Assembly: GCF_003966895.1 (NCBI RefSeq)
Contig: NZ_AP018449.1
Location: 2,931,501-2,995,500 of the forward strand
Direction of reading: 5' to 3'
Source: Methylomusa anaerophila
Lineage (GTDB): Bacteria; Bacillota; Negativicutes; Sporomusales; Sporomusaceae
Length of the DNA: 64,000 nt
The notes beneath the pieces were generated by a model. The model was not told the origin of the DNA. It saw only the letters and a program-made list of their open reading frames with translations, and ran no database searches. The position numbers and the translations under genes are program-made. This document shows, in pieces, positions 1 through 64,000 of this stretch. Positions within the stretch are counted from its first letter, which is position 1; each line of letters starts with the position of its first letter.

Positions 1-110
1 TCCCCAAGACCAATGGCCTGGGTAACCGAAGGGAAAATGGCCACTGACAGGACGGAAAAAATAAGGGACAAAGTTACAATAGTTTTCTTACATTGCAAAA
101 TACGGCGCAT
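1..110 (-). CDS. Exported protein, N-terminal fragment (runs off window)
   Basis: The first 36 codons of a minus-strand gene are visible, starting at the ATG complementary to 108-110. Seen: a strong ribosome binding site (AAAGGAGC, 7 nt upstream), then MRRILQCKK, a hydrophobic core and a likely signal-peptidase site after VTQA. This is a classic Sec signal peptide, so the product is exported to the periplasm or outer membrane. The mature part lies outside the window, so no family can be assigned. It is divergent from cydA. Confidence 0.75.
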   Translation of the reverse strand, partial: MRRILQCKKTIVTLSLIFSVLSVAIFPSVTQAIGLG

Positions 111-480
111 AAATTTGCTCCTTTGCTAATATTTTACATTGCTACATTGTAATTGTAACATAAGACAAGGAGAAAGAAAATAGGCTATAAGATAGATTTA
201 TGTCAATGGATTTATTTTCCCAATAAGGAGTCAGCCTCGGTTATTCACATAAATTGACGGGAGGGGGTAAATACTACTATTTAGCGATTATGAACTTGCT
301 GGTTGGGCACAGGACGGACAACTCGTTTGTGACACTATATAACTTTGCCCCCAAAATGCTAATCTTCCAGCTATCGGACGCTGATAAGCCGTTTGTCCTG
401 GCGGTGAACCGATTGAACCTGCGCCGTAGTGGCCGGCAGAGTCTTACGTTATAGCGGAATCTGCTGTTTTGAGGGAGAGA
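111..480. other. Divergent intergenic region upstream of cydA
   Basis: About 370 bases between the minus-strand exported gene and cydA. It must hold both divergent promoters. Reading left, TTACAA and TAAAAT about 16 bases apart precede the exported gene. Reading right, TTGACG at 254-259 is a possible -35 but its -10 is poor. An open frame at 254-454 has no ribosome binding site and unconvincing composition; I do not call it. No terminator or known riboswitch was recognised. Confidence 0.4.
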
Positions 481-1821
481 ATGGATAACACGGCCTTAAC
501 CTTAGCACGCTGGCAATTTGGCATAACTCTCACCTATCACTTCTGGTTTGTCGCCCTTACCTTAGGGTTGTCTATCTTAATAGCCTGCATGGAGACTTGC
601 TATGTCCGCTCCGGCAATCGGAATTATAAAGCCATGGCCAAGTTTTGGGGCAAGCTGTTTGTAGTCAATTATGCCGTGGGTATTATGACCGGTCTGGTGA
701 ATGAGTTCCAGTTCGGCATGAACTGGTCGGAATATTCCCGGTTTGCCGGCAGTATATTTGGTTCGCCGCTGGCCTTTGAGGCCCTGACCGCGTTTTTTGT
801 GGAATCAATAGCAATCGGCATATGGGTCTATGGCTGGGATAAGACTTCTAAACGAGTTCATCTGCTGGCTGTCTGGCTGGTGGCGTTGGCAGCCAATTAT
901 TCGGCTTTCTGGATTCTGGCAGCCAATTCTTTCATGCAGCATCCTGTCGGTTACACACTCCGGAACGGGCGGCTGGAATTAAATGATCTCACAGCTCTCA
1001 TATTCAATCCGTATCTCTTTTACCAGTATTCTCACACTGTCCTGTCCGGTCTGGTGACAGCCGGCTTTTTTCTGATGGCGGTCAGCGCTTATTATTTGCT
1101 GAAGCAAAGATGGCTGGATTTGTTCCAGCCTTCCTTCAAAATAGGAATGATCTGCGCCGTGGTCGCTACCGTCCTGGTGATTGTTACCGGGCATTTTTAT
1201 AATCAATACCTCGCCGCCGTGCAGCCGATGAAGCTGGCAGCTACCGAAGCCATCTGGAATACCACAGAAAGGGCGCCTTTGGTTGTTGCCGCCGTCGTTG
1301 ATGAAGACCGGCAAAACAATTTCCTCCAGGTGGTGGCGCCGGGGCTGCTGTCTTTGCTGGCTTATAATAGTCTGAATACTCCCGTCAAGGGAATGAAGGA
1401 TTTACAGGACGAGTATACAGCAGCCTATGGCCCCGGGTACTACATTCCGGCTGTCACTGTGTTGTTCTGGAGTTTTCGGGTTATGGTCGTCAGCGGGTTT
1501 TGGCTGTTGTTCATTGCCGTACTTTGTCTTTGGTACTGGAAAACCAATGGCATTGTGGCTTGTCCTGTACTGCTGAAAGCCGTCATTTGGAGTTTGCCGC
1601 TGCCGTATCTCGCCACTGCCGCCGGGTGGCTTGTAGCTGAGATGGGGCGGCAGCCCTGGCTTGTTTACAACCTGCAGCTCACTGCAAAGGGCGTTTCGAA
1701 AATTGTGCCCGCGGTGAGTCTCTGGGCTTCCTTGCTTGGGTATGTCGCCGTCTATGGGCTGGTGGCGGCAGCCGCCTTATACGTCGGACGAAAAATTATT
1801 GTGGCCGGGCCTGATGATTAG
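481..1821 (+). CDS. cydA: Cytochrome bd quinol oxidase subunit I
   Basis: Membrane subunit carrying hemes b558, b595 and d; with CydB it oxidises quinol and reduces O2 to water without pumping protons. Seen: 446 residues with many hydrophobic helices, the early heme-ligand histidine in LTYHFWF (about residue 20), and the conserved GRQPWLVY segment near residue 388. Its length fits the short Q-loop form common in Firmicutes. Start: a TTG at 469 extends the frame by four codons, but GAGGGAGA directly before the ATG at 481 favours 481. cydB follows after 33 bases, so the two form an operon. No cydCD assembly genes are in view. In a nitrogen fixer this oxidase probably scavenges oxygen (inference). 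Confidence 0.95.
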   Translation: MDNTALTLARWQFGITLTYHFWFVALTLGLSILIACMETCYVRSGNRNYKAMAKFWGKLFVVNYAVGIMTGLVNEFQFGMNWSEYSRFAGSIFGSPLAFEALTAFFVESIAIGIWVYGWDKTSKRVHLLAVWLVALAANYSAFWILAANSFMQHPVGYTLRNGRLELNDLTALIFNPYLFYQYSHTVLSGLVTAGFFLMAVSAYYLLKQRWLDLFQPSFKIGMICAVVATVLVIVTGHFYNQYLAAVQPMKLAATEAIWNTTERAPLVVAAVVDEDRQNNFLQVVAPGLLSLLAYNSLNTPVKGMKDLQDEYTAAYGPGYYIPAVTVLFWSFRVMVVSGFWLLFIAVLCLWYWKTNGIVACPVLLKAVIWSLPLPYLATAAGWLVAEMGRQPWLVYNLQLTAKGVSKIVPAVSLWASLLGYVAVYGLVAAAALYVGRKIIVAGPDD

Positions 1822-1854
1822 CCGGCAACTATAGCTTTTGGCAAAGGTGTAATT

Positions 1855-3087
1855 ATGGATTTGAATACAATATGTTTTATTTTATTTGGCGTGCTGTTTA
1901 CCGGTTTTTTAGTATTGGAAGGGTTCGGCTACGGTGTCGGCGCGCTGTTGCCGTTCCTGGGGAAAACAGACGGCGAGCGGCAGGCGATGATCAAAACCCT
2001 GGCGCCGGTTTGGGAGGGGAACCAGGTATGGCTGATCACCGCCGGCGCGGTGTTGTTCGCCGGTTTCCCCAACGCTTACGCCACCTTCTTCAGCGGATTG
2101 TATCTGGCGCTGTTTCTCATATTGACCTCACTGATTCTGCGCGGCGTGGCTTTTGAATTTCGCGACAAAGAGAATAGCCGGACATGGCGTCGTTTTTGGG
2201 ACTGGTCCATGTTTGCCGGCAGCCTGATTCCCGCCTTGCTGTGGGGCGTGGCTATCGCCAGCCTGCCGCAAGGGCTGCCAATTGACGCCGACATGCAGTA
2301 CGCCGGCGGCTTTCTGGACTTGCTGAGCCCATATACATTAACGGGTGGTTTGGCCTTTGTGCTCTTGTTTGTATTGCAGGGAGCGGCCTACCTGACTGTA
2401 AAACTGGCAGGGCCTCTTGCTTGCCGGGCCAAACGAACCGGGCTCCGGCTAGGGAAATATACACTGGCGGTTTCCTCGCTGTTTGCCGTTCTAACCTTTG
2501 TCTATACTGATTTGATGGATAAGCTGCCTGTATGGGGGCTGTTGCCGGCAACGGTAATGGCAATATTCATGATTAAGCACTATCTGCAGGATGAGCGTTA
2601 TATGGGAAGCTTTATTTTCAGCAGCCTGGCCATTATCGCGCTGACTATGGCTGTATTTACCGGCCTGTTCCCGCGGATCATGGTATCAAGCCTTAATCCG
2701 GTGTGGAGTCTCGATATATATAACTCGGCTTCCAATCCGTTAACGTTAAAAATCATGAGTATTACGCTGGCCCTGATGCTCCCGGCTGTTGTGGCCTATG
2801 AAGCCTGGAAGTATAGTATTTTCCGGCAAAGGATCAGCGTGGCGGCAATTGAATTTGCTGCCTATGCAAAATTGCTGGCGCAGATGAATCAGGATTTGAT
2901 GAATTCGATAAAGCGCGGCTACTGTTTTGTTGATGTGCTTGATAAGATTATCCATGCTTTCAGAAGCGAAGACGGCAGCATTATCAAAAAACTAAGGTAC
3001 AGGCATCGCGAAATGTTGTTTGGCAAGTCCCGGCCGCAACGGGGTCACGAAGAAATTACCGGCAATGATGCTGAGAGCAAAGAGTGA
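1855..3087 (+). CDS. cydB: Cytochrome bd oxidase subunit II, with C-terminal extension
   Basis: Second membrane subunit of the bd oxidase. Seen: N-terminal FGVLFTGFLVLEGFGYGVG and APVWEGNQVWLI, both hallmarks of CydB, and eight or nine hydrophobic segments ending near residue 320. At 410 residues it is about 70 longer than typical CydB (roughly 340). The extra part is soluble, basic and partly helical (residues about 330-410), with no recognisable domain. It is preceded by AAAGGTG and lies 33 bases after cydA. A short GCCGAA/TTCGGC hairpin follows the stop. A fusion to a neighbouring frame was considered, but the extension is in frame and ends normally. Confidence 0.93.
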   Translation: MDLNTICFILFGVLFTGFLVLEGFGYGVGALLPFLGKTDGERQAMIKTLAPVWEGNQVWLITAGAVLFAGFPNAYATFFSGLYLALFLILTSLILRGVAFEFRDKENSRTWRRFWDWSMFAGSLIPALLWGVAIASLPQGLPIDADMQYAGGFLDLLSPYTLTGGLAFVLLFVLQGAAYLTVKLAGPLACRAKRTGLRLGKYTLAVSSLFAVLTFVYTDLMDKLPVWGLLPATVMAIFMIKHYLQDERYMGSFIFSSLAIIALTMAVFTGLFPRIMVSSLNPVWSLDIYNSASNPLTLKIMSITLALMLPAVVAYEAWKYSIFRQRISVAAIEFAAYAKLLAQMNQDLMNSIKRGYCFVDVLDKIIHAFRSEDGSIIKKLRYRHREMLFGKSRPQRGHEEITGNDAESKE

Positions 3088-3143
3088 GCCGAAAATTCGG
3101 CGGGGTTTAATAAAATTTAACATGATTGTCTGGGCGAAATGAA

Positions 3144-3172
3144 TTGACAGATGTCCGGACCCATAGTACAAT
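3144..3172 (+). promoter_or_regulatory. Housekeeping promoter of the serA T-box leader
   Basis: TTGACA at 3144-3149 and TACAAT at 3167-3172 are separated by exactly 17 bases, a near-consensus sigma-A promoter. Transcription would begin around 3180 and run into the T-box leader. Confidence 0.85.
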
Positions 3173-3189
3173 TGATCATGAATCACATA

Positions 3190-3432
3190 CATTGATGAAA
3201 CGCTTTGATGAAGAACAGTAAACAGGGGAAGGGTTCAGAGAGCCAGTGGATGGTGTGAATTGGCGCCTAACTTGTTGAATCCGCTTCGGAGCAGACAGGG
3301 AAATAACTTGTTCCGGTTTGATACCGTTATCATCGGTGAGGTCATATTATCATATGACAAAATAAGGTGGCACCACGTGAGAACCTACTCCCGTCCTTGG
3401 CGAAGCACAGGAACGGGAGCTTTATTATTTTC
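3190..3432 (+). promoter_or_regulatory. Serine-specific T-box leader with terminator
   Basis: T-box RNAs read the charging state of a tRNA and turn on the downstream gene when it is uncharged. Seen: the stem I motif GAACAGTAAA near 3210, the apical motif GATGGTGTGAATTGG around 3248-3263, a specifier loop GAA-TCC-GC with TCC (serine) at 3280-3282, the T-box sequence AAGGTGGCACCACG at 3364-3377, and the terminator hairpin CTCCCGT/ACGGGAG followed by T-rich sequence (about 3387-3431). The serine codon matches the downstream serA gene. Established family; specifier assignment made by eye. Confidence 0.93.
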
Positions 3433-3457
3433 CAAAAATGGAGTGGAGGGAAGGGGA

Positions 3458-5050
3458 ATGAATATGAAAATTTTAGTTGCAGAAACCATTTCCGAAAAAG
3501 GAATTGAAAAATTGATTGATTCAGGAGCCACCGTGGATGTTAACACTAAGCTCTCACGGGAACAATTACTGGAAATCATCGGCGATTACGACGCAATCAT
3601 TGTTCGCAGTGCAACCAAGGTCAATGAAGAACTTTATCAAAAGGCCGCCAAATTGCAAGTAGTGGGACGCGCGGGCAACGGGGTGGACAATATTGAAATG
3701 GAGGGCGCGACCAAGCGGGGTATCATTGTGGTAAATACACCGGAATCCAATGTGGTATCGGCAGCGGAGCATACAATCGGATTATTGCTGGCGTCCTGCC
3801 GGAATATTCCCCAGGCTCACGCCAGACTCCAGGAGCGGGTTTGGGACCGGTCGAATTTAAAAGGAGTTGAACTTTTGAATAAAACCCTGGGGATTGTGGG
3901 ATTGGGCCGCATCGGCTCTTTAGTGGCCACGCGTTTAAAAGCTTTTGGCATGAATATTATTGCTTATGATCCCTATATCAATGAAGCCCGCTTTAAAAGA
4001 TTTGGGGTAGAGAAAAAAGAAACGCTGGAAGATTTGGTGAGAGAAGCGGATTTCATTACCGTTCATACTCCGAAAACAGAAGAAACCATGGGGATGATCG
4101 GCAAAGAGCAATTTAAAGTTGCTAAAAAAGGCGTCCGGGTCGTGAACTGTGCCCGGGGTGGAATTATTGATGAACAAGCTTTGGAAGAGGCCCTGAAAGA
4201 AAAAATTGTTGCCAGTGCGGGGATTGATGTTTTAGTGAATGAACCTAATCCTACGTCGCCGTTGTTGGATTTTAATAACGTTGTCCTTACACCGCACTTG
4301 GGGGCAGATACGGTAGAAGCCCAGGACAATGTGGGCTTGACGGTAGCTGAGGAAGTCATCAGCGCGCTCAAGGGAGAAATGGTGGCCAATGCCGTCAATT
4401 TACCCACCATCCAGAGCCAGGACGTGGAAGTATTAAAAGTATACCTGTGGCTTGGCGAAACAATGGGCAAAATATATTACCAGTTGGAAAAGGAAAAGGA
4501 AGCTGTCGAAAGAGTAGAGATCATGTATAACGGTGAAGTCGTTAATCTTGAAACGTCGATGATTACGTTAGCCATACTTAAAGGCATATTTGAGCCGGTG
4601 CTAAAAGAAAAAGTCAATTATGTCAATGCCAGCTTGACTGCCAAAAGCAGAGGGGTAGTTGTAGCCGAAAGTGAGGAAACAGCGGTAGACAATTACTTGA
4701 ATTTGATCCAAGTCAAAATTGTGTCTAAAAATAAAGAGTTTAGCGTTAGCGGTACCATATTCGGAAAAGGGGAAGCACGTATTGTTGAACTCAACGGCTA
4801 TGAATTGGACGTTGACCCCACCCCTTACATGCTCATGGTGGAAAACATTGATAAACCTGGCGTGGTTGGCCAAGTCGGGACTTTGCTGGGGGTCGGCAGA
4901 GTAAATATCGCAACCATGCAACTCGGCCGGATTTCTACCGACAATCGGGCGATGATGGTACTTTCCGTTGACTCGGAAATATCAAAAGAAACGTTGCAAT
5001 TTATTGGTAATGTGGAAGGTGTGGAAAAAGTACGGCTGGTTAAAATATAG
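3458..5050 (+). CDS. serA: D-3-phosphoglycerate dehydrogenase
   Basis: First step of serine synthesis: oxidises 3-phosphoglycerate to 3-phosphohydroxypyruvate with NAD. Seen: 530 residues in the long-form layout, with the NAD motif GIVGLGRIG near residue 147, catalytic NCARGG and TPHLGADT segments, an intervening domain, and a C-terminal ACT domain (about residues 455-530) that usually binds serine for feedback inhibition. Start: the frame is open upstream through the T-box, but GGAGGG at 3446 sets the ATG at 3458. It is controlled by the serine T-box. Its stop codon abuts the stop of the convergent PBP gene with no spacer. Confidence 0.96.
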   Translation: MNMKILVAETISEKGIEKLIDSGATVDVNTKLSREQLLEIIGDYDAIIVRSATKVNEELYQKAAKLQVVGRAGNGVDNIEMEGATKRGIIVVNTPESNVVSAAEHTIGLLLASCRNIPQAHARLQERVWDRSNLKGVELLNKTLGIVGLGRIGSLVATRLKAFGMNIIAYDPYINEARFKRFGVEKKETLEDLVREADFITVHTPKTEETMGMIGKEQFKVAKKGVRVVNCARGGIIDEQALEEALKEKIVASAGIDVLVNEPNPTSPLLDFNNVVLTPHLGADTVEAQDNVGLTVAEEVISALKGEMVANAVNLPTIQSQDVEVLKVYLWLGETMGKIYYQLEKEKEAVERVEIMYNGEVVNLETSMITLAILKGIFEPVLKEKVNYVNASLTAKSRGVVVAESEETAVDNYLNLIQVKIVSKNKEFSVSGTIFGKGEARIVELNGYELDVDPTPYMLMVENIDKPGVVGQVGTLLGVGRVNIATMQLGRISTDNRAMMVLSVDSEISKETLQFIGNVEGVEKVRLVKI

Positions 5051-6919
5051 TTATTGCGCCTGTTTTGGCTGAACAGTATTTGCGGCTGCTTTGGCTGCTT
5101 CTTGTTCAACATAAAGGTCCGCCGCGTCTTTATGCGGCGGTAAATTAAACGCAGCTTCCAAAATCTTTCTGATAATGGGGGCTGCTGAGTCGGAACCATA
5201 GCCGCCTTGCTCTACAACCACGGCCACGGCAATGGTCGGATTGTCATAGGGGGCATAAGCCACAAACCAGCCGTGATCATCGCCATGGGGGTTTTCGGCC
5301 GTACTTGTTTTACCGGCGATCGGTATAGGAAGCCCTTCAAATACATATCCTGCTGTGCCGTCCGACGTAGCGACATCCCGTAAACCGGACCGGATGGCAG
5401 CAAGGTTTTTGTCGGCTAGTTTCAGATAGCTGAGTTCCTCTGGTCCAAAGGTTTTTACCGTTACTCCTTCCGGCGAAACAATCTTACTTACCAAATAAGG
5501 GCGGTAACGGTGACCGCCATTGGCTATTTGACTTATAACTGAGCACATTTGGAGAGGCGTGGCCAGTTGGAACCCCTGTCCGATGGCGGCATCAAATGTC
5601 TCGGACAGATACCATTCCTCGCCATAAACCTTTTCTTTGTATTTTCGATTGGCAACCAGGCCTTCATCCTCGGCAGGCAAGTTGACGCCTGTGGGCGATC
5701 CCAGGCCGAATGCCCGGGCGTACTTTTCCAGATTATCAATACCCAGGCGGTTACCCATCTCGTAAAAGTACACATTATCGGATTTTGCCAGTGCCGTTTG
5801 AAAATCAATCCACCCTAAGGCAACGCCATGGGAGTTGGTTTTGGGTATTATCCAGTGCCGGCCGGTATCCAGGATTTTTTCCTCCGGAGTTACTTTACCC
5901 ATCTCCAGTGCCGCCGCGCCGGTAACTATTTTAAACGCCGAGCCTGGGGGGTACGCCGCGTTAATAACCCTGTTCTGCATTGGATTAAATGGGTTATCAT
6001 TGATTATTTTCCAGTCCTTAGCCGATATGCCGCCATTAAATAAATTCGGATTAAAAGTCGGACGACTGACCATGGCCAGTATTTCTCCTGTCTGCGGGTT
6101 CATAACGACGGCGGCGGCAGCTTTGGCATTCGGGTTGCCGAACTGCGTCTGCAGATACAGCAGACGGTCATCCATCGCTTTTTCGGCTGCTTTCTGTATC
6201 TTAGCATCTATGGTTAATACCAAACTATTCCCCAGCACAGGCTCTTTCTTTCCGAGCATTTGCACAGGCTTTCCGTCAACGTTAACTTCTATCTGGCTGC
6301 CGCCGTTAATACCCCGGATTTCCTTGTCGTAGACCTTTTCCAGACCAGACTTACCGACCAGATCGCCGGCTTTATAGCCTGCGGCCTTCATGGTTTCCAA
6401 CTCGGCATCGCTGATTTCACCAACGTAGCCAAAGAAATGGGCCCCTAATTCATTATTTATATAATTTCTAACTGCTTGGACGTTTAAGACGACTCCCGGG
6501 AGTTCATTGCGACGTTCCTCAATCATGGTTATGATTTCAGGACCAACATCGTTCTTTATTTGGATTGGCTCCAGCGGGTTATCTTGCTGCGCTATTTTCT
6601 TCCGGATATCATCCGGATTCATACCTAAAATACCGGCAAGCTTGACGAGTACATCATCGGCTATTGGTCCGGAGATCGGGACTAAAGCCACTGAAAACCC
6701 CGGGCGGTTTGTAACAAGCAAAACTCCATTGCGATCATAGAAAGCACCACGGGGGGCTGTGATCGTCATAAGCCGGATTCTATTCTTGTCTGCCTGAAGT
6801 GCAAAATCTTTGCCGTGAATGATTTGCAAAAATCCCAATCTGCTTGTAAGGATAATAAAAATTAATATGATTATAAATGCCAGAATATCAACCCGGCTAT
6901 TAGACTCGTTCGTCGTCAT
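5051..6919 (-). CDS. Penicillin-binding protein 2-type transpeptidase
   Basis: Membrane-anchored class B PBP that cross-links peptidoglycan during elongation. Seen: one N-terminal transmembrane segment (about residues 11-30), APRGAFYDRNG start of the dimerisation domain, and a transpeptidase domain with the SxxK motif SAFK (about 327, catalytic Ser), SDN (about 380) and KTSTA (about 536). The 622-residue length fits MrdA/PbpA. The C-terminus is short and Ala/Gln rich. No rodA, mreBCD or other shape genes are adjacent, so it stands alone. The start ATG is at the complement of 6917-6919 with AAAGAGGGTA upstream. Confidence 0.92.
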   Translation of the reverse strand: MTTNESNSRVDILAFIIILIFIILTSRLGFLQIIHGKDFALQADKNRIRLMTITAPRGAFYDRNGVLLVTNRPGFSVALVPISGPIADDVLVKLAGILGMNPDDIRKKIAQQDNPLEPIQIKNDVGPEIITMIEERRNELPGVVLNVQAVRNYINNELGAHFFGYVGEISDAELETMKAAGYKAGDLVGKSGLEKVYDKEIRGINGGSQIEVNVDGKPVQMLGKKEPVLGNSLVLTIDAKIQKAAEKAMDDRLLYLQTQFGNPNAKAAAAVVMNPQTGEILAMVSRPTFNPNLFNGGISAKDWKIINDNPFNPMQNRVINAAYPPGSAFKIVTGAAALEMGKVTPEEKILDTGRHWIIPKTNSHGVALGWIDFQTALAKSDNVYFYEMGNRLGIDNLEKYARAFGLGSPTGVNLPAEDEGLVANRKYKEKVYGEEWYLSETFDAAIGQGFQLATPLQMCSVISQIANGGHRYRPYLVSKIVSPEGVTVKTFGPEELSYLKLADKNLAAIRSGLRDVATSDGTAGYVFEGLPIPIAGKTSTAENPHGDDHGWFVAYAPYDNPTIAVAVVVEQGGYGSDSAAPIIRKILEAAFNLPPHKDAADLYVEQEAAKAAANTVQPKQAQ

Positions 6920-6961
6920 GTTACCCTCTTTTCCTCGTTGCTATGTGATTATTCGCTTCTA

Positions 6962-6994
6962 TCATCTATCATTCATCTATCATTCATTTATCAT
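6962..6994. repeat. Three 11-bp tandem repeats upstream of the PBP gene
   Basis: TCATCTATCAT occurs twice without a gap, followed by TCATTTATCAT. The 11-base period is one helical turn, so the copies face the same side of the DNA. They lie 43-75 bases upstream of the PBP start codon. Confidence 0.8.
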
Positions 6995-7136
6995 TGTATC
7001 CTTATTTGTAAATTTCGTATATACCTCTAAGCATGAAAAAATATGAAAAGTAGAAAAAAAGAATGATTGCCAAATCAATAAATCCTGCTATTAATTCGTT
7101 ATCACATTCACACCGCTCGACAACTCATAATCCATG

Positions 7137-7169
7137 CCCTGCCTTGGTTTCAAGGCGGGGTTTATTTTT
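7137..7169 (+). terminator. Orphan terminator-like hairpin
   Basis: CCCTGCCTTG, a GTTT loop, CAAGGCGGGG and then TTTATTTTT. It has the form of a plus-strand intrinsic terminator, but no plus-strand gene precedes it. It may end a short leader or small RNA before the 7298 gene. Confidence 0.6.
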
Positions 7170-7258
7170 CCCTTTCTGGGAATAAAAGGATATGGGGAGA
7201 TCTACGGAGAATATATTCTTAAAACTATTTAATACTACTGGTTCTGTCAAATAATTTA

Positions 7259-7281
7259 GCAAATTAGAGTTTCTAATTTGC
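7259..7281. promoter_or_regulatory. Perfect dyad abutting the ribosome binding site
   Basis: GCAAATTAGA at 7259-7268 and its exact reverse complement at 7272-7281 are separated by three bases. AAAGGAGG starts at 7283. It could be a repressor operator or an RNA hairpin controlling translation of the 7298 gene. Confidence 0.6.
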
Positions 7282-7297
7282 CAAAGGAGGCGCGAAA

Positions 7298-9118
7298 ATG
7301 TCAATTGTATCGTTTGGTAATTACCCAAAGATCAATCAGGACCTGGTAACTGCGCAACAACAAAATGCATTAAAACGCTACATAGAAAGAACGGCTGAAC
7401 GCGAGCGCATTGCTAATGAGCTGCAAACCAAAAACTCTCTGGAAGTGGATACGCCTCAACGGACAGCCATGCGCAAAACACTGATAAACCCTCGTGATGG
7501 ACTGGCGATGGAACGTTTAATTGGTGAAAGTGATCTATTTCCCACTTCTTATTTGGAAGCGGGTCTAAAAGCCAGTAAGCCTGTGTGCAGAATTGAAATA
7601 CGTGATCATATCGGCAGAGTGCTTGGGCATGGTACCGGCTTTCTGGTCTCGCCCTCTTTACTGCTTACCAATAACCACGTTTTGGAAAATGTGGATGCAG
7701 CCCGCTTTAGCCTGGCGCAATTTAACTATGAGGTTGATCTCAATTTGATGCCGCGCCAAGTCAAGAGCTTCCGGTTAGAGCCCGATCGTTTCTTTATAAC
7801 TGATTTGGAGCTTGACTTTACATTAGTAGCAGTTGAACTAAATGATGCTGACGGAACCAAATTAAGCGAGTTTGGTTTCCTGCCGTTATTTACTGAATCA
7901 GGCAAAGCGTTGTTGGGTGAATATGTCTCGATTATCCAACATCCGTCAGGCGCACCGAAGGCTGTAGCCATTAGAGAAAATAAAATCAACGATGTGTTTG
8001 ACGATTTCATTCACTATACAACCGATACTATGCCTGGTTCGTCCGGCTCTCCTGTATTGAATGACGAATGGGTAGTGCTTGCCCTTCATCATTCCGGTGT
8101 TCCCGATCCCAATGACAGCACAAAATATATAGTCAATGAAGGCATTCGAATAAGCAGCATTATGAAATATCTGGCAGCGCAGCAACAAAGCTTGAGCGCC
8201 GATAAGAGAAAGCTGCTGGAGAATCTGATTGCAGGAACTTCAAAACAACCGGCACCAACCGCCGACTCAGGACCAAAGCCGATGCTGGTAGAGGAGTTAA
8301 GCTATGAATGGTACGAAAGATCAACTGGCTATCAGGCCAAATTTCTTGGCGACAACTACGAAGTGCTGCTCCCGCAGTTGAGATCTGATCTTGAACAGGA
8401 TATCGCCCCGCTAAAGGCCGGCGGGAATGTGTTGAATTATACTCATTTTTCCATTGTTATGAGCAAGTCGCGCCGCCTGGCCTATTACACGGCAGTCAAT
8501 ATTGACGGCAGTCAACTCATTAATCTTAACCGGGATGCAGATAAGTGGTATTTTGACCCGCGCCTTGACCGGAAATATCAGTGCGGCCCTGAGCTATACG
8601 AGAACAATGACCTTGACAGGGGACATCTTGTCCGCAGGCTTGATCCGGTATGGGGTGAGCAGGCCAAAGAAGCAAACGAGGATACTTTCCATTTCACAAA
8701 CTGCTCGCCGCAGCACAAAAATCTTAATCAGAAAACGTGGCTGGACCTGGAGAACTATATTCTCCAGAATGCCGGTAAATATGATCTTATGGTAACCGTA
8801 TTTACCGGACCGGTATTCCGGAGCGACGACGTGCTTTATCGGAGGGAATTCCAGATACCGGCCGAGTTCTGGAAAGTAGTTGCGATAGTTAAAGATAATG
8901 GCGAATTATCGGCTACGGCTTATTTGCAGACTCAGAAAAACCTTATCATTGACTTGGAATTTGCTTATGGTGAGTATAAAACCTACCAAATACCAGTCCT
9001 TAAAATTGAAGATTTAACCGGCCTTGATTTTGGCGACTTGCGCCAGCACGACCCCCTTGAGCGTATTGAAGCCGTAGTTGGTCGCATTATTGAGAGTCCG
9101 GAGGATATCAGGCTCTGA
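7298..9118 (+). CDS. Trypsin-like protease fused to DRGH endonuclease
   Basis: A 606-residue two-enzyme fusion. Seen: an N-terminal helical lead (1-105); a chymotrypsin-fold serine protease with GTGFLVSPSLLLTNNHV (His), ELDFTLVAVE (Asp) and MPGSSGSPV (Ser), about 105-290; a linker; then a DNA/RNA non-specific nuclease of the EndoG/NUC1 family with NNDLDRGHLVRR (catalytic His) and FTNCSPQHKNLNQ (metal-binding Asn), about 345-600. There is no signal peptide, so it probably acts in the cytoplasm. Fusions of trypsin-like domains to effectors are known from bacterial conflict systems; a defence or self-killing role here is inference. It is monocistronic, with an excellent ribosome binding site and a following terminator. 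No immunity gene was recognised. Confidence 0.88.
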   Translation: MSIVSFGNYPKINQDLVTAQQQNALKRYIERTAERERIANELQTKNSLEVDTPQRTAMRKTLINPRDGLAMERLIGESDLFPTSYLEAGLKASKPVCRIEIRDHIGRVLGHGTGFLVSPSLLLTNNHVLENVDAARFSLAQFNYEVDLNLMPRQVKSFRLEPDRFFITDLELDFTLVAVELNDADGTKLSEFGFLPLFTESGKALLGEYVSIIQHPSGAPKAVAIRENKINDVFDDFIHYTTDTMPGSSGSPVLNDEWVVLALHHSGVPDPNDSTKYIVNEGIRISSIMKYLAAQQQSLSADKRKLLENLIAGTSKQPAPTADSGPKPMLVEELSYEWYERSTGYQAKFLGDNYEVLLPQLRSDLEQDIAPLKAGGNVLNYTHFSIVMSKSRRLAYYTAVNIDGSQLINLNRDADKWYFDPRLDRKYQCGPELYENNDLDRGHLVRRLDPVWGEQAKEANEDTFHFTNCSPQHKNLNQKTWLDLENYILQNAGKYDLMVTVFTGPVFRSDDVLYRREFQIPAEFWKVVAIVKDNGELSATAYLQTQKNLIIDLEFAYGEYKTYQIPVLKIEDLTGLDFGDLRQHDPLERIEAVVGRIIESPEDIRL

Positions 9119-9157
9119 TAATTGGCAGTGGTCAGAGCGCGATGAATATTACCAGTA

Positions 9158-9195
9158 GTGAACTCGTTTAGCGGAAGGTAAACGGGTTCACTTTT
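9158..9195 (+). terminator. Terminator of the protease-nuclease gene
   Basis: GTGAACTCGTTTA, an 8-base loop, TAAACGGGTTCAC and TTTT. It lies 40 bases after the stop at 9118 and insulates the padR cassette. Confidence 0.8.
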
Positions 9196-9248
9196 GGCGG
9201 GGAGGTAATTTTTTTGCCAACGGCAAATATATTTTTTAGTTTAGTACC

Positions 9249-9283
9249 TTGCAATGTTATATAGTTGGTGATACCATATAGAT
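9249..9283 (+). promoter_or_regulatory. padR promoter with operator-like dyad
   Basis: TTGCAA (9249-9254) and TACCAT (9272-9277) are 17 bases apart. The spacer and -10 form an imperfect dyad, TATAGTTGGTGATACCATATA. Many PadR regulators bind such sites over their own promoter; autoregulation is inferred. Confidence 0.55.
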
Positions 9284-9301
9284 AAGCACATTACCGCGGA
9301 G

Positions 9302-9631
9302 GTGATAATTATTAATATCCAGTTTAAAAAGGGTGTATTAGAAATGTGCGTGCTGGTTTTAGCGGCGGAATGTGATACTTATGGATATGAACTGGCCAAC
9401 AAGATATCGGAGAAATTTCTGATAGCCGAGGGGACGATTTATCCGCTCCTGCGGCGAATGACGCAGGAAGGATATTTTGAGACCTATTTGACAGAGTCGC
9501 CGGAGGGGCCGCCGCGGAAGTACTATCGCCTGACAGCCAGGGGACATGTTTATATGTCGGAAATGGTTAAGGAATGGCGGTTATTTTCGCGGGGAGTGGA
9601 CAGTATTATCGCGGAGGGGTTGAAGGAATGA
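9302..9631 (+). CDS. PadR family transcriptional regulator
   Basis: Small winged-helix repressor of the PadR type. Seen: [14 protein letters not shown], the helix-turn-helix region [26 protein letters not shown] and the wing with [12 protein letters not shown], about 107 residues in all. Start: the GTG at 9302 sits inside the GGAGGTGA ribosome binding site (9298-9305). Family members usually begin M-N-I/V-Q-F-K-K-G, which would place initiation at the ATT codon 9311, 8 bases from GGAGG. The coordinate given is the first canonical codon. It overlaps the next gene by four bases (ATGA), so the two are translationally coupled. Confidence 0.9.
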
Positions 9632-10179
9632 CCAAGCAGGAGTTTTTAAGCAAGCTGGAAGAACTTTTAAAGAGTATGCCGGAAGGGGAACGCAAGGACA
9701 TCCTGTATGATTATGAGGAACATTTTCAGAACGGAATGGCCAATGGCAAAAGCGAAGAGGAAATTGCCGGTTCCCTTGGTTCGCCTCAAACCATAGCTAA
9801 AGAAATATTGGCCGGTTATCATGTCGCGCAAGCGGCAGCCAATGTTTCGGTGGTTAATATCACAAGAGCCGTACTGGCCACAGTCAGCCTGGGGTTTATT
9901 AATCTGGTGTTTGTCCTGGGACCGTTTTTGGGAATAATTGGGATACTGACTGCTTTTTATGGTGTGGCGCTGGCCCTAATTGCCACGCCAGTGTTGATGC
10001 TGCTTGCGGCAGGGTTTCCGTCGGAAGCGGCCGGTATTCTCGCTTGGATATTTACCTCGATGATTACCGTTGGGGCGGGCATACTGCTTGGCATTGGCAT
10101 GATTTTTGTGACTAAGTGGGCGGGTAAAGCCTTTTTGAAATATTTGCAGTTCAACATCCGGATCATAAAGGGGGCCTAG
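9628..10179 (+). CDS. HAAS/DUF1700 domain membrane protein
   Basis: A 183-residue protein with an N-terminal HAAS (DUF1700) domain: [17 protein letters not shown] and YDYEEHF, about residues 1-65. Three or four hydrophobic segments follow (about 80-170). This family typically sits between a PadR regulator and a DUF4097 protein, as here, and is thought to take part in envelope sensing; its biochemical role is unknown. The frame is open further upstream, but the ATG at 9628 overlaps the padR stop and is preceded by GAAGGA. Confidence 0.88.
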
Positions 10180-10181
10180 GA

Positions 10182-11108
10182 ATGGATGGGATTTTAAAGA
10201 AAGCGGCTATCGGCGCATTCTTACTTTTTCTGCTTGGTGTAGCCGGGAACGGCGTTCTGTTTGCCATGGGTCTGTGGAATGGTGGCGGCTATAGGGAGTT
10301 GTCGGATACGTATGTTATCAAGGCAACTGAATATAAAAGCATCGACTTGAAAATTATTGCCGGTGATGTCCGGGTGGTGGGCGGCGATGTGGATAGACCT
10401 ACCGTCCGGATATGGCGGTGGACGGCTGAGAAAAGTTTGCGGCCGGAAGAGGTAATAAGCGAAGCGGTGCAGGGAGATGTGCTGCACCTAAAAATCGAGG
10501 ATGGCGGAAGAATCTACAGCCCGCTGTGGTTTATGCTATTTCCGGGTAATAAAGAGCGGAACAATCATTTTGAAGTCATGCTGCCCCGCACCGAGTATGA
10601 AACGCTTGTTATAACCACGGGTTTGGGAAGAGTACAAGGAGAAAATCTGGCAGCAGGCATACTGACCGCCAGAATGAATTCCGGCCAATTTAAACTGGAA
10701 AACTGCCGGGCCGGCGAAATATCATTGACTGCTGATTCCGGGAGTTTTGACATGATCGACTGCCGGGCAACGAAGATTACCAGCCGGGTTTCGTCGGGCC
10801 GCGGCCGGTTTGAGAATATCAAGGGAAAGATTGATATAGTAAGCAATTCAGGACATTTTGATGTAGTTATGGATGAAATTCTTGACGATGTTTTGATTCG
10901 GATCAATTCCGGGTTTGCCGATATAAAAATAGGCCAGGCCCGTACCCCGTTCCGGCTGGAGGCAACAGCCTCTGCAGGGCAACTGGACATTGACTTGCCC
11001 CAGGCCAGGCCGCGGGTACATACCCGTTCGTTCCAAGGCCGCATTGGCCAGGGGGAAGGCCCGCTGGTAAAAGTGGAGATTGACTCCGGCAGGGCTAAGA
11101 TATGGTAG
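10182..11108 (+). CDS. DUF4097 (adhesin-like beta-helix) protein
   Basis: A 308-residue protein with one N-terminal transmembrane segment (about residues 9-30) and a repetitive beta-rich remainder (LENCRAGEISLTADSGSFD, NSGHFDVVMD and similar turns) typical of DUF4097, also called DUF4098/YvlB-like. It is probably anchored in the membrane with the beta-helix outside. It begins two bases after the HAAS gene's stop and completes the padR-HAAS-DUF4097 operon. The exact function of the family is not established. Confidence 0.85.
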   Translation: MDGILKKAAIGAFLLFLLGVAGNGVLFAMGLWNGGGYRELSDTYVIKATEYKSIDLKIIAGDVRVVGGDVDRPTVRIWRWTAEKSLRPEEVISEAVQGDVLHLKIEDGGRIYSPLWFMLFPGNKERNNHFEVMLPRTEYETLVITTGLGRVQGENLAAGILTARMNSGQFKLENCRAGEISLTADSGSFDMIDCRATKITSRVSSGRGRFENIKGKIDIVSNSGHFDVVMDEILDDVLIRINSGFADIKIGQARTPFRLEATASAGQLDIDLPQARPRVHTRSFQGRIGQGEGPLVKVEIDSGRAKIW

Positions 11109-11142
11109 TCTGGGGAGCGGGTGCAGCAGAAAGCAGAAACAG

Positions 11143-11180
11143 AAAAACATCCTGGACAATTTTTGTCCTGGATGTTTTTC
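11143..11180. terminator. Bidirectional terminator
   Basis: AAAAACATCCTGGACAA, ATTT loop, TTGTCCTGGATGTTTTT. A-rich and T-rich flanks serve both the DUF4097 gene (plus) and the CarD-like gene (minus), which converge here. Confidence 0.9.
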
Positions 11181-11182
11181 TG

Positions 11183-11665
11183 TCAATTTACATTGATTAT
11201 TTGGTCTAATAAGTCGGCTGCCTGTTCTTGGGGAATCCCTTTCACCAGCACAACTTCACTAATTAGGATTTGCCGGACGTTATCCAGCATATTCTTATCT
11301 GCTATCCCAAGTTTTTTCTTAGTGTTGATGCGCACCAGATCACGAATGACCTCGATCTCTTCACTGATATCGCCGCTTTTTATCTTGGTCAGGTTTTTCC
11401 GGTGTCTTTGAGTTTCGTTCATTGACGTATCCGTCTCGCCGTCGTGAAAAGTATTAAGCAGATCATCCAACTTTTCAGCATCAACGATCTGCCGCATTCC
11501 TGACTTTTCTGTCTTGTCGATGGGGATCTTTACCTGCATGTTTCTGTGAAGAATGTTCGCAACATAATAAAGCTGGGTTTTTCCGAGAATTTCTATTTCT
11601 TCGATTTTCTCAATAATCCCTCCGCCGTGCATGGGGTAAAAAATTTTATCGCCAACCCGAAACAT
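11183..11665 (-). CDS. CarD-like transcriptional regulator
   Basis: A 160-residue protein of the CarD/CdnL family. Seen: an N-terminal RNA-polymerase-interaction fold beginning MFRVGDKIFYPMHGGGIIEKI, with YYVANILHRNMQVKIPID, followed by a helical C-terminal DNA-contacting domain. Such proteins bind the RNA polymerase beta subunit and stabilise open complexes at certain promoters. Start: the ATG complementary to 11663-11665 has GGGGAGGTGA 5 bases upstream; an earlier in-frame start is less likely. Monocistronic, convergent with the DUF4097 gene. Confidence 0.87.
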   Translation of the reverse strand: MFRVGDKIFYPMHGGGIIEKIEEIEILGKTQLYYVANILHRNMQVKIPIDKTEKSGMRQIVDAEKLDDLLNTFHDGETDTSMNETQRHRKNLTKIKSGDISEEIEVIRDLVRINTKKKLGIADKNMLDNVRQILISEVVLVKGIPQEQAADLLDQIINVN

Positions 11666-12140
11666 GAAGTCACCTCCCCAAAACAAATTTTATTTAATTA
11701 TAACACAAATATGTATTAATATCAATAACAATGTATTATATCACGGTATATTATCATAGTCAATGCTTGGGCGTCCCAGTTGCCAGAAATTTTTGCTTAC
11801 CCTGCTTCTGTACGGAACGCATTAAAGAATTGAAATTATATCCGGGTATTAGGAACGCTTCGATGTGGTCGCTTAACCTCAGCTTATCCTAATAGCCGGA
11901 TGTCAATTTTTACTGCGACATATATATTTTCCCAAGTTTTGTTTTTTTTATCCCTGCCCCCTAAAACCATTAGTACTGCTTTGCTTATCCAAATGAAATT
12001 AGATCGTGGCAGGCGGATGATTAGAGTTTGACGTGCTAACAAACATATGCTATGGTTGATAAGGTGTCGGGATGATAGACGGTCACATCATTAGGCGGCT
12101 AGTATTTAGAGTATATAGAGAGTGTGAGAGGCGGAAATAA
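11666..12140. other. Intergenic region between carD-like and ABC-F genes
   Basis: About 475 bases between divergent genes. It holds an AT-rich promoter zone for the carD-like gene, copy 1 of a palindromic repeat (11818-11920), and a possible promoter for the ABC-F gene, TTGACG at 12028-12033 and TATGGT at 12051-12056 (17-base spacer). No coding sequence is evident. Confidence 0.6.
11818..11920. repeat. Palindromic repeat family 1, copy 1
   Basis: About 103 bases that match 19114-19215 almost end to end. The left arm is CGCATTAAAGAATTGA...CCGGGTATTAGGA and the right arm is its approximate reverse complement, TCCTAATAGCCGGATG...CTGCG. The right arm is more decayed here than in copy 2. The centre has CGCTTCG and GTCGCTTAACCTCAGC. 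Confidence 0.88.
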
Positions 12141-13736
12141 ATGATTAGCACAAGTGGTTTAAGTCTCCGGTTTGGAAAACGGGCATTGTTTGAAGATGTG
12201 AATATAAAGTTTACGCCAGGCAATTGCTATGGGCTCATTGGGGCAAATGGAACTGGTAAATCGACTTTTTTAAAAATCCTGTCCGGCGAAATTGAGCCCA
12301 ATACCGGCACGGTCAGCATCACGCCGGGAGAGCGGCTGGCTGTATTGAAGCAAAACCATTATGAGTTTGACGATTTTGAGGTTTTGAAGACTGTAATCAT
12401 GGGGCACGCCCGGCTGTACGCCATTTTGGAAGAAAAGGACGCCCTCTATGCCAAGCCGGACTTTTCCGACGAAGACGGAATCAAGGTTGCAGAACTTGAG
12501 GGTGAATTTGCCGAACTCAACGGCTGGGATGCCGATACCGAAGCAGCCAAGCTGTTACAAGGGCTGGGTATTGCTGAAAATCTTCATTATCAAAAGATGA
12601 AGGACCTCTCCGGCAATGAGAAGGTCCGGGTATTATTAGCGCAAGCTTTGTTTGGGAATCCTGATATTTTATTATTAGACGAACCGACCAACCATTTGGA
12701 TGTGGATTCCATCCGGTGGCTTGAGGAATTTCTGTATAATTTCGAGAATACCGTAATCGTGGTCTCCCATGACCGCCACTTTCTCAATCAGGTTTGTACC
12801 CATATCGCCGATATTGACTTCGGCAAAATCCAACTTTACGTCGGCAACTATGATTTTTGGCTCGAATCAAGTGAGTTGGCATTAAAACTGGCCAAAGAAG
12901 CGAACAAGAAAACAGAAGAGAAGATGAAAGAACTTCAAAGTTTCATCCAGCGGTTTAGCGCCAATGCTTCCAAATCCAAACAGGCAACATCACGCAAAAA
13001 ACTGCTGGAAAAACTGACATTGGAAGATATCAAACCTTCATCCCGCAAGTATCCTTACATTGCCTTTAAGCCGGATCGCGAGGCGGGCGACCAACTGCTT
13101 GAGGTTGACGGTCTCAGCAAAACCATTGCGGGAGAAAAGGTTCTGCAAGGCGTTAGTTTCAGAGTGGAAAAGGGTGACAAAATCGCTTTCGTCGGGCCAA
13201 ATGGTTTGGCCAAAACAACGCTGTTTACAATTCTGGCAGGCGAAACAAAGCCTGACAATGGTGAATTTAAATGGGGGATAACGACTTCGCAGGCGTATTT
13301 CCCCCAAGATAATTCTATGTATTTCGACAGGGTTGAGTTAAATCTGGTGGATTGGCTCCGACAGTATTCCCGCGACCAGGAAGAAACTTTCATTCGTGGT
13401 TTTTTAGGAAGAATGCTTTTTTCGGGCGAAGAAAGCCAAAAACAGGCCGGTGTGCTATCCGGCGGCGAAAAAGTACGCTGCATGCTGGCGAAAATGATGC
13501 TCAGCGGCGCCAATGTTCTGATTTTGGATGAACCGACAAATCATTTGGATTTAGAGTCTATCACCGCTTTGAACAATGGATTGATCAATTTTGACGGCAC
13601 AATTTTGTTTGTGTCCCACGACCATCAATTTGTCCAGACTGTTGCCAATAGAATTATTGAGATAACTGAGAATGGAATAGTCGATAAACGCCTGACTTAT
13701 GATGAATACCTGGAAATGAAAGCCCTCAATAAGTAA
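12141..13736 (+). CDS. ABC-F family ATPase (YbiT/YkpA type)
   Basis: Soluble protein with two ABC ATPase domains and no membrane part; ABC-F proteins act at the ribosome or its exit site. Seen: first Walker A GANGTGKST (about residue 35), first signature LSGNEK, Walker B ILLLDEPTNHLD; a charged linker rich in KK/EE (about 245-300); second Walker A GPNGLAKTT (about 353), second signature LSGGEK and LILDEPTNHLD. Length 531. The second Walker A has Ala in place of the usual Gly before Lys, and the first signature has Asn for Gly. The subfamily is assigned by overall length and short linker. Monocistronic, ended by a strong terminator. Confidence 0.9.
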   Translation: MISTSGLSLRFGKRALFEDVNIKFTPGNCYGLIGANGTGKSTFLKILSGEIEPNTGTVSITPGERLAVLKQNHYEFDDFEVLKTVIMGHARLYAILEEKDALYAKPDFSDEDGIKVAELEGEFAELNGWDADTEAAKLLQGLGIAENLHYQKMKDLSGNEKVRVLLAQALFGNPDILLLDEPTNHLDVDSIRWLEEFLYNFENTVIVVSHDRHFLNQVCTHIADIDFGKIQLYVGNYDFWLESSELALKLAKEANKKTEEKMKELQSFIQRFSANASKSKQATSRKKLLEKLTLEDIKPSSRKYPYIAFKPDREAGDQLLEVDGLSKTIAGEKVLQGVSFRVEKGDKIAFVGPNGLAKTTLFTILAGETKPDNGEFKWGITTSQAYFPQDNSMYFDRVELNLVDWLRQYSRDQEETFIRGFLGRMLFSGEESQKQAGVLSGGEKVRCMLAKMMLSGANVLILDEPTNHLDLESITALNNGLINFDGTILFVSHDHQFVQTVANRIIEITENGIVDKRLTYDEYLEMKALNK

Positions 13737-13810
13737 AGTAATTAAGTCATCTTGAATGATTTAATGATTTGTGTAATTATAAATTATAATAAGACATCCA
13801 AATATAATAT

Positions 13811-13858
13811 AAAGGGACAGCAGACTGTGTTTCCAGACTGCCGTCCCTTTTCTTTTTT
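13811..13858. terminator. Bidirectional terminator after the ABC-F gene
   Basis: AAAGGGACAGCAGACTG, a short loop, CCAGACTGCCGTCCCTTTT and more T. It serves the ABC-F gene (plus) and the convergent glucosaminidase gene (minus). Confidence 0.88.
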
Positions 13859-13882
13859 ATATTCAGAATGGCCAGGCCAACG

Positions 13883-14638
13883 TTATTTTGTCTTAATAAT
13901 ATCCTGGTGGATGGCAAGAATTTTTTGACCGTAAGTTTTTCCCGGCACCGCCCAACGCCCGTTGAGGGACTGCCAAGTCTTGGCGTTGCCAAAAAACGTC
14001 GCTTTTTTTACCAATTCATAGCGTGGATCGACAATAGGCAAGGCGGGAAGAACAAAGGAAGAGTAAGCTTTTAGGTGCTGAATCTGGGCCCGGATTCCTA
14101 TTCTTGCTTCCGGGAAGGTCAGGCCGCGTGTGCCGCCGCCGGTTGTGCCAAGACCCGCGTAGTTATTCTGGAGCGCAATTACATCGCCGCCGTAACTGAA
14201 AAAACCGGTTTCATGCAGGGATTGGGCGAAGGCTACATCCGGGCGGATGCCTTCCCGCAGCCCTTCTTCGTAAAATATTTCCACCAGTTCTTGCGGCGAA
14301 ACGGTAATTAAAGGAAGGGGATTTACGCTTAATAAATGCTTGACACATTGCTCTTTTGACGCTAATGGCGCTCCGGCAATGGAAAGATCGGGCTGGAAGC
14401 TGTTTATGATACCTTTCTTGTTGGGCATGGGGGCGGGCTTTGCCAAGGGTAATCTATAAGCAAAGACAGTAAGCGGCCAGAAGAAGAGTATACTGCTTAA
14501 AATAGTTAAAATAAAGGTTGTTATTAAGGTTGTTATTATTGTCTTCATAAGCTTTAGTTTATCATAAGTCGATTCGTTTATCCAATAATTCGTCATCTTT
14601 TTGGCAAAGTGGTTGCTGATTTTTAAGTAGACTTCCAT
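13883..14638 (-). CDS. Exported glucosaminidase-domain protein (peptidoglycan hydrolase)
   Basis: A probable cell-wall hydrolase of the LytG/FlgJ glucosaminidase family (251 residues from the first ATG). Seen: a hydrophobic stretch after MKTIITTLIT that could be a signal peptide or anchor; a domain with GIRPDVAFAQSLHETGFF (catalytic Glu in HETG), NNYAGLGTTGGG and QIQHLKAY; and the closing segment WAVPGKTYGQKIL. Start is uncertain: the ATG at 14638 has only a distant AAAGGA, while the internal ATG at 14548 begins directly at the signal-like segment but has no good ribosome binding site. It is convergent with the ABC-F gene. Confidence 0.85.
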   Translation of the reverse strand: MEVYLKISNHFAKKMTNYWINESTYDKLKLMKTIITTLITTFILTILSSILFFWPLTVFAYRLPLAKPAPMPNKKGIINSFQPDLSIAGAPLASKEQCVKHLLSVNPLPLITVSPQELVEIFYEEGLREGIRPDVAFAQSLHETGFFSYGGDVIALQNNYAGLGTTGGGTRGLTFPEARIGIRAQIQHLKAYSSFVLPALPIVDPRYELVKKATFFGNAKTWQSLNGRWAVPGKTYGQKILAIHQDIIKTK

Positions 14639-14740
14639 GCCAAGCTCTTCATTATCCTTTCTCTGTGTCTCTGTGGTTCCGGTTCCTTTGTCTTACGACG
14701 TTTTAGATTTTCAGGATAGATGTTTGATGATTTGGTTCGC

Positions 14741-14786
14741 AAAAAGTCCTGCCCTGTTTTTATCGTAAACCTGGCAGGACTTTTTT
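14741..14786. terminator. Hairpin terminator upstream of the 14872 kinase
   Basis: AAAAAGTCCTGCC, a 19-base loop, GGCAGGACTTTTTT. It is symmetrical in A and T flanks. No plus-strand gene ends just before it, so it may be a leader attenuator or a remnant. Confidence 0.75.
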
Positions 14787-14871
14787 GGGGCATGCAGAAT
14801 GTGTCAATATACAAAAATATGTTAAGTTTTCATCTACCGCTCAAACCAATTTTACAAAAGAGGGCTGATTT

Positions 14872-16911
14872 ATGGGAAGACCACCTGCCTATATGCCGTT
14901 CGTAAAGGCAGCGCAATATTTATCCAACGTCCGGGCCGATCAGGATTTTAAAAGTGAATTATATAACGTTGTTGCCAATTTTTTTCAAGTAGACGTTGTT
15001 GCGGTAGCGGCCAAAAATCCGGACGGTAAAGTAACCTTTCATGATTGCCGGCAGGACAATGGGCGCGGCGCCGATATACTCCTGGAACCGGCAGTGGAGA
15101 AAAATGTGCTTGATGTTATGGATACCGGCTTGTTCAAGCAAGAGAAATTGACCGGACCGCCGGACATTACTTTATTTTTCATCCCGGTTGAAGTGGCGAA
15201 GAAAACAACGACAGTGTTGATTATCGGACATTACAATATGGATCCGCCGGAAATTAAGAGTCACTTGAATGAATATTTGGCAGTCGCCCGCTTGGCAGGC
15301 TCCGTTCAAAGCCGTATCATTTGTGAACGGGAGAACATTGAGCGCAAAAGCAATGAAAAATTTCGCCTGCTTTTCCATCGTTCGTGTGATCCCATTCTGC
15401 TATTGGATGAAGCCGGTTGTATTATCGAATGCAATGAGGCGTCTCTGCAAGCGCTGGGCGCGAAGTCCAAGGAACTGGTATATAGGAAGCTGCTTTCCAG
15501 CTTTGCCCCCAAGTACCAGCCTGACGGCCAGGTATCTTCGGTTAAGGAAACTCAACTTCTTAGCGAAGTAATTGAGACAGGTGATGTGCAGTTTGAGTGG
15601 TTAGTCCGGCGCCCCGACGGGACTGAAGTTATTGTGGACGCCAAACTAAGCACCGTGCTGATGGATGGCGCCAAGGTACAACTGGTCCATTGGCGGGATA
15701 TCACCGAACGTAAACTGTTTGAGGAAAAACTGAAATATTTGAATGCCGAGTTGGAAAACAAAATGCACGAGTTGCAGGACGTCAACGCGGCATTGGAAGA
15801 AGAAATCAGCGAACGGCAGGCAATGCAGGAAGCGCTTGGGCAATTGAACGTGCAACTGGATAATAGAGTGCAGGAGCGAACACGGGAACTGCAGGACATT
15901 AATGCAATGCTGGAAGAAGAAATTATGGAACGGCAGGCCGCCCAGGAAGCGCTGGGCAAAATGAATACCAACCTGGAAAATAAAGTAAAGGAGCGGACAC
16001 GGGAACTGCAGAACATTAATGCAATGCTGGAAGAAGAAATTATGGAACGGCAGGCTGCCCAGGAAGCTCTTGTCCGCAGCCGGGACTCACTTATAACCAG
16101 GGAGACGCAGCTGAGGCATTATGCGGCGGAACTGGTTAACACTAATAAAGAACTCAGGGATTTTGCCAATATCGTAGCTCATGATTTCCGGACACCCATG
16201 GTCAATCTTAAGGGGTTTTCCCAGGAGCTTGACCATTCTTTGGCTGATCTAAAACAAATTCTCAAAGATCAGGTATTGCATTTTCCGGAAAAATTCCGGC
16301 GCCAAGTGAACGAACTGCTGGACAGGGATGTACCTGAGGCGCTTACGTATATTCATTCTTCGGTGGACAGGCTGGACCGGATGGTTGCCGCCCTCTTACG
16401 ATTAGCCCGGTTGGGCAGACGCGAAATGATCTACCATGAAGTTGATATTGGCAAACTCATTAACACTGTCTTACAGTCTTTCTACCATCAAATCGAAAAG
16501 AAGAATATCCATATCGAGATTGGTCCCATGCCTCAGATTGAAACCGACCATCTGGCTATAGAGCAGATTATGGCCAATTTATTGGATAATGCCATAAAAT
16601 ATCTGGCATCCGACCGGCGGGGCGAAATCAGCGTAGCCTGCACTGATAACGGTAGTGAGTATATGTTCAGCGTAAAAGACAATGGCCGTGGTATTGCAGC
16701 CGCAGACCGGGAAAAAATTTTTGAGATTTTCCGGCGGTCAGGGACGCAGGACCTGCCCGGCGAAGGTATGGGCTTAGCCTATGTAAGGACTTTAATTCGG
16801 CACCTGGGCGGAAGGTTGTGGTGCGAATCTGAATTAGGCATCGGAACGAAAATGAACTTTACCGTGCCTAAATCCCCTTTTGTGCCATTGCCGGGATTCA
16901 GTTCGCAGTAA
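14872..16911 (+). CDS. Phytochrome-type sensor histidine kinase
   Basis: A 679-residue soluble sensor kinase. Seen: an N-terminal GAF-like region (about 1-155), a PAS domain (about 165-285), three coiled-coil repeats of about 40 residues each containing ELQDINAMLEEEI.ERQAAQEAL (about 285-410), a HisKA-like dimerisation domain with the phospho-acceptor in NIVAHDFRTPMVNLKGF (about 440), and a HATPase domain (NLLDNAIKYL, DNGRGIAA, GEGMGLAYV). There are no membrane segments, so it senses a cytoplasmic signal. It stands alone. Its kinase core is a close paralogue of the 26841 kinase, so it may signal to one of the Rcp1-like regulators there (inference). Confidence 0.92.
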   Translation: MGRPPAYMPFVKAAQYLSNVRADQDFKSELYNVVANFFQVDVVAVAAKNPDGKVTFHDCRQDNGRGADILLEPAVEKNVLDVMDTGLFKQEKLTGPPDITLFFIPVEVAKKTTTVLIIGHYNMDPPEIKSHLNEYLAVARLAGSVQSRIICERENIERKSNEKFRLLFHRSCDPILLLDEAGCIIECNEASLQALGAKSKELVYRKLLSSFAPKYQPDGQVSSVKETQLLSEVIETGDVQFEWLVRRPDGTEVIVDAKLSTVLMDGAKVQLVHWRDITERKLFEEKLKYLNAELENKMHELQDVNAALEEEISERQAMQEALGQLNVQLDNRVQERTRELQDINAMLEEEIMERQAAQEALGKMNTNLENKVKERTRELQNINAMLEEEIMERQAAQEALVRSRDSLITRETQLRHYAAELVNTNKELRDFANIVAHDFRTPMVNLKGFSQELDHSLADLKQILKDQVLHFPEKFRRQVNELLDRDVPEALTYIHSSVDRLDRMVAALLRLARLGRREMIYHEVDIGKLINTVLQSFYHQIEKKNIHIEIGPMPQIETDHLAIEQIMANLLDNAIKYLASDRRGEISVACTDNGSEYMFSVKDNGRGIAAADREKIFEIFRRSGTQDLPGEGMGLAYVRTLIRHLGGRLWCESELGIGTKMNFTVPKSPFVPLPGFSSQ

Positions 16912-16960
16912 GGTTTACCGGCTTTATGACAATAACCGATTTTTTCGTGGCAACGTGAAT

Positions 16961-17003
16961 AAAGGCAGATGAGAATGAAGAGTTCTCATCTGCCTTTTAA
17001 ATT
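16961..17003 (+). terminator. Terminator after the 14872 kinase
   Basis: AAAGGCAGATGAGAA, short loop, TTCTCATCTGCCTTTT followed by AAATTTGTTT. Confidence 0.88.
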
Positions 17004-17042
17004 TGTTTGTAACACTATTTTGCACAGTGTGGTCATTTAAGG

Positions 17043-17059
17043 TGTACCTGATAGGTACA
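17043..17059. promoter_or_regulatory. Upstream dyad (likely enhancer-binding site)
   Basis: TGTACCT, GAT, AGGTACA: a perfect 7-base inverted repeat about 53 bases upstream of the -24 element. It shares the TGTAC...GTAC pattern with the dyad upstream of the second sigma-54 promoter (19880-19893). Confidence 0.55.
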
Positions 17060-17110
17060 GTCATTGCGAGCGCAGCCTCGCCATGTATTGATTTTATAGG
17101 ATCCCTGCTT

Positions 17111-17127
17111 TGGCACGCATATTGCAT
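17111..17127 (+). promoter_or_regulatory. Sigma-54 (-24/-12) promoter
   Basis: TGGCACG, CATA, TTGCAT. This is a complete match to the consensus TGGCACG-N4-TTGCW, with GG and GC correctly spaced. It lies 94 bases before the ATG of the small gene at 17221. Confidence 0.9.
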
Positions 17128-17220
17128 ATATGTTCTGCAAGAGTGATTGATATCCACTAGCCTGTTAAGTTTGGCTGGCAGTACTTGCACTAATGCCAAT
17201 GAGAAAAAACTACCGAGGTG

Positions 17221-17394
17221 ATGAGTGTGAAAGATTTTGATGCCGGTTTTACACGAAGTCCGGAAGAAATAATAAAATTCAAATGCCTTATGCGAACACT
17301 TATATGGGCCCAGGAAAAAACGGGAAAGTCTTCTGCCGAAATTGTTAGCGTAATATTTCGCAAGGGTAAAATGGTGGTTGACAGGGCAATTTGA
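17221..17394 (+). CDS. Small protein (57 aa), unknown function
   Basis: I do not recognise this family. The frame encodes 57 residues starting MSVKDFDAGF. It has the helical segment SPEEIIKFKCLMRTLIWAQEK and ends KGKMVVDRAI. GAGGTG lies directly before the ATG at 17221; the GTG at 17227 (7 bases from it) may be the true start. It is the first frame after the sigma-54 promoter and about 107 bases before the twin ferredoxins, which supports it being real. It has one cysteine and no membrane segment or signal peptide. Confidence 0.6.
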   Translation: MSVKDFDAGFTRSPEEIIKFKCLMRTLIWAQEKTGKSSAEIVSVIFRKGKMVVDRAI

Positions 17395-17501
17395 TTGGCA
17401 AGGTTTCGGCAAGAGAGAGAGGTGGTCCTATAAAGACGGCAAGATGATTACAGCAGGACGTATATGACAAAAATTGAAAAAATAAAAGGAGATGAGCAAC
17501 A

Positions 17502-17675
17502 ATGGCTTATATCATTACCGACAAGTGCGACAAATTGGGAGTTTGTAAACCGGTTTGCCCGGTGGATGCCATTTCAGAAGGAGAAAGCAAGTTTGTCATT
17601 GATCCGGATCTGTGTACCGAATGCGGTGCCTGTGCCGAAGCTTGCCCTGCGTTTGCTATTGAACCACCTAAATAG
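17502..17675 (+). CDS. Small 2[4Fe-4S]-type ferredoxin, copy 1, one Cys missing
   Basis: A 57-residue electron carrier, MAYIITDKC... The second motif CTECGACAEACP is complete. The first reads CDKLGVCKPVCP: relative to the usual CxxCxxCxxxCP, the second cysteine is Leu. Cluster I therefore has three motif cysteines at most, so a [3Fe-4S] or otherwise altered cluster is possible. Ribosome binding site AAGGAGATGA precedes the ATG at 17502. It is 24 bases from a nearly identical copy, and both probably belong to the sigma-54 transcript. Substrate partners are unknown. Confidence 0.9.
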   Translation: MAYIITDKCDKLGVCKPVCPVDAISEGESKFVIDPDLCTECGACAEACPAFAIEPPK

Positions 17676-17699
17676 ACAGAAAAAAGGAGATGAATGATA

Positions 17700-17873
17700 A
17701 TGGCTTATATCATTACCGACAAGTGCGACAAATTGGGAGTCTGTAAACCGGTTTGCCCGGTGGACGCCATTTCACAAGGAGAAACCAAGTTTGTCATTGA
17801 TCCGGATCTGTGCACCGAATGCGGTGCCTGTGCCGAAGCTTGTCCCGCGTTTGCTATTGAACCACCTAAATAG
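17700..17873 (+). CDS. Small 2[4Fe-4S]-type ferredoxin, copy 2, one Cys missing
   Basis: Tandem duplicate of the preceding gene: 57 residues, differing at only about two positions (AISQGETK versus AISEGESK). It has the same complete second motif and the same Leu in place of the second cysteine of motif one, so the substitution predates the duplication or was kept by conversion. The start ATG at 17700 follows AAGGAGATGA. Downstream come two hairpins and then superoxide reductase. Confidence 0.9.
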   Translation: MAYIITDKCDKLGVCKPVCPVDAISQGETKFVIDPDLCTECGACAEACPAFAIEPPK

Positions 17874-17934
17874 GGCGATGGCGATGACAAAAGAACAGAT
17901 AATGATGTAGTGTACTCGTCGGCTAAAGCCGGAC

Positions 17935-18020
17935 ATTAACAGCTTCGGTGGGACTCTACCCCCGCCGAAGCTGTTAATATGGAACTCCCGGTGTGAGGCG
18001 ATACTTATAGAAGCGGGAGC
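17935..18020 (+). other. Two intercistronic hairpins
   Basis: TTAACAGCTTCGG with CCGAAGCTGTTAA, followed by CTCCCG with CGGGAG about 30 bases apart. There is no T-tract, so these look like processing or mRNA-stability elements between the ferredoxin pair and the superoxide reductase gene. Confidence 0.55.
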
Positions 18021-18063
18021 TCGCGGAACTGGCTGAAGCCGTAATAAAAAAAGGGGGATTACC

Positions 18064-18459
18064 GTGAAATTTGCCGAGATTATACAAAGCGCCGATTGGA
18101 AAACTGAGAAACACGTACCGGTGATTGAAGCGCCGGCGAAGGTCAAAGCGGGTGAAAAGTTTACTGTGGAAGTTACAGTTGGCAAAGAAATTGCCCATCC
18201 CAACACCACCGAACATCATATTCGCTGGATACGGCTCTATTTTAAGCCGGAGGACGGCAAATTTGCTTATGATGTGGCGCTATTTCAATTCGATGCTCAT
18301 GGAGAAGCGGTTGAAGGACCTAACAAAGGGCCGGCATATAGTGAACCTGCAGGCCACGCAGTGTTAAAGCTGAATGCCTCCGGTACGCTATTGGCAGCTT
18401 CATACTGTAATATTCACGGCGTATGGGAAGCAGCAAAGCCGATTAAAGTAGAGAGCTAA
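18064..18459 (+). CDS. Superoxide reductase (neelaredoxin type)
   Basis: Reduces superoxide to hydrogen peroxide in anaerobes without making O2. Seen: 131 residues with the Fe-binding motifs EKHVP (His), HPNTTEHHIRW (His residues) and CNIHGVW (Cys and His), the class II or neelaredoxin layout without an N-terminal desulforedoxin domain. The start is GTG at 18064, preceded by AGGGGGA. It lies 190 bases after the twin ferredoxins, which could donate electrons to it (inference), and shares the neighbourhood with WrbA, consistent with an oxygen-defence group. Confidence 0.93.
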   Translation: MKFAEIIQSADWKTEKHVPVIEAPAKVKAGEKFTVEVTVGKEIAHPNTTEHHIRWIRLYFKPEDGKFAYDVALFQFDAHGEAVEGPNKGPAYSEPAGHAVLKLNASGTLLAASYCNIHGVWEAAKPIKVES

Positions 18460-18503
18460 GTCCGCAAACTAAATTTCTTTTGTAAATGGAGGACAGTCTA
18501 AAA

Positions 18504-19121
18504 ATGAAGGTGTTAATCGCTTATTATTCCATGTACGGGCATATCCATCAAATGGCGGAAGCTGTCGCCGAGGGAGTGCGGGAAGTAACGGGGGCGGAGG
18601 CGATTTTGCGCCGCGTCCCGGAAACCTTGCCTCTCGAAGTTCTTGAAAAAATGGGGGCGGTGGAAGCGCAAAAATCATTTGCCCATATTCCGGTTTGCAC
18701 CCTGGAAGAGCTAGCCGCCGCCGATGCCATTATTTTCGGTACACCTACCCGGTTTGGCAACATGTGCGGCCAGATGCGGCAATTCTTGGATGCTACCGGT
18801 CAAATATGGATGCAGGGTTTACTTGTCGGTAAAGTAGGCAGCGTATTTGCCAGCAGCGCCACCCAGCATGGCGGACAAGAGTCTACGATACTGAGTTTTC
18901 ATATTACGCTTCTCCACCAAGGAATGATTATAGCCGGTTTGCCCTACACGTTCCAGGGTCAGATGACTATCGACGAAATTACGGGAGGTTCTCCTTACGG
19001 GGCAACAACCATTGCCGGCGGTCAAGGACAACGATCGCCAAGCAAAAATGAGCTGGCAGGAGCGCGTTTCCAGGGAAAATACGTGGCATCAATCGCTGCC
19101 AAACTTGTAAAGACGCATTAA
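18504..19121 (+). CDS. wrbA: WrbA-type NAD(P)H:quinone oxidoreductase
   Basis: Flavodoxin-fold FMN enzyme that reduces quinones by two electrons, avoiding semiquinone radicals. Seen: 205 residues, the FMN phosphate loop in [31 protein letters not shown] and the late GGSPYGATT segment. Start: the ATG at 18504 is placed by TGGAGGAC; an in-frame ATG at 18486 lies before it. The last two sense codons and the stop (ACGCATTAA) lie inside copy 2 of palindromic repeat family 1, so the native C-terminus may have been changed by the insertion. Confidence 0.93.
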
Positions 19122-19215
19122 AGAATTGAAATTATCCGGGTATTAGGAACGCTTCGGCGCTGTCGCTTAATCTCAGCTTATCCTAATACCCGGATATCAA
19201 TTCTTTAATGCGACA
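19114..19215. repeat. Palindromic repeat family 1, copy 2
   Basis: The better-preserved copy of the repeat at 11818. The left arm CGCATTAAAGAATTGA...TCCGGGTATTAGGA pairs with the right arm TCCTAATACCCGGATATCAATTCTTTAATGCG over more than 30 bases, giving a long hairpin with a loop of about 30 bases. It supplies the wrbA stop codon. Confidence 0.9.
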
Positions 19216-19443
19216 TTTATAGAGTGGGAGTCTCGGAATCGCTGGACCAGAACCGGAGGAGGATCCTATTCACAAACCCCCAACGCGAAATAAAGCCCAT
19301 AGAGCGACTTTTAGCTATGCGTTAAAACATTAACTAGACAGCAAAAATCGCGCTATGGGTTTCTTATAGCTCTTTACAGTGATTTTATGCGTTTAAAAAA
19401 AAATTTGTATCGTAGGCTATTTTATTGCCGCATAGGCGCTGAG
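19216..19443. other. Gap between repeat copy 2 and the 19444 gene
   Basis: About 230 bases with a hairpin at 19296-19365 and an AT-rich stretch. No coding frame seen. Confidence 0.5.
19296..19365 (+). terminator. Possible terminator with a large loop
   Basis: CCCATAGAGCGA and TCGCGCTATGGG pair at 11 of 12 positions around a 40-base loop, followed by TTTCTT. It may end the sigma-54 transcript (plus) or the 19444 gene (minus). Confidence 0.45.
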
Positions 19444-19773
19444 TTATTTAACAGACTTCAGTTGGTGAATGGTGGCTTCTTGCTGGAATAGACGGTTATT
19501 GAGTATGTTAAATTTAGCGTTTAGCTCTGATATATCTTCTTTTGTGGACGTCTTGCCGGTTAGCACATTAAGGTTGTGGCCGATATTATGAAGCTGGGCG
19601 TTAACTTCTTCGGAGTTATGGCGGAGTGCGTGAATAATGCGAGTGTTTTCTTGCTGCTGGCCTTCGATATTATTGACTGTAGTCTTTAGGTCGGATAGAT
19701 TGGATTCCATCCGGTCAAGGCGCTGGGTGATCTGCTTTTGGCCTTCCAGTATTTGCTTTAAAATTTCATCCAT
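19444..19773 (-). CDS. Coiled-coil hypothetical protein
   Basis: A 109-residue protein made almost wholly of heptad-like sequence (ILEGQKQITQRLDRMESN, LKTTVNNIEGQQQEN and so on), predicted to form a long coiled coil. There is no signal peptide, membrane segment or enzyme motif. Similar short proteins are common in Firmicutes with unknown function. The ATG complementary to 19771-19773 is preceded by AGAGAGG, 9 bases away. Confidence 0.75.
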   Translation of the reverse strand: MDEILKQILEGQKQITQRLDRMESNLSDLKTTVNNIEGQQQENTRIIHALRHNSEEVNAQLHNIGHNLNVLTGKTSTKEDISELNAKFNILNNRLFQQEATIHQLKSVK

Positions 19774-19879
19774 ACTCAAAAACCTCTCTTTTATGCTGTA
19801 AGACCATTTTACACCAGCGCGGGAAAAGTGGACAGTCCCGAACTATTGTTCGCTGCCTTGAGATAATGCCGATTACTCT

Positions 19880-19923
19880 GTACACATGTGTACTTTTTCG
19901 TTATACAGAAAAGTATACATAAC
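19880..19923. promoter_or_regulatory. Two dyads upstream of a sigma-54 promoter
   Basis: GTACACATGTGTAC (19880-19893) is a perfect 14-base palindrome. About 10 bases further on, TATAC-AGAAAA-GTATA (19902-19917) is a second dyad. Both lie 50-90 bases upstream of the -24 element at 19968, a normal place for an enhancer-binding protein. Confidence 0.6.
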
Positions 19924-19967
19924 TGGAACCGGCAGGATGCCCGGCGGATTTGCGGGATTCTAAGGTT

Positions 19968-19983
19968 TGGCACGTTTTTTGCG
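19968..19983 (+). promoter_or_regulatory. Sigma-54 (-24/-12) promoter of the glgC-like gene
   Basis: TGGCACG, TTTT, TTGCG: full agreement with the -24/-12 consensus and correct spacing. It lies about 85 bases before the ATG at 20068. Confidence 0.9.
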
Positions 19984-20067
19984 TTAACAAAGAATATATG
20001 TTCTTCAAAGAACAAGACAGCGGCAATAGCCCAATTCCACAAAATTCATTTTCAGGAGAGGTGTCAT

Positions 20068-21279
20068 ATGTCAATAAAAGAATGCATTGCCATGATCCTA
20101 GCGGGAGGTCAAGAAAGCCATCTGGCGGCGCTGACAACTGAGGTTCCCCAATCAGCCGTACCTTTTGGCGGCAGTTGCAGACTTATCGATTTTCCCCTGA
20201 GCAACTGTTATAATTCAGGCATTGATACTGTGGGAGTGCTAACCTCGCGGCAACCCTTTGAAATGAATGGGCCGATTGATTCACGTACGGCGCAAAGCTT
20301 GCCTCACGACCGCTTCAATATACATATGCTGCCGCCGGCCGGCATGGACGGGCTTTTCTCATATACAGGCACAGCCAATGCCCTATACGAAAATATTGAT
20401 TTTATCCAGCAGTTTTCCCCCGAATATATCCTTGTCCTAGCGGCAGACCATGTTTATCAGATGGACTACAGTTTGCTGATAAAATACCACAAAGAAAAAG
20501 GGGCCGATGCAACCATTGCCGTTATTGAAGTACCCTGGTCGGAAGCGCCGCGTTTTGGAATCATGACTACCCGGCTTGACGGCTCTGTCGCGGAGTTTAT
20601 CGAAAAACCGGTGCAGCCGAAAAGCAACCTTGCTTCAATGGGCGTCTATATATTTTCATGGTCCAAACTAAAGTATTATTTGGGGTTGGATGAAGCCAAT
20701 CCAAGCTCAAAACATGACTTCGGTAAAAATATTATCCCGGCCATGCTGAGTCAGGGAGAGCAAATATGCGCCTATCCTTTTAAAGGATACTGGAGAGACG
20801 TAGGGACGGTTAAAAGTTTATATGAAGCTCATATGGACCTATTATCAAGCCCACCTATTTTCAGGATTCAGAACATGAAATGGCCGATATATTCAACATT
20901 GAATGACTTGCCGTTGCCGGCCTCAATTATTAACCACAAGCGCAGGAAATCATTCATTGGTAAAAACTGCTGTATTCTGGGGGAGATAGATAAATCTATT
21001 ATATTTCCCGATACCTATATCGGGAATAAGGCCATAGTCAAAAATTCAGTCGTTATGCCCGGGGCGTACGTAGGCCCGGGTGCGTATGTTGAAAGCGCCA
21101 TAATAGGACCAGGCGCCGCAGTTGAGAATGGCTGCCCTGTACTCGGCGGGATTACGGAGGCCATTGCCGTCATTGGTCAAAATGCCGTCGCATCCTATAA
21201 CAAGAGTTCGGGTGTTAAACACGCCATCAATTTGGGCGAACCTAATTATAAGGGAGATTGGCTCCAAATGATTAAGTAA
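20068..21279 (+). CDS. GlgC-like ADP-glucose pyrophosphorylase, altered active site
   Basis: A 403-residue homologue of glucose-1-phosphate adenylyltransferase, the first committed step of glycogen synthesis. Seen: an N-terminal nucleotidyltransferase fold (ILAGGQESHLAALT, IDFPLSNCYNSGID, ILVLAADHVYQMDY, EFIEKP, YWRDVGT) and a C-terminal left-handed beta-helix. Unusually, the nucleotide loop normally read GGQGSRL is GGQESHL, and the KPAVPFGGKYR segment is QSAVPFGGSCR, so the catalytic Arg and a Lys are lost. It may be a regulatory (GlgD-like) or inactive subunit. It is driven by a sigma-54 promoter with upstream dyads. ATG preceded by GGAGAGG. Confidence 0.87.
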   Translation: MSIKECIAMILAGGQESHLAALTTEVPQSAVPFGGSCRLIDFPLSNCYNSGIDTVGVLTSRQPFEMNGPIDSRTAQSLPHDRFNIHMLPPAGMDGLFSYTGTANALYENIDFIQQFSPEYILVLAADHVYQMDYSLLIKYHKEKGADATIAVIEVPWSEAPRFGIMTTRLDGSVAEFIEKPVQPKSNLASMGVYIFSWSKLKYYLGLDEANPSSKHDFGKNIIPAMLSQGEQICAYPFKGYWRDVGTVKSLYEAHMDLLSSPPIFRIQNMKWPIYSTLNDLPLPASIINHKRRKSFIGKNCCILGEIDKSIIFPDTYIGNKAIVKNSVVMPGAYVGPGAYVESAIIGPGAAVENGCPVLGGITEAIAVIGQNAVASYNKSSGVKHAINLGEPNYKGDWLQMIK

Positions 21280-21321
21280 AGTAAAGACGGGGAGTGAAAT
21301 TAACTGCAGGAGGAACTCATT

Positions 21322-21441
21322 ATGGCTTTCAAAAAAGTATTGCTGGTGTATGACCGGTCGGGGGGCAGCGGGAAGGCAGCCGGAGTAATCGCGGTTAAGC
21401 CTGTGAAAGTCAAAAGGCTGGAGATATGGGTTGTAAAGTAA
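21322..21441 (+). pseudogene. 39-codon frame resembling the start of a UspA protein
   Basis: A short frame with an excellent ribosome binding site (CAGGAGGAA) and the ATG at 21322. It reads MAFKKVLLVYDRSGGSGKAA, much like the first beta strand and loop of universal stress proteins, then diverges and stops. It is probably a truncated uspA remnant still cotranscribed with the glgC-like gene, though a functional small protein cannot be excluded. Confidence 0.5.
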
Positions 21442-21460
21442 TTGAGTCAAAGAGAGACAC

Positions 21461-21487
21461 TGGCACCGGTATTTGGTGCCATTTTAT
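21461..21487 (+). terminator. Terminator of the glgC-like operon
   Basis: TGGCACC, GGTAT, TTGGTGCCA and TTTTAT. Confidence 0.75.
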
Positions 21488-21614
21488 CTGCCTGCGGCAC
21501 AAATCCGCCTTAAATCGCCAAACTATTGCAGGAACTGCCTTTGTCTCGTAGAATATGCAGATATTAAGCGAATAGAAAGGGTATTGGATAAATCACCGGG
21601 TAGAGGAGGTTATT

Positions 21615-23621
21615 GTGGTGCCGCGTGATGCAACATTTACCGACTGTAAAAATTTCCATACTGAAATGGCGGCTCACAAACAATCCATTTTAGATTGGTT
21701 CCCGGATACCATATTTCAGGTTAGCCGGTCGGGTATTATCTTGTTTTTTAAGCCGTCAAAACAGTATTCACTGCTGCTTTCCCAGGAAGCAGCAGGTCAG
21801 CACATTAGTGCAGTTTTGCCGTGGCACCCGGCAATGGCGGCAACCGAGGCCATCGCCGCGGCGTTTAATACCGGCGAGATTCAACTGTTTGAATATACTT
21901 TAAACCATAACAATAAAACCATGTATTTTGAGGCGCGGGTCACCAAGACGGGCGGGGAAGAAGCGCTGATAGTTGTAAGAGATATCAGCGAATGGCGGCG
22001 ATCCGAAGCTAGCGATCTTTTATTGTTAGATGTAGCTGTCAAGGTGCAGGAGGAACAATCTTTAGAAAAAATTCTCAATCTGGTTTGTGAGCGGATTAAG
22101 ATGATTTTCGGTGTCCGGCTGATATGGGTTGAACGCAAGGAAGCTGACCGTTCGGTGAAATCCTTTGCCGCAGACGGGGAAACGGCCCGGTTTCTCCAGG
22201 AGAGCACTATTGATTTAGCTGAAGGCAGCGGGCTTACCGGCACTGTTTTGCGCACAGGCAAATTTCAATTAATGGATATCGAAGATCCGCGAATGCTATC
22301 GTGGCGCAAGCAGCTTGTCAAATATGCCGTCACAACCGGGGCGGCTTTTCCATTAAAGGTTGGTGGCCTGATTCTGGGAGCGTTGACCATATTTACGGAT
22401 GACCGGGATTTTTGGATAAAAAGGACCATTGTCCAGCTAACTAATATCGCCGAGCAAGTCGCCCTGGCAATACACATAACCGCTAACCGGCAGCGATTAA
22501 GACTTTTAACCGCCGGGCTGGAGTCGGCGGCCAACGCCATCCTTATTACCAGCCGGAAAGGAGACATCCAGTGGGTTAATCCTGCTTTTCTTGAGCTCAG
22601 CGGCTACAGTGCGGCCGAACTCATGGGCAGCAATATCCGCATTCTTGAATCGGGGCAGCACCCCAAATCATTTTATAAAACGATGTGGCAGTATATTTCG
22701 GCAGGCAGAATATGGCACGGTGAGGTAATCAACCGCCGGAAGGACGGCAGCCGGTATACTGCCGAAATGACGATTACGCCGGTTAGGGATGAAGCAGGCA
22801 AAATTGCCAATTTTATTTCGATCATCCAGGATGTTACCCAACGCAAACAAGCCGAGTACGAGATGCTTGAAGCACGGGAAGCGGTGGCGCGAACTGAGCG
22901 GTTAAGCGCACTGGGGATAATGGCGGCGGGAATTGCCCATGAGATAAACCAACCGCTAAATGCGTTGAAAGTAGTCGCCGACGGGATGCTCTACTGGTAT
23001 GGCAAAGGCAAGGTACCCGCTATCGACAAGGTGATGGAAAATATTCAAGATATTTCCAAAGACGCCGACCGGATCGATGCGATTATCAAACATATGCGTT
23101 CTTTAATTTACAGCAGTGACTCTACACAGCAAAAACTCTGTAATATCAATCTGGCGGTAGAGGAATCATTGTCCCTGCTCGGCGCGCAGCTCAAGTCCCA
23201 CAATATTGAAGTTAAGACGGTTCTGGCGGCTGAGTTGCCGCTTGTTGCCGGGAACAGTACCCAACTGGAACAGATTATTATCAATCTTCTGGTTAATGCC
23301 ATGCATGCGCTGGACACAGTCGATAAACCCGACAAGCAGATTACTATTGCAACCGGCAGGAAAAAAGGCCGCGTTTTTTTGGAAGTCGGTGACAACGGGC
23401 CGGGTATAAGCGGAAAAATCAAAAGCAAAATTTTCGATCCTTTTTTTACTACTAAACCTGCCGGTGAAGGCATGGGGCTTGGTTTGTCGGTCGTCCATTC
23501 TATCGTCACATCCTATGGGGGCCAAATTAAAGTGAATGATAACAGAACAACAGGAGGCGTTACCTTTCGGATTGAATTTCCTGCCGCCATAGAAAAGCAG
23601 AAAGGAGAGAGACCTACGTGA
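21615..23621 (+). CDS. NtrB-like sensor kinase (PAS-GAF-PAS-HisKA-HATPase)
   Basis: A 668-residue soluble kinase. Seen: PAS (about 20-130), GAF (about 140-290, GSGLTGTVLRTG), PAS (about 300-415, NPAFLELSGYSAAELMG), HisKA with phospho-acceptor in GIAHEINQPLNALK (about 440), and HATPase with NLLVNAMHAL, DNGPGISG and GMGLGLSVV. The start is GTG at 21615 or 21618 after AGAGGAGG. Its stop overlaps the start of the NtrC-like regulator (GTGA), so the two are coupled and almost certainly partners. The PAS/GAF sensors suggest redox, gas or small-molecule input; no heme-ligand pattern could be fixed by eye. Confidence 0.93.
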   Translation: MVPRDATFTDCKNFHTEMAAHKQSILDWFPDTIFQVSRSGIILFFKPSKQYSLLLSQEAAGQHISAVLPWHPAMAATEAIAAAFNTGEIQLFEYTLNHNNKTMYFEARVTKTGGEEALIVVRDISEWRRSEASDLLLLDVAVKVQEEQSLEKILNLVCERIKMIFGVRLIWVERKEADRSVKSFAADGETARFLQESTIDLAEGSGLTGTVLRTGKFQLMDIEDPRMLSWRKQLVKYAVTTGAAFPLKVGGLILGALTIFTDDRDFWIKRTIVQLTNIAEQVALAIHITANRQRLRLLTAGLESAANAILITSRKGDIQWVNPAFLELSGYSAAELMGSNIRILESGQHPKSFYKTMWQYISAGRIWHGEVINRRKDGSRYTAEMTITPVRDEAGKIANFISIIQDVTQRKQAEYEMLEAREAVARTERLSALGIMAAGIAHEINQPLNALKVVADGMLYWYGKGKVPAIDKVMENIQDISKDADRIDAIIKHMRSLIYSSDSTQQKLCNINLAVEESLSLLGAQLKSHNIEVKTVLAAELPLVAGNSTQLEQIIINLLVNAMHALDTVDKPDKQITIATGRKKGRVFLEVGDNGPGISGKIKSKIFDPFFTTKPAGEGMGLGLSVVHSIVTSYGGQIKVNDNRTTGGVTFRIEFPAAIEKQKGERPT

Positions 23622-25084
23622 ATATTTTGCTTGTTGACGATGATGCCCGCAGCCGGGCCGGAGTTGCCAAATTTTTATGGGAAATGGGGCACCATGTGAC
23701 CGAATGCTGCGACGGGGAGGAAGCTTGGGCAACTTATACCGCCAGTGCTTTTCCCATGGTGCTGTCCGACATAAAAATGCCAAGATTGTCAGGGATAGAA
23801 CTGCTAAGCCGTATTACAGCCTTACCCGGCCGAAAGGCGGATGTGGTTTTATTCACCGGGCACGGGGATATGACAACGGCGATTCAAGCTTTGCGGGCAG
23901 GAGCTTATGACTACCTGCTGAAACCCATTAACGTCGAAGAATTGGCGACGATTACCGACAAAGTTGCCGAACATCAGGCGCTGCTCTACGAAAATAAAGT
24001 ACTTACCGAGAGGTTCAGCGACGAAGTGCAGGCGGCGACGGAAGAAACCAGGCAGGAGCTGTCCCGGCTCAAGCGGGCATTATCTCAGGCGGCAGGTCTC
24101 GAAAATATCGGTTTTTTTTCTAAACAGATGCAGGATATTGTTCAGCAAGCGCAAAAATACCACACGAATAGATCCATACCGGTGCTGGTCGAGGGAGAAA
24201 CGGGGACAGGCAAGGAAATAATATCCAGAATCATTCATTATGGCAATATGGACGGCGAAACGGACGATCAGACGCCCTTCATCGATGTAAACTGCGCCGC
24301 AATCAGCGCCAATCTGTTTGAAAGCGAACTTTTTGGCTACGAGCCCGGCGCCTTTACCGGCAGTTTAACCAAAGGACAGAAGGGCAAGCTTGATCTGGCT
24401 CAGGGCGGTACCTTGCTCCTGGATGAAGTGGGTGAAATACCTTTGGAGTTACAGGGTAAACTGCTAAGGGTACTGCAGGAAAAAGAGTTCTACCGGGTCG
24501 GTGGTTTAAAGAAAATAAAAACAGATGTGCGAATTATCTGTGCGACCAATGCTGATTTGGAGCAGCGGGTGGAGCAGGGAACTTTTCGCCGGGACCTGTA
24601 TTTCCGGCTAAAAGTAGGCCACTTTCTTATTCCCCCGCTGCGCCAGCGGCGGGATGATATTATTCCCCTGTCAGAAATGTTCCTTCGCCAGTTTACAGGC
24701 AAAAAAGCAAACCGGTTTCAGCGGATTAGCGACAGTGCCGCAGCCCTCTTGCTGAATTATAACTGGCCGGGAAACATACGTGAGCTTAGGAATACCATGG
24801 AATGGGTTTTATTTATGTATGACGATGCGGAACTCAAACCGGCCCACCTGGCCCACCTGCACAACAATCCGCAACCCTCCCTCAGTTCCGCCGACAATGG
24901 ACAAGCGTTTATCCCGGAGAAGTTTACCCTGCCGGCAAGCGGGTTTTCCTTAGAAGAATACGTTGACCAAATTATTGCGCAGGCCATTGAAATATGCCAG
25001 GGTAATAAAACGGCCGCAGCCATGCGGTTGGGGATTTCACGGCGTTCCTTATATAGCCGCTTAAAGAAGGTGAAAGGCAAGTAG
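23618..25084 (+). CDS. NtrC-family response regulator (sigma-54 activator)
   Basis: A 488-residue regulator in three parts. Receiver: LVDDDARSRAGV, phospho-Asp in MVLSDIKMP (about 50), Lys in YLLKP (about 105). AAA+ domain: Walker A GETGTGKE (about 195), GAFTGS at about 245 (the sigma-54 contact loop), Walker B GGTLLLDEVG, and the R-finger region. C-terminal Fis-type helix-turn-helix: KTAAAMRLGISRRSLYSRL. It activates sigma-54 promoters. Two such promoters lie 3.6 and 6.5 kb upstream in this window, and it is the only such activator in view, so it is the best candidate to control them (inference). Starts at GTG 23618 inside the kinase stop. Confidence 0.95.
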   Translation: MNILLVDDDARSRAGVAKFLWEMGHHVTECCDGEEAWATYTASAFPMVLSDIKMPRLSGIELLSRITALPGRKADVVLFTGHGDMTTAIQALRAGAYDYLLKPINVEELATITDKVAEHQALLYENKVLTERFSDEVQAATEETRQELSRLKRALSQAAGLENIGFFSKQMQDIVQQAQKYHTNRSIPVLVEGETGTGKEIISRIIHYGNMDGETDDQTPFIDVNCAAISANLFESELFGYEPGAFTGSLTKGQKGKLDLAQGGTLLLDEVGEIPLELQGKLLRVLQEKEFYRVGGLKKIKTDVRIICATNADLEQRVEQGTFRRDLYFRLKVGHFLIPPLRQRRDDIIPLSEMFLRQFTGKKANRFQRISDSAAALLLNYNWPGNIRELRNTMEWVLFMYDDAELKPAHLAHLHNNPQPSLSSADNGQAFIPEKFTLPASGFSLEEYVDQIIAQAIEICQGNKTAAAMRLGISRRSLYSRLKKVKGK

Positions 25085-25108
25085 TTTTAAGACGGGGGGG
25101 ACAACATA

Positions 25109-26284
25109 ATGGGGGAACAGGAATATCAAATGTTAACGGAAACCGAGCATCTTTTTTGCCGTGCCCGTATCCTGTATATGGAAGATGATGTCGGCCTTGG
25201 CCGTTTGCTGCAAAAAAGGCTGGAACGGATGGCCTGTATGGTGGATATCGCCCACAACGGCAGCGCCGGCCTGGAAATGTTCACAGACGGTACTTATGAT
25301 GTTGTAATTACGGATTATGATATGCCGGTTGTCGACGGTCTGGAAGTTTTAAAAAAATTGAAAGATTTTATACCGGTTATTATACTTACCGGCCAAGGGG
25401 ATGAAAGGGTCGCTGTGGAGGCTATGAAGCTGGGAGCTGCCGATTACGTGGCCAAAGACGCTAATGGTGAATATATCGAACTCCTGCCGTCGGTAATTGA
25501 CCGGGTAATGGAGCGGCAACAGCTTATAAGGGATAAAATGCAGGCTCAGGCTGAACTGTTGGCGAGCGAAGCACGTTACCGGGCCATTGTTGAAGACCAG
25601 ACCGAACTGATTTGCCGTTTCCAGCCGGGCGGTAAACTAACCTTCGCCAATGCGGCTTTTTGCCGCTATTTCGATATTCGGCCGGGGGATATAGTTTTTC
25701 AAAGCCTTACAGCCATATTGTCGCGAAAAGCCTATCAGCATATGAGGGATACTCTTAAGGCACTAACGCCCCAAACGCCGGTGGCGACAACTACTCAAAA
25801 CATTAAAATGGTCGATGGTTCAGTACACTGGCTGCAATGGACCGGCCGGGCCATATTTGGCGATTCTTACAAGCTCAGGGAATATCAACTGGTGGGCCGC
25901 GATATTACCGAACTTAAATTGGCGGAGGAAGCTTTGCGGGAAGGTGAAGAGAAAAATAACGCCCTTCTAAATGCCATACCGGACCCGATTCTGAGGATCG
26001 ACCGCCATGGCACCTGCGTAGATTTACGACCTGATAAAGACCGGAGTTTAAATTTGTCCCCTGATTTCATTGGTAAAAATATTGCCGAGTTTTTTCCGCC
26101 GGATGTTGTTACGTTGCTGCAGGATCACTTAAATAAAATATTCCGGGAAGGAACCGGCCAGATGTTTCAATTCGAACTGCGCCAGGGGGAAAGCGTCAGT
26201 TACCATGAGGTGAGGCTGGTCTTTGCCGGGGGAAAAGAAGCGCTGGCTATCATCCGTGATATTACCACCCAGGGAGGGGGATAG
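25109..26284 (+). CDS. REC-PAS-PAS protein without output domain
   Basis: A 391-residue signalling protein. Seen: a receiver (YMEDDVGLGRLL, phospho-Asp in VVITDYDMP at about 72, Thr in ILTGQG, Lys in YVAKD), then two PAS domains (about 160-275 and 285-385). It has no kinase, DNA-binding, GGDEF, EAL or methyl-accepting domain. It may be a phospho-acceptor that senses and relays, or a partner of one of the flanking kinases. The ATG at 25109 follows GGGGGGG; the NtrC-like gene ends 24 bases before, so it belongs to the same operon. Confidence 0.88.
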   Translation: MGEQEYQMLTETEHLFCRARILYMEDDVGLGRLLQKRLERMACMVDIAHNGSAGLEMFTDGTYDVVITDYDMPVVDGLEVLKKLKDFIPVIILTGQGDERVAVEAMKLGAADYVAKDANGEYIELLPSVIDRVMERQQLIRDKMQAQAELLASEARYRAIVEDQTELICRFQPGGKLTFANAAFCRYFDIRPGDIVFQSLTAILSRKAYQHMRDTLKALTPQTPVATTTQNIKMVDGSVHWLQWTGRAIFGDSYKLREYQLVGRDITELKLAEEALREGEEKNNALLNAIPDPILRIDRHGTCVDLRPDKDRSLNLSPDFIGKNIAEFFPPDVVTLLQDHLNKIFREGTGQMFQFELRQGESVSYHEVRLVFAGGKEALAIIRDITTQGGG

Positions 26285-26287
26285 GCT

Positions 26288-26704
26288 ATGGAACCGATCA
26301 AAATTCTTCTGGTGGAAGACGATCCCGGACATGCCCGGCTAATTGAAAGAAACCTGCGCCGGGCCGGAATTGCCAATGAAATTATCTTTATCGATAATGG
26401 ACAGAGTGCGCTTGATTATCTGAATACTCCTTGCGCGACGGGAATGTACGAATGCCTGTTAATACTCCTGGATTTGAATCTGCCTGTTTTAGACGGCTAC
26501 CAGGTGCTGGAAAGAATCAAGTCCGGCGAGCGGACTAAAAAAATCCCGGTCATTATACTGACTACGACCGACGTTCCCCAGGAAGTTGACAGGTGTTATG
26601 AATTGGGCTGCAATATTTTTATTACCAAGCCGGTTCAGTATGATGATTTTTGCACTGCTGTCAGCAATTTAGGGCTGTTATTGTCCATCGTTAAAATCCC
26701 GTAA
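26288..26704 (+). CDS. Single-domain response regulator, Rcp1 type (copy 1)
   Basis: A 138-residue receiver of the kind paired with phytochrome-like kinases (cyanobacterial Rcp1). Seen: LVEDDPGHARLIERNLRRA, phospho-Asp in LLDLNLPVLDG (about 62), TTT in place of the conserved Thr/Ser, and ITKPVQ with the conserved Lys. It has no output domain. It starts three bases after the REC-PAS-PAS stop and has a paralogue at 28655-29086. Its partner is probably the following kinase. Confidence 0.9.
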   Translation: MEPIKILLVEDDPGHARLIERNLRRAGIANEIIFIDNGQSALDYLNTPCATGMYECLLILLDLNLPVLDGYQVLERIKSGERTKKIPVIILTTTDVPQEVDRCYELGCNIFITKPVQYDDFCTAVSNLGLLLSIVKIP

Positions 26705-26840
26705 GCCGATTTTTTCCTTCAGGGCCTCACCCATTTCTTTCAATACATTCCTATTTTTCAGTTTACGACAGGAATTCCTATAGTTTTGGCAAATTAATGT
26801 ATTTTGTGAATTACTCACACACAAAGGATGAATAGATAAT

Positions 26841-28640
26841 ATGTTGTTTATCAACTGCCGTAAAGTCTTCAGCGTATCGTGGTCCATACCCAATGGGTTG
26901 ATTGCAAGGTTTTGCACCTTGCTTTTATTGATTTTGCTTATAATCGGGCTTATGCAAACGGGTGATTCCCTGGCGGCAGAATCTCCGCCTGCCGGGAAGG
27001 TGCTTTTTAATGGGGACTACCCTATTCAGTTCAAGGTACCCTTGGAATGGGAGTTACACCGGTGGCAAATTCTCGGCGTGCTTGTCCTGGTACTGCTGGA
27101 GACATTTCTGGTTTTTCAACTATTGGCAAGCCGTCGCCAGCGCCAAAGGGCGGAAAAGGAACTCCGCCAATTGAATGTTCAATTGGAAAATAAGGTGCGG
27201 GACCGGATGAGCGAACTGCAGGATATCAATGCCACGCTGGAAGAGGAAATTGCCGAACGGCAGGCGACAGAGGAGGAGTTGCGTGCGACCTACGATGCGC
27301 TTACGGCTAGCCAGGGCCGTTATCAAGGTCTGTTTGATCACATGCAGAACCCATTTACCTTGAAAAAGGTTATTATTGATGATCATGGACGACCGGCCGA
27401 TCTCGAGTATGTGGAAGTTAACCCAATGTTTCAAAGGATGATTGGCCGCAAGGCCGGCAATATTGTGGGCAAACGGTTCAAAGAGGTGTACCCTGCCCTC
27501 ACCGAGAAACCCTTCGACTGGATTCAGGAACTGGGCGAAGTCGCGCTCAACGGTCAGCCGAAAAATTTCGAAGCCTATTTCGGAATTAGCCGCAGATGGT
27601 ATCAGTTTTCCGCCTATAGTCCGGAGCAAGGATCTATTGCCCTCATTTCCACCGATATCACAGCGGGAAAACAAGCAGAGCAACAATTGCAATATCTGAA
27701 TGAACAGTTAAAAAGTAAAATGCAGGAACTGCAGGATATTAACGCCACGCTGGAAGAGGAAATCAGCGAACGGCAGACTGCCCAGGAAGCGCTTGTGGCC
27801 AGCCGGGACTCACTCCTAGTGAGGGAGGCCCAACTGAAACATTACGCTTCCGAATTGGTTGACACCAATAAAGAGCTCAGGGATTTTGCCAATATCGTGG
27901 CCCATGATTTCCGAACACCCATGGTCAACCTGAAAGGTTTTGCCCAGGAACTCGACCATACTTTGGCCGATCTGAGACAAATTATCCAAGATCAGGCAGC
28001 GTACTTTCCAGACGAAGTTTCCCAAAAAGTGGATGAACTGCTGGACAGGGATGTGCCTGAGGCCCTTACCTATATTCACTCTTCTGTCGACCGGCTGGAC
28101 AGAATGGTTGCCACTCTCTTAAAGCTGGCCCAGGTTGGCCGCCGCGAAATGTCCTATCAACAAGTTGATATGCGTGAACTGGTCGGCAATGTCATGCAGT
28201 CTTTCGATCGTCAGATTACACACAATGGCATTCAAACCCAGGTTGGGACGTTACCTCAAATCGAAACCGATCAACTGGCCCTGGAGCAGATAATCGGCAA
28301 CTTACTGGATAACGCCATAAAATACCTGGAACCCGGCCGGCCAGGCAGGATTGAAATATCTTGCATTGATAACGGTGATGAATATCTGTTTTGCATCGAA
28401 GATAATGGGCGGGGCATCGCCGCGATGGATTGTGAGAAAATTTTTGATATTTTTCGGCGGTCAGGAAAACAAGACATGCCGGGGGAAGGTATGGGCCTGG
28501 CGTATGTCAGGACTCTGATCCGGCAACTGGGTGGCAAGGTGTGGTGCAAATCAGAACTTGGGATTGGGACCAAGATGAATTTTACCATTCCTAAAAGGCA
28601 TTATAACGATAATTTGACTAACTCCGCCGTCGTCATTTAG
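26841..28640 (+). CDS. Membrane-anchored phytochrome-type histidine kinase
   Basis: A 599-residue sensor kinase. Seen: two hydrophobic segments (about residues 23-45 and 75-95) enclosing a very short external loop, coiled coil with ELQDINATLEEEI (about 115-150), a PAS domain (about 160-275), a second coiled coil with the same repeat, HisKA with NIVAHDFRTPMVNLKGF (about 355), and HATPase (NLLDNAIKYL, DNGRGIAA, GEGMGLAYV). The kinase half closely matches the 14872 kinase. The short periplasmic loop suggests it senses in or near the membrane or through PAS. An Rcp1-type regulator follows 14 bases later. Confidence 0.92.
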   Translation: MLFINCRKVFSVSWSIPNGLIARFCTLLLLILLIIGLMQTGDSLAAESPPAGKVLFNGDYPIQFKVPLEWELHRWQILGVLVLVLLETFLVFQLLASRRQRQRAEKELRQLNVQLENKVRDRMSELQDINATLEEEIAERQATEEELRATYDALTASQGRYQGLFDHMQNPFTLKKVIIDDHGRPADLEYVEVNPMFQRMIGRKAGNIVGKRFKEVYPALTEKPFDWIQELGEVALNGQPKNFEAYFGISRRWYQFSAYSPEQGSIALISTDITAGKQAEQQLQYLNEQLKSKMQELQDINATLEEEISERQTAQEALVASRDSLLVREAQLKHYASELVDTNKELRDFANIVAHDFRTPMVNLKGFAQELDHTLADLRQIIQDQAAYFPDEVSQKVDELLDRDVPEALTYIHSSVDRLDRMVATLLKLAQVGRREMSYQQVDMRELVGNVMQSFDRQITHNGIQTQVGTLPQIETDQLALEQIIGNLLDNAIKYLEPGRPGRIEISCIDNGDEYLFCIEDNGRGIAAMDCEKIFDIFRRSGKQDMPGEGMGLAYVRTLIRQLGGKVWCKSELGIGTKMNFTIPKRHYNDNLTNSAVVI

Positions 28641-28654
28641 AAAGGAGCTAAAAT

Positions 28655-29086
28655 ATGTTGCGGACCAAAAAAATATTGCTGGTGGAAGACGACCCTGGCC
28701 ATACCCGTTTAATTGAAAAGAACCTGCGCCGTGCCGGGATTGCAAATGATATCGTTTTTTTTGATAATGGACAGAGCCTGCTTGATTATCTGAGCACTCC
28801 TGTTTGTGAACAGGGAACGCAAGAATGCCTGCTAATGCTGCTGGACTTGAATCTGCCGGTTTTTGACGGCTACCAAGTGCTGCAACGAATCAAAGCCGAC
28901 CAGCGGACCAAGAAAATTCCGATAATTGTCCTGACTACTACCGATATTCCCCAGGATGTAGAACGCTGTTACGACCTGGGCTGCAATTTGTTTATTACCA
29001 AACCAATTCAGTATGAGGAATTCAGTACGGCTATCCGGAATCTGGGCTTGCTGCTGTCCGTTGTAAAAATCCCTTCTGCCCAGTGA
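28655..29086 (+). CDS. Single-domain response regulator, Rcp1 type (copy 2)
   Basis: A 143-residue paralogue of the 26288 protein: LVEDDPGHTRLIEKNLRRA, phospho-Asp in LLDLNLPVFDG, TTTDIPQDVERCYDLGCN, ITKPIQ. It has no output domain. The ATG at 28655 follows AAAGGAGC, 14 bases after the kinase stop, so it is probably that kinase's partner. The pattern suggests a regulator-kinase unit that expanded by duplication. Confidence 0.9.
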   Translation: MLRTKKILLVEDDPGHTRLIEKNLRRAGIANDIVFFDNGQSLLDYLSTPVCEQGTQECLLMLLDLNLPVFDGYQVLQRIKADQRTKKIPIIVLTTTDIPQDVERCYDLGCNLFITKPIQYEEFSTAIRNLGLLLSVVKIPSAQ

Positions 29087-29246
29087 ATTTGCCCCCTTTT
29101 TTTGCAACCTGCCGGCTTAGCGGACTGTCAGTTTCCTACTGTACTTGCAATAATTTTTGATAATTATGATAATACTGTTTAATAAAATAATTGCGACTAT
29201 TTTTCATGTTATTGCACTATCTCCGGACTTATGATACACTTTAACC
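29087..29246. other. AT-rich spacer upstream of the nif promoter
   Basis: About 160 bases, AT rich, with no coding frame. No sigma-54 or obvious NifA-type TGT-N10-ACA site was found here. Confidence 0.5.
29212..29240 (+). promoter_or_regulatory. Candidate nif operon promoter
   Basis: TTGCAC (29212-29217), 17 bases, TACACT (29235-29240) with TGA just before the -10. It is sigma-A like rather than sigma-54 like. Transcription would start near 29247 and give a leader of about 400 bases before nifI1. Confidence 0.55.
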
Positions 29247-29653
29247 AATCTAATACATTAACAAAAGCGACGAGGCTTACGAACGTACAGTTTGTAAGCC
29301 TCTTTCTGCTCCTACCGGCTCCTGATCCGTCAAAGATCAGCAAGGTAGTTGTGGTAAAGACCACGGATAAGCAACGGAGCTTATAAATGCCATGCGCGTT
29401 TATAAGCTTTTTTTGTCTAGCCGGTTATTTCAGCCAAAGGAAGAAAGCAAGGGCGATATGCCCGCAAGCAACGGGGCTTGCGACGAAGGACCGTCGTGTG
29501 CTCTTTCGCTATTTAAGGAGGTGGTGGCGCCATCAGCAAAAAAAGTGCTTCATAGGTATTCGCAGTACCCATGAAGCGGGTGGTAAATAACCTAAGGGGT
29601 GCTCAGGTATATATTACCTGTATTCATTATACCACAGGGATGAAGAGGAGGAA
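29247..29653 (+). ncRNA. Long structured nif leader RNA with internal terminator
   Basis: Class unassigned. Seen in order: hairpin GAGGCTTAC/GTAAGCCTC (29272-29302); a multibranch domain closed by GCTCC (29308-29312) and GGAGC (29376-29380), holding CTGATC/GATCAG, TACC/GGTA and GTGGT/ACCAC; an intrinsic terminator sharing the closing strand (29379-29414); a second domain (about 29434-29510) with GGGC/GCCC, GCAAG/CTTGC and CGACG/CGTCG hairpins; GCTTCAT/ATGAAGC (about 29549-29579); and CAGGTA/TACCTG near 29610. AAGCAACGG-GGCTT-like hairpins occur in both domains. Sharing of the P1 strand with a terminator is the layout of a riboswitch or protein-controlled attenuator (inference). Confidence 0.6.
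29379..29414 (+). terminator. Attenuator terminator in the nif leader
   Basis: GCTTATAAA, an 11-base loop, TTTATAAGC and seven T. Its 5' arm overlaps GGAGC, the closing strand of the preceding domain, so the two folds exclude each other. Confidence 0.82.
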
Positions 29654-29977
29654 ATGCCCATGAAAATGATTCGAGCTATTGTCAGACCGGAAAAAAGTGA
29701 AACTGTTGCTGAAAAATTGGCTGAAACCGGCCTGGTATCCATGACCAAGATGCATGTATTTGGCCGGGGTAAGGGCAAGGGTTTGCAAGTTGGAGATATT
29801 CGTTATGACGAGCTTCCCAAGGTTATGCTGCTCATGGTTGTTCCCGACGAAGCGGTAGAAAAGGCCGTGGACATTATTATTGAAACCGGCAAGACCGGTT
29901 ACGTCGGTGACGGAAAAATTTTCATCTCCCCGGTAGAGGCGGCTTATACAGTACGAACCGGCGAAGCCGGGTTGTAA
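29654..29977 (+). CDS. nifI1: NifI1, PII-family nitrogenase regulator
   Basis: A 107-residue PII-like protein. With NifI2 it binds dinitrogenase and switches activity off under ammonium, responding to 2-oxoglutarate (known from methanogens). Seen: MKMIRAIVRPEKSETVAEKL, GRGKGKGLQVGDIRYDELPK (T-loop region), GYVGDGKIFI and AYTVRTGE. It is first in the nif operon and 14 bases before nifI2. GAGGAGGAA precedes the ATG at 29654; another ATG at 29660 is possible. Confidence 0.95.
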   Translation: MPMKMIRAIVRPEKSETVAEKLAETGLVSMTKMHVFGRGKGKGLQVGDIRYDELPKVMLLMVVPDEAVEKAVDIIIETGKTGYVGDGKIFISPVEAAYTVRTGEAGL

Positions 29978-29991
29978 AGGAGCGACGGCAG

Positions 29992-30378
29992 ATGAAGGAA
30001 ATTATCGCTTTTGTTAGACGCCATCAGGTTCCGGCTTCCAAAAAAGCGCTGGAGGAGGCGGGATTCAGCGCTCTCACCCTGCACAGCGTTGAAGGCCGCG
30101 GTAAGCAAAAGGGCGTAGGCGGCTGGGCGGCAGAAGTAGATCCCGAGATGAACAAGCTGCTAAAATATGAAACTCCGGTGCCGGAAGCTACAATGAAGTG
30201 GATTCCCAAACGGATGCTGAGCCTGATTGTCAAGGACGAGGATGTTGAAAAGGCTGTAAGTGCCTTAATTAAGGCCAATCAAACAGGACACATCGGCGAC
30301 GGTAAAATTTTTGTTTGCCCGCTGGAGGAGATTGTAAGGGTTAGAACCGGTGAGACCGGTCCCCGGGCTGTTTCCTAA
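29992..30378 (+). CDS. nifI2: NifI2, PII-family nitrogenase regulator
   Basis: A 128-residue PII paralogue and partner of NifI1. Seen: MKEIIAFVRRHQVPASKKAL, EGRGKQKGVGG, the extended T-loop typical of NifI2, MLSLIVKDEDVEKAVSALI, GHIGDGKIFVCP, VRVRTGE. It lies between nifI1 and nifH, as in clostridia and methanogens. The leading AAAGGAGCGACGGCAG sets the ATG at 29992. An 86-base spacer separates it from nifH. Confidence 0.95.
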   Translation: MKEIIAFVRRHQVPASKKALEEAGFSALTLHSVEGRGKQKGVGGWAAEVDPEMNKLLKYETPVPEATMKWIPKRMLSLIVKDEDVEKAVSALIKANQTGHIGDGKIFVCPLEEIVRVRTGETGPRAVS

Positions 30379-30443
30379 GATATTGTCCCCAAAGCGCAGC
30401 GGCGTCTTTTGGAACAGTATCTGAAAATCAAGGGTTATCTTAA

Positions 30444-31319
<876 letters not shown>

Positions 31320-31446
31320 TAAGCAGCGAACCGAATCTTTGCAAGCCCAAAACGAGCAAAAAAATTTGCGGGAGTCCTTTAGTTAGGGTGGAGCGATAAC
31401 ATCTTTAACAATTAAATAAATTATGTAATTATCGGAGGTGACCGCG

Positions 31447-32883
31447 GTGGGAGAAAAACCTAACGCTTCCATGGTCGAAGAAATATTATCGGTTTATCCG
31501 GAAAAGGCCAAAAAACTAAGAGCTAAACACATCGTTGTCAAAGAAGAGGGCTCTACCTGCGCCATCAAGTCCAACATAAAATGCATACCAGGACTTATGA
31601 CAGCCCGCGGTTGCGCTTATGCCGGCGCCAAAGGCGTTGTTTGGGGACCCTTAAGAGACATGATTCATATTTCTCACGGTCCTGTCGGTTGCGGCTATTA
31701 CTCCTGGGGAGGCCGGCGCAACCTGACTTCAGGCAAATTAGGCGTCGAGACTTTTTCGCTGATGCAGTTTACTTCCGACTTTTCCGAAGGCGACATCGTT
31801 TACGGCGGTGATAAGAAGCTGGCCAAGGTTCTCAAAGAAGCCAAAGAACTGTTCCCCACCGTCCAGGGCTTTTCCATCTGCTCCGAGTGCCCGGTCGGTT
31901 TAATCGGGGATGATATCGAGAGCGTAGCCAGAAATATGACCAAAGAACTGGAACTTCCCATTGTCCCGGTTCGCTGTGAAGGTTTCCGCGGCATCAGCCA
32001 GTCCTTAGGCCACCATATCGCCAACGACGCCGTCCGGGACCACCTGTTGGGGAAAAGGGAACGGCCGGAGGAGGTAGGACCGTATGATGTATCTCTTATC
32101 GGTGACTACAACATCGGCGGTGACGTCTGGGCCTCCAAAAAAATCCTGGAAGAGATGGGACTAAGGGTCCGCAATGTCTGGACGGGCGACGGCACCACCG
32201 AAGGGATGATGGCCGCCCATCAGGTCAAGTTGAACCTGATTCACTGCTACCGCAGCATGAACTACATCTGCCGGCACATGGAAGAAACCTACGGTATTCC
32301 TTGGCTGGAGTTCAACTTCTTCGGGCCGAGCAAGATTAAGGAATCCATCCGCAAAATCGCCGCTCAGTTCGACGAAACCATCCAGCAGAAGGGCGAGGAA
32401 GTCATCGCTAAGTATGACCCGCTGATGCAGAAAGTCCTCGATCAATACCGTCCCCGCCTGGAAGGCAAGCGAGTCATGCTTTATGTCGGCGGTTTGCGTC
32501 CCCGCCACACCATAGGCGCTTACGAGGACCTGGGCATGGAAGTCGTCGGCACAGGCTACGAATTTGCCCACAAGGATGACTATGACCGGACCTTCCCCCA
32601 AATGAAAGAGGGAACCGTTATCTATGATGACGCTACCGAACATGAATTGGATGAATTCGTTAACCGCATACGGCCCGACCTTGTCGGCTCAGGGATCAAG
32701 GAAAAGTATGTTTTTGAAAAAATGGGCGTTCCCTTCCGCCAGATGCACTCCTGGGACTACTCGGGACCATACCATGGTTATGACGGTTTCCCCATCTTCG
32801 CCCGCGATATGGACATGGCTATCAACAGCCCGGCCAGGGGCCTCACGCAAGCGCCCTGGAAAAAAGACAAGGAGGTGCGCTAA
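31447..32883 (+). CDS. nifD: Nitrogenase MoFe protein alpha subunit
   Basis: Binds FeMo-cofactor and half of the P-cluster. Seen: 478 residues; P-cluster cysteines in [15 protein letters not shown] and SECPVG; the substrate-channel Val in KGVVWGP; Gln and His in GISQSLGHH; cofactor ligands Cys in HCYRSMNYI and His in [12 protein letters not shown]. These residues mark a Mo enzyme. Start: the GTG at 31438 overlaps GGAGG; the GTG at 31447, eight bases from it, is the better start. Its stop overlaps the nifK ATG by one base (TAATG), so the subunits are coupled. Confidence 0.97.
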
Positions 32884-34322
32884 TGAGCACGGCAAATAAC
32901 TGCGCCCAGTCCGTCCAATCCGTATTAGACTGGATGGCCACAGAAGAATACAAAGAAAAGAACTTTGCCCGGGAAGCCCTGGTCATCAACCCGGCCAGGA
33001 CCTGCCAGCCCTTTGGCGCTATGCTCTGCGCCCTGGGAATTGAGGGTTGCCTGCCTTTTCTCCACGGGTCCCAGGGTTGCGCCGCTTATTTCCGTTCCTG
33101 CCTGACCCGGCATGTCCGGGAGCCTGTCCCGATGGTATCCGACTCCATGACCGAGGACGCCGCCGTGTTCGGCGGTCAGGCCAACCTGATCGAAGGCTTG
33201 AAAAACGCCTATGCCACCTATAAACCGTCGATAATCGGCATGTTTTCCAGTTGTATGGCGGAAGTTATCGGCGACGATATGAAATCATTTATTGGCAACG
33301 CGCGTAATCAGGGCGCCATACCGGAAGACTTTCCCATCGCCTATGCCAATACCCCAAGTTTCGTGGGTTCACACATCACCGGTTTTGATAACATGCTCAA
33401 AGGCCTGCTCCAGTCCCTGGCCGATACCCGGCATGGCAAATGGACCAACGGCCGCTTGTATGTGGTTCCCGGCTTTGACCTTTACCCGGCCAATCTGCGG
33501 GAATACCGCCGCCTGATCACCGCCATGGGCATCTACATGACCGTGCTGCCTGACTTCACTGAAGCCCTGGATTCACCCAATACCGGCGAGTACAAAATGT
33601 ACCAGCCCGGCACGTCCATGGCCGAATTGGCCGATGCCCTGAATGCCTCCGGCTTCATCTTCCTGCAGAAATACTCTACCGCCGGTACCCAGAAATTTGT
33701 CAAAAACGTGCAAAAGATCACTTCCGAGGCGGTAACCATGCCTGTCGGCATCCGCAACACCGACGCTTTCCTCATGACTTTGCAGGCGATGACCGGCAAG
33801 TCGATCCCGGCCGAAATAGAAAAAGAGCGGGGCCGGGCGGTGGACGCGGCTATCGACGCTCACCAATATATTCACGGCAAGCGCTTCGCCCTGTACGGCG
33901 ACCCGGATTTGCTCCTCGGTCTCGTCGGCTTCCTGCTGGACATGGGCGGTATCCCGGTTCATATCCTCTGCAGCAACGGCAACGAGCCTTTCCGCAAAGA
34001 AATGGAAGCACTGCTGGCATCCAGCTCCTTTGGCAGCGAGGGCAGGGTATACAACGGTAAAGACCTCTGGCACCTGCGTTCTCTGCTGCTCACCGAGCCG
34101 GTGGATATGCTGATCGGTGATACTCACGGCAAGACCGTTGCCAAAGACGCCAATATTCCGCTGGCCCGCATCGGCTATTACCTGCCCGACCGCGTGCATC
34201 TGCACCGCCAGCCCATCGTCGGCTATCAAGGCGCCATCAACCTGATAACCATGATCGCCAACCTATTTATCGATGAATATGACCGCAATTGTCCTGAGGA
34301 GCGCTTTGAATTCCTGCGATAA
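32883..34322 (+). CDS. nifK: Nitrogenase MoFe protein beta subunit
   Basis: Partner of NifD, contributing the other half of the P-cluster. Seen: 479 residues; P-cluster cysteines in RTCQPFGAM, GSQGCAAYFR and SSCMAEVIGDD; PAYANTPSF-type segment; and C-terminal RIGYYLPDRVHLHRQP. It lacks the long N-terminal extension of Azotobacter NifK, as in clostridial forms. Ribosome binding site AAGGAGG lies in the nifD end. Confidence 0.97.
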   Translation: MSTANNCAQSVQSVLDWMATEEYKEKNFAREALVINPARTCQPFGAMLCALGIEGCLPFLHGSQGCAAYFRSCLTRHVREPVPMVSDSMTEDAAVFGGQANLIEGLKNAYATYKPSIIGMFSSCMAEVIGDDMKSFIGNARNQGAIPEDFPIAYANTPSFVGSHITGFDNMLKGLLQSLADTRHGKWTNGRLYVVPGFDLYPANLREYRRLITAMGIYMTVLPDFTEALDSPNTGEYKMYQPGTSMAELADALNASGFIFLQKYSTAGTQKFVKNVQKITSEAVTMPVGIRNTDAFLMTLQAMTGKSIPAEIEKERGRAVDAAIDAHQYIHGKRFALYGDPDLLLGLVGFLLDMGGIPVHILCSNGNEPFRKEMEALLASSSFGSEGRVYNGKDLWHLRSLLLTEPVDMLIGDTHGKTVAKDANIPLARIGYYLPDRVHLHRQPIVGYQGAINLITMIANLFIDEYDRNCPEERFEFLR

Positions 34323-34385
34323 AAGTATGCAATGCAGCCACCCAATACCCTCACCAAGCAATGAGCCGCTAAGGAGGTGATGTCC

Positions 34386-34772
34386 ATGCGTATCGCCTTT
34401 GCTACTCTGGGTCAGGACAGGATTGACGCCCACTTTGGCGAGGCTCCTGCCTTTGCCACCTATGATGTTACCCCTGATAATGTCAGATTTATCGGTATGA
34501 TCTACCTCCCGGAGCAGTTTGCTGAAGACGATAAGGTTGAAAGCCGGGCCGAGATGCTGCGGGAATGTGCCGTGGTTTATTGCACGCAAATCGGCGGGCC
34601 GGCGGCTGCCCGGCTGATCCAGCAGAATATTCATCCGCTTAAGGTGAGCGAAGGGACCTCTATCGAAGGCGAACTGCAGCGCTTTCAAACAATGCTGAAA
34701 GGCAATCCGCCGCCATGGTTGCGCAAACGGTTAGCTGAAGAAAGAGAAAGCAATGATAAGCAAGGAGGATAA
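34386..34772 (+). CDS. nifX: NifX, FeMo-cofactor precursor carrier
   Basis: A 128-residue protein of the NifX/NafY cofactor-binding family that carries NifB-co or the VK-cluster to NifEN. Seen: MRIAFATLGQDRIDAHFGEA, with the conserved HFG, and IGGPAAARLIQQNIHPLKV. The C-terminal tail is charged (WLRKRLAEERESNDKQGG). Start: AAGGAGG at 34371-34377 is too near the upstream GTG and ATG, so 34386 is chosen (8-base spacing). It precedes the ferredoxin by 6 bases. Confidence 0.92.
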   Translation: MRIAFATLGQDRIDAHFGEAPAFATYDVTPDNVRFIGMIYLPEQFAEDDKVESRAEMLRECAVVYCTQIGGPAAARLIQQNIHPLKVSEGTSIEGELQRFQTMLKGNPPPWLRKRLAEERESNDKQGG

Positions 34773-34778
34773 GGAGGC

Positions 34779-35045
34779 ATGTCGGTGTACAAAGGATTAA
34801 ACTACGGTGGAACGGAATGGATTCCCAAATTTGTCACAAGTATTGATCCGGAAAAATGTATTGGCTGCGGCCGCTGCGTCAAGGTATGCTCCCAGGGAGT
34901 GCTGGGTTTCGGCAACAAAGATGACGATGAGGACGCGGACCGGATGCAGGCAAACATCGCCAGAAAGGAAAGATGCATTGGTTGCCGGGCGTGTGCCCTG
35001 ACCTGTGTCAAAAAAGCCTACAGCCACGAGCCTAAAGCGGTATAA
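34779..35045 (+). CDS. nif-associated 2[4Fe-4S] ferredoxin (FdxB-like)
   Basis: An 88-residue ferredoxin III-type protein. Seen: CIGCGRCVKVC and CIGCRACALTC, two complete CxxCxxCxxxC motifs separated by an insert with the acidic run DDDED, and the N-terminal sequence typical of nif-specific ferredoxins (GGTEWIPKFV). It is likely an electron donor to nitrogenase or cofactor assembly. Both motifs are intact, unlike the twin ferredoxins at 17.5 kb. It follows nifX by 6 bases. Confidence 0.93.
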   Translation: MSVYKGLNYGGTEWIPKFVTSIDPEKCIGCGRCVKVCSQGVLGFGNKDDDEDADRMQANIARKERCIGCRACALTCVKKAYSHEPKAV

Positions 35046-35160
35046 CACTTTCGTGGACCAGGCGATCCAGACGCATCATTTATCCTTGATCCAGGTTGCG
35101 AAACGGTTTATTAGCGACAAAGACTACGTATGTCCGTGGAATGCCCTCCCGCTAAGGAAA

Positions 35161-35215
35161 GGGGACACACTTTCCGCGAATAACATAAGCCACATGTTAG
35201 GAAAGGGATGTCCCC
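35161..35215 (+). other. Strong hairpin between fdx and nifE
   Basis: GGGGACA pairs with TGTCCCC and, just inside, CTTTCC with GGAAAG, around a 24-base loop. There is no T-tract. It sits in the only spacer over 200 bases in the nif cluster apart from the repeat-flanked anfO region. It may be a stability or processing element, or a REP-like insertion. An open frame through the region (35005-35244) is not convincing. Confidence 0.65.
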
Positions 35216-35258
35216 ATTGTAAGGGGAGGGCGCCAGTGGATTAAAAATGAAGAGGTGA

Positions 35259-36671
35259 ATGATGATGCAAGGAACTGGACGGCCCGATCCGGCCATTGAA
35301 GAAAGAAAAGATTCCATCCAAACCAAAGGCAAACAAAAACAACAGCTGAAATGCGACACCGAAAGCGTCGCCGGCTGTGTCAGCCAGCGGGCTTGCGTTT
35401 ATTGCGGCGCCAGGGTTGTTCTAAACCCTGTCACCGACGCCATCCATTTGGTGCACGGACCTATCGGCTGTGCCAGTTATACCTGGGACATCCGGGGCAG
35501 CCTGAGCAGTAACTCGGACCTTTACCGCTTCAGCTTCTCCACCGACTTGCAGGAATTAGACGTGGTTTTCGGCGGGGAAAAGAAATTGACCAGGGCCATT
35601 GACGACCTGGTTGCCAAGTATCACCCCAAATTGGTTTTTGTTTACTCCACTTGCATCGTCGGCGTGATTGGCGACGATCTGGAGGCAGTTTGTAAAGCTG
35701 CCGCTCAAAAATACGGAATCGAAGTGATCCCAGTACAATCCAGCGGCTTTATCGGCAATAAATCGGCCGGCTACCGAGCCGCCTGCGATGCTCTGTTGAA
35801 ATTGATCAAACCGGCTGAAAACGAAAAAATCCAAAAGAATAATACCATTAATTATTTAGGAGACTTCAATCTGGCCGGCGAGGTCTGGATTATTAGGAAT
35901 TACCTGAAACGGATGGGCCTCGAACTCAATGTGGCCTTCACCGGGGACTCCAACTACGAAACTTTGAAAACAGCGACCAAGGCGTCCTTAAATATCGTAC
36001 AATGCGCCGGATCGATGATATATTTAGCCAACCAGATGAAGGACCTTTATGACATTCCCTATCTCAACGTCTCCTTCTTAGGCCTGGAAGACACTTCAGA
36101 CTCCTTGCGCCGGATTGCCAAAACCTATAACGACCTTGATATAATGCGCCGGACGGAAGAGTTAATTAAAGCCGAAACAGCGGCAGTGGCCGGCGACATC
36201 CGGTCCTACCGGGAAAAATTCATGGGTAAAAAGGCTGCCATATATGTAGGCGGGGGCTTTAAAGCCATTTCCCTGATTAAGCAGTTCCGGGAAATCGGTA
36301 TCGATGTGGTCATGATCGGAACCCAGACCGGCCGTAAGGAAGAATATGACACCATCAACGACTTGGTGGATGACGGCACCGTGATTCTGGATGACGCCAA
36401 TCCATCGGAACTGGAAAAATTCATGGTGGAAAAAGGCGCTCACCTCCTGGTGGGCGGGGTGAAGGAGCGGCCGCTGGCTTATAAGCTGGGGATGGCCTTT
36501 ATTGATCATAACCATGATCGCAAGCACCCCTTAAGCGGTTATGTGGGAGCCGTTAACTTCGCCCGGGAAGTATATTCCACCGTTTGCTCCCCGGTTTGGA
36601 AATATACCGGCAGCATGGGAGGAGGGGATTTATATGGCCAAAAAGACCGCCTCATATCGCAATGTCAATGA
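35259..36671 (+). CDS. nifE: FeMo-cofactor scaffold protein NifE
   Basis: A NifD paralogue; with NifN it forms the scaffold where NifB-co becomes FeMo-co. Seen: 470 residues, CVYCGARVVLNPV and GPIGCASYTWDIRG (cluster cysteines), STCIVGVIGDD, QSSGFIGNKSAGY, and the C-terminal FIDHNHDRKHPLSGYVGAVNFA. Three consecutive ATG codons follow GAGGTG; the first is used here. Its 3' end overlaps nifN by 38 bases. Confidence 0.95.
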   Translation: MMMQGTGRPDPAIEERKDSIQTKGKQKQQLKCDTESVAGCVSQRACVYCGARVVLNPVTDAIHLVHGPIGCASYTWDIRGSLSSNSDLYRFSFSTDLQELDVVFGGEKKLTRAIDDLVAKYHPKLVFVYSTCIVGVIGDDLEAVCKAAAQKYGIEVIPVQSSGFIGNKSAGYRAACDALLKLIKPAENEKIQKNNTINYLGDFNLAGEVWIIRNYLKRMGLELNVAFTGDSNYETLKTATKASLNIVQCAGSMIYLANQMKDLYDIPYLNVSFLGLEDTSDSLRRIAKTYNDLDIMRRTEELIKAETAAVAGDIRSYREKFMGKKAAIYVGGGFKAISLIKQFREIGIDVVMIGTQTGRKEEYDTINDLVDDGTVILDDANPSELEKFMVEKGAHLLVGGVKERPLAYKLGMAFIDHNHDRKHPLSGYVGAVNFAREVYSTVCSPVWKYTGSMGGGDLYGQKDRLISQCQ

Positions 36672-38091
36672 GAACCCCTGTAATATGTGCATGCCCATGG
36701 GCGGCATCCTGCCCCTCAAGGGAGTGGAGCAGGCCATGGTAATCATCCACGGATCCCAGGGCTGCAGCACCTATATGCGCCGGCATATTGCCGAGCATTT
36801 CAACGAACCCATTGACGTGGCTTCCTCCTCGATGAACGAAAAAGGAACGGTCTACGGGGGCGAAAATAATCTTAAAAAAGGTCTTGATAACTTAATCAAG
36901 TTATATAATCCTAAGTTGATCGGGGTCCTGACCACCTGTCTGGCGGAAACCATCGGCGAAGATATCGACCGGATAACTACTGACTATTTGCTGGAAAGAG
37001 GGCTTGACCTGCCAATCGTGACCGTACCTACTCCCGGTTATGGTGGTACTCATACCGAAGGCTACTTCCTGGCAGTTAAAAAAATAGTGGAAAAACTGGC
37101 CCGGCCAACCGAACGGCATGCCAAAATTAATATTCTTGTTCCGAATATCAGCCCTGCCGATATCCGGGAGATCAAAAGAATTCTGGCGTTAATGGGCGCT
37201 GAATACACTCTTTGCCCGGATTTCTCCGATACCCTGGACCGCCCCTATGCCAAACCTTACAAAAAGGTGCCGGATGGGGGAACCAGGATTGAGGATATCG
37301 CCGCCATGCCCGGTGCGCCGGCTACTGTAGAGATCGGGGTTGCCATAGACGACCGCAGTTCAGCCGGTAAGTACCTGGCGGACAAATTCGGGGTATCCCT
37401 GTATCAGGTACCCATACCCACCGGGATCGAGAATACCGACATTTTTGTGAATACCTTACAAAAAATTACCGGCCGGGATATCCCGGCGAGCCTGGTCATG
37501 GAAAGAGGCAGGCTGCTGGACTGCATGATCGATTCCCATAAGTATAACTTCCAGGGCCGCAGCGTAATTTTTGGTGAACCGGATCAGGTTTATGCCAATA
37601 CCTGTACCTGTATGGAGAACGGAATTTATCCGGTGGTGGTGGCAACCGGCAGCAATAACGAGAAATTGGCGGCCCTTTTCGACGAACTTTTTGAACAGTG
37701 CCCGCACGAAGTTAAATACTTAAATCAAACCGATTTTGCCCATATCCGGGCTGAAAGCGCCAGGCTTAAGGCCAATGTGGCCATCGGCCACTCGGATGGC
37801 CGTTATTTGACGGAAAGAGAAGGGATTCCCCTGATCCGGGCAGGTTTTCCCATTCACGACCGGGTAGGGGGGCAGCGATTGCTGTCGGTGGGCTATACCG
37901 GTACCACCATGTTCCTGGATCGCATAACCAATACTTTGCTGGAAAACAAATACCGGCATTACCGCAGCACCATGTACGAGAAGTTCTATCAAGGCAGTGA
38001 CGACAGCAATGACAGCAATGACAATGTTGCCGGTCTACGGGAAGGGCGAGGTGAAGAAAATGAACTGTTCTGCCCACCAAAGCAGCAATAA
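36634..38091 (+). CDS. nifN: FeMo-cofactor scaffold protein NifN
   Basis: A NifK paralogue and partner of NifE, 485 residues. Seen: NPCNMCMPMGG, HGSQGCSTYMRRH, TTCLAETIGED, PTPGYGGTHTEGY, the FPIHDRVGGQRL segment, and a hydrophilic C-terminal tail with SDDSNDSNDN. Start: the frame is open back to 36541, but GGAGGAGGGG and the ATG at 36634 fit best. It overlaps nifE by 38 bases and nifB by 32 bases, so the three are coupled. Confidence 0.95.
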   Translation: MAKKTASYRNVNENPCNMCMPMGGILPLKGVEQAMVIIHGSQGCSTYMRRHIAEHFNEPIDVASSSMNEKGTVYGGENNLKKGLDNLIKLYNPKLIGVLTTCLAETIGEDIDRITTDYLLERGLDLPIVTVPTPGYGGTHTEGYFLAVKKIVEKLARPTERHAKINILVPNISPADIREIKRILALMGAEYTLCPDFSDTLDRPYAKPYKKVPDGGTRIEDIAAMPGAPATVEIGVAIDDRSSAGKYLADKFGVSLYQVPIPTGIENTDIFVNTLQKITGRDIPASLVMERGRLLDCMIDSHKYNFQGRSVIFGEPDQVYANTCTCMENGIYPVVVATGSNNEKLAALFDELFEQCPHEVKYLNQTDFAHIRAESARLKANVAIGHSDGRYLTEREGIPLIRAGFPIHDRVGGQRLLSVGYTGTTMFLDRITNTLLENKYRHYRSTMYEKFYQGSDDSNDSNDNVAGLREGRGEENELFCPPKQQ

Positions 38092-39325
38092 GTTAACCCA
38101 GGAGACACTGGCGAAGATGAAAAAACACCCCTGTTATTCTGCCGATGCCCAGCACCAGCATGCCAGAATGCATCTGCCCGTAGCGCCCCGGTGCAATATC
38201 GGCTGTAATTATTGCAACCGGAAATATGACTGCCTGCATGAGAGCCGGCCCGGTGTTACCAGCGAGGTCCTGACGCCGGCAGCGGCGCGGCAGAAATATT
38301 TGATAGTCAAGGAGAAAATTGAGAATTTAAGCGTGGTGGGCATCGCCGGTCCCGGAGATGCCCTGGCTGACTGGGCCAATACCCAAAAGACCATCCAGGA
38401 GATTCAGGCATGTGATCCGGAGGTAATATTCTGTCTTTCCACCAATGGGCTGCTGCTGCCCGAGTATGCCGCCGAAATTGTGGCCTTGGGCCTTAAGCAT
38501 GTCACTGTTACGTTAAACACCCTGGAACCGGAAACCGGGGCCCGGATTTATAAATATGTCAACTATCGCGGAAAAAGGTACGAGGGAGCGGAAGGAGCCG
38601 CTATCTTACTGAAAAATCAGCTGGCCGGCATCGCTTACCTGGCTGGGCAGGGGGTGGCGGTTAAAGTGAATATCGTCATGATCCCGGATATCAACGACCG
38701 GGAGATTCCGGCCATCGTTAAAAAAGCAAAGGAATTAGGAGCCTTTATTACCAATATCATGCCTTTGATTCCCGCCCCGGGCAGTGCCTTTCAAGACTAT
38801 CCCCAGACCAGTATGACCGACATCAATAACATGCGCAAAGCATGTCAGGCGGATTTACAGCAGATGACCCACTGCCGGCAGTGCCGGGCCGACGCCATTG
38901 GTTTTCTCGGTGACGACAGGTCGTTGGAATTCAGAGGCTGCTCCAAGTTGCCGGCTGAACCTGTAACGATTGCCGGGAAGACGGAGAAAACATATAAAAT
39001 CGCCGTAGCCACCAAACACGGCCGGCTGGTTGACCAACATTTCGGCCATGCCGCGGAGCTATCCATTTATCAGGGTGACGGGGATAAATTCCAATTGCTT
39101 GAAAAGCGTCAGGTGGCCCAATATTGTACCGGCGGGGAAGAATGTGACCCCCAGGAATCGGTTAAGGAAAAAACCATCAGCGCCATTAAGGATTGTGATG
39201 CCGTGATATCCCTGCGTATCGGCTATGCCGCCAAGCAGAACCTGGCCCAAAACAATATTGTTAGTGTGGAGTATTACGACACAGTAGAAAACGGTTTAAA
39301 ATATGCTGTGCAGGCGTTGAAGTAG
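38060..39325 (+). CDS. nifB: NifB, radical SAM FeMo-co core synthase
   Basis: Makes NifB-co, the 8Fe carbide core of the nitrogenase cofactor. Seen: 421 residues; radical SAM motif RCNIGCNYCN with CxxxCxxC (about residue 55), SVVGIAGPGDALA, then a C-terminal NifX-like domain from about residue 312 (YKIAVATKHGRLVDQHFGHA). Start: an in-frame ATG at 37997 lies inside nifN; GAGGTGAAGAAA sets the ATG at 38060. Repeat family 2 copy A begins one base after the stop codon. Confidence 0.95.
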   Translation: MNCSAHQSSNKLTQETLAKMKKHPCYSADAQHQHARMHLPVAPRCNIGCNYCNRKYDCLHESRPGVTSEVLTPAAARQKYLIVKEKIENLSVVGIAGPGDALADWANTQKTIQEIQACDPEVIFCLSTNGLLLPEYAAEIVALGLKHVTVTLNTLEPETGARIYKYVNYRGKRYEGAEGAAILLKNQLAGIAYLAGQGVAVKVNIVMIPDINDREIPAIVKKAKELGAFITNIMPLIPAPGSAFQDYPQTSMTDINNMRKACQADLQQMTHCRQCRADAIGFLGDDRSLEFRGCSKLPAEPVTIAGKTEKTYKIAVATKHGRLVDQHFGHAAELSIYQGDGDKFQLLEKRQVAQYCTGGEECDPQESVKEKTISAIKDCDAVISLRIGYAAKQNLAQNNIVSVEYYDTVENGLKYAVQALK

Positions 39326-39326
39326 G

Positions 39327-39446
39327 GAACTGCTTATAGACCGTCATCTGCGTCGTTGCTCCTGCGGTCCTCACTCCGGCGTACAACCGGTACGCCTGCG
39401 TTCCGGTACTCGTCGCGCCTAGCATCTAACGATCTCTAAGCAGTTC
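39327..39446 (-). repeat. Palindrome-ended repeat family 2, copy A
   Basis: A 120-base element whose reverse complement matches 40221-40340 closely, including GTGCTAGGCGCGACGAG-like and CGCAGGAGCAACGA segments. Its ends, GAACTGCTTA and TAAGCAGTTC, are inverted repeats. It lies directly after nifB. Confidence 0.92.
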
Positions 39447-39556
39447 GTGGCATTTGATAAACTGGGTCGAGACAATGGGCTATGGGATTCTCAATCAGCA
39501 GAGAGGCTTCTGTCAGAAGGCTGGGGTTGGTACAACTTACAGAAAGGAGCTTGGCT

Positions 39557-40183
39557 ATGACTAAGGAGATTGCCGTGCATACCGGGGAAGGCGGGGAGAC
39601 TGCCGCCATTGATGTTCCGGGAACCATAGTTTTTTACCGCAAGCAAATGGGTATATGGGGCGTTGAACGGACAAGGGACTTTGCGCTGGCCCCGGAGAAA
39701 GGTTTGCGTGAGATGCGCAAACAGGTAGCGGAACTGGTTGCCGATCTGGGGGACTGCAAGGTATTCGTAGCCAGCGCTGTTAACGGTGTTCCCTACTTTG
39801 AACTGGAAAAAGCAGGGTCCAGCGTCTGGGAGTTTGCGGGCAAACCACAGGATTTTCTGGATTACGTGCTGGAAAAGGAAGAAGAGTCGGCACAGGCCAT
39901 TGCTCCGGAATCTATCGTTATGCCTGTGCCGGAAAATTTAGGCAAGGGTTGTTACCGTATATCCATTAAAGAAATTCAGGAAACAGGTACGGGAATTACA
40001 TCCAAACAGGTTTTGCAGCCGATTCTGCGGCAGGAAAATTTTCATCAGTTGGAAGTAATCTGCAACCATATTCCCCCGTGGCTGGAAGCCGATATGATGG
40101 GCGGCAGCTTCTCCTGTGTCAGTAAAAAAATTACCCCTAGTGAAAGCAAGGTTGTCATTCGCAAAAAAAAGCATGGAAAATAA
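39557..40183 (+). CDS. anfO: AnfO family nitrogenase accessory protein
   Basis: A 208-residue protein of the AnfO family, named from the Fe-only nitrogenase cluster of Azotobacter; its biochemical function is not established. Seen: MTKEIAVHTGEGG, VFVASAVNGVPYFELEK, SVWEFAGKPQDFLDYVLE, GCYRISIKEIQE, ITSKQVLQPIL and CNHIPPWLEADMMGG, all typical of the family. The frame is open upstream, but AGAAAGGAGC places the start at 39557. It is flanked by inverted copies of repeat family 2, which separate it from nifB and nifV. No anfDGK genes are visible, so here it lies with a Mo enzyme. Confidence 0.85.
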   Translation: MTKEIAVHTGEGGETAAIDVPGTIVFYRKQMGIWGVERTRDFALAPEKGLREMRKQVAELVADLGDCKVFVASAVNGVPYFELEKAGSSVWEFAGKPQDFLDYVLEKEEESAQAIAPESIVMPVPENLGKGCYRISIKEIQETGTGITSKQVLQPILRQENFHQLEVICNHIPPWLEADMMGGSFSCVSKKITPSESKVVIRKKKHGK

Positions 40184-40220
40184 ACAATTCGGCGTATCTA
40201 TACAGGTTACCAAATGCCTC

Positions 40221-40340
40221 GAACTGTTTAGAAATCGTCAGGTGCTAGGCGCGACGAGGAGCACAGCGGAGGCGTACTGGTTGTACGTTGGAGCGAGCAC
40301 CGCAGGAGCAACGAAGCAGATGGCGGTTTATAAACAGTTC
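40221..40340 (+). repeat. Palindrome-ended repeat family 2, copy B
   Basis: A 120-base element in opposite orientation to 39327-39446. Ends GAACTGTTTA and TAAACAGTTC are inverted repeats. The interior reads GTGCTAGGCGCGACGAGG ... CGTACTGGTTGTACG ... GCAGGAGCAACGAAGCAGAT. The size and ends suggest a MITE- or REP-like element. Confidence 0.92.
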
Positions 40341-40389
40341 CCCACTTTAGGCGAATATTTACAGACTTTGTAAAGGAGGTCAACGACTT

Positions 40390-41454
40390 ATGGGCGGTCC
40401 GATAATTTGCCATGATCAAACCCTGTGCGAAGGTTTTTTAAGCGGCTTGGATCATGACGGTTTGTCATTTATAACCCGTACCTTGCAGAAAATCCAAGTG
40501 TGCAATATGGATGTGCCCATTGTGGATATCCACAAATACAAACTGCCCGAAGAACTCTTAAAGGATAATCTGCGGGGAAAAATTCGCCCTAGCCGCAAAG
40601 AAGTTGGTTCAGCTTATGAATTGGGCTACCAAAAGGTAATCGTTGCCTACAGGCACCTTCCCGGGCAGAGTTTGACCTTGAACTTGTGCCTTGCCTTGGA
40701 TCGCATTCGGAGCCTGGGGATGGAAGCCGCCTTGCATATAGAAAATGCGTCCCGGTTGAATATTCATGAACTGGAAGGTTTCTGGCCTATCCTAGAAGGC
40801 TTTGCCATAAATGCGCTGGTTTACGGTGATAAAGAAAGCGTATTGGACCCGTTTGCCACTTACGAAATACTGACAGAATTACAGAAAAGCGCCCCCTTGC
40901 CGCTGGAGTTTCATGGACATAACGCTTATGGAGTAGCTACGGCTAATGCAATGAGCGCCATACGGGCGGGAGTGCGCAGGGTGGCTACTGCGGTTGCCGG
41001 CGTAGGGAAACGGGGTCATGCGCCTTTTGAAGAAGTAGTGATGGCGGCAAAGCATTTGCTGCAGGAACCTGGTGCGGCAATCGACCAGCACCTGGCGCCG
41101 TCTTGTGAAGCAATTGCCAGGTGTTTAGGGCTGCAATTGCCGCTGGATAAAGCAGTAGTGGGGAAAAACATATTTGCCCATGAATCCGGTCTGCATGTGC
41201 ATGGTGTTGCCAAGAATCCTGAGCTATATGAAGCCTTTACGCCGGAGGAAGTCGGTTTAACCCGGCATTTGGTGGTCGGTAAGCATGCAGGCACCACTTC
41301 GCTGCAGGTGAAATTGCGGGAACGGGGTATCGAGTTAAGCGATACAGCCGCCTACCGTCTGTTGAAAAAAGTACGCAAAAAGGTTGTTGAGCAAAAAAGT
41401 CCTTTGAGCAATACGGAGCTTTTCCAGATGTATCTGGCAGAGGGAATATGTTAA
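40390..41454 (+). CDS. Homocitrate synthase alpha subunit (NifV-alpha)
   Basis: Homocitrate is the organic ligand of FeMo-co. In some clostridia NifV is split into two polypeptides; this one (354 residues) resembles NifV-alpha. Seen: the start of the TIM barrel is degenerate (CHDQTLCEG where active enzymes have DTTLRDGEQ); the metal-binding FHGHNAYGVATAN is kept; and the LeuA-like C-terminal part has GKNIFAHESGLHVHG and GKHAGTTSLQ. It therefore probably depends on the next gene's product for a complete active site. Ribosome binding site AAAGGAGG; it ends one base before the omega gene. Confidence 0.87.
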   Translation: MGGPIICHDQTLCEGFLSGLDHDGLSFITRTLQKIQVCNMDVPIVDIHKYKLPEELLKDNLRGKIRPSRKEVGSAYELGYQKVIVAYRHLPGQSLTLNLCLALDRIRSLGMEAALHIENASRLNIHELEGFWPILEGFAINALVYGDKESVLDPFATYEILTELQKSAPLPLEFHGHNAYGVATANAMSAIRAGVRRVATAVAGVGKRGHAPFEEVVMAAKHLLQEPGAAIDQHLAPSCEAIARCLGLQLPLDKAVVGKNIFAHESGLHVHGVAKNPELYEAFTPEEVGLTRHLVVGKHAGTTSLQVKLRERGIELSDTAAYRLLKKVRKKVVEQKSPLSNTELFQMYLAEGIC

Positions 41455-41455
41455 T

Positions 41456-42280
41456 ATGCAGTACAATAAACCCATTCAACTGGTAGACACGACTCTACGG
41501 GATGGGGAACAGGCAGCAGGGGTTGTATTTACAGCCGAGGACAAACGTGACATCGCCATTGCTCTCGATCAGGCCGGCGTTCCGTGGATCGAAGCGGGAA
41601 CGCCGGCCATGGGAGAGGAGGAGCAGGAAGCGATGCGATATATCCTGTCTGCACCGCTTAAGGCCACGATCTTTGCCTGGAATCGAGCGGTAAAAGCGGA
41701 TATTGAGGCCTCCCTGGGCTGTGGTTTTTCTTTTTTGCATATATCTGTGCCTGTGTCGGATTTTCACATTGAGCAAAAACTGGAAAAAAGCCGGGAATGG
41801 GTGCTGGACCGGTTGCGGGAAAGCGTTGGTTATGCCCGCAGCTTTGGCTGCAGCATTTCGGTGGGGGCCGAGGACGCGTCCCGGGCCGATCCGGAATTTT
41901 TTCTCAAAGTTGCCGAACTGGCAGAAAAACTGGGCGCCCGGCGTATCCGTTATGCCGACACGGTCGGCCGGCTTGATCCTTTTCGTACGTTTGAGGCAAT
42001 GCAATCCCTCATACCGCGTTGCCCGTTGCCCATAGAGTTTCATTGCCATAACGACTTTGGCTTAGCCACAGCCAATACCATCGCCGCCTTTCGGGCCGGT
42101 ATCCTTTTGGGCAGCACCACGGTACTGGGGCTGGGAGAGCGGGCCGGCAATGCCAATTTTGAACAGGTAGTGAAAGCGCTGCACAAATTTTTGGACTGTG
42201 ATGCGGGCATTGATACGGCAAAGCTGGACCATTTAGCAAAAGTAGTCGCCAAAGCAAGCTGCAGACCAACTTTTGGATGA
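41456..42280 (+). CDS. Homocitrate synthase omega subunit (NifV-omega)
   Basis: A 274-residue TIM-barrel protein with the complete catalytic start DTTLRDGEQAAGVVF, the HISVPVSDFHI segment and metal site FHCHNDFGLATANT, but no C-terminal LeuA-like region. With the preceding alpha protein it would condense acetyl-CoA and 2-oxoglutarate to homocitrate. The order here is alpha then omega. It is the last gene of the nif operon and is followed by a strong terminator. Confidence 0.88.
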   Translation: MQYNKPIQLVDTTLRDGEQAAGVVFTAEDKRDIAIALDQAGVPWIEAGTPAMGEEEQEAMRYILSAPLKATIFAWNRAVKADIEASLGCGFSFLHISVPVSDFHIEQKLEKSREWVLDRLRESVGYARSFGCSISVGAEDASRADPEFFLKVAELAEKLGARRIRYADTVGRLDPFRTFEAMQSLIPRCPLPIEFHCHNDFGLATANTIAAFRAGILLGSTTVLGLGERAGNANFEQVVKALHKFLDCDAGIDTAKLDHLAKVVAKASCRPTFG

Positions 42281-42315
42281 ATGGAACGGCGTATTATTAG
42301 AGATCAGGGATATGT

Positions 42316-42346
42316 AAAAAACCTTGCAATGTGTGCAAGGTTTTTG
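42316..42346 (+). terminator. nif operon terminator
   Basis: AAAAACCTTGCA, ATGTG, TGCAAGGTTTTTG, 35 bases after the nifV-omega stop. Confidence 0.9.
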
Positions 42347-42504
42347 TTATATAAAAGGACAGCCCAGCCTTATTAACGTTTCGGCGCTTCGTGCAATCAA
42401 TATGCCGACCTAATATTTGGGATGCATTCTAAGCTGACAAACATGAAAAATAAGGATAAGTTACGCTAATCGAATGATTTTTAATTGGAATTGGAGGGAT
42501 TAGA

Positions 42505-42935
42505 ATGGTAAAATTATACTGTGAATAAGTTGAGGAGTAAGTTGAGCTTGAAAACAAAAAAAAGGATGCAACACAAGCCGGTGACACCATTCATGACGTG
42601 ATCCGGTTTGTCAAACCACGTGTCATAGTGATTGGTACCGGTTGGGTTGCCAGTGCCGGGATCACCATCTATCTTGCGGCTGACAAGCAGGACCGTTATT
42701 CTTTGCCCAACACCAGGTACATGATTCACCAACCGTTGGGAGGAGTACGTGGTCCAGCTGCCGATATTCAAATTGAAGCAGATGAGATTATCAAAGTGCG
42801 TGACAGAATTAACAAGTTAATTAGTGCTGGCACTGGGTAGCCGCTGGAAAAGGTTGAAAAAGACACGCAAAGAAATTACTGGCTTGACGCATATGAAGCG
42901 AAAGAGTATGGAATTGTGCATCAAATTATTACACA
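42505..42935 (+). pseudogene. clpP-like pseudogene with three in-frame stops
   Basis: The frame beginning at the ATG 42505 (after TTGGAGGGA) is interrupted by TAA at 42526, TAA at 42538 and TAG at 42838, yet otherwise reads a ClpP-type serine peptidase: GWVASAGITIYLAAD (catalytic Ser), NTRYMIHQPLGG (His), then after the TAG PLEKVEKDTQRNYW and EAKEYGIVHQII. The TAG replaces the Gln of the family's TGQPLEK motif. No frameshift is needed, so the decay is recent. Confidence 0.85.
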
Positions 42936-43003
42936 ATTTTTTGTTCCATTGCTACACAGAATACCTCTATATAAAAAATGCATGGTATAATTTATAATCG
43001 GGA

Positions 43004-43068
43004 GGAATGATTACGGTATCTCAAGAAGTCATAAAAATACTGCGTAGTATCCTAAACTTTACAACTTG
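43004..43068 (+). pseudogene. Truncated duplicate of the DUF1648 gene start
   Basis: Nearly identical to 46441-46508, including the ribosome binding site and the first roughly 16 codons (TCTCAAGAAGTCATAAAAAT and on). The match stops after CTTTACAACTTGC. The intact gene lies 3.4 kb downstream. Confidence 0.85.
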
Positions 43069-43340
43069 CGCTGGGGAAGGATATCAAGGAAAGGCTTTCC
43101 TTCTAGTAATTTTAGCTCATCAGCAAAATAACGTCCACCTTTTGCGATTATTTTTCCTTGCGCCATTTGCTTCTGTGTAGCCTCAGTCCTAAATCCTACA
43201 GCCCCATGTCCTTCTCGGACAATAATTCGCAGTTTTGCACCTGCATCAGGAGAAAAACCATCTGGAGCAGGTATTGTAACGGGCTTAGTGTATGACGCTA
43301 TAAAGGAATAATATAAATTCGTAATCGCATAGCTTTTCAC
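43059..43340 (-). CDS. Doubtful small hypothetical protein
   Basis: A 93-codon frame, MKSYAITNLYYSF to DILPQRKL. The middle (APDGFSPDAGAKLRIIVREG) looks protein-like, but I do not recognise a family. The ribosome binding site is weak, and its stop lies inside the duplicated fragment of another gene. It is probably a truncated remnant. Confidence 0.3.
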   Translation of the reverse strand: MKSYAITNLYYSFIASYTKPVTIPAPDGFSPDAGAKLRIIVREGHGAVGFRTEATQKQMAQGKIIAKGGRYFADELKLLEGKPFLDILPQRKL

Positions 43341-43830
43341 TCTTTCTTTTGGCCGTCCCTCGACGGTCTGTTTTGTTATGCCCTTTATTAGCCGCGTTTT
43401 CTTATAATGTGTTTCAAACTATCTCCATTCTATCGCTTCATGTCAGCACAATTAGAAATAAAGGTTGACGTGAGATTATGGTTGTAATGTATACTACAAT
43501 GCACGGTAGTGAGTTCGTTAATGAATATTGCCATCGGCGAGATTATCCTCCTTCCATAGCTCTCTAGCATAAATACTACGCCATAGGGTACGTTGAGAAT
43601 AATCATCGGGTGGTCTAGAGAATGACCACACATTGAGAGGTTCTGCTATTGACATACCTCAGAATCAATAACAACTGGATCGCTATAGAAATCAGTAGAC
43701 AGTTATCACAACGCTGCTGCAGTAGCATAGGATGTGGATCGACATGCAGCGGAGGTAATATTTGTTCGGAAATTGGCGATGCGGTTACTTTCGCAAGGCG
43801 GGAAAACCCAACTACAAGTTGCCAATGATT

Positions 43831-43875
43831 AAAGTGACCAAGAAGAGCCATCATACACATTCTTGGTCACTTTTT
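43831..43875. terminator. Terminator of the aldolase gene
   Basis: AAAGTGACCAAGAA, a 15-base loop, TTCTTGGTCACTTTTT. It lies 37 bases beyond the minus-strand aldolase stop. Confidence 0.8.
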
Positions 43876-43911
43876 CATGTGACAGATGACAATTAGCTAA
43901 CGGCGAAATGC

Positions 43912-44781
43912 TTATGCCTTGTTGGCAGAACCAAAAAGAGCAATTTTGGCGTGCACTTCCTGCACGATAGCTTCATAACCGGGTTTGAGCAACTTTCTAG
44001 GGTCAAAGCCTTTGCCTTCGAGATCTTTGCCAGCTTCTATATATTTGCGCGTAGCTTTGGCAAACACTACTTGGAATTCTGTGTTGACGTTTACTTTCGA
44101 GACGCCGAGTGAGATTGCCTTTTTGACTTGATCTTCGGGAATTCCGCTGCCACCATGCAGAACAAGTAGAATGTCTGCGACCGCTTTAATCGCGGCGAGC
44201 GCGTCAAAATTCAAACCTTTCCAGTTTGCCGGGTAGATCCCGTGAATGTTGCCGATCCCCGCCGCCAAAGCGGTGATCCCTAAAGCGGCAATCTGTTTGC
44301 ATTCCTCAGGGGAGGCAATTTCTCCGGCAGACGCCATGCCGTCTTCTTCTCCGCCGATCGCACCGACTTCGGCTTCCAGAGAAGCGCCTTTCTTGCGTGT
44401 CAACTCAACCAATTCCGCAGTGCGCTTCATGTTCTCTTCGAACGGGAGATGTGAACCGTCGAACATGATAGAGGAGAATCCAGCTTCAAGCGCTTTGATT
44501 CCTCCCTCATAAGAGCCGTGATCAAGATGTAGTGCAACAGGTATAGTAATTTGCAAATCTTCCATCATGGCTTCGATTAATGCCGTCGCAGTCCTAAATC
44601 CCCCCATGTACTTGGCAGCACCTTCGGATACACTCATTATGAGCGGCGAAAGGTCTTGCTGAGAGGCAGTCAAAATAGCTTTAGTCCACTCCATGTTGTT
44701 TGTGTTGAAATGACCAATTGCGTAACCCCCGTTCTTGGCCGCATTAAGCATTTCATCCATCGGGACAAACTTTGTTGTCAT
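43912..44781 (-). CDS. Class II fructose-bisphosphate aldolase
   Basis: Zn-dependent aldolase of glycolysis and gluconeogenesis. Seen: 289 residues; AIGHFNTNNMEW start; Zn-binding and catalytic HLDHGSY; ASLEAEVGAIGGEEDG; GIGNIHGIYP; LVLHGGSGIPEDQV; and KVNVNTEFQ near the end. It could alternatively act on tagatose-bisphosphate or a related sugar, since family members are hard to separate by sequence. Ribosome binding site AAAGGAG precedes the ATG. It is a solo gene in an otherwise accessory region. Confidence 0.93.
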   Translation of the reverse strand: MTTKFVPMDEMLNAAKNGGYAIGHFNTNNMEWTKAILTASQQDLSPLIMSVSEGAAKYMGGFRTATALIEAMMEDLQITIPVALHLDHGSYEGGIKALEAGFSSIMFDGSHLPFEENMKRTAELVELTRKKGASLEAEVGAIGGEEDGMASAGEIASPEECKQIAALGITALAAGIGNIHGIYPANWKGLNFDALAAIKAVADILLVLHGGSGIPEDQVKKAISLGVSKVNVNTEFQVVFAKATRKYIEAGKDLEGKGFDPRKLLKPGYEAIVQEVHAKIALFGSANKA

Positions 44782-45229
44782 TTTTAATTTCTCCTTTAAA
44801 TTTAATTTTTATCTATTGAGTTCTTCAAACTTATTTCCAGGACCCAATAGTGGGGAGGGGGGAAGTCTGTCTAATTAGGGAAAATCCAGCAATTACACTG
44901 TGATATTAATAAGCAACCAGCACCTAAAACACGCGTCATTCGGGTAAAAAAAGAGACGACGGCCGATTGAAAATCCATAGCCGCAAAGCCGCGATTTCCT
45001 TCTTCCGGGGCAATCAAAAATTTTGCGCGCAGATAATTAGAGGCTCAACATTGCAGTATTTTCGCTGCTTGTTGAGCCTTTTGCCGCGCAAAACTTCCGA
45101 TTGAACCCTGAACGAACTGTCCCCATGGCATTCTATAGGGCAATGAAGTTCATTTCATTACCACGCAGGCGCTTTTTGTGCATGTTCCCGGCAAGGGTGT
45201 TTGTTGGTAAAAGCCCAATATGGGGGTAC
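44782..45229. other. Intergenic region with nested palindrome
   Basis: About 450 bases upstream of the aldolase and downstream of the Lrp gene (both minus strand). It holds the aldolase promoter region and the nested palindrome at 45011-45103. No coding frame seen. Confidence 0.55.
45011..45103. repeat. Three-tier nested palindrome
   Basis: CAATC (45011) pairs with GATTG (45099); TTTTGCGCG (45021-45029) with CGCGCAAAA (45085-45093); GGCTCAAC (45042-45049) with GTTGAGCC (45071-45078). A GCAG/CTGC hairpin is innermost. CCGATTGAA also occurs at about 44962 and 45098. It may be a structured RNA, a REP-type element or the Lrp gene's terminator. Confidence 0.7.
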
Positions 45230-45643
45230 TTATTTAATTTTCGTAATAGAAATATTTACCCGGTAATTGCCGTAGTTTAAGACAGAATCTAAAAAAAAGT
45301 TTAGATCCTCCTGGGAATTAACCTGGATTTTCAGAATGTAACACCCCTCACCGCTGATCCGGCTGGCTTCCACAACAGATTCGTTATTATTTAAGAACGC
45401 TTGCAAGGCTCCATGATTGGTTGATTTCATAAATATTGTTACGTATGCTGTTATAGTTTTTCCAAGCAGTTTTTCATCGAGCAAAACAGAGTAACCTTTT
45501 ATGACACCTATCTCTTCCATTCTTGAAATTCGGTTTGATACTGCCTGACCGGTTAAATGAACAACTTCACCGATATCTCTAAATTGCATTTTGCAATTAG
45601 CTTTTAATAGCCTTAGAATTTCGAAATCGGTATTATCAAGCAT
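45230..45643 (-). CDS. Lrp/AsnC family transcriptional regulator
   Basis: A 137-residue regulator: an N-terminal winged helix (LDNTDFEILRLLKANCKMQF, GQAVSNRISRMEEIGVIKGY) and a C-terminal RAM/ligand domain (EASRISGEGCYILKIQV, DSVLNYGNYRVNISI). It is divergent from the isochorismatase-like gene at 45802, with about 160 bases between them, so it probably controls that gene and itself. The effector is unknown; amino acids are usual for the family. Confidence 0.93.
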   Translation of the reverse strand: MLDNTDFEILRLLKANCKMQFRDIGEVVHLTGQAVSNRISRMEEIGVIKGYSVLLDEKLLGKTITAYVTIFMKSTNHGALQAFLNNNESVVEASRISGEGCYILKIQVNSQEDLNFFLDSVLNYGNYRVNISITKIK

Positions 45644-45801
45644 TTTTCGTTAAATCCTTTCATGGAAAAATCGGAAAAGGTCCAACACTTTTCCGGTACA
45701 ATTGCATCTGTGTGTATAATTATTATAACAAACACTTTGGCGGAATACACGATTGTTGAATCAAATGTTGAATCAAATTTAGCCTAATTTTGGAGGTTGA
45801 A

Positions 45802-46386
45802 ATGAAAAGAGCATTACTTGCAATTGACGTACAATATGAATACTTTACAGGGAAAATGCCGATTCAGTATCCGGCAGGAACTTTTGAGAAAATTCTTCAG
45901 GCTGTGGATGCAGCTAATCGAAGTAAGATTGCGGTAATTCTAATCAGGCATGGATCGCCCCAAAAAGATGCTGCTGTTTTTAAACAAGGCAGCCGGGAAT
46001 GGGACATTCATGAGGAGCTTATGAAAAGAGAACACTTACGTATTATTGATAAGAATCTACCCGGAAGCTTTACAAATACCGAACTTGGAGATTTGTTAAG
46101 GGAAATTGGTATCGACACAATTGTTGTATGTGGATATATGACGCAGATGTGCTGCGACACGACTGCAAGACAGGCGGTTCATCTTGGATTTTCAGTAGAA
46201 TTCCTGTCAGATGCTACAGGTACGCTGGATATCGCAAATTATGCCGGCAAGATAACGGCGGCGGAACTTCATAAAGCCATTCTTGTAACGCAGGCTATGA
46301 GGTTCTCCCAAGTGATTTCCACTGATGAATGGATTAAGAATGTCACAGGGGACGGTTCCGTGCGCCAAGAGGCGCACGGAGTATAG
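45802..46386 (+). CDS. Isochorismatase-family cysteine hydrolase
   Basis: A 194-residue cysteine hydrolase. Seen: RALLAIDVQYEYF (catalytic Asp), NLPGSFTNTEL (Lys replaced by a nearby NL/PGSF context), VVCGYMTQMCCDTTARQA (nucleophilic Cys), and a following beta strand FLSDATGT. The substrate is unknown; the family includes nicotinamidases and amidases. Start: TTG at 45790 is in frame, but GGAGGTTGAA sets the ATG at 45802. The last roughly 13 codons come from a TGTCACAGGGGACGGTTCC element, so the native C-terminus was probably replaced. Divergent from the Lrp gene. Confidence 0.88.
   Translation: MKRALLAIDVQYEYFTGKMPIQYPAGTFEKILQAVDAANRSKIAVILIRHGSPQKDAAVFKQGSREWDIHEELMKREHLRIIDKNLPGSFTNTELGDLLREIGIDTIVVCGYMTQMCCDTTARQAVHLGFSVEFLSDATGTLDIANYAGKITAAELHKAILVTQAMRFSQVISTDEWIKNVTGDGSVRQEAHGV
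46342..46379 (+). repeat. REP-like element with hairpin, copy 1
   Basis: TGTCACAGGGGACGGTTCC followed by CCGTGCGCC, AAGA, GGCGCACGG. The first 19 bases recur at 48258. It overlaps the end of the isochorismatase frame. Confidence 0.8.
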
Positions 46387-46458
46387 CGGGTGGGAACCCG
46401 CCTGGGAAGGAATAGCCAACCACTCAGTATCAGTTTGTAATCGAGAGGAATGATGATT

Positions 46459-47013
46459 ATGGCATCTCAAGAAGTCATAAAAATACTGCGTAGTATCCTA
46501 ACTTTACAACTTGCATCTTTTGTTCTGGTGACATTTAGTTTCTATTTAGCCATTTCAACCTATCCGGCTCTTCCACATACCTTTCCAGTCCATTTTGATT
46601 TATCCGGTACTCCTAATAGATGGGAAATGAAATCTTGGATTGATGTGCTCCGATTGCCTTTAATCCAACTAGGAGCATTTGTCTTTACGACCGCCTTAAC
46701 GTTTTGGTGTGTCTATTCACCAAGATCACTGGCATACCTTAACTTGCCGAAAATTGATAATATAAAGATGTTAAAGCTGTCAGATGAAAAACAAGGAGAA
46801 ATTAGGTTGCTTAGTGCTGTTTTTATCAGCATGATCACTCTCTTTATTTCGTTCTTATTTACTATTATCAACTATCAATTGCTTCAAGCTGAAACAACGG
46901 GAAGAAATGGTTCTCCAATTTGGATAGTTGTCGTTATTGTAATTAGTCTATTGGGTAGCTTTATTTCCGTAAAAAAGCTTACTTCGGCAATAAAGCATAT
47001 TTCAGGGCAGTGA
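46459..47013 (+). CDS. DUF1648-domain membrane protein
   Basis: A 185-residue membrane protein. Seen: four hydrophobic segments (about 15-35, 60-80, 115-140, 150-170) and the DUF1648 signature between the first two, YPALPHTFPVHFDLSGTPNRW. The family includes SdpI-like immunity proteins and other small membrane proteins; no specific function can be given. Start: ATG codons at 46450, 46453 and 46459 are in frame after GAGAGG; the last gives the best spacing. A truncated copy of its 5' end lies at 43004. Confidence 0.82.
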   Translation: MASQEVIKILRSILTLQLASFVLVTFSFYLAISTYPALPHTFPVHFDLSGTPNRWEMKSWIDVLRLPLIQLGAFVFTTALTFWCVYSPRSLAYLNLPKIDNIKMLKLSDEKQGEIRLLSAVFISMITLFISFLFTIINYQLLQAETTGRNGSPIWIVVVIVISLLGSFISVKKLTSAIKHISGQ

Positions 47014-47204
47014 AAGTGGGACCTATCCCAACATCTATAATCATTGGAAGATATACCCTGTTTCTGTCGCTGGTGCCCAAGCCCGGGCTGGTAATGTATC
47101 AGGATTTGATAGGGAAATTGGTAAATGCCTAAAATAACGATTTGAAGTAAACCGTAGGCCCTGGACGGAGCTGCTACACCCCGATTTAGGATTTTTTAAA
47201 AAGG
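47014..47204. other. Short gap, no gene recognised
   Basis: About 190 bases. Short protein-like frames occur (for example ending LVMYQDLIGKLVNA) but have no start signal. They may be the tail of a lost gene. Confidence 0.4.
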
Positions 47205-48200
47205 ATGGTTTTTATTTTGAATAAACTATTAGCAGAAATAATTGATAAAAGTGCATTATATCAATTACATAGAAACAAAAGTAAGACTTGGCAATTTAGC
47301 AATATCGGATCAATTCCGACATTGGAAGATGTTCATCATTATTATTTTCAACCTCAGATACCGGAAATAAGTTTTGAGCATGTAAGTAACCGCAGTAATT
47401 ATAAGATAGGCAATTTCAGGTACAAAAGTAGTATTGAAAATGGTCAATGTAATGAGTACGCAACAGGTATATATTATCAGGACAAGCTAAAAACTCCACC
47501 AAAACTAAATGTTATTTTGGTGCATGGATGGAGACAAGGAAATGGACGAATTAAAGCAATTTATTTAGAGCCTTTTATAAAAAATGGTTATGATATGTAT
47601 TTTATTACTTTGCCTTATCATACAGAAAGGCAGGGTAATAATTCCTCCTATCAAGGTGAACTTATGATAAGTGCCAATATTGAAAGGACTTTAGCTTCTA
47701 TAAGACAAGCTGTTGTGGATCTGAGAGCATTAATTAATTGGCTGCCAACCAATAGGACAAGTAAAGTCATATTGGTTGGCATAAGTCTTGGAGGACTACT
47801 GGTTAATCTTACGGTTGCGGTTGAGGAAAATATAGACGGCATTATATGTGTTTTTGCTCCAAATGACCTCTCGCACATTGCATGGAATACCATTACCGGA
47901 AAGTTCATTAAGAAAGATTTTGAGGATAATGCTTTTTCACTGGATCAGCTGCAAACGTGCTGGGCAATAACAAAGACCAGTAATTTCGCGACGAAAATAC
48001 CAAAAGAAAAAATGCTGTTTTTTTCAGCACTTTATGATAAATACATAGATTCAAAAGACGCCGATAAGCTTTGGGAAAAATGGGGAAGGCCGAAAAGGAA
48101 GCTTTATCATTGCGGGCATGCAGGGATTGCCTTATGTAAAAAGAGCATAGCAAACGACTCACTAGAGTTTATAAAAAGAAAAATATTGGGGGAGGGATAA
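47205..48200 (+). CDS. Alpha/beta hydrolase
   Basis: A 331-residue alpha/beta hydrolase. Seen: the oxyanion region NVILVHGWRQGNGR, nucleophile elbow GISLGGLL (Ser), a late acid region SALYDKYIDSKDADK and catalytic His in YHCGHAGIAL. Closest by eye to ABHD18/DUF2048-like proteins; substrate unknown. It has no signal peptide and is AT rich compared with the nif region, consistent with acquired DNA. Start: ATG at 47205 or the TTG at 47217, eight bases after AAGGATGG. Confidence 0.85.
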   Translation: MVFILNKLLAEIIDKSALYQLHRNKSKTWQFSNIGSIPTLEDVHHYYFQPQIPEISFEHVSNRSNYKIGNFRYKSSIENGQCNEYATGIYYQDKLKTPPKLNVILVHGWRQGNGRIKAIYLEPFIKNGYDMYFITLPYHTERQGNNSSYQGELMISANIERTLASIRQAVVDLRALINWLPTNRTSKVILVGISLGGLLVNLTVAVEENIDGIICVFAPNDLSHIAWNTITGKFIKKDFEDNAFSLDQLQTCWAITKTSNFATKIPKEKMLFFSALYDKYIDSKDADKLWEKWGRPKRKLYHCGHAGIALCKKSIANDSLEFIKRKILGEG

Positions 48201-48470
48201 AATAAAGTGCTTATTGTTACGATTGCATTATGGTTTATTGCTATAATACTCTTTGCATGTCACAGGGGACGGTTCCTGAGACAACAATTATTCTTTTAGT
48301 CTAACAGAAAGATAATATTTTCTAGTGAAGTGCAACCAACGGCTATCGTTTTCGCTTAGGCTCGGCGCTAGCCGGGTTTTCTGATTATGGTCCGTTACTT
48401 TTTATTCCGGAATGCGTTTATTGTATTAGATAAATATGGAAGCTAATACAAAACGGTGTCCTAAAAGGGG
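48201..48470. other. Gap with second REP-like copy and short hydrophobic frame
   Basis: About 270 bases. A frame from GTG 48207 to 48300 encodes about 30 residues with a hydrophobic start (VLIVTIALWFIAIILFA) and runs through the TGTCACAGGGGACGGTTCC element at 48258-48276. GGGGGAGGGA lies upstream. It is likely a truncated membrane-protein start. Nothing else is evident. Confidence 0.5.
48258..48276 (+). repeat. REP-like element, copy 2
   Basis: TGTCACAGGGGACGGTTCC, identical to 46342-46360, but without the downstream CCGTGCGCC hairpin; here CTGAGACAAC follows. Confidence 0.75.
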
Positions 48471-48473
48471 ATG

Positions 48474-50369
48474 ATGAAAATGAAAAAAATACCGGCGGCC
48501 TTAATATTGAGTTTTCTGGTTTTGACAACCTTGACAACCTTGACAACCTTGACAACTTTGACAGCATGGGTAACTGCCGGAAGTCTCGAAGATAAGATCA
48601 AGACTACGGAAATACCTGTGGAAACTAATGCTGAAGGATTGCCGCTGGAGGAGCTTCTGGCTTTATTAAGCGAGCGGAGCGGCGTCAGCATCGTTGCTGT
48701 TCCTGAGGTCGCCGGCTTAAAAGTCGATTTGCAGTCAGCGACAAACCAGACATTGGCCGAGATTTTGGAGGCTCTGAGCAAAAATTACCAGTTAACTTAC
48801 ACAACGAATGATAAAAAGAACGCGATTATTGTTTTTAAGGGCTCATATTCCAACAGGGCACGGGCCGCTATGCCCAATGTTTCTTCTGAGGCCGGTATGG
48901 ATTCTCATATGGGGCATAAAGTATTGCTTGCGCCCGCAGGCGGCTATAATCCGCCTATAGCATTTAATACCGAAGAATATAAGCGGATGTATGATAATAA
49001 TTATCAAGATCCATTAAGCGCACCGGTATCAATATTTTCCATTGATGTTGATACCGCTTCTTACAGTAATGTGCGCCGGTTCATTAATAACGGCAGGCTG
49101 CCGCCGTCGGATGCGGTCAGAGCGGAGGAAATGCTTAATTATTTTACTTATGATTATCCGCAACCAACCGGGGACCACCCTTTTTCTGTAACAACGGAAG
49201 TAAGTGCTTGTCCGTGGCAGCCGGGGCATAAATTGGTAATGATCGGCCTGCAAGGGAAAAACTTAAGGGCAGACGAAGTACCGCCCGGTAATCTGGTATT
49301 TTTGATTGATGTTTCAGGTTCGATGAATCAACCCAATAAATTGCCGCTGTTGCAGACTGCCTTTAAATTGCTGGTTAAACAATTGCGGGCGCAAGACAAG
49401 GTGGCTATTGTTGTTTATGCCGGCAGGGCCGGATTGGTGCTTGAACCGACTGCCGGCAGTGAAAAAGATAAAATAATCAATGCTGTCGACAGTCTGCAGG
49501 CGGGTGGTTCGACTGCAGGCGGCGAAGGGATTCAATTAGCCTATAAGATTGCGGAAGAAAACCTTGTCAAGTCCGGCAACAACCGGGTTATTTTGGCTAC
49601 TGACGGTGATTTTAATGTTGGCGCAACCAGTGAAGGTGAATTGACCAGACTGATTGAAGAACGGCGTAATAAAGGGATTTTTCTTAGTGTGCTTGGATTT
49701 GGCATGGGGAATATAAAAGACAACAAAATGGAGGCGTTAGCTGATAAGGGCAATGGCATTTACGCCTATATCGATAATGCCCTGGAAGCAAAAAAAGTTA
49801 TGGTTGGGCAATTTGCCGGCACGCTTTACACCATTGCCAAAGATGTCAAGCTTCAGGCTGAATTCAACCCGGCCAAAGTTAAATATTACCGTTTAGTGGG
49901 CTATGAAAACAGGATTTTGGAAAACAGAGACTTTAATGATGACAAAAAAGATGCCGGCGATTTGGGCGCAGGCCATTCGGTTACTGCGTTTTACGAGGTA
50001 ATTCCGGCTGATTCAGAGGAAAAAATCGGAACAGCGGACCCGCTGCTTTATCAACGTTCCGAGACCGTGCCAAGCGATGATTTGCTGCAGGTAAAAATCC
50101 GCTATAAAAAACCGGCGGCAGATAGCAGTATTTTGTTCACCCAAGGTATCGGCAGCCAGGAAATTACCGGCACTCCAGCGGCGAACTTCCGGTTTGCCGC
50201 CGCTGTTGCCGAATATGCCCTGCTTTTGCGTAATTCCGAATTTAAGGGGCAAGCGTCTTACCGGCAGGTGCTGGAATTGGCGAAAAAAGCCAAGGGGACA
50301 GACGAAGACGGGTATCGGGCGGAGTTTATCAAGCTGGTGGAAGTTAGCCAACTAATGGATGAAAAGTAG
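48474..50369 (+). CDS. Exported STN-VWA protein (YfbK-like)
   Basis: A 631-residue exported protein. Seen: a signal peptide whose core is built from four LTT units; an STN-like domain (about 45-115, PLEELLALLSERSGVSIV); the N-terminal region of YfbK-type proteins (IFSIDVDTASYSNVRRFI, about 185-270); a von Willebrand A domain with MIDAS motif DVSGSMN (about 280-440); and a C-terminal DUF3520-like region. The YfbK family is widespread, but its role is unknown; VWA domains bind proteins through Mg. STN domains are usual in secretins and TonB receptors, which fits an outer-membrane-bearing cell. ATG codons at 48471, 48474 and 48480 follow AAAAGGGG. Monocistronic. Confidence 0.87.
   Translation: MKMKKIPAALILSFLVLTTLTTLTTLTTLTAWVTAGSLEDKIKTTEIPVETNAEGLPLEELLALLSERSGVSIVAVPEVAGLKVDLQSATNQTLAEILEALSKNYQLTYTTNDKKNAIIVFKGSYSNRARAAMPNVSSEAGMDSHMGHKVLLAPAGGYNPPIAFNTEEYKRMYDNNYQDPLSAPVSIFSIDVDTASYSNVRRFINNGRLPPSDAVRAEEMLNYFTYDYPQPTGDHPFSVTTEVSACPWQPGHKLVMIGLQGKNLRADEVPPGNLVFLIDVSGSMNQPNKLPLLQTAFKLLVKQLRAQDKVAIVVYAGRAGLVLEPTAGSEKDKIINAVDSLQAGGSTAGGEGIQLAYKIAEENLVKSGNNRVILATDGDFNVGATSEGELTRLIEERRNKGIFLSVLGFGMGNIKDNKMEALADKGNGIYAYIDNALEAKKVMVGQFAGTLYTIAKDVKLQAEFNPAKVKYYRLVGYENRILENRDFNDDKKDAGDLGAGHSVTAFYEVIPADSEEKIGTADPLLYQRSETVPSDDLLQVKIRYKKPAADSSILFTQGIGSQEITGTPAANFRFAAAVAEYALLLRNSEFKGQASYRQVLELAKKAKGTDEDGYRAEFIKLVEVSQLMDEK
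48522..48566 (+). repeat. 9-bp tandem repeat in the signal peptide
   Basis: TTGACAACC occurs three times, then TTGACAACT and TTGACAGCA. Each unit encodes Leu-Thr-Thr. Copy changes stay in frame, so they would lengthen or shorten the hydrophobic core. Confidence 0.92.
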
Positions 50370-50391
50370 ATCTCTATTTGATCCAATTCGA

Positions 50392-50428
50392 AGGAAACAC
50401 CCACTTTTATAAATGGGTGTTTCCTTTG
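50392..50428. terminator. Bidirectional terminator
   Basis: AAGGAAACACCCA, a 10-base loop, TGGGTGTTTCCTT. It separates the STN-VWA gene from the convergent permease gene. Confidence 0.85.
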
Positions 50429-50470
50429 TCAGCGCCAAGTGTTTGCAACCAGCCTCAAGGAAGGTTGGCT

Positions 50471-51919
50471 TTACCTTTTACACCTGTCAGCGGTTTTTTT
50501 CTCCGGTTCCTGTTGTCCGGGCTGCAGTTCTTCCGACGTTTCAAACTGCGGTTGCCATAATGGAAGCGCTGAGGGTGTCGTTGGTGACGGGGCCGCCGGC
50601 CTGTGGAGAAAACGTGACCGGATGAAGTATGTTCCGGTATAAAGAAGAACCAGCATCACCCCCGCAACCAGACCTGTCCTCTGCCCCGGTACGAGAGGCA
50701 TGCTGGCGATAATTGCCGTACAACTCACCATCGCCAGCCATGAGGTATAGGGGTATCCCGGCAACTGGCAATGTCCTGCCGGAGGACAGCCATTCAACTT
50801 GCGGAATTTGTAGTGGGTAGCCAGGATGACAAGGTAGGAGAAAAGCAGGGAAAACCCGCCGGAACTGATGAGAAAGAGGTATACGGTTTCTGGCAAAACC
50901 AATCCAAGAGTCATACCGGCAAGCATGCCGGCGCCGGAAAACAGGATGCCGCGGCGGGGAATGCCGCTTTCATCCTTAATCCAGGCGGGAGCATGCCCGT
51001 CTGCCGCCAGCGACCGGATCATGCGTCCCAGACCGAACATGGCCGCCAGCATAGTCGAAAGGATGGCGGTGATCAGCACCACATTCATCGCCGCTCCCGC
51101 CCAGGTCAGTCCCCATCTGGTTAAGGCAGCTACCAGGGGACTTGCATGGTCCGTTAGGGCTGCCGTCGGGATTAGCAGCAACAAGGATAAAAAAGCCAGT
51201 ACATATAACCCCACTAAAGCGGCTACGGTGTAGCGGATGGCCTGCGGGACCGTCCGGGCGGGGTCCCTGGCCTCCGCTGCCGCCAGCCCGATGATTTCGA
51301 ACCCGGCGAAGGTTAATACCACAATGAGCATACTGCCCGCAATTCCGCCAAGGCCGGCAGGAAACCAGGGTTCTGCCGTCAACACCGAAATACCGATCGG
51401 CGGCACGCCGTTGATAAAGCCGCCAACCAGTGCCGCTCCTAAAAGGATAAAGCCAACGATGGACAACACTTTCACCACCGCCAGACCGCTTTCCAGCTTG
51501 CTCAACCGGTCGGCGCCAAGCAGGTTCAGCAGCGTGACGGCAATGATAATGGCCGATCCGGCCAGCGCTATTGAAATACCGGGAAGCCAGGTCTTGATAA
51601 GAATCGCGGCGGCAGTTGCTTCACTGGACATAGCCAGGACAAGGCCTGTCCAGTAGACCCAGCCGACTACGAATCCCACCCCGGGCCCATAAGCTCTTTG
51701 GGCAAAGACCCGGAACGAGCCGGGCGCCGCCTCGGCTACCGTCATTTCCGATAGGGAAAAAAGGATGGCATATATGAGCGCTCCTGCCAGCAGATAGCAA
51801 ATAATGATGGCCGGCCCCGCAGTTTTGACCGATACAGCCGAGCCAAGGAAAAAAGCGCCGCCGAATACTGTTCCTAATGCCATCATGGTCAATTGCCATG
51901 CAGATAATCCTTTGTTCAT
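50471..51919 (-). CDS. APC family amino acid permease
   Basis: A 482-residue inner-membrane transporter of the amino acid-polyamine-cation superfamily. Seen: about 12 hydrophobic segments, the first with LGTVFGGAFFLGSAVSVKTAGP (the unwound substrate helix GxxF region), SEMTVAEAAPGSF in the second, and LTFAGFEIIGLAAAEARDP in the sixth. Substrate unknown. The last roughly 45 residues form a proline-rich soluble tail. The ATG follows GGGGGGAGG. Monocistronic, convergent with the STN-VWA gene. Confidence 0.9.
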   Translation of the reverse strand: MNKGLSAWQLTMMALGTVFGGAFFLGSAVSVKTAGPAIIICYLLAGALIYAILFSLSEMTVAEAAPGSFRVFAQRAYGPGVGFVVGWVYWTGLVLAMSSEATAAAILIKTWLPGISIALAGSAIIIAVTLLNLLGADRLSKLESGLAVVKVLSIVGFILLGAALVGGFINGVPPIGISVLTAEPWFPAGLGGIAGSMLIVVLTFAGFEIIGLAAAEARDPARTVPQAIRYTVAALVGLYVLAFLSLLLLIPTAALTDHASPLVAALTRWGLTWAGAAMNVVLITAILSTMLAAMFGLGRMIRSLAADGHAPAWIKDESGIPRRGILFSGAGMLAGMTLGLVLPETVYLFLISSGGFSLLFSYLVILATHYKFRKLNGCPPAGHCQLPGYPYTSWLAMVSCTAIIASMPLVPGQRTGLVAGVMLVLLYTGTYFIRSRFLHRPAAPSPTTPSALPLWQPQFETSEELQPGQQEPEKKTADRCKR

Positions 51920-52054
51920 AAAAGCCTCCCCCCCAATTGAGTTATTGTCCTTCTAAGTATTTGCATGTGGGGGCTTATCATAATATATTTACAAAAATTT
52001 TAAAAAATATTAAAAAAAATATTAAAAAATATGGAGGAAAAATGCAATTTTATG

Positions 52055-52084
52055 TTGAAAATTGCATTTTGTTACAAAGATAAT
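52055..52084 (+). promoter_or_regulatory. Promoter of the tpsAB operon
   Basis: TTGAAA (52055-52060), 18 bases, GATAAT (52079-52084), inside or next to an inverted repeat. The start point would fall at the beginning of the riboswitch, which suggests the -10 overlaps the aptamer edge or that a nearby start is used. Confidence 0.5.
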
Positions 52085-52160
52085 AATAGGCAAACCTATC
52101 GAAAGATTGGGACGCAAAACCGTGGATCTAAGGGCTAGTGTCTATGATTGCCAGGTTGCA
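52083..52160 (+). promoter_or_regulatory. Cyclic di-GMP-I (GEMM) riboswitch aptamer
   Basis: Seen: AGGCAAACC, TATCGAAAGAT (the GAAA tetraloop arm), GGGACGCAAAACC, CTAAGG, and the tetraloop-receptor side GCCAGGTTGC. All the conserved blocks of the GEMM-I family are in order. The 3' side (GATTGCCAGGTTGC, 52146-52159) is also the 5' arm of the following terminator, so ligand binding and termination exclude each other. This points to an ON switch (inference). Confidence 0.88.
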
Positions 52161-52191
52161 GTAATATTACGCAACCTGGCAATCTTTTTTG
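52146..52191 (+). terminator. Riboswitch expression-platform terminator
   Basis: GATTGCCAGGTTGC, an 11-base loop, GCAACCTGGCAATC and six T. A perfect 14-base stem. Confidence 0.92.
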
Positions 52192-52264
52192 TTGTCATCT
52201 TCACTTGTGCCGTCGGAAACGGCGAAAACTGAATTATAAAAGTATTAAGGAGGAAAGAATTTAT

Positions 52265-55200
52265 ATGCGGATCCAAAGAAAATTGAAACGTGCCCGGCGA
52301 AGCAGTCAAACGGACTTTATGCCTAAAGTCAGCCAAGCTGCCAAGCAGTTTCAGAACGGCAGGCTTACCACCAACCTTCAACCGTATCATTCGCTATGGC
52401 TGACAAGGCTCTGCATATCCGTTGCCGCTTTGCTGCTAGGTATCACAAATTATCCCGGCACCATATGGGCCATGCCGGATGGCGGGCAAGTAACAGCAGG
52501 CAGCGGGAGCATCAGCCAGACCGGCAACACGATGACTATCAATCAGACTACCCCAAACCTGGTCATCAACTGGAACGGATTTGGTATAAACTGCGGTGAG
52601 CGGGTTGCCTTCAGCCAGCCTACCTCTGCCGCCGTTGCCCTTAACAGGGTACTGGGCAACAACCCTACCCAAATATTTGGCCAACTGACTGCTAACGGTA
52701 AAGTATTCCTTACCAATCCCAACGGCATTCTCTTTGCCCCGGGATCCCAAATCAACGTTGGCAGTTTGGTAGCAAGCACGCTAAATATTGCCGATCAGGA
52801 TTTCCTGACGGGGAAATATACCTTTGCCAACAGCAATAACTGTGCCGCCGGTGCAGTTGTAAACCAGGGCCAAATTACTGCCGGTGGCGGCTATATAGCC
52901 TTGCTGGCGCCGGAAGTAAGAAACGAAGGAATTATTGTTGCCAAACAAGGCACTGTAGCTCTGGGCGCCGGTCAAAAAATCACGCTTGATACCAAGGGAG
53001 ACGGAATCATAAGCCTTGCTGTAGACACCGGCGCCGTTAACGCCCAGGTGGCCAACAAACAATACATAAACGCCGCCGGCGGCATGGTTATTATGACCGC
53101 TAAAGCCGCAGGCGAACTGGCTGGAACAGTGGTAAACAACGGCGGTTTAATCGAGGCGCGGAGCATATCTGAAAAGAACGGAATTATTAGGCTCGAAGGC
53201 GGTTCCACGGGAAGAGCTGCCAATAGCGGCACTCTGGACGCCTCAGGTAAAAATGCGGGCGAAACCGGCGGTACAGTCAAGATATTGGGCGAAACGGTGA
53301 CTGTCGCCGACGGTGCCGCCATTGACGTATCCGGCGTGAGCGGCGGCGGTACAGTCCTGGTTGGCGGCAATTATCAGGGCCAGGGGACGGAGCAAAACGC
53401 CACCGCTACTACGGTGGCAGCTACTGCGACCATTAATGCCGATGCCATCACCGCCGGCAACGGCGGTAAGGTGGTGGTGTGGGCCAATGATACCACCGAT
53501 TATTACGGCAATATCAGCGCCAAGGGCGGTTCGGTGAGCGGCAACGGCGGCAGCGCCGAAGTGTCGGGCAAGAAAACACTCCTGTACAAGGGCCGCACTG
53601 ATCTCAGAGCGCCCCAGGGAAAGACCGGCACTCTGCTGCTGGACCCCGGGGAGTACACCATCAGCACCGACGCCACCAGCGGCAATGTGTATAACGCCGA
53701 TGACCTAAGCAATCAGCTCAATTCCGCCAACATGGTCCTCCAGACCGACGGCACCGGCACCGGTGACATCGCCGTGACCGCTCCGGTGACATGGTCGAGC
53801 GGCAATAGTCTCACCCTTAAAGCCAACAACGACATCAACGTCAATGCCACCGTCAAAAGCACCGACACCGGCGACGTGGTACTGCGGGCAGACAGTGATG
53901 CCGACAGCAGCGGCACGGTCACCTTCGGGACAAATGGCAAAGTGGTAACTAACGGTGCGGTGTCCATCTACTATAACCCTGGCGGGACTAACACCGTCCC
54001 CATCGACGGGATTCCGACCACTGTCAAGGACTATAGCAATTCTGCCGACTATTCGGCTTATGTGCAGAATACATCCGGCAACGCCGGCAACGTCGCCGCC
54101 TACATGCTGGTGAACAACGCGAAAGAGCTCCAGTCCATGAACCTCAACCTTTCAGGCACCTACGCGCTGGGAAAAGACATTGATGCCAGCAGTGTTAGTA
54201 ATTTTGTACCTATTGGTAACGAAATCAGTAAATTTCAGGGAATATTGGACGGAAATGGATATCGGATAAACAATCTTACTATCAATCGTCCTATAACCGA
54301 TTATGTTGGTTTATTCGGGTCCACTATGGGAGCTGCGATTAAAGATATCCAGTTGCTTGACGTCAACATCACCGGTCAAAACTTCGTAGGCGGTTTGGCG
54401 GGGTGGAATTATACCGGTAGTGCGATCAGCAATAGCTACAGCACGGGTATGGTAGCTGCGGCAACCGGTAACGGCAATGCAGGCGGACTGGTGGGCTGCA
54501 ATGACGGCAGTATCGTCGGCAGCTACAGCACAAGTTCGGTTGCAGGCGGTTTTTACGTAGGCGGGCTGGTGGGATACAACAGGGGTCCTATCAACGCGAG
54601 TTACAGCACGGGGAGGGTAACCGGCAGTGATAGTGATGTAGGCGGACTGGTAGGATACAACATAAGTTCTATCAACGACAGCTATAGTACAGGCAAGGTA
54701 ACCGGCGCCACACGTATAGGCGGGCTGATTGGGTATAGCGCCGGCAGCACTGTCAACAACAGTTACAGTACAGGTACGGTGGGCGATGATGACGGTAGCA
54801 GTACCTATGTAGGCGGGCTGGTAGGGTGGAATGATAATTTCAACACAATCGAAAACTGTTACAGCAGCGGTACCGTGAAGGGTACTATGAATGTAGGCGG
54901 GTTGGTAGGAAATAACGATAGGGACAGCACTATCGAAACCAGCTACAGCGCGGCTGCGGTAACCGGCAAAGACTATATAGGCGGTCTGACCGGATATAAT
55001 GGCAGTACAATCAACAACAGCTACAGCACGGGGGCGGTAACCGGCATTAATGACAGTCTTTGTGTAGGCGGTCTGGTAGGAGAAAATGACGGCGGCATCG
55101 GCAACGGCTCTATCAACAACAGCTATAGCACAGGCAGGGTAACTGGCGGCAGTGGCAGTACTTATGTAGGCGGCCTGGTAGGATACAATTACTTAGGCGA

Positions 55201-56878
55201 TATCAGCGCCAGTTTTTGGGACACCGATACTTCCCAGCAAGCCAGCAGTAGTGGCGGAACGGGCAAATCAACGAGCGACATGCAGCGGCTAACCACGTAT
55301 ACGGATTGGAATAGCGGTACATGGGCTGTTATAGATGGAAAGACATATCCGTATCTGAAGGCAGTATCGCGGGTGGCTTCAGGAAATGTCAGCGGCTACA
55401 CGAATAACAGCGGTAAGACATTACAGGCAGTGGTGGGGGGAACGGTATTTGACAGCACTGCTACCGCTGATGATGGGGCATATTATTTTGTCCTGCCGCA
55501 AAACCAGACTTTTCTCGCATTTCTTACCGGCAGTGATACGGGTGCGGTAGTGGGCGCGGCCGGAACTACCAATATGAACGACCTGAATCTGGAAAAAGAT
55601 ACATTGACTGTAAACGCCAATGGCACTGCCATGTCCAATAGCATCCTCGGGATGGCTAAGGGAACCGTAGCCGGTGTTCCATACAGTTATTCCGGCGGCG
55701 ACATTATCCTGAATAATGGCGTTACCTTTAAAACAACCAGTGGAACGAATTACACTCTTGACGGGAATATCACCACCAGCGGCAGTGGCTCTCAAATATA
55801 CCAAGGACCGGTGACCGCTACCAAAAACCTAAGTCTTAGCAGTGGCGGGGGAATAGAAATGAATGGTTCGGTTGATGTCGCCAGTGACCTGACTGCGATA
55901 GCTCAAACCGGCAGCATAATAGTCAACAGGACGGTAAATGCCGGAACAGGAAATATAAGCCTGACGGCGGGCGCCGACATTAACCTCAATTCACCGGTCA
56001 ATACTACCGGCGGTGTTACTCTTACCGGCTCAGGCGGGGCAAATACCTTTAACATCGGCAATGGGATTATCGCTAACACCGGCACCCTAAGCATAAACGG
56101 TTTGGGCGGGAATGACACCCTGACGCTAAACGACAGCAGCAATAATAGCAATAACTATACATACACCATAACCGGAACCCGGGTAACACGCGAACATAAC
56201 GAAATCCTCCCGGTGATAATCGACTATCAGAATATCGAAAACTTATCGCTAAAAACAGGAAAGAATCACAATACAGTAAATACCACCTTACTTACCGGTA
56301 TAGCCCAAGACCTGACAGGCGGGAATGACAGTACCAATATTTTAAATCTCAATGGGCAAAACGCCATATTGTCGTCGACCAATTCTCCATTAAGCGCAAC
56401 CGGGTATGGCCCAGTGACCTATAGTCAATTTGGCACTGTAAACGTGACAAATTATACAACTCCGGCAACCCCGCCGGCAACGGATCCGGCAACTCCGCCG
56501 GCAACCGATCCGGCAACTCCGCCGGCAACCGATCCGGCGACCCCGCCGGCAACGGATCCGGCGACCCCGCCGGCAACCGATCCGGCGACTCCGCCGACAG
56601 CTGATCCGACAACCCCGCCGATAACGGATCCGGCGACCCCGCCGGCAACCCTTCAGGACGGAAGCGGGTTGAGAGAAACAATCGCTGTAGTCAAATCCCT
56701 CGCCATCCAAGACTCCGGCAGTACGGCTACAGAACCGGCAACTGGCATTAGTCCCGAAAGCCGGCAACTTGTTAGCATAGACCCCGAACTGCTTTTCGAT
56801 AAAGGCAACAACCTCCGCTTGATAAGTACACCGGCCGGCGGTCAAGAAATAGTCGAACAAACGGGAATAACGCCATAA
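52265..56878 (+). CDS. TpsA-type filamentous haemagglutinin/adhesin with GLUG repeats
   Basis: A 1537-residue exoprotein secreted across the outer membrane by TpsB. Seen: an extended N-terminus with a hydrophobic export segment (about residues 45-70); the TPS secretion domain (about 72-190: GSISQTGNTMTINQ, FGQLTANGKVFLTNPNGILF); a beta-helical filament; ten GLUG-type repeats such as VGGLVGYN...YSTGxVTG (about 700-985); a second beta-rich region; and a proline tail of eight-residue PATPPATD units (about 1400-1465). Start: the ATG at 52265 has AAGGAGGAA; the frame upstream runs through the riboswitch and is not used. The role is probably adhesion or biofilm, controlled by c-di-GMP. Confidence 0.92.
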   Translation: MRIQRKLKRARRSSQTDFMPKVSQAAKQFQNGRLTTNLQPYHSLWLTRLCISVAALLLGITNYPGTIWAMPDGGQVTAGSGSISQTGNTMTINQTTPNLVINWNGFGINCGERVAFSQPTSAAVALNRVLGNNPTQIFGQLTANGKVFLTNPNGILFAPGSQINVGSLVASTLNIADQDFLTGKYTFANSNNCAAGAVVNQGQITAGGGYIALLAPEVRNEGIIVAKQGTVALGAGQKITLDTKGDGIISLAVDTGAVNAQVANKQYINAAGGMVIMTAKAAGELAGTVVNNGGLIEARSISEKNGIIRLEGGSTGRAANSGTLDASGKNAGETGGTVKILGETVTVADGAAIDVSGVSGGGTVLVGGNYQGQGTEQNATATTVAATATINADAITAGNGGKVVVWANDTTDYYGNISAKGGSVSGNGGSAEVSGKKTLLYKGRTDLRAPQGKTGTLLLDPGEYTISTDATSGNVYNADDLSNQLNSANMVLQTDGTGTGDIAVTAPVTWSSGNSLTLKANNDINVNATVKSTDTGDVVLRADSDADSSGTVTFGTNGKVVTNGAVSIYYNPGGTNTVPIDGIPTTVKDYSNSADYSAYVQNTSGNAGNVAAYMLVNNAKELQSMNLNLSGTYALGKDIDASSVSNFVPIGNEISKFQGILDGNGYRINNLTINRPITDYVGLFGSTMGAAIKDIQLLDVNITGQNFVGGLAGWNYTGSAISNSYSTGMVAAATGNGNAGGLVGCNDGSIVGSYSTSSVAGGFYVGGLVGYNRGPINASYSTGRVTGSDSDVGGLVGYNISSINDSYSTGKVTGATRIGGLIGYSAGSTVNNSYSTGTVGDDDGSSTYVGGLVGWNDNFNTIENCYSSGTVKGTMNVGGLVGNNDRDSTIETSYSAAAVTGKDYIGGLTGYNGSTINNSYSTGAVTGINDSLCVGGLVGENDGGIGNGSINNSYSTGRVTGGSGSTYVGGLVGYNYLGDISASFWDTDTSQQASSSGGTGKSTSDMQRLTTYTDWNSGTWAVIDGKTYPYLKAVSRVASGNVSGYTNNSGKTLQAVVGGTVFDSTATADDGAYYFVLPQNQTFLAFLTGSDTGAVVGAAGTTNMNDLNLEKDTLTVNANGTAMSNSILGMAKGTVAGVPYSYSGGDIILNNGVTFKTTSGTNYTLDGNITTSGSGSQIYQGPVTATKNLSLSSGGGIEMNGSVDVASDLTAIAQTGSIIVNRTVNAGTGNISLTAGADINLNSPVNTTGGVTLTGSGGANTFNIGNGIIANTGTLSINGLGGNDTLTLNDSSNNSNNYTYTITGTRVTREHNEILPVIIDYQNIENLSLKTGKNHNTVNTTLLTGIAQDLTGGNDSTNILNLNGQNAILSSTNSPLSATGYGPVTYSQFGTVNVTNYTTPATPPATDPATPPATDPATPPATDPATPPATDPATPPATDPATPPTADPTTPPITDPATPPATLQDGSGLRETIAVVKSLAIQDSGSTATEPATGISPESRQLVSIDPELLFDKGNNLRLISTPAGGQEIVEQTGITP
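54390..55210 (+). repeat. Ten GLUG repeats in the adhesin
   Basis: Each unit has about 24-33 codons with GGLVG, an Asn/Gly turn, SYSTG and VTG. GLUG motifs are found in bacterial surface proteins. Units vary in spacing and sequence, so they are old and not simple slippage products. Confidence 0.85.
56461..56652 (+). repeat. 24-bp tandem repeats encoding PATPPATD
   Basis: About eight units of CCGGCAACNGATCCGGCNACNCCG encode a Pro/Ala/Thr stalk. The last units are degenerate (PPTADPTTPPITD). The 24-base period keeps the frame, so the stalk length can vary. Confidence 0.88.
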
Positions 56879-56969
56879 CAGGAGATTCCGGTGGACAAGT
56901 AACAATTTAAAGTGCGCGGCTTTTATATCCACAACCAATACGAAATAACGGAAGAAGAAGGTGACAGAT

Positions 56970-58673
56970 ATGCGGATCAAGCAGGTAGCAGTAGGTACAC
57001 TCTTAAGCCTTTCTCTTACGGGTTGGGCAGTGCTTGCTGCCTTTGCTCAAGCGCCAGACGCGGGCAAGATCGGCCAAAGCGTCAAACAAGCCCCGCCTAA
57101 CTTGCCCTTATCTCCGCCGGCTAAACTGGATATTTCACCAACCGAAGAACAAGTCTCCGATACTACAAGTGAAAACGAATTAACCGTGATAACTGTGCGA
57201 GGTTTTCATATTGCCGGCCAGACGGTTTATAGTGAGAAAGAACTGTTGGCTCTGGTTAAAGAGGCCGTTGGCCAGGAACTGACACTGCAAGACTTGCACA
57301 ACGTAGCGGCGCGCATTACTAAATATTACCGGCGGCACGGCTATCTGGTTGCAGCAGCCTATATACCGGCGCAGGATGTTACCGATGGGATTGTCCGGAT
57401 TGATATCAGGGAAGGCAGGTATGGAAAAATCCAATTCAGCGGCGACTTGCCTGTATCAGAGCAAACCATCAGGCGTGCTTTGGGAGTAAAGAGCGGTCAA
57501 ATTATTGCCGAAAACGCTTTAGAGCGTGGTATGCTAAGCTTAAACGACATACCGGGCCTAACGGCGCGAGGAACATTAACCGTAGGCGACACAACCGGAA
57601 CCTCGGACCTAATTATCAAGATTCAAAAAGCCAGGACAGTTAGCGGCAGTCTGACAGTTAATAATTTTGCTAACAGTTTTACAGGCAAAAATCAACTTAG
57701 TTTCAATACGAATTTTTATAACCTTAGCGGCAGCGGTGATCTTGCCGCAATTAGGGGCGATGCCACAGGCCCCGGACTAACGAACGGTAAAATATCATAC
57801 ACTGCGCCGGGCGGCATTCCCGGGCTTAGCTTTGGAGCGGCGTATGCCCGTATGCATTACAAATTGGGCGACGATTTCGCCAGCCTTGATGCCAGTGGTT
57901 ACAGCACATCAACATTACTTTCGGCAAATTACGTTCTTAACCGGTCGCGGGATCACAACCTGTACGCCCAGATTGGCTATGAGGGCAAACGATTACAGGA
58001 CAAAGTTAATGCAAGCGGGACGGTTACGGACAAAAAGGCTGATACAATCACAATAAGCATTACCGGCGACAGCCAGGACAAATTCGCCGGTGGCGGCATT
58101 AGCAGCTATTCACTTGCACATACTTGGGGAAACCTTGATATTATGTCTGCCGATGCCAAAACTAATGATGATATAACCGCCCAAACATCAGGCAGATTCG
58201 AAAAAACCACCCTAAATATCATACGACTTCAACGCATCGCCGACCGGGTGTCTTTATATAGCTGTCTTACCGGTCAGCTAGCCGGCAAAAACCTGGAATC
58301 CTCCGAGAAAATTATCCTGGGCGGGGCGAATGGAGTAAGAGCGTATCCACAGGGCGAAGCATCCGGTGACGAAGGGTATTTAGCAACATGTGAACTCCGC
58401 TATCTTCTCCCGCTACCCCAAGACAAGACCGGTATTTTTCAACTCATTGGGTTTTATGACACCGGTAAAGTTACTTTGAATAAGAACCTTTGGCCTGGTT
58501 ATAGTGGAGTAAATAGCCGTACTCTCGCTGGCGCCGGCGTGGGTTTGCAATATGTAAAACCCGGCCATTATTTCCTCCGGGTTGATTATGCGAAAAAGAT
58601 AGGTCGCGGGGAGGCTCAATCCGATACAGATAAGAACGGCAGGCTTTGGGTTCAAATGATCAACTATTTTTAA
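56970..58673 (+). CDS. TpsB-type outer membrane transporter (ShlB/FhaC/HecB family)
   Basis: A 567-residue two-partner secretion pore. Seen: a signal peptide (RIKQVAVGTLLSLSLTG to AFAQA); a POTRA domain (about 70-150: ITVRGFHIAGQTVYSEKELL); a second POTRA-like part (IRIDIREGRYGKIQFSGD); and a C-terminal 16-strand-type barrel with FhaC-like motifs GGANGVRAYPQGEASGDEGYL and VGLQYVKPGHYFLRVDYAKK. The upstream GTG at 56961 is possible, but AAGGTGA sets the ATG at 56970. It follows tpsA by 91 bases, and its presence shows an outer membrane. Confidence 0.93.
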   Translation: MRIKQVAVGTLLSLSLTGWAVLAAFAQAPDAGKIGQSVKQAPPNLPLSPPAKLDISPTEEQVSDTTSENELTVITVRGFHIAGQTVYSEKELLALVKEAVGQELTLQDLHNVAARITKYYRRHGYLVAAAYIPAQDVTDGIVRIDIREGRYGKIQFSGDLPVSEQTIRRALGVKSGQIIAENALERGMLSLNDIPGLTARGTLTVGDTTGTSDLIIKIQKARTVSGSLTVNNFANSFTGKNQLSFNTNFYNLSGSGDLAAIRGDATGPGLTNGKISYTAPGGIPGLSFGAAYARMHYKLGDDFASLDASGYSTSTLLSANYVLNRSRDHNLYAQIGYEGKRLQDKVNASGTVTDKKADTITISITGDSQDKFAGGGISSYSLAHTWGNLDIMSADAKTNDDITAQTSGRFEKTTLNIIRLQRIADRVSLYSCLTGQLAGKNLESSEKIILGGANGVRAYPQGEASGDEGYLATCELRYLLPLPQDKTGIFQLIGFYDTGKVTLNKNLWPGYSGVNSRTLAGAGVGLQYVKPGHYFLRVDYAKKIGRGEAQSDTDKNGRLWVQMINYF

Positions 58674-58702
58674 GCCGGTGTTGGGGGGAGAAAAAAGTTA
58701 TT

Positions 58703-58733
58703 GGGCCATGCATTCGCATGGCCTAATTGTTCT
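58703..58733 (+). terminator. Probable terminator of the tps operon
   Basis: GGCCATGC, ATTC, GCATGGCC and TAATTGTTCTT. The T-tract is weak. Confidence 0.65.
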
Positions 58734-58748
58734 TATATTTTACGTATT

Positions 58749-59954
58749 TTAGGCATAAATGTGAGCAAGAGTCAGCGGTAGCTCATTGTTTAATCCTTTG
58801 GAGAAAAGCAGTTGATGTATATCCAGGCCTGTTGCCCGGAAGGCGGCGGCAGATCCCTTCAAATAGAGTCCCCACATCCGGACGAACCGGTTGTCGAATT
58901 TCGCCTGAATGTCATCCAGGTGTTGAGAAAAGTTCGTATACCAGTGGTCGAGAGTCATGGCATAATGCATACGCAGGCTTTCGGCGTGGAGCAGATGGAA
59001 ATCATGTTCCGGCAGCTGCCATATGGTCTCCCGCAGGGACGGCACGTAGCCGCCGGGGAATATATATGTTTTCATCCAGGTATTTTCGGGTTTGTCTTCG
59101 GTGGTTTCGGTGATAGTGTGGAGCAGCGATAAGCCGCCGGGCACCAGTAAACGGTTTATTTTATTTAGATATTTCGGTATATTTTCTTTGCCAACATGTT
59201 CGAACATGCCGACACTGACTATTTTATCGAAGCGATATTTCTCTTCATCAAGATCAAGATAATTTATAAGTTGTACGTCCACTTTATCAGTTAGGCCCAG
59301 GGCGGCAATACGTTCCCGCGTTGCCCGGTACTGCTCCTCGCTCAATGTTATACCCAAAGCTTTGGCGTTGTAGGTTTGCGCCGCCTTGATAATCAGCCAG
59401 CCCCAGCCACTGCCGATATCCAATATTGTTTCACCGGGCTGAATGTTTATTTTTTTTAGGATGTGATCTATTTTTTGCAGTTGAGCCTGGTACAAGGAGT
59501 CGGTGGGATGCTTGAAGTAGGCGCAGGAATAGCTCATGGTTTCATCCAGCCATAAAGCGAAAAAATCATTGCCGAGGTCATAGTGATGCTGAATATTGCG
59601 CCTGGCCTGATCTCTGTTATCCGTACCGACAATTGCTTTCAAAGCCTTGGTGACTATTGTTCCCCCTGAAAAAACCGACTGGTTATTCGCCAGTAACAGC
59701 AGTATGTCTTCCAAAGGGCCTTCATAGTCCAGCACTCCGTCCATGTACGCTTCACCCAGAGACAAAACTGGATCATCGAAACGGAGAGTTGAAGCGGGAC
59801 ATTGGTTAAAAAGCAGTTTTACCCTGGGGGCGGTGTCGCCGTAGTCCGACTCTTCGCCATCCCAATACCGGACTCTAAGACCGCCGCGCCGAATTTTTCC
59901 GAACAGTGCCTTGATGATTTGCTTTTGCAAAAACGGTAGTTCACCAATTTTCAT
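58749..59954 (-). CDS. cfa: Cyclopropane-fatty-acyl-phospholipid synthase
   Basis: Transfers a methyl group from S-adenosylmethionine to double bonds of membrane lipids. Seen: 401 residues; an N-terminal lipid-binding part; SAM site LDIGSGWGWLIIKAA; SYSCAYF (catalytic region); FDKIVSVGMFEHVG; and the GGYVPS segment. The GTG at 59966 is in frame, but AGGTGGTGA places the ATG at 59954. Convergent with the tps operon. It helps cells withstand acid, solvent or stationary-phase stress. Confidence 0.94.
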   Translation of the reverse strand: MKIGELPFLQKQIIKALFGKIRRGGLRVRYWDGEESDYGDTAPRVKLLFNQCPASTLRFDDPVLSLGEAYMDGVLDYEGPLEDILLLLANNQSVFSGGTIVTKALKAIVGTDNRDQARRNIQHHYDLGNDFFALWLDETMSYSCAYFKHPTDSLYQAQLQKIDHILKKINIQPGETILDIGSGWGWLIIKAAQTYNAKALGITLSEEQYRATRERIAALGLTDKVDVQLINYLDLDEEKYRFDKIVSVGMFEHVGKENIPKYLNKINRLLVPGGLSLLHTITETTEDKPENTWMKTYIFPGGYVPSLRETIWQLPEHDFHLLHAESLRMHYAMTLDHWYTNFSQHLDDIQAKFDNRFVRMWGLYLKGSAAAFRATGLDIHQLLFSKGLNNELPLTLAHIYA

Positions 59955-60452
59955 ATCTGTCACCACCTAGCCTGTTTTTATATTATTATTATCTTCCTCC
60001 TCAGGAAATCTTTTGTCAACAGTCGGTTGGGGGCACGCAAAGGGGCAAGAATTCGCATCTCTTCGATATTCCATCGTAATGATGCAATAATCTATATTTT
60101 GTCGCAATTTTGAATTATTTCGGCGGCAGGCGCCGGTACAAGTTTTAGCCGATATAACTCACCTGGAGGAACAGTTATATTGATCAGGTGGATTTTCTAT
60201 AATTGTAAGATTAACATAGATTTAATTAATGCTTAACATACCGGTCGCGATATATGGTCCATAATTGAATTATACAAGGTTATTTTTTGCTAATGCCGCC
60301 TGCTTGTTGAGGCGGCATACGTATTTATAGTCCGTTATCGCGGGGATGTTGCCCCAATAAGCGTTGCTTGGCAGGAGGCGGGGAGAGAGGCTATATGAAC
60401 CGCGGAATGCAAAGGTATGGCAGAGGTGCTGCCTAACGGAAAGGAGAATATT
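59955..60452. other. Intergenic region with no gene
   Basis: About 500 bases, mostly AT rich. It contains an imperfect hairpin ATGCCGCC/GGCGGCAT (60293-60318). It carries the divergent promoters of cfa and the 60453 gene, but none could be assigned with confidence. No riboswitch motif was recognised. Confidence 0.5.
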
Positions 60453-61388
60453 ATGCGTGTTAAGGGAATCGCCATTAACGCCGATGCCGGAATGCTGGAC
60501 GGTAATCTGGAGGTTTTAAACAGGGAATTACAATATTTCCGCGATTTGGGTTTTTCTCACGTGGAAATCGCGCCGCATGGGGTTGGGGTAATTTATAACG
60601 GAATCATTAACAGGACCAGAATGGCAGAATTGCTCCAAATACTGTGGCAATATCCTTTCCGGTATGTGGTACACGCACCCAATGCCATGAATCTCATGAA
60701 TATGGATGATGGGGTGACCGAACGAAATTTGTTTGAAGCCACAATTGAGTTCACGACCACAATCGGTGCAGCGGTAATGGTTTATCATGCCGGCCGTTTT
60801 TTACCGGAAGAGAAATTTATGCTGACCGGCCAAGAAATCTTAACTCCTTTAAAACGGGCGGCAATGTGGGAGCGGGAGAAAACGATGCTGTACGAGTTGG
60901 GTGATATTGCCGCTGAACACGGGCTGACGATTGCCGTGGAAAACACCCGGCCGTATTTGGAGGCCAGACACTACTGTTATGGGGAAACGCTCGATCAGCT
61001 GGCGGCAATGATGCGGCAGATCGATCATCCGCAGGTGGGTGTCGCCCTTGATGCCGGGCATGCCTATCTGACTGCTTGCCATTATCAGTATGATTTGCTG
61101 GCCGGGGTTGAAGCCCTGGCGCCTTATGTCCGCCATATCCATTTGCACGATAATTTCGGAAAATGCTGCACATATTTTGCGAAAAAACAACAATATGAAC
61201 TGACGGCAACCGGCCGGGGCGATATGCATATGCCAATCGGCTGGGGAGCCGTACCGGTCCGGGAAATATTGACCCGGTTACCGAATTATCACGGTGTGGT
61301 CACGCTGGAAATACACCCCCGTTACCGGGCATACTACGGGGAAGCGTTGCGCAATACGCAGGAACTGCTGGAATGCATAACAGATTAA
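60453..61388 (+). CDS. Sugar phosphate isomerase/epimerase-like TIM barrel protein
   Basis: A 311-residue protein of the AP-endonuclease-2/xylose-isomerase-like family. Seen: the TIM-barrel metal ligands typical of the family, HAPNAMNLM, VYHAGR, VENTRPY (Glu), VALDAGHAY (Asp, His), HIHLHDNFG (His) and TLEIHPRY (Glu). Substrate unknown. The frame is open upstream, but AAAGGAGAAT places the ATG at 60453. No partner genes adjoin it. Confidence 0.85.
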   Translation: MRVKGIAINADAGMLDGNLEVLNRELQYFRDLGFSHVEIAPHGVGVIYNGIINRTRMAELLQILWQYPFRYVVHAPNAMNLMNMDDGVTERNLFEATIEFTTTIGAAVMVYHAGRFLPEEKFMLTGQEILTPLKRAAMWEREKTMLYELGDIAAEHGLTIAVENTRPYLEARHYCYGETLDQLAAMMRQIDHPQVGVALDAGHAYLTACHYQYDLLAGVEALAPYVRHIHLHDNFGKCCTYFAKKQQYELTATGRGDMHMPIGWGAVPVREILTRLPNYHGVVTLEIHPRYRAYYGEALRNTQELLECITD

Positions 61389-61705
61389 AAAAGCAGAAAT
61401 TCATAAAATGCCAGTCGCAGTGCCGCTCTATTGCCGAGCGGCACATGTATTATCTAAGACGTCCATACTGAAAAAAATCTGGTGTGCCGGTAAAGGAATG
61501 TTTCTAATTACGTCGAACTACAAGACTAATGAAAAATGCTGTCGAACACTCCGGCGCAACGGCGGTTAATAGATATGTATCTTTCTTTAGCGGTTAACCG
61601 GGAGGCGAATGCTGCCAGGCCGATGCGCCGCCGGGTTATAGTCCCTGATATTGGGCTATAGCCGATAGCGTCTTACTATATGATATAGGAGGAGAGAGGA
61701 AGACA
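61389..61705. other. Intergenic region with hairpins upstream of cooS
   Basis: About 317 bases. GTGCCGCT/AGCGGCAC (61420-61443) may end the previous gene, though it has no T-tract. Further on are GGTTAACC and TATAGTCC/GGGCTATA (61637-61660) in a GC-rich block ahead of GGAGGAGAG. This could be a structured cooS leader. No known class was matched. Confidence 0.5.
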
Positions 61706-63643
61706 ATGGAAGCTATGAAAGCAAAAAAAGCTGTGAAAGCAACGGATTGTGCAGTTGGTGAAATGCTTGAAGTCGCCCGGAAACAGGGAATTGAAACTGT
61801 TTGGGACAGATATGCCAGACAAATACCCCAATGCGGGTTCGGCGACAGCGGACTGTGTTGCCGTAATTGTACTCAGGGTCCATGCCGTATTGATCCTTTT
61901 GGCGATGGTCCTGCTGCCGGCGTCTGCGGCATCACGGCCGACTCCATGGTGGCGCGTAATCTGATAAGGGCTATTGCCGCCGGGGCGGCCAGCCATTCCG
62001 GTCATGCCAAGCATCTGGCCCACGTTCTGAAGAAAGTGGCGGCAGGGAAGCTTACAGACTATAGTGTGAAAGACGAAAATAAGCTGAGGGCTGTAGCCAC
62101 CCGCTTAGGCATACCTACGGAAGGAAAGTCGGTTCAAGAACTTGCCGCCGCTGTAGCCAGTGCGGCCCTGGAAGAATTTTCCGAACGGGAGGAACCGCTG
62201 GCGTGGGCCGCTACTACTCTTACTTCTTCCCAAGTTGAGAAACTGGGGGGACTTGGCGTTCTACCCGCAGGGATAGACAGCGCCATTTCGGAAATATTGC
62301 AACGTACCACCCTGGGGGTGGATGCCGATCCGGTCAACCTTTTGCTGGGCGGGGTGAAGGGGGCTGTTGCCGACTTTGCCGGCTGTCACCTGGGAACGGA
62401 TCTGGCCGATATCCTGTTTGGCACGCCAACTCCCGTCTTTTCTGAGGCTAATATGGGCGTGTTGAAAGAAAATGCCGTTAATATTGCTCTTCACGGCCAC
62501 AATCCGGTTGTTTCCGAACTTATTGTGGTTGCCGCCCGACAGGAAGACATTCTGGCCCAAGCCAAGTCCGCCGGGGCGGAAGGAATAAACCTGGTGGGAA
62601 TATGCTGTACCGGCAACGAAGTCTTAATGCGTCAGGGTGTAGCGCCGCTTACTCATTCTCTGTCCCAGGAGATGCCGATCCTGACCGGCGCCCTTGATGC
62701 CATAGTCGTCGATTACCAGTGCGTGTATCCTTCGTTAGCCAACATTGCCGACTGTTATGGCACCAAGTTAATTACCACCATGGATATAGCTAAAATCCCC
62801 GGCGCCGTGCATATGGCGATCGAGGAAGAGCGCGGACTGGAACAAGCGAAGGAAATTATCAAATTGGCTGTAGAACGGTTCAAGGCCCGCAAGGGTGCGC
62901 CAACCTGTATTCCCCAGGTAAAACAAAAAGTAATTGCCGGGTTTTCCACCGAGGCAATTATCGGCGCTTTAAGCAAGCTAAATGCGGCCGATCCCTTGAA
63001 ACCGCTGATCGATAATATTGTTAACGGCAATATTCAGGGCGTGGTGTTATTCGCCGGCTGCAACAACGTAAAAGTTCCCCAGGATGCTAACTTTATCGCT
63101 ATCGTCAAGGAACTGGCCAAACGGGACGTTTTGATGCTGGCTACCGGCTGCGGCGCGGGCGCTTTGGCCCGCCATGGTTTGCTTACGTCAGAAGCAACGA
63201 TGGAGTATGCCGGCCCCGGTCTGAAAGCAGTGTTTACAGCCATTGGCGAGGCTAACGGTCTTGGCGGCCCGCTGCCTCTTGTTTTGCATGTGGGCTCCTG
63301 TGTTGACAATTCCCGCCCGGTGGATATTGCCGTAGCCCTGGCCAATAAACTGGGCGTGGATGTCAATCAACTGCCGGTAGCGGCCAGCGCGCCGGAGTTC
63401 AAAGCGGAAAAAGCGGTAGCAATCGGAACTTGGGCCGTAACTCTCGGTTTGCCTACCCACCTGGGTTTAGTGCCGCCGGTTCTCGGCAGTAAATTGGTCA
63501 CCCGGGTTCTTACCCAGGATATTAAAGATATAACCGGCGGTTACTTCTTAGTTGAGACCGACCCGCTGCTGGCGGCTGAAAAGATCTTCGACGCGCTGCA
63601 GGAACGCCGTCAAAAATTAAATATCGGCACTCGCCGCTGGTAA
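61706..63643 (+). CDS. cooS: Anaerobic carbon monoxide dehydrogenase (CooS type)
   Basis: Ni-Fe enzyme that oxidises CO to CO2, passing electrons to a CooF-like ferredoxin. Seen: 645 residues; cysteine-rich N-terminus for the B and D clusters (CGFGDSGLCCRNCTQGPCRI, AGVCG); C-cluster ligands in CCTGNEVLMRQG, LFAGCNNVK, LATGCGAG and LHVGSCVDNSR, with the conserved His there. The ATG at 61706 follows GGAGGAGAGAGG. The CooF-like gene starts 14 bases after its stop. No acs genes are in view, so a catabolic or redox role cannot be separated from carbon fixation here. Confidence 0.95.
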   Translation: MEAMKAKKAVKATDCAVGEMLEVARKQGIETVWDRYARQIPQCGFGDSGLCCRNCTQGPCRIDPFGDGPAAGVCGITADSMVARNLIRAIAAGAASHSGHAKHLAHVLKKVAAGKLTDYSVKDENKLRAVATRLGIPTEGKSVQELAAAVASAALEEFSEREEPLAWAATTLTSSQVEKLGGLGVLPAGIDSAISEILQRTTLGVDADPVNLLLGGVKGAVADFAGCHLGTDLADILFGTPTPVFSEANMGVLKENAVNIALHGHNPVVSELIVVAARQEDILAQAKSAGAEGINLVGICCTGNEVLMRQGVAPLTHSLSQEMPILTGALDAIVVDYQCVYPSLANIADCYGTKLITTMDIAKIPGAVHMAIEEERGLEQAKEIIKLAVERFKARKGAPTCIPQVKQKVIAGFSTEAIIGALSKLNAADPLKPLIDNIVNGNIQGVVLFAGCNNVKVPQDANFIAIVKELAKRDVLMLATGCGAGALARHGLLTSEATMEYAGPGLKAVFTAIGEANGLGGPLPLVLHVGSCVDNSRPVDIAVALANKLGVDVNQLPVAASAPEFKAEKAVAIGTWAVTLGLPTHLGLVPPVLGSKLVTRVLTQDIKDITGGYFLVETDPLLAAEKIFDALQERRQKLNIGTRRW

Positions 63644-63656
63644 GGGGGGACTAGCC

Positions 63657-64000
63657 ATGCAAAAAGAAATCCTCATCCGTCCTGAACGTTGTATGGGCTG
63701 TCATTCCTGCGAAATAGCCTGCACCGTGGCCCATTCCCCGACTAAAACGCTGGTTGGCGCGCTGCTGACCGATAAGCCGCCCCGCAAACAGATTTACGTC
63801 GAGCAAGTTGACGGCTTTAAAGCACCCATTGCCTGTCGCCATTGTGAGGATGCTCCTTGTGTGGATATCTGCATGACTCACTCGCTGCACCGCACTCCGG
63901 ACGGCAGGGTTACCAACAGTGATCGCTTGAGCAAGTGCCTGGGCTGCTGGATGTGCATCATGGCCTGTCCGTTCGGCGTCATTCGCAAGGACGGCGACGA
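63657..64000 (+). CDS. cooF: CooF-like 4Fe-4S electron transfer protein (partial)
   Basis: N-terminal 114 residues of an iron-sulfur protein, cut by the window end. Seen: ERCMGCHSCEIACTVAH, IACRHCEDAPCVDICM and CLGCWMCIMACPFGV, the four-cluster-type layout of CooF/HycB/DmsB-like subunits. It accepts electrons from CooS. AAGGGGGGA precedes the ATG at 63657. Confidence 0.92.
   Translation, partial: MQKEILIRPERCMGCHSCEIACTVAHSPTKTLVGALLTDKPPRKQIYVEQVDGFKAPIACRHCEDAPCVDICMTHSLHRTPDGRVTNSDRLSKCLGCWMCIMACPFGVIRKDGD

Follow-up and report, generated by a model that had tools for sequence, protein, structure and literature searches.

The leader of the nif operon of Methylomusa anaerophila most likely consists of tandem transcription attenuators whose termination an RNA-binding ANTAR-family regulator would override, and not of a metabolite-sensing riboswitch. 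In addition, a small antisense RNA gene is predicted on the opposite strand of the same leader. We assign a probability of roughly 0.8 to the whole model, that is, to a two-sided RNA control region with ANTAR-overridden terminators on the plus strand, forming a single-hexaloop tandem variant of the known ANTAR target, and an antisense small RNA gene on the minus strand. Both transcripts, ANTAR binding and the direction of control we infer from sequence. The antisense RNA appears to belong to no family described so far, and of the two findings it is the one of greater interest. With nearly the same confidence, we regard it as an undescribed, class-wide family residing in nitrogenase leaders (nifH, anfH and, in two genomes, leaders of formate-transporter-type genes), which in nif leaders lies beside the ANTAR attenuators and would combine sense and antisense control. 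To our knowledge, nitrogenase control has been little studied in these anaerobic, Gram-negative-type relatives of Firmicutes.

Layout of the nif leader

All coordinates refer to the window, i.e. the whole analysed stretch of 64,000 nucleotides (Table 1). The 5' end of the nif transcript is expected near 29247, downstream of a predicted promoter. Starting from there, the plus strand of 29247-29653 folds with -145.8 kcal/mol (z = -6.3), a stability reached by none of 100 shuffled sequences; for the first domain alone, z was -6.5. The leader of about 400 bases with multiple hairpins described in the first-pass annotation is real and conserved, and its stability exceeds chance expectation. Downstream of nifI2 and nifH, nifD, nifK and other nif genes were recognized from their translations.

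Three tandem attenuators were found in this leader (cores at 29266, 29370 and 29467). In each unit, the 3' arm of a small hexaloop hairpin doubles as the 5' arm of a terminator, so that only one of the two structures can form at a time. All hexaloops have a purine at position 1 and G at position 4. The cores of units 2 (AGCAACGGAGCTT) and 3 (AGCAACGGGGCTT) match exactly the 13-nt ANTAR (EutV) sequence AGCAANGRRGCUY, located by Ramesh et al. 2012 at the 5' base of eut terminators, within the hairpin bound by EutV (PMC3369931). The core of unit 1 (AGCGACGAGGCTT) differs from it by one mismatch, an A-to-G change at loop position 1 which occurs identically in loci L005, L020, L022 and L024. This third, degenerate unit (29266-29302) had not been named in the first-pass annotation. 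The T tract is strong at terminator 2, and the U tails of terminators 1 and 3 are weak. The hairpin of unit 3 is stronger in the related genome UBA5324 than in the window.

A terminator switch ahead of the nif operon had been proposed already, and it was borne out by the terminator at 29376-29410 with its T tract. Its 5' arm is indeed shared with an upstream hairpin, but the partner is the local hexaloop hairpin at 29367-29384 rather than the long-range closing strand assumed earlier. The 'similar AAGCAACGG-centred hairpin' noticed in the second domain is GCAAGC[AACGGG]GCTTGC (29464-29481). As for the suggestion of tandem related elements or an antiterminator-protein target, it agrees with the two exact copies of the published ANTAR core, whereas the unassigned ligand sensor suggested alongside is not supported, its would-be aptamer being unconserved.

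Table 1. Features of the nif leader region (window coordinates)
Feature	Position	Strand	Details and basis
Predicted sigma-70-type promoter of nif operon	29212..29240	+	TTGCAC-N17-TACACT; from sequence; homologous TTGCGG-N17-TACACT in UBA5324 locus L032
Attenuator unit 1	29265..29305	+	Core AGCGACGAGGCTT 29266-29278; hexaloop GACGAG 29269-29274; terminator hairpin 29272-29302
Attenuator unit 2	29367..29414	+	Hexaloop hairpin ATAAGC[AACGGA]GCTTAT 29367-29384; core AGCAACGGAGCTT 29370-29382; terminator 29376-29410 and T tract
Attenuator unit 3	29463..29506	+	Hexaloop hairpin CGCAAGC[AACGGG]GCTTGCG 29463-29482; core AGCAACGGGGCTT 29467-29479; terminator-like hairpin 29473-29504
Shine-Dalgarno-like AAGGAGGTG	29515..29523	+	Shared by many nif leaders within the class; no conserved reading frame after it
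Predicted antisense small RNA, ~80 nt	29538..29619	-	5' end near 29619; helix P1 encloses hairpin P2, followed by terminator P3; start and end inferred
Intrinsic terminator P3 of antisense RNA, GCTTCATGGGTACTGCGAATACCTATGAAGC	29547..29577	-	T tract 29544-29538
Antisense RNA promoter	29626..29654	-	-10 TATAAT (29631 to 29626), extended TG; -35 position TTTCCT (29654 to 29649)
nifI1 (P-II family), first gene of operon	29660..29977	+	Start 29660 likelier than 29654; Shine-Dalgarno sequence AGAGGAGG
nifI2	29992-30378	+	Translation
nifH	30465-31319	+	Translation; confirmed by TIGR01287

A predicted antisense small RNA inside the leader

Between unit 3 and nifI1, a small RNA gene unforeseen in the first-pass annotation is predicted on the minus strand (approximately 29538-29631). 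With its own promoter, terminator and conserved fold opposite the leader, it would qualify as a cis-antisense small RNA, and the predicted transcript is perfectly complementary to the leader. In 37 leaders, the minus-strand promoter has an exact TATAAT in all but one case (36/37), and 30 of them carry an exact TTGAAA-N17-TATAAT; in nif leaders it is situated 46-59 nt upstream of the antisense terminator hairpin. The -35 element of the window copy (TTTCCT) is degenerate and overlaps the ribosome-binding site of nifI1.

Helix P1 enclosing P2, followed by P3, was obtained for all seven sequences folded, including the divergent window copy (z from -4.0 to -5.8). These were single-sequence folds, used in place of a first RNAalifold consensus that recovered P3 alone because the sequence alignment misaligns P1 and P2. 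In P3, both sides changed in 10 of 12 pairs and 99.1% of cells are paired. The exceptions to pairing, read on the minus strand, are G-U in 28 cases and A-C in 3 (p = 5e-6), which identifies the RNA of the minus strand as the folding one. Nif leaders of the class, among them some that lack ANTAR units (L013, L018), have kept the hairpin at 29547-29577.

With a covariance model of this RNA (R1), we searched 250 class genomes as well as 299 genomes sampled from the phylum. On the window the model matched 29538-29629 of the minus strand with 66.7 bits (E = 4.7e-11), the window copy itself belonging to the model seed. The RNA was present in 53 of the 250 class genomes, and no match outside the class was detected in the phylum sample of 299. 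Among the 82 matches listed, 79 were antisense to and upstream of an nifH/anfH-type gene; the other three comprised one antisense copy preceding anfD and two copies ahead of formate-transporter-type genes. The latter are located at L251 2696-2790 and L258 639-729, where the genes are of the formate/oxalate-transporter type. Counted per genome, the RNA and a strong nifH match occurred together in 50 cases, the RNA alone in 1, nifH alone in 16 and neither in 183 (p = 3e-37, a value that overstates independence, as the genomes are related). This nearly perfect tie to the presence of nifH points to a function dedicated to nitrogen fixation. Upstream of an anfH-type gene, the genome analysed here carries a further tandem pair of copies (C1:725834 and 726017; L243 3335-3429 and 3518-3612). 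No promoter could be recognised for the second of these, and the same applies to loci L245, L253, L254 and L255.

Since some tandem copies lack their own promoter, a role of the conserved 29538-29631 segment on the sense strand, as a structured element of the 5' UTR, as a stabiliser of the mRNA or as the target of a protein, with the minus-strand promoter being secondary, must be considered a live rival, if an unlikely one. In its favour are the persistence of these promoter-less second copies, the position of the segment, always within the leader of the gene opposite to it (79 of 82 nifH-type matches), and the Shine-Dalgarno-like sequence lying before the segment. However, an almost perfect promoter on the minus strand whose spacing is always 17 nt, a T tract that follows the hairpin on the minus strand only, and the preponderance of G-U among pairing exceptions on that strand (28 to 3) argue for an antisense RNA. 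The Shine-Dalgarno-like AAGGAGGTG itself was also considered as the start of an upstream reading frame; this was rejected, as frame and length differ among relatives. Possibly, it acts as a ribosome-binding mRNA stabiliser in nif leaders.

No match to the antisense RNA was found in Rfam, either for the window copy or for better-conserved copies, its exact pattern was absent from viral contigs, and no description of it was found in the literature (open papers). Like known nitrogen-fixation small RNAs (sRNA154, NsrR1/NsiR4, RsmZ and ArrF; PMC9170634, PMC7281752), it would be tied to nitrogenase control. Unlike the antisense RNA of the nif leader, those are mainly trans-acting and come from other lineages; among the small RNAs described there (PMC9170634, PMC7281752), we found no cis-antisense RNA in nifH/anfH leaders with this fold.

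Conservation of the attenuators

The nearest nif operon is that of UBA5324 (loci L032/L003), with NifI1 86% identical, and it possesses all three units. Comparison with the window gave 75-83% identity for the units (82.5% for unit 1 and 82% for unit 2) and 80% for the antisense RNA, as against 36-56% for the intervening stretches. In the class, the units recur in most nif leaders, usually two per leader. Propionispora sp. 2/2-37, a relative available in culture, has both the units and the antisense RNA. The exact core was present in 14 of 30 class loci (1.5 kb upstream of nifI1), compared to 0.17% of shuffled sequences. When one mismatch was allowed, two or three units spaced 61-113 nt apart were found in 27 of the 31 site-bearing nif leaders; in two more, the first unit lies at the edge of the locus.

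Covariation of the paired arms in relatives, a check named in the first-pass annotation, was examined on 52 distinct units. The elements are conserved and the terminator arms covary: up to 26 both-side changes were counted at terminator stem positions, and only 0-1 of 500 shuffles matched the observed pairing at each varying stem position. The terminator partner was picked from each sequence's own fold, which inflates the absolute percentage of paired positions; the compensatory changes and the asymmetry of pairing exceptions are less affected by this choice. On the plus strand, these exceptions are G-U in 62 cases versus A-C in 5 (p = 1e-13), and the plus-strand RNA is therefore the folding strand of the attenuators.

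In relatives, matches to the core plus terminator were located ahead of nifH, P-II genes, nifV and an alternative-nitrogenase-like subunit gene, in a partly hand-picked set that illustrates rather than measures enrichment. A loose version of this pattern also matches ANTAR-less genomes, mostly at bidirectional terminators. Its genome-wide association with ANTAR genes was set aside as uninformative, because bidirectional terminators match and ANTAR genes are near-universal in the class. A stricter core pattern was matched in 11 of 250 genomes and in none with the reversed control, a small number for testing.

Could the units represent constitutive attenuation, or bidirectional terminators that resemble the ANTAR core by chance? 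The core does overlap terminator arms, and A-rich bidirectional terminators give similar strings. Nevertheless, terminators have no need of the AGC-ANNGRR loop, nif leaders from many families within the class retain two to three copies of the core even as the remainder of the arm changes with compensation, and reversed-pattern controls yield almost nothing. We thus consider this explanation highly improbable. Slightly less credible still is an orphan riboswitch, with terminator 2 controlled by a fold located between units 1 and 2, or else around unit 3, whose ligand would be related to nitrogen or molybdenum. The fold is stable and the expression-platform layout genuine, but conservation is lowest in the multihairpin stretch separating units 1 and 2 (36% identity to UBA5324 against 75-83% for the units). 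What is conserved is the hexaloop core, with a loop sequence known as a protein-binding motif, together with the terminator. Moreover, unit 1 of many relatives starts about 15-20 nt past the expected 5' end and leaves no room for an aptamer ahead of it, and no conserved covarying aptamer was found, nor any known riboswitch class in the Rfam search advised earlier (no match at gathering level and nothing credible up to E 10).

The ANTAR regulator and its possible regulon

Attenuation relieved by an ANTAR protein, which we prefer for the leader, presumes a suitable regulator. A single ANTAR gene was found in the genome, encoding a REC-ANTAR response regulator and preceded by a HisKA_2 histidine kinase gene; it adjoins groES at a distance of about 0.3 Mb from nif. 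The regulator is 43% identical to EutV. Of the EutV residues that contact the hexaloop according to Walshe et al. 2022 (R142, K143, K147, Y164 and M172; PMC8934654), R142, K143, Y164 and M172 are kept and K147 is replaced by R (alignment-checked numbering). Its nearest solved structure is mycobacterial Rv1626 (1s8n, E = 1e-59), followed by EutV. The sensor region of the kinase had no Pfam match; the signal is probably nitrogen-related. ANTAR genes occur in 212 of 250 genomes of the class, so that co-occurrence of sites and ANTAR genes adds little. In the 87%-complete assembly of UBA5324, the sites were present and no ANTAR gene was found.

Elsewhere in the genome, a core with terminator precedes a second nifB (C1:1992072). 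Another precedes a corrinoid methyltransferase protein gene (C1:2150754 = L117 1501) and is conserved in a family member (L173 454), which suggests that the ANTAR regulon extends to methyl-compound metabolism. In a further nifH-nifI1-nifI2 cluster (L185, C1:510500-513500), no ANTAR core was seen in the stretch read.

Comparison with known ANTAR systems

The nif leader shares with EutV-type RNAs (Enterococcus faecalis eut; nasF and amiE leaders) the 13-nt core and the A1/G4 hexaloop (PMC3369931, PMC8934654). Further common traits are a 3' arm shared with an intrinsic terminator, a REC-ANTAR protein with conserved RNA-contact residues, and an association with nitrogen-related genes. The published ANTAR target family is, however, defined by two hexaloops joined by a linker of 2-25 nt (PMC3369931; PMC8164766), while the nif leader has no P1 hexaloop 2-25 nt upstream and instead contains two or three single-hexaloop units with their own terminators, 61-113 nt apart. 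An upstream P1 hexaloop (A1/G4, 2-25 nt linker) was encountered in 4 of 56 upstream regions, with 5.5 expected from shuffles; in many relatives, there is no room for it because the first unit is too near the promoter. For its absence, we call the arrangement a single-hexaloop tandem variant and not a canonical dual-hexaloop member. Walshe et al. inferred that a single hexaloop makes up the minimal binding motif, although eut antitermination still needs both (PMC8934654).

Two candidates for a canonical arrangement were rejected. As for pairing of unit 3 with the next hairpin, GACG[AAGGAC]CGTC (A1, G4), this applies to the window genome only and is lost in UBA5324 (GACGGAATCTCCGCC). As for P1 candidates before unit 2, for example GTGGTAAAGACCAC, they are unconserved and have no A1/G4 loop.

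Mycobacterial PdtaS/PdtaR combine a HisKA_2 kinase with a REC-ANTAR protein, as does the genome analysed here. PdtaR (Rv1626) is the best solved relative of our regulator; unlike the nif leader system, PdtaS/PdtaR have no known tie to nif. ANTAR control of nitrogenase genes by GnfK/GnfR was reportedly proposed for Geobacter sulfurreducens by Ueki and Lovley in 2010. An ANTAR regulon at nitrogenase genes has also been predicted in Pelobacter carbinolicus (PMC3369931). These bacteria belong to a different phylum, and neither the single-hexaloop layout nor an embedded antisense RNA is mentioned in the accessible texts. Repeated target RNAs per ANTAR regulon are known from Desulfotomaculum acetoxidans (PMC3369931), and actinobacterial ANTAR RNAs form more diverged dual hairpins (PMC8164766).

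A model of nif control

According to the proposed model, the nif transcript would start near 29247 and pass three intrinsic terminator-like hairpins. By default, transcription would terminate before nifI1, terminator 2 being the strong one. Each terminator could be replaced by a small hairpin with the loop RANGRR. After activation of the single ANTAR response regulator by its HisKA_2 partner kinase, the active regulator would bind and stabilise the hexaloops, allowing the polymerase to read into nif. The minus-strand small RNA, encoded between unit 3 and nifI1 and equipped with a promoter and a terminator of its own, would provide a second layer; its effect on nif is most likely repression or tuning through duplex formation, or promoter interference.

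The model is concrete and testable: access to nif would be gated by an ANTAR two-component system through antitermination at two or three sites in succession. As the nif sites are single hexaloops, they also offer a natural test of whether two hexaloops, as in the eut model, or one per terminator are required. If the assignment is correct, the antisense RNA would define a new family, linked to molybdenum nitrogenases as well as to the iron-only type.

Neighbourhood of the leader

Upstream of nif, a two-component cluster (23618-29086) encodes an NtrC-type regulator, a PAS response regulator and a histidine kinase, together with two near-duplicate single-domain REC proteins (26288-26704 and 28655-29086). 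Two further RNA elements of the window scored above the Rfam gathering threshold, namely a T-box leader at 3196-3401 and a c-di-GMP-I riboswitch at 52079-52163.
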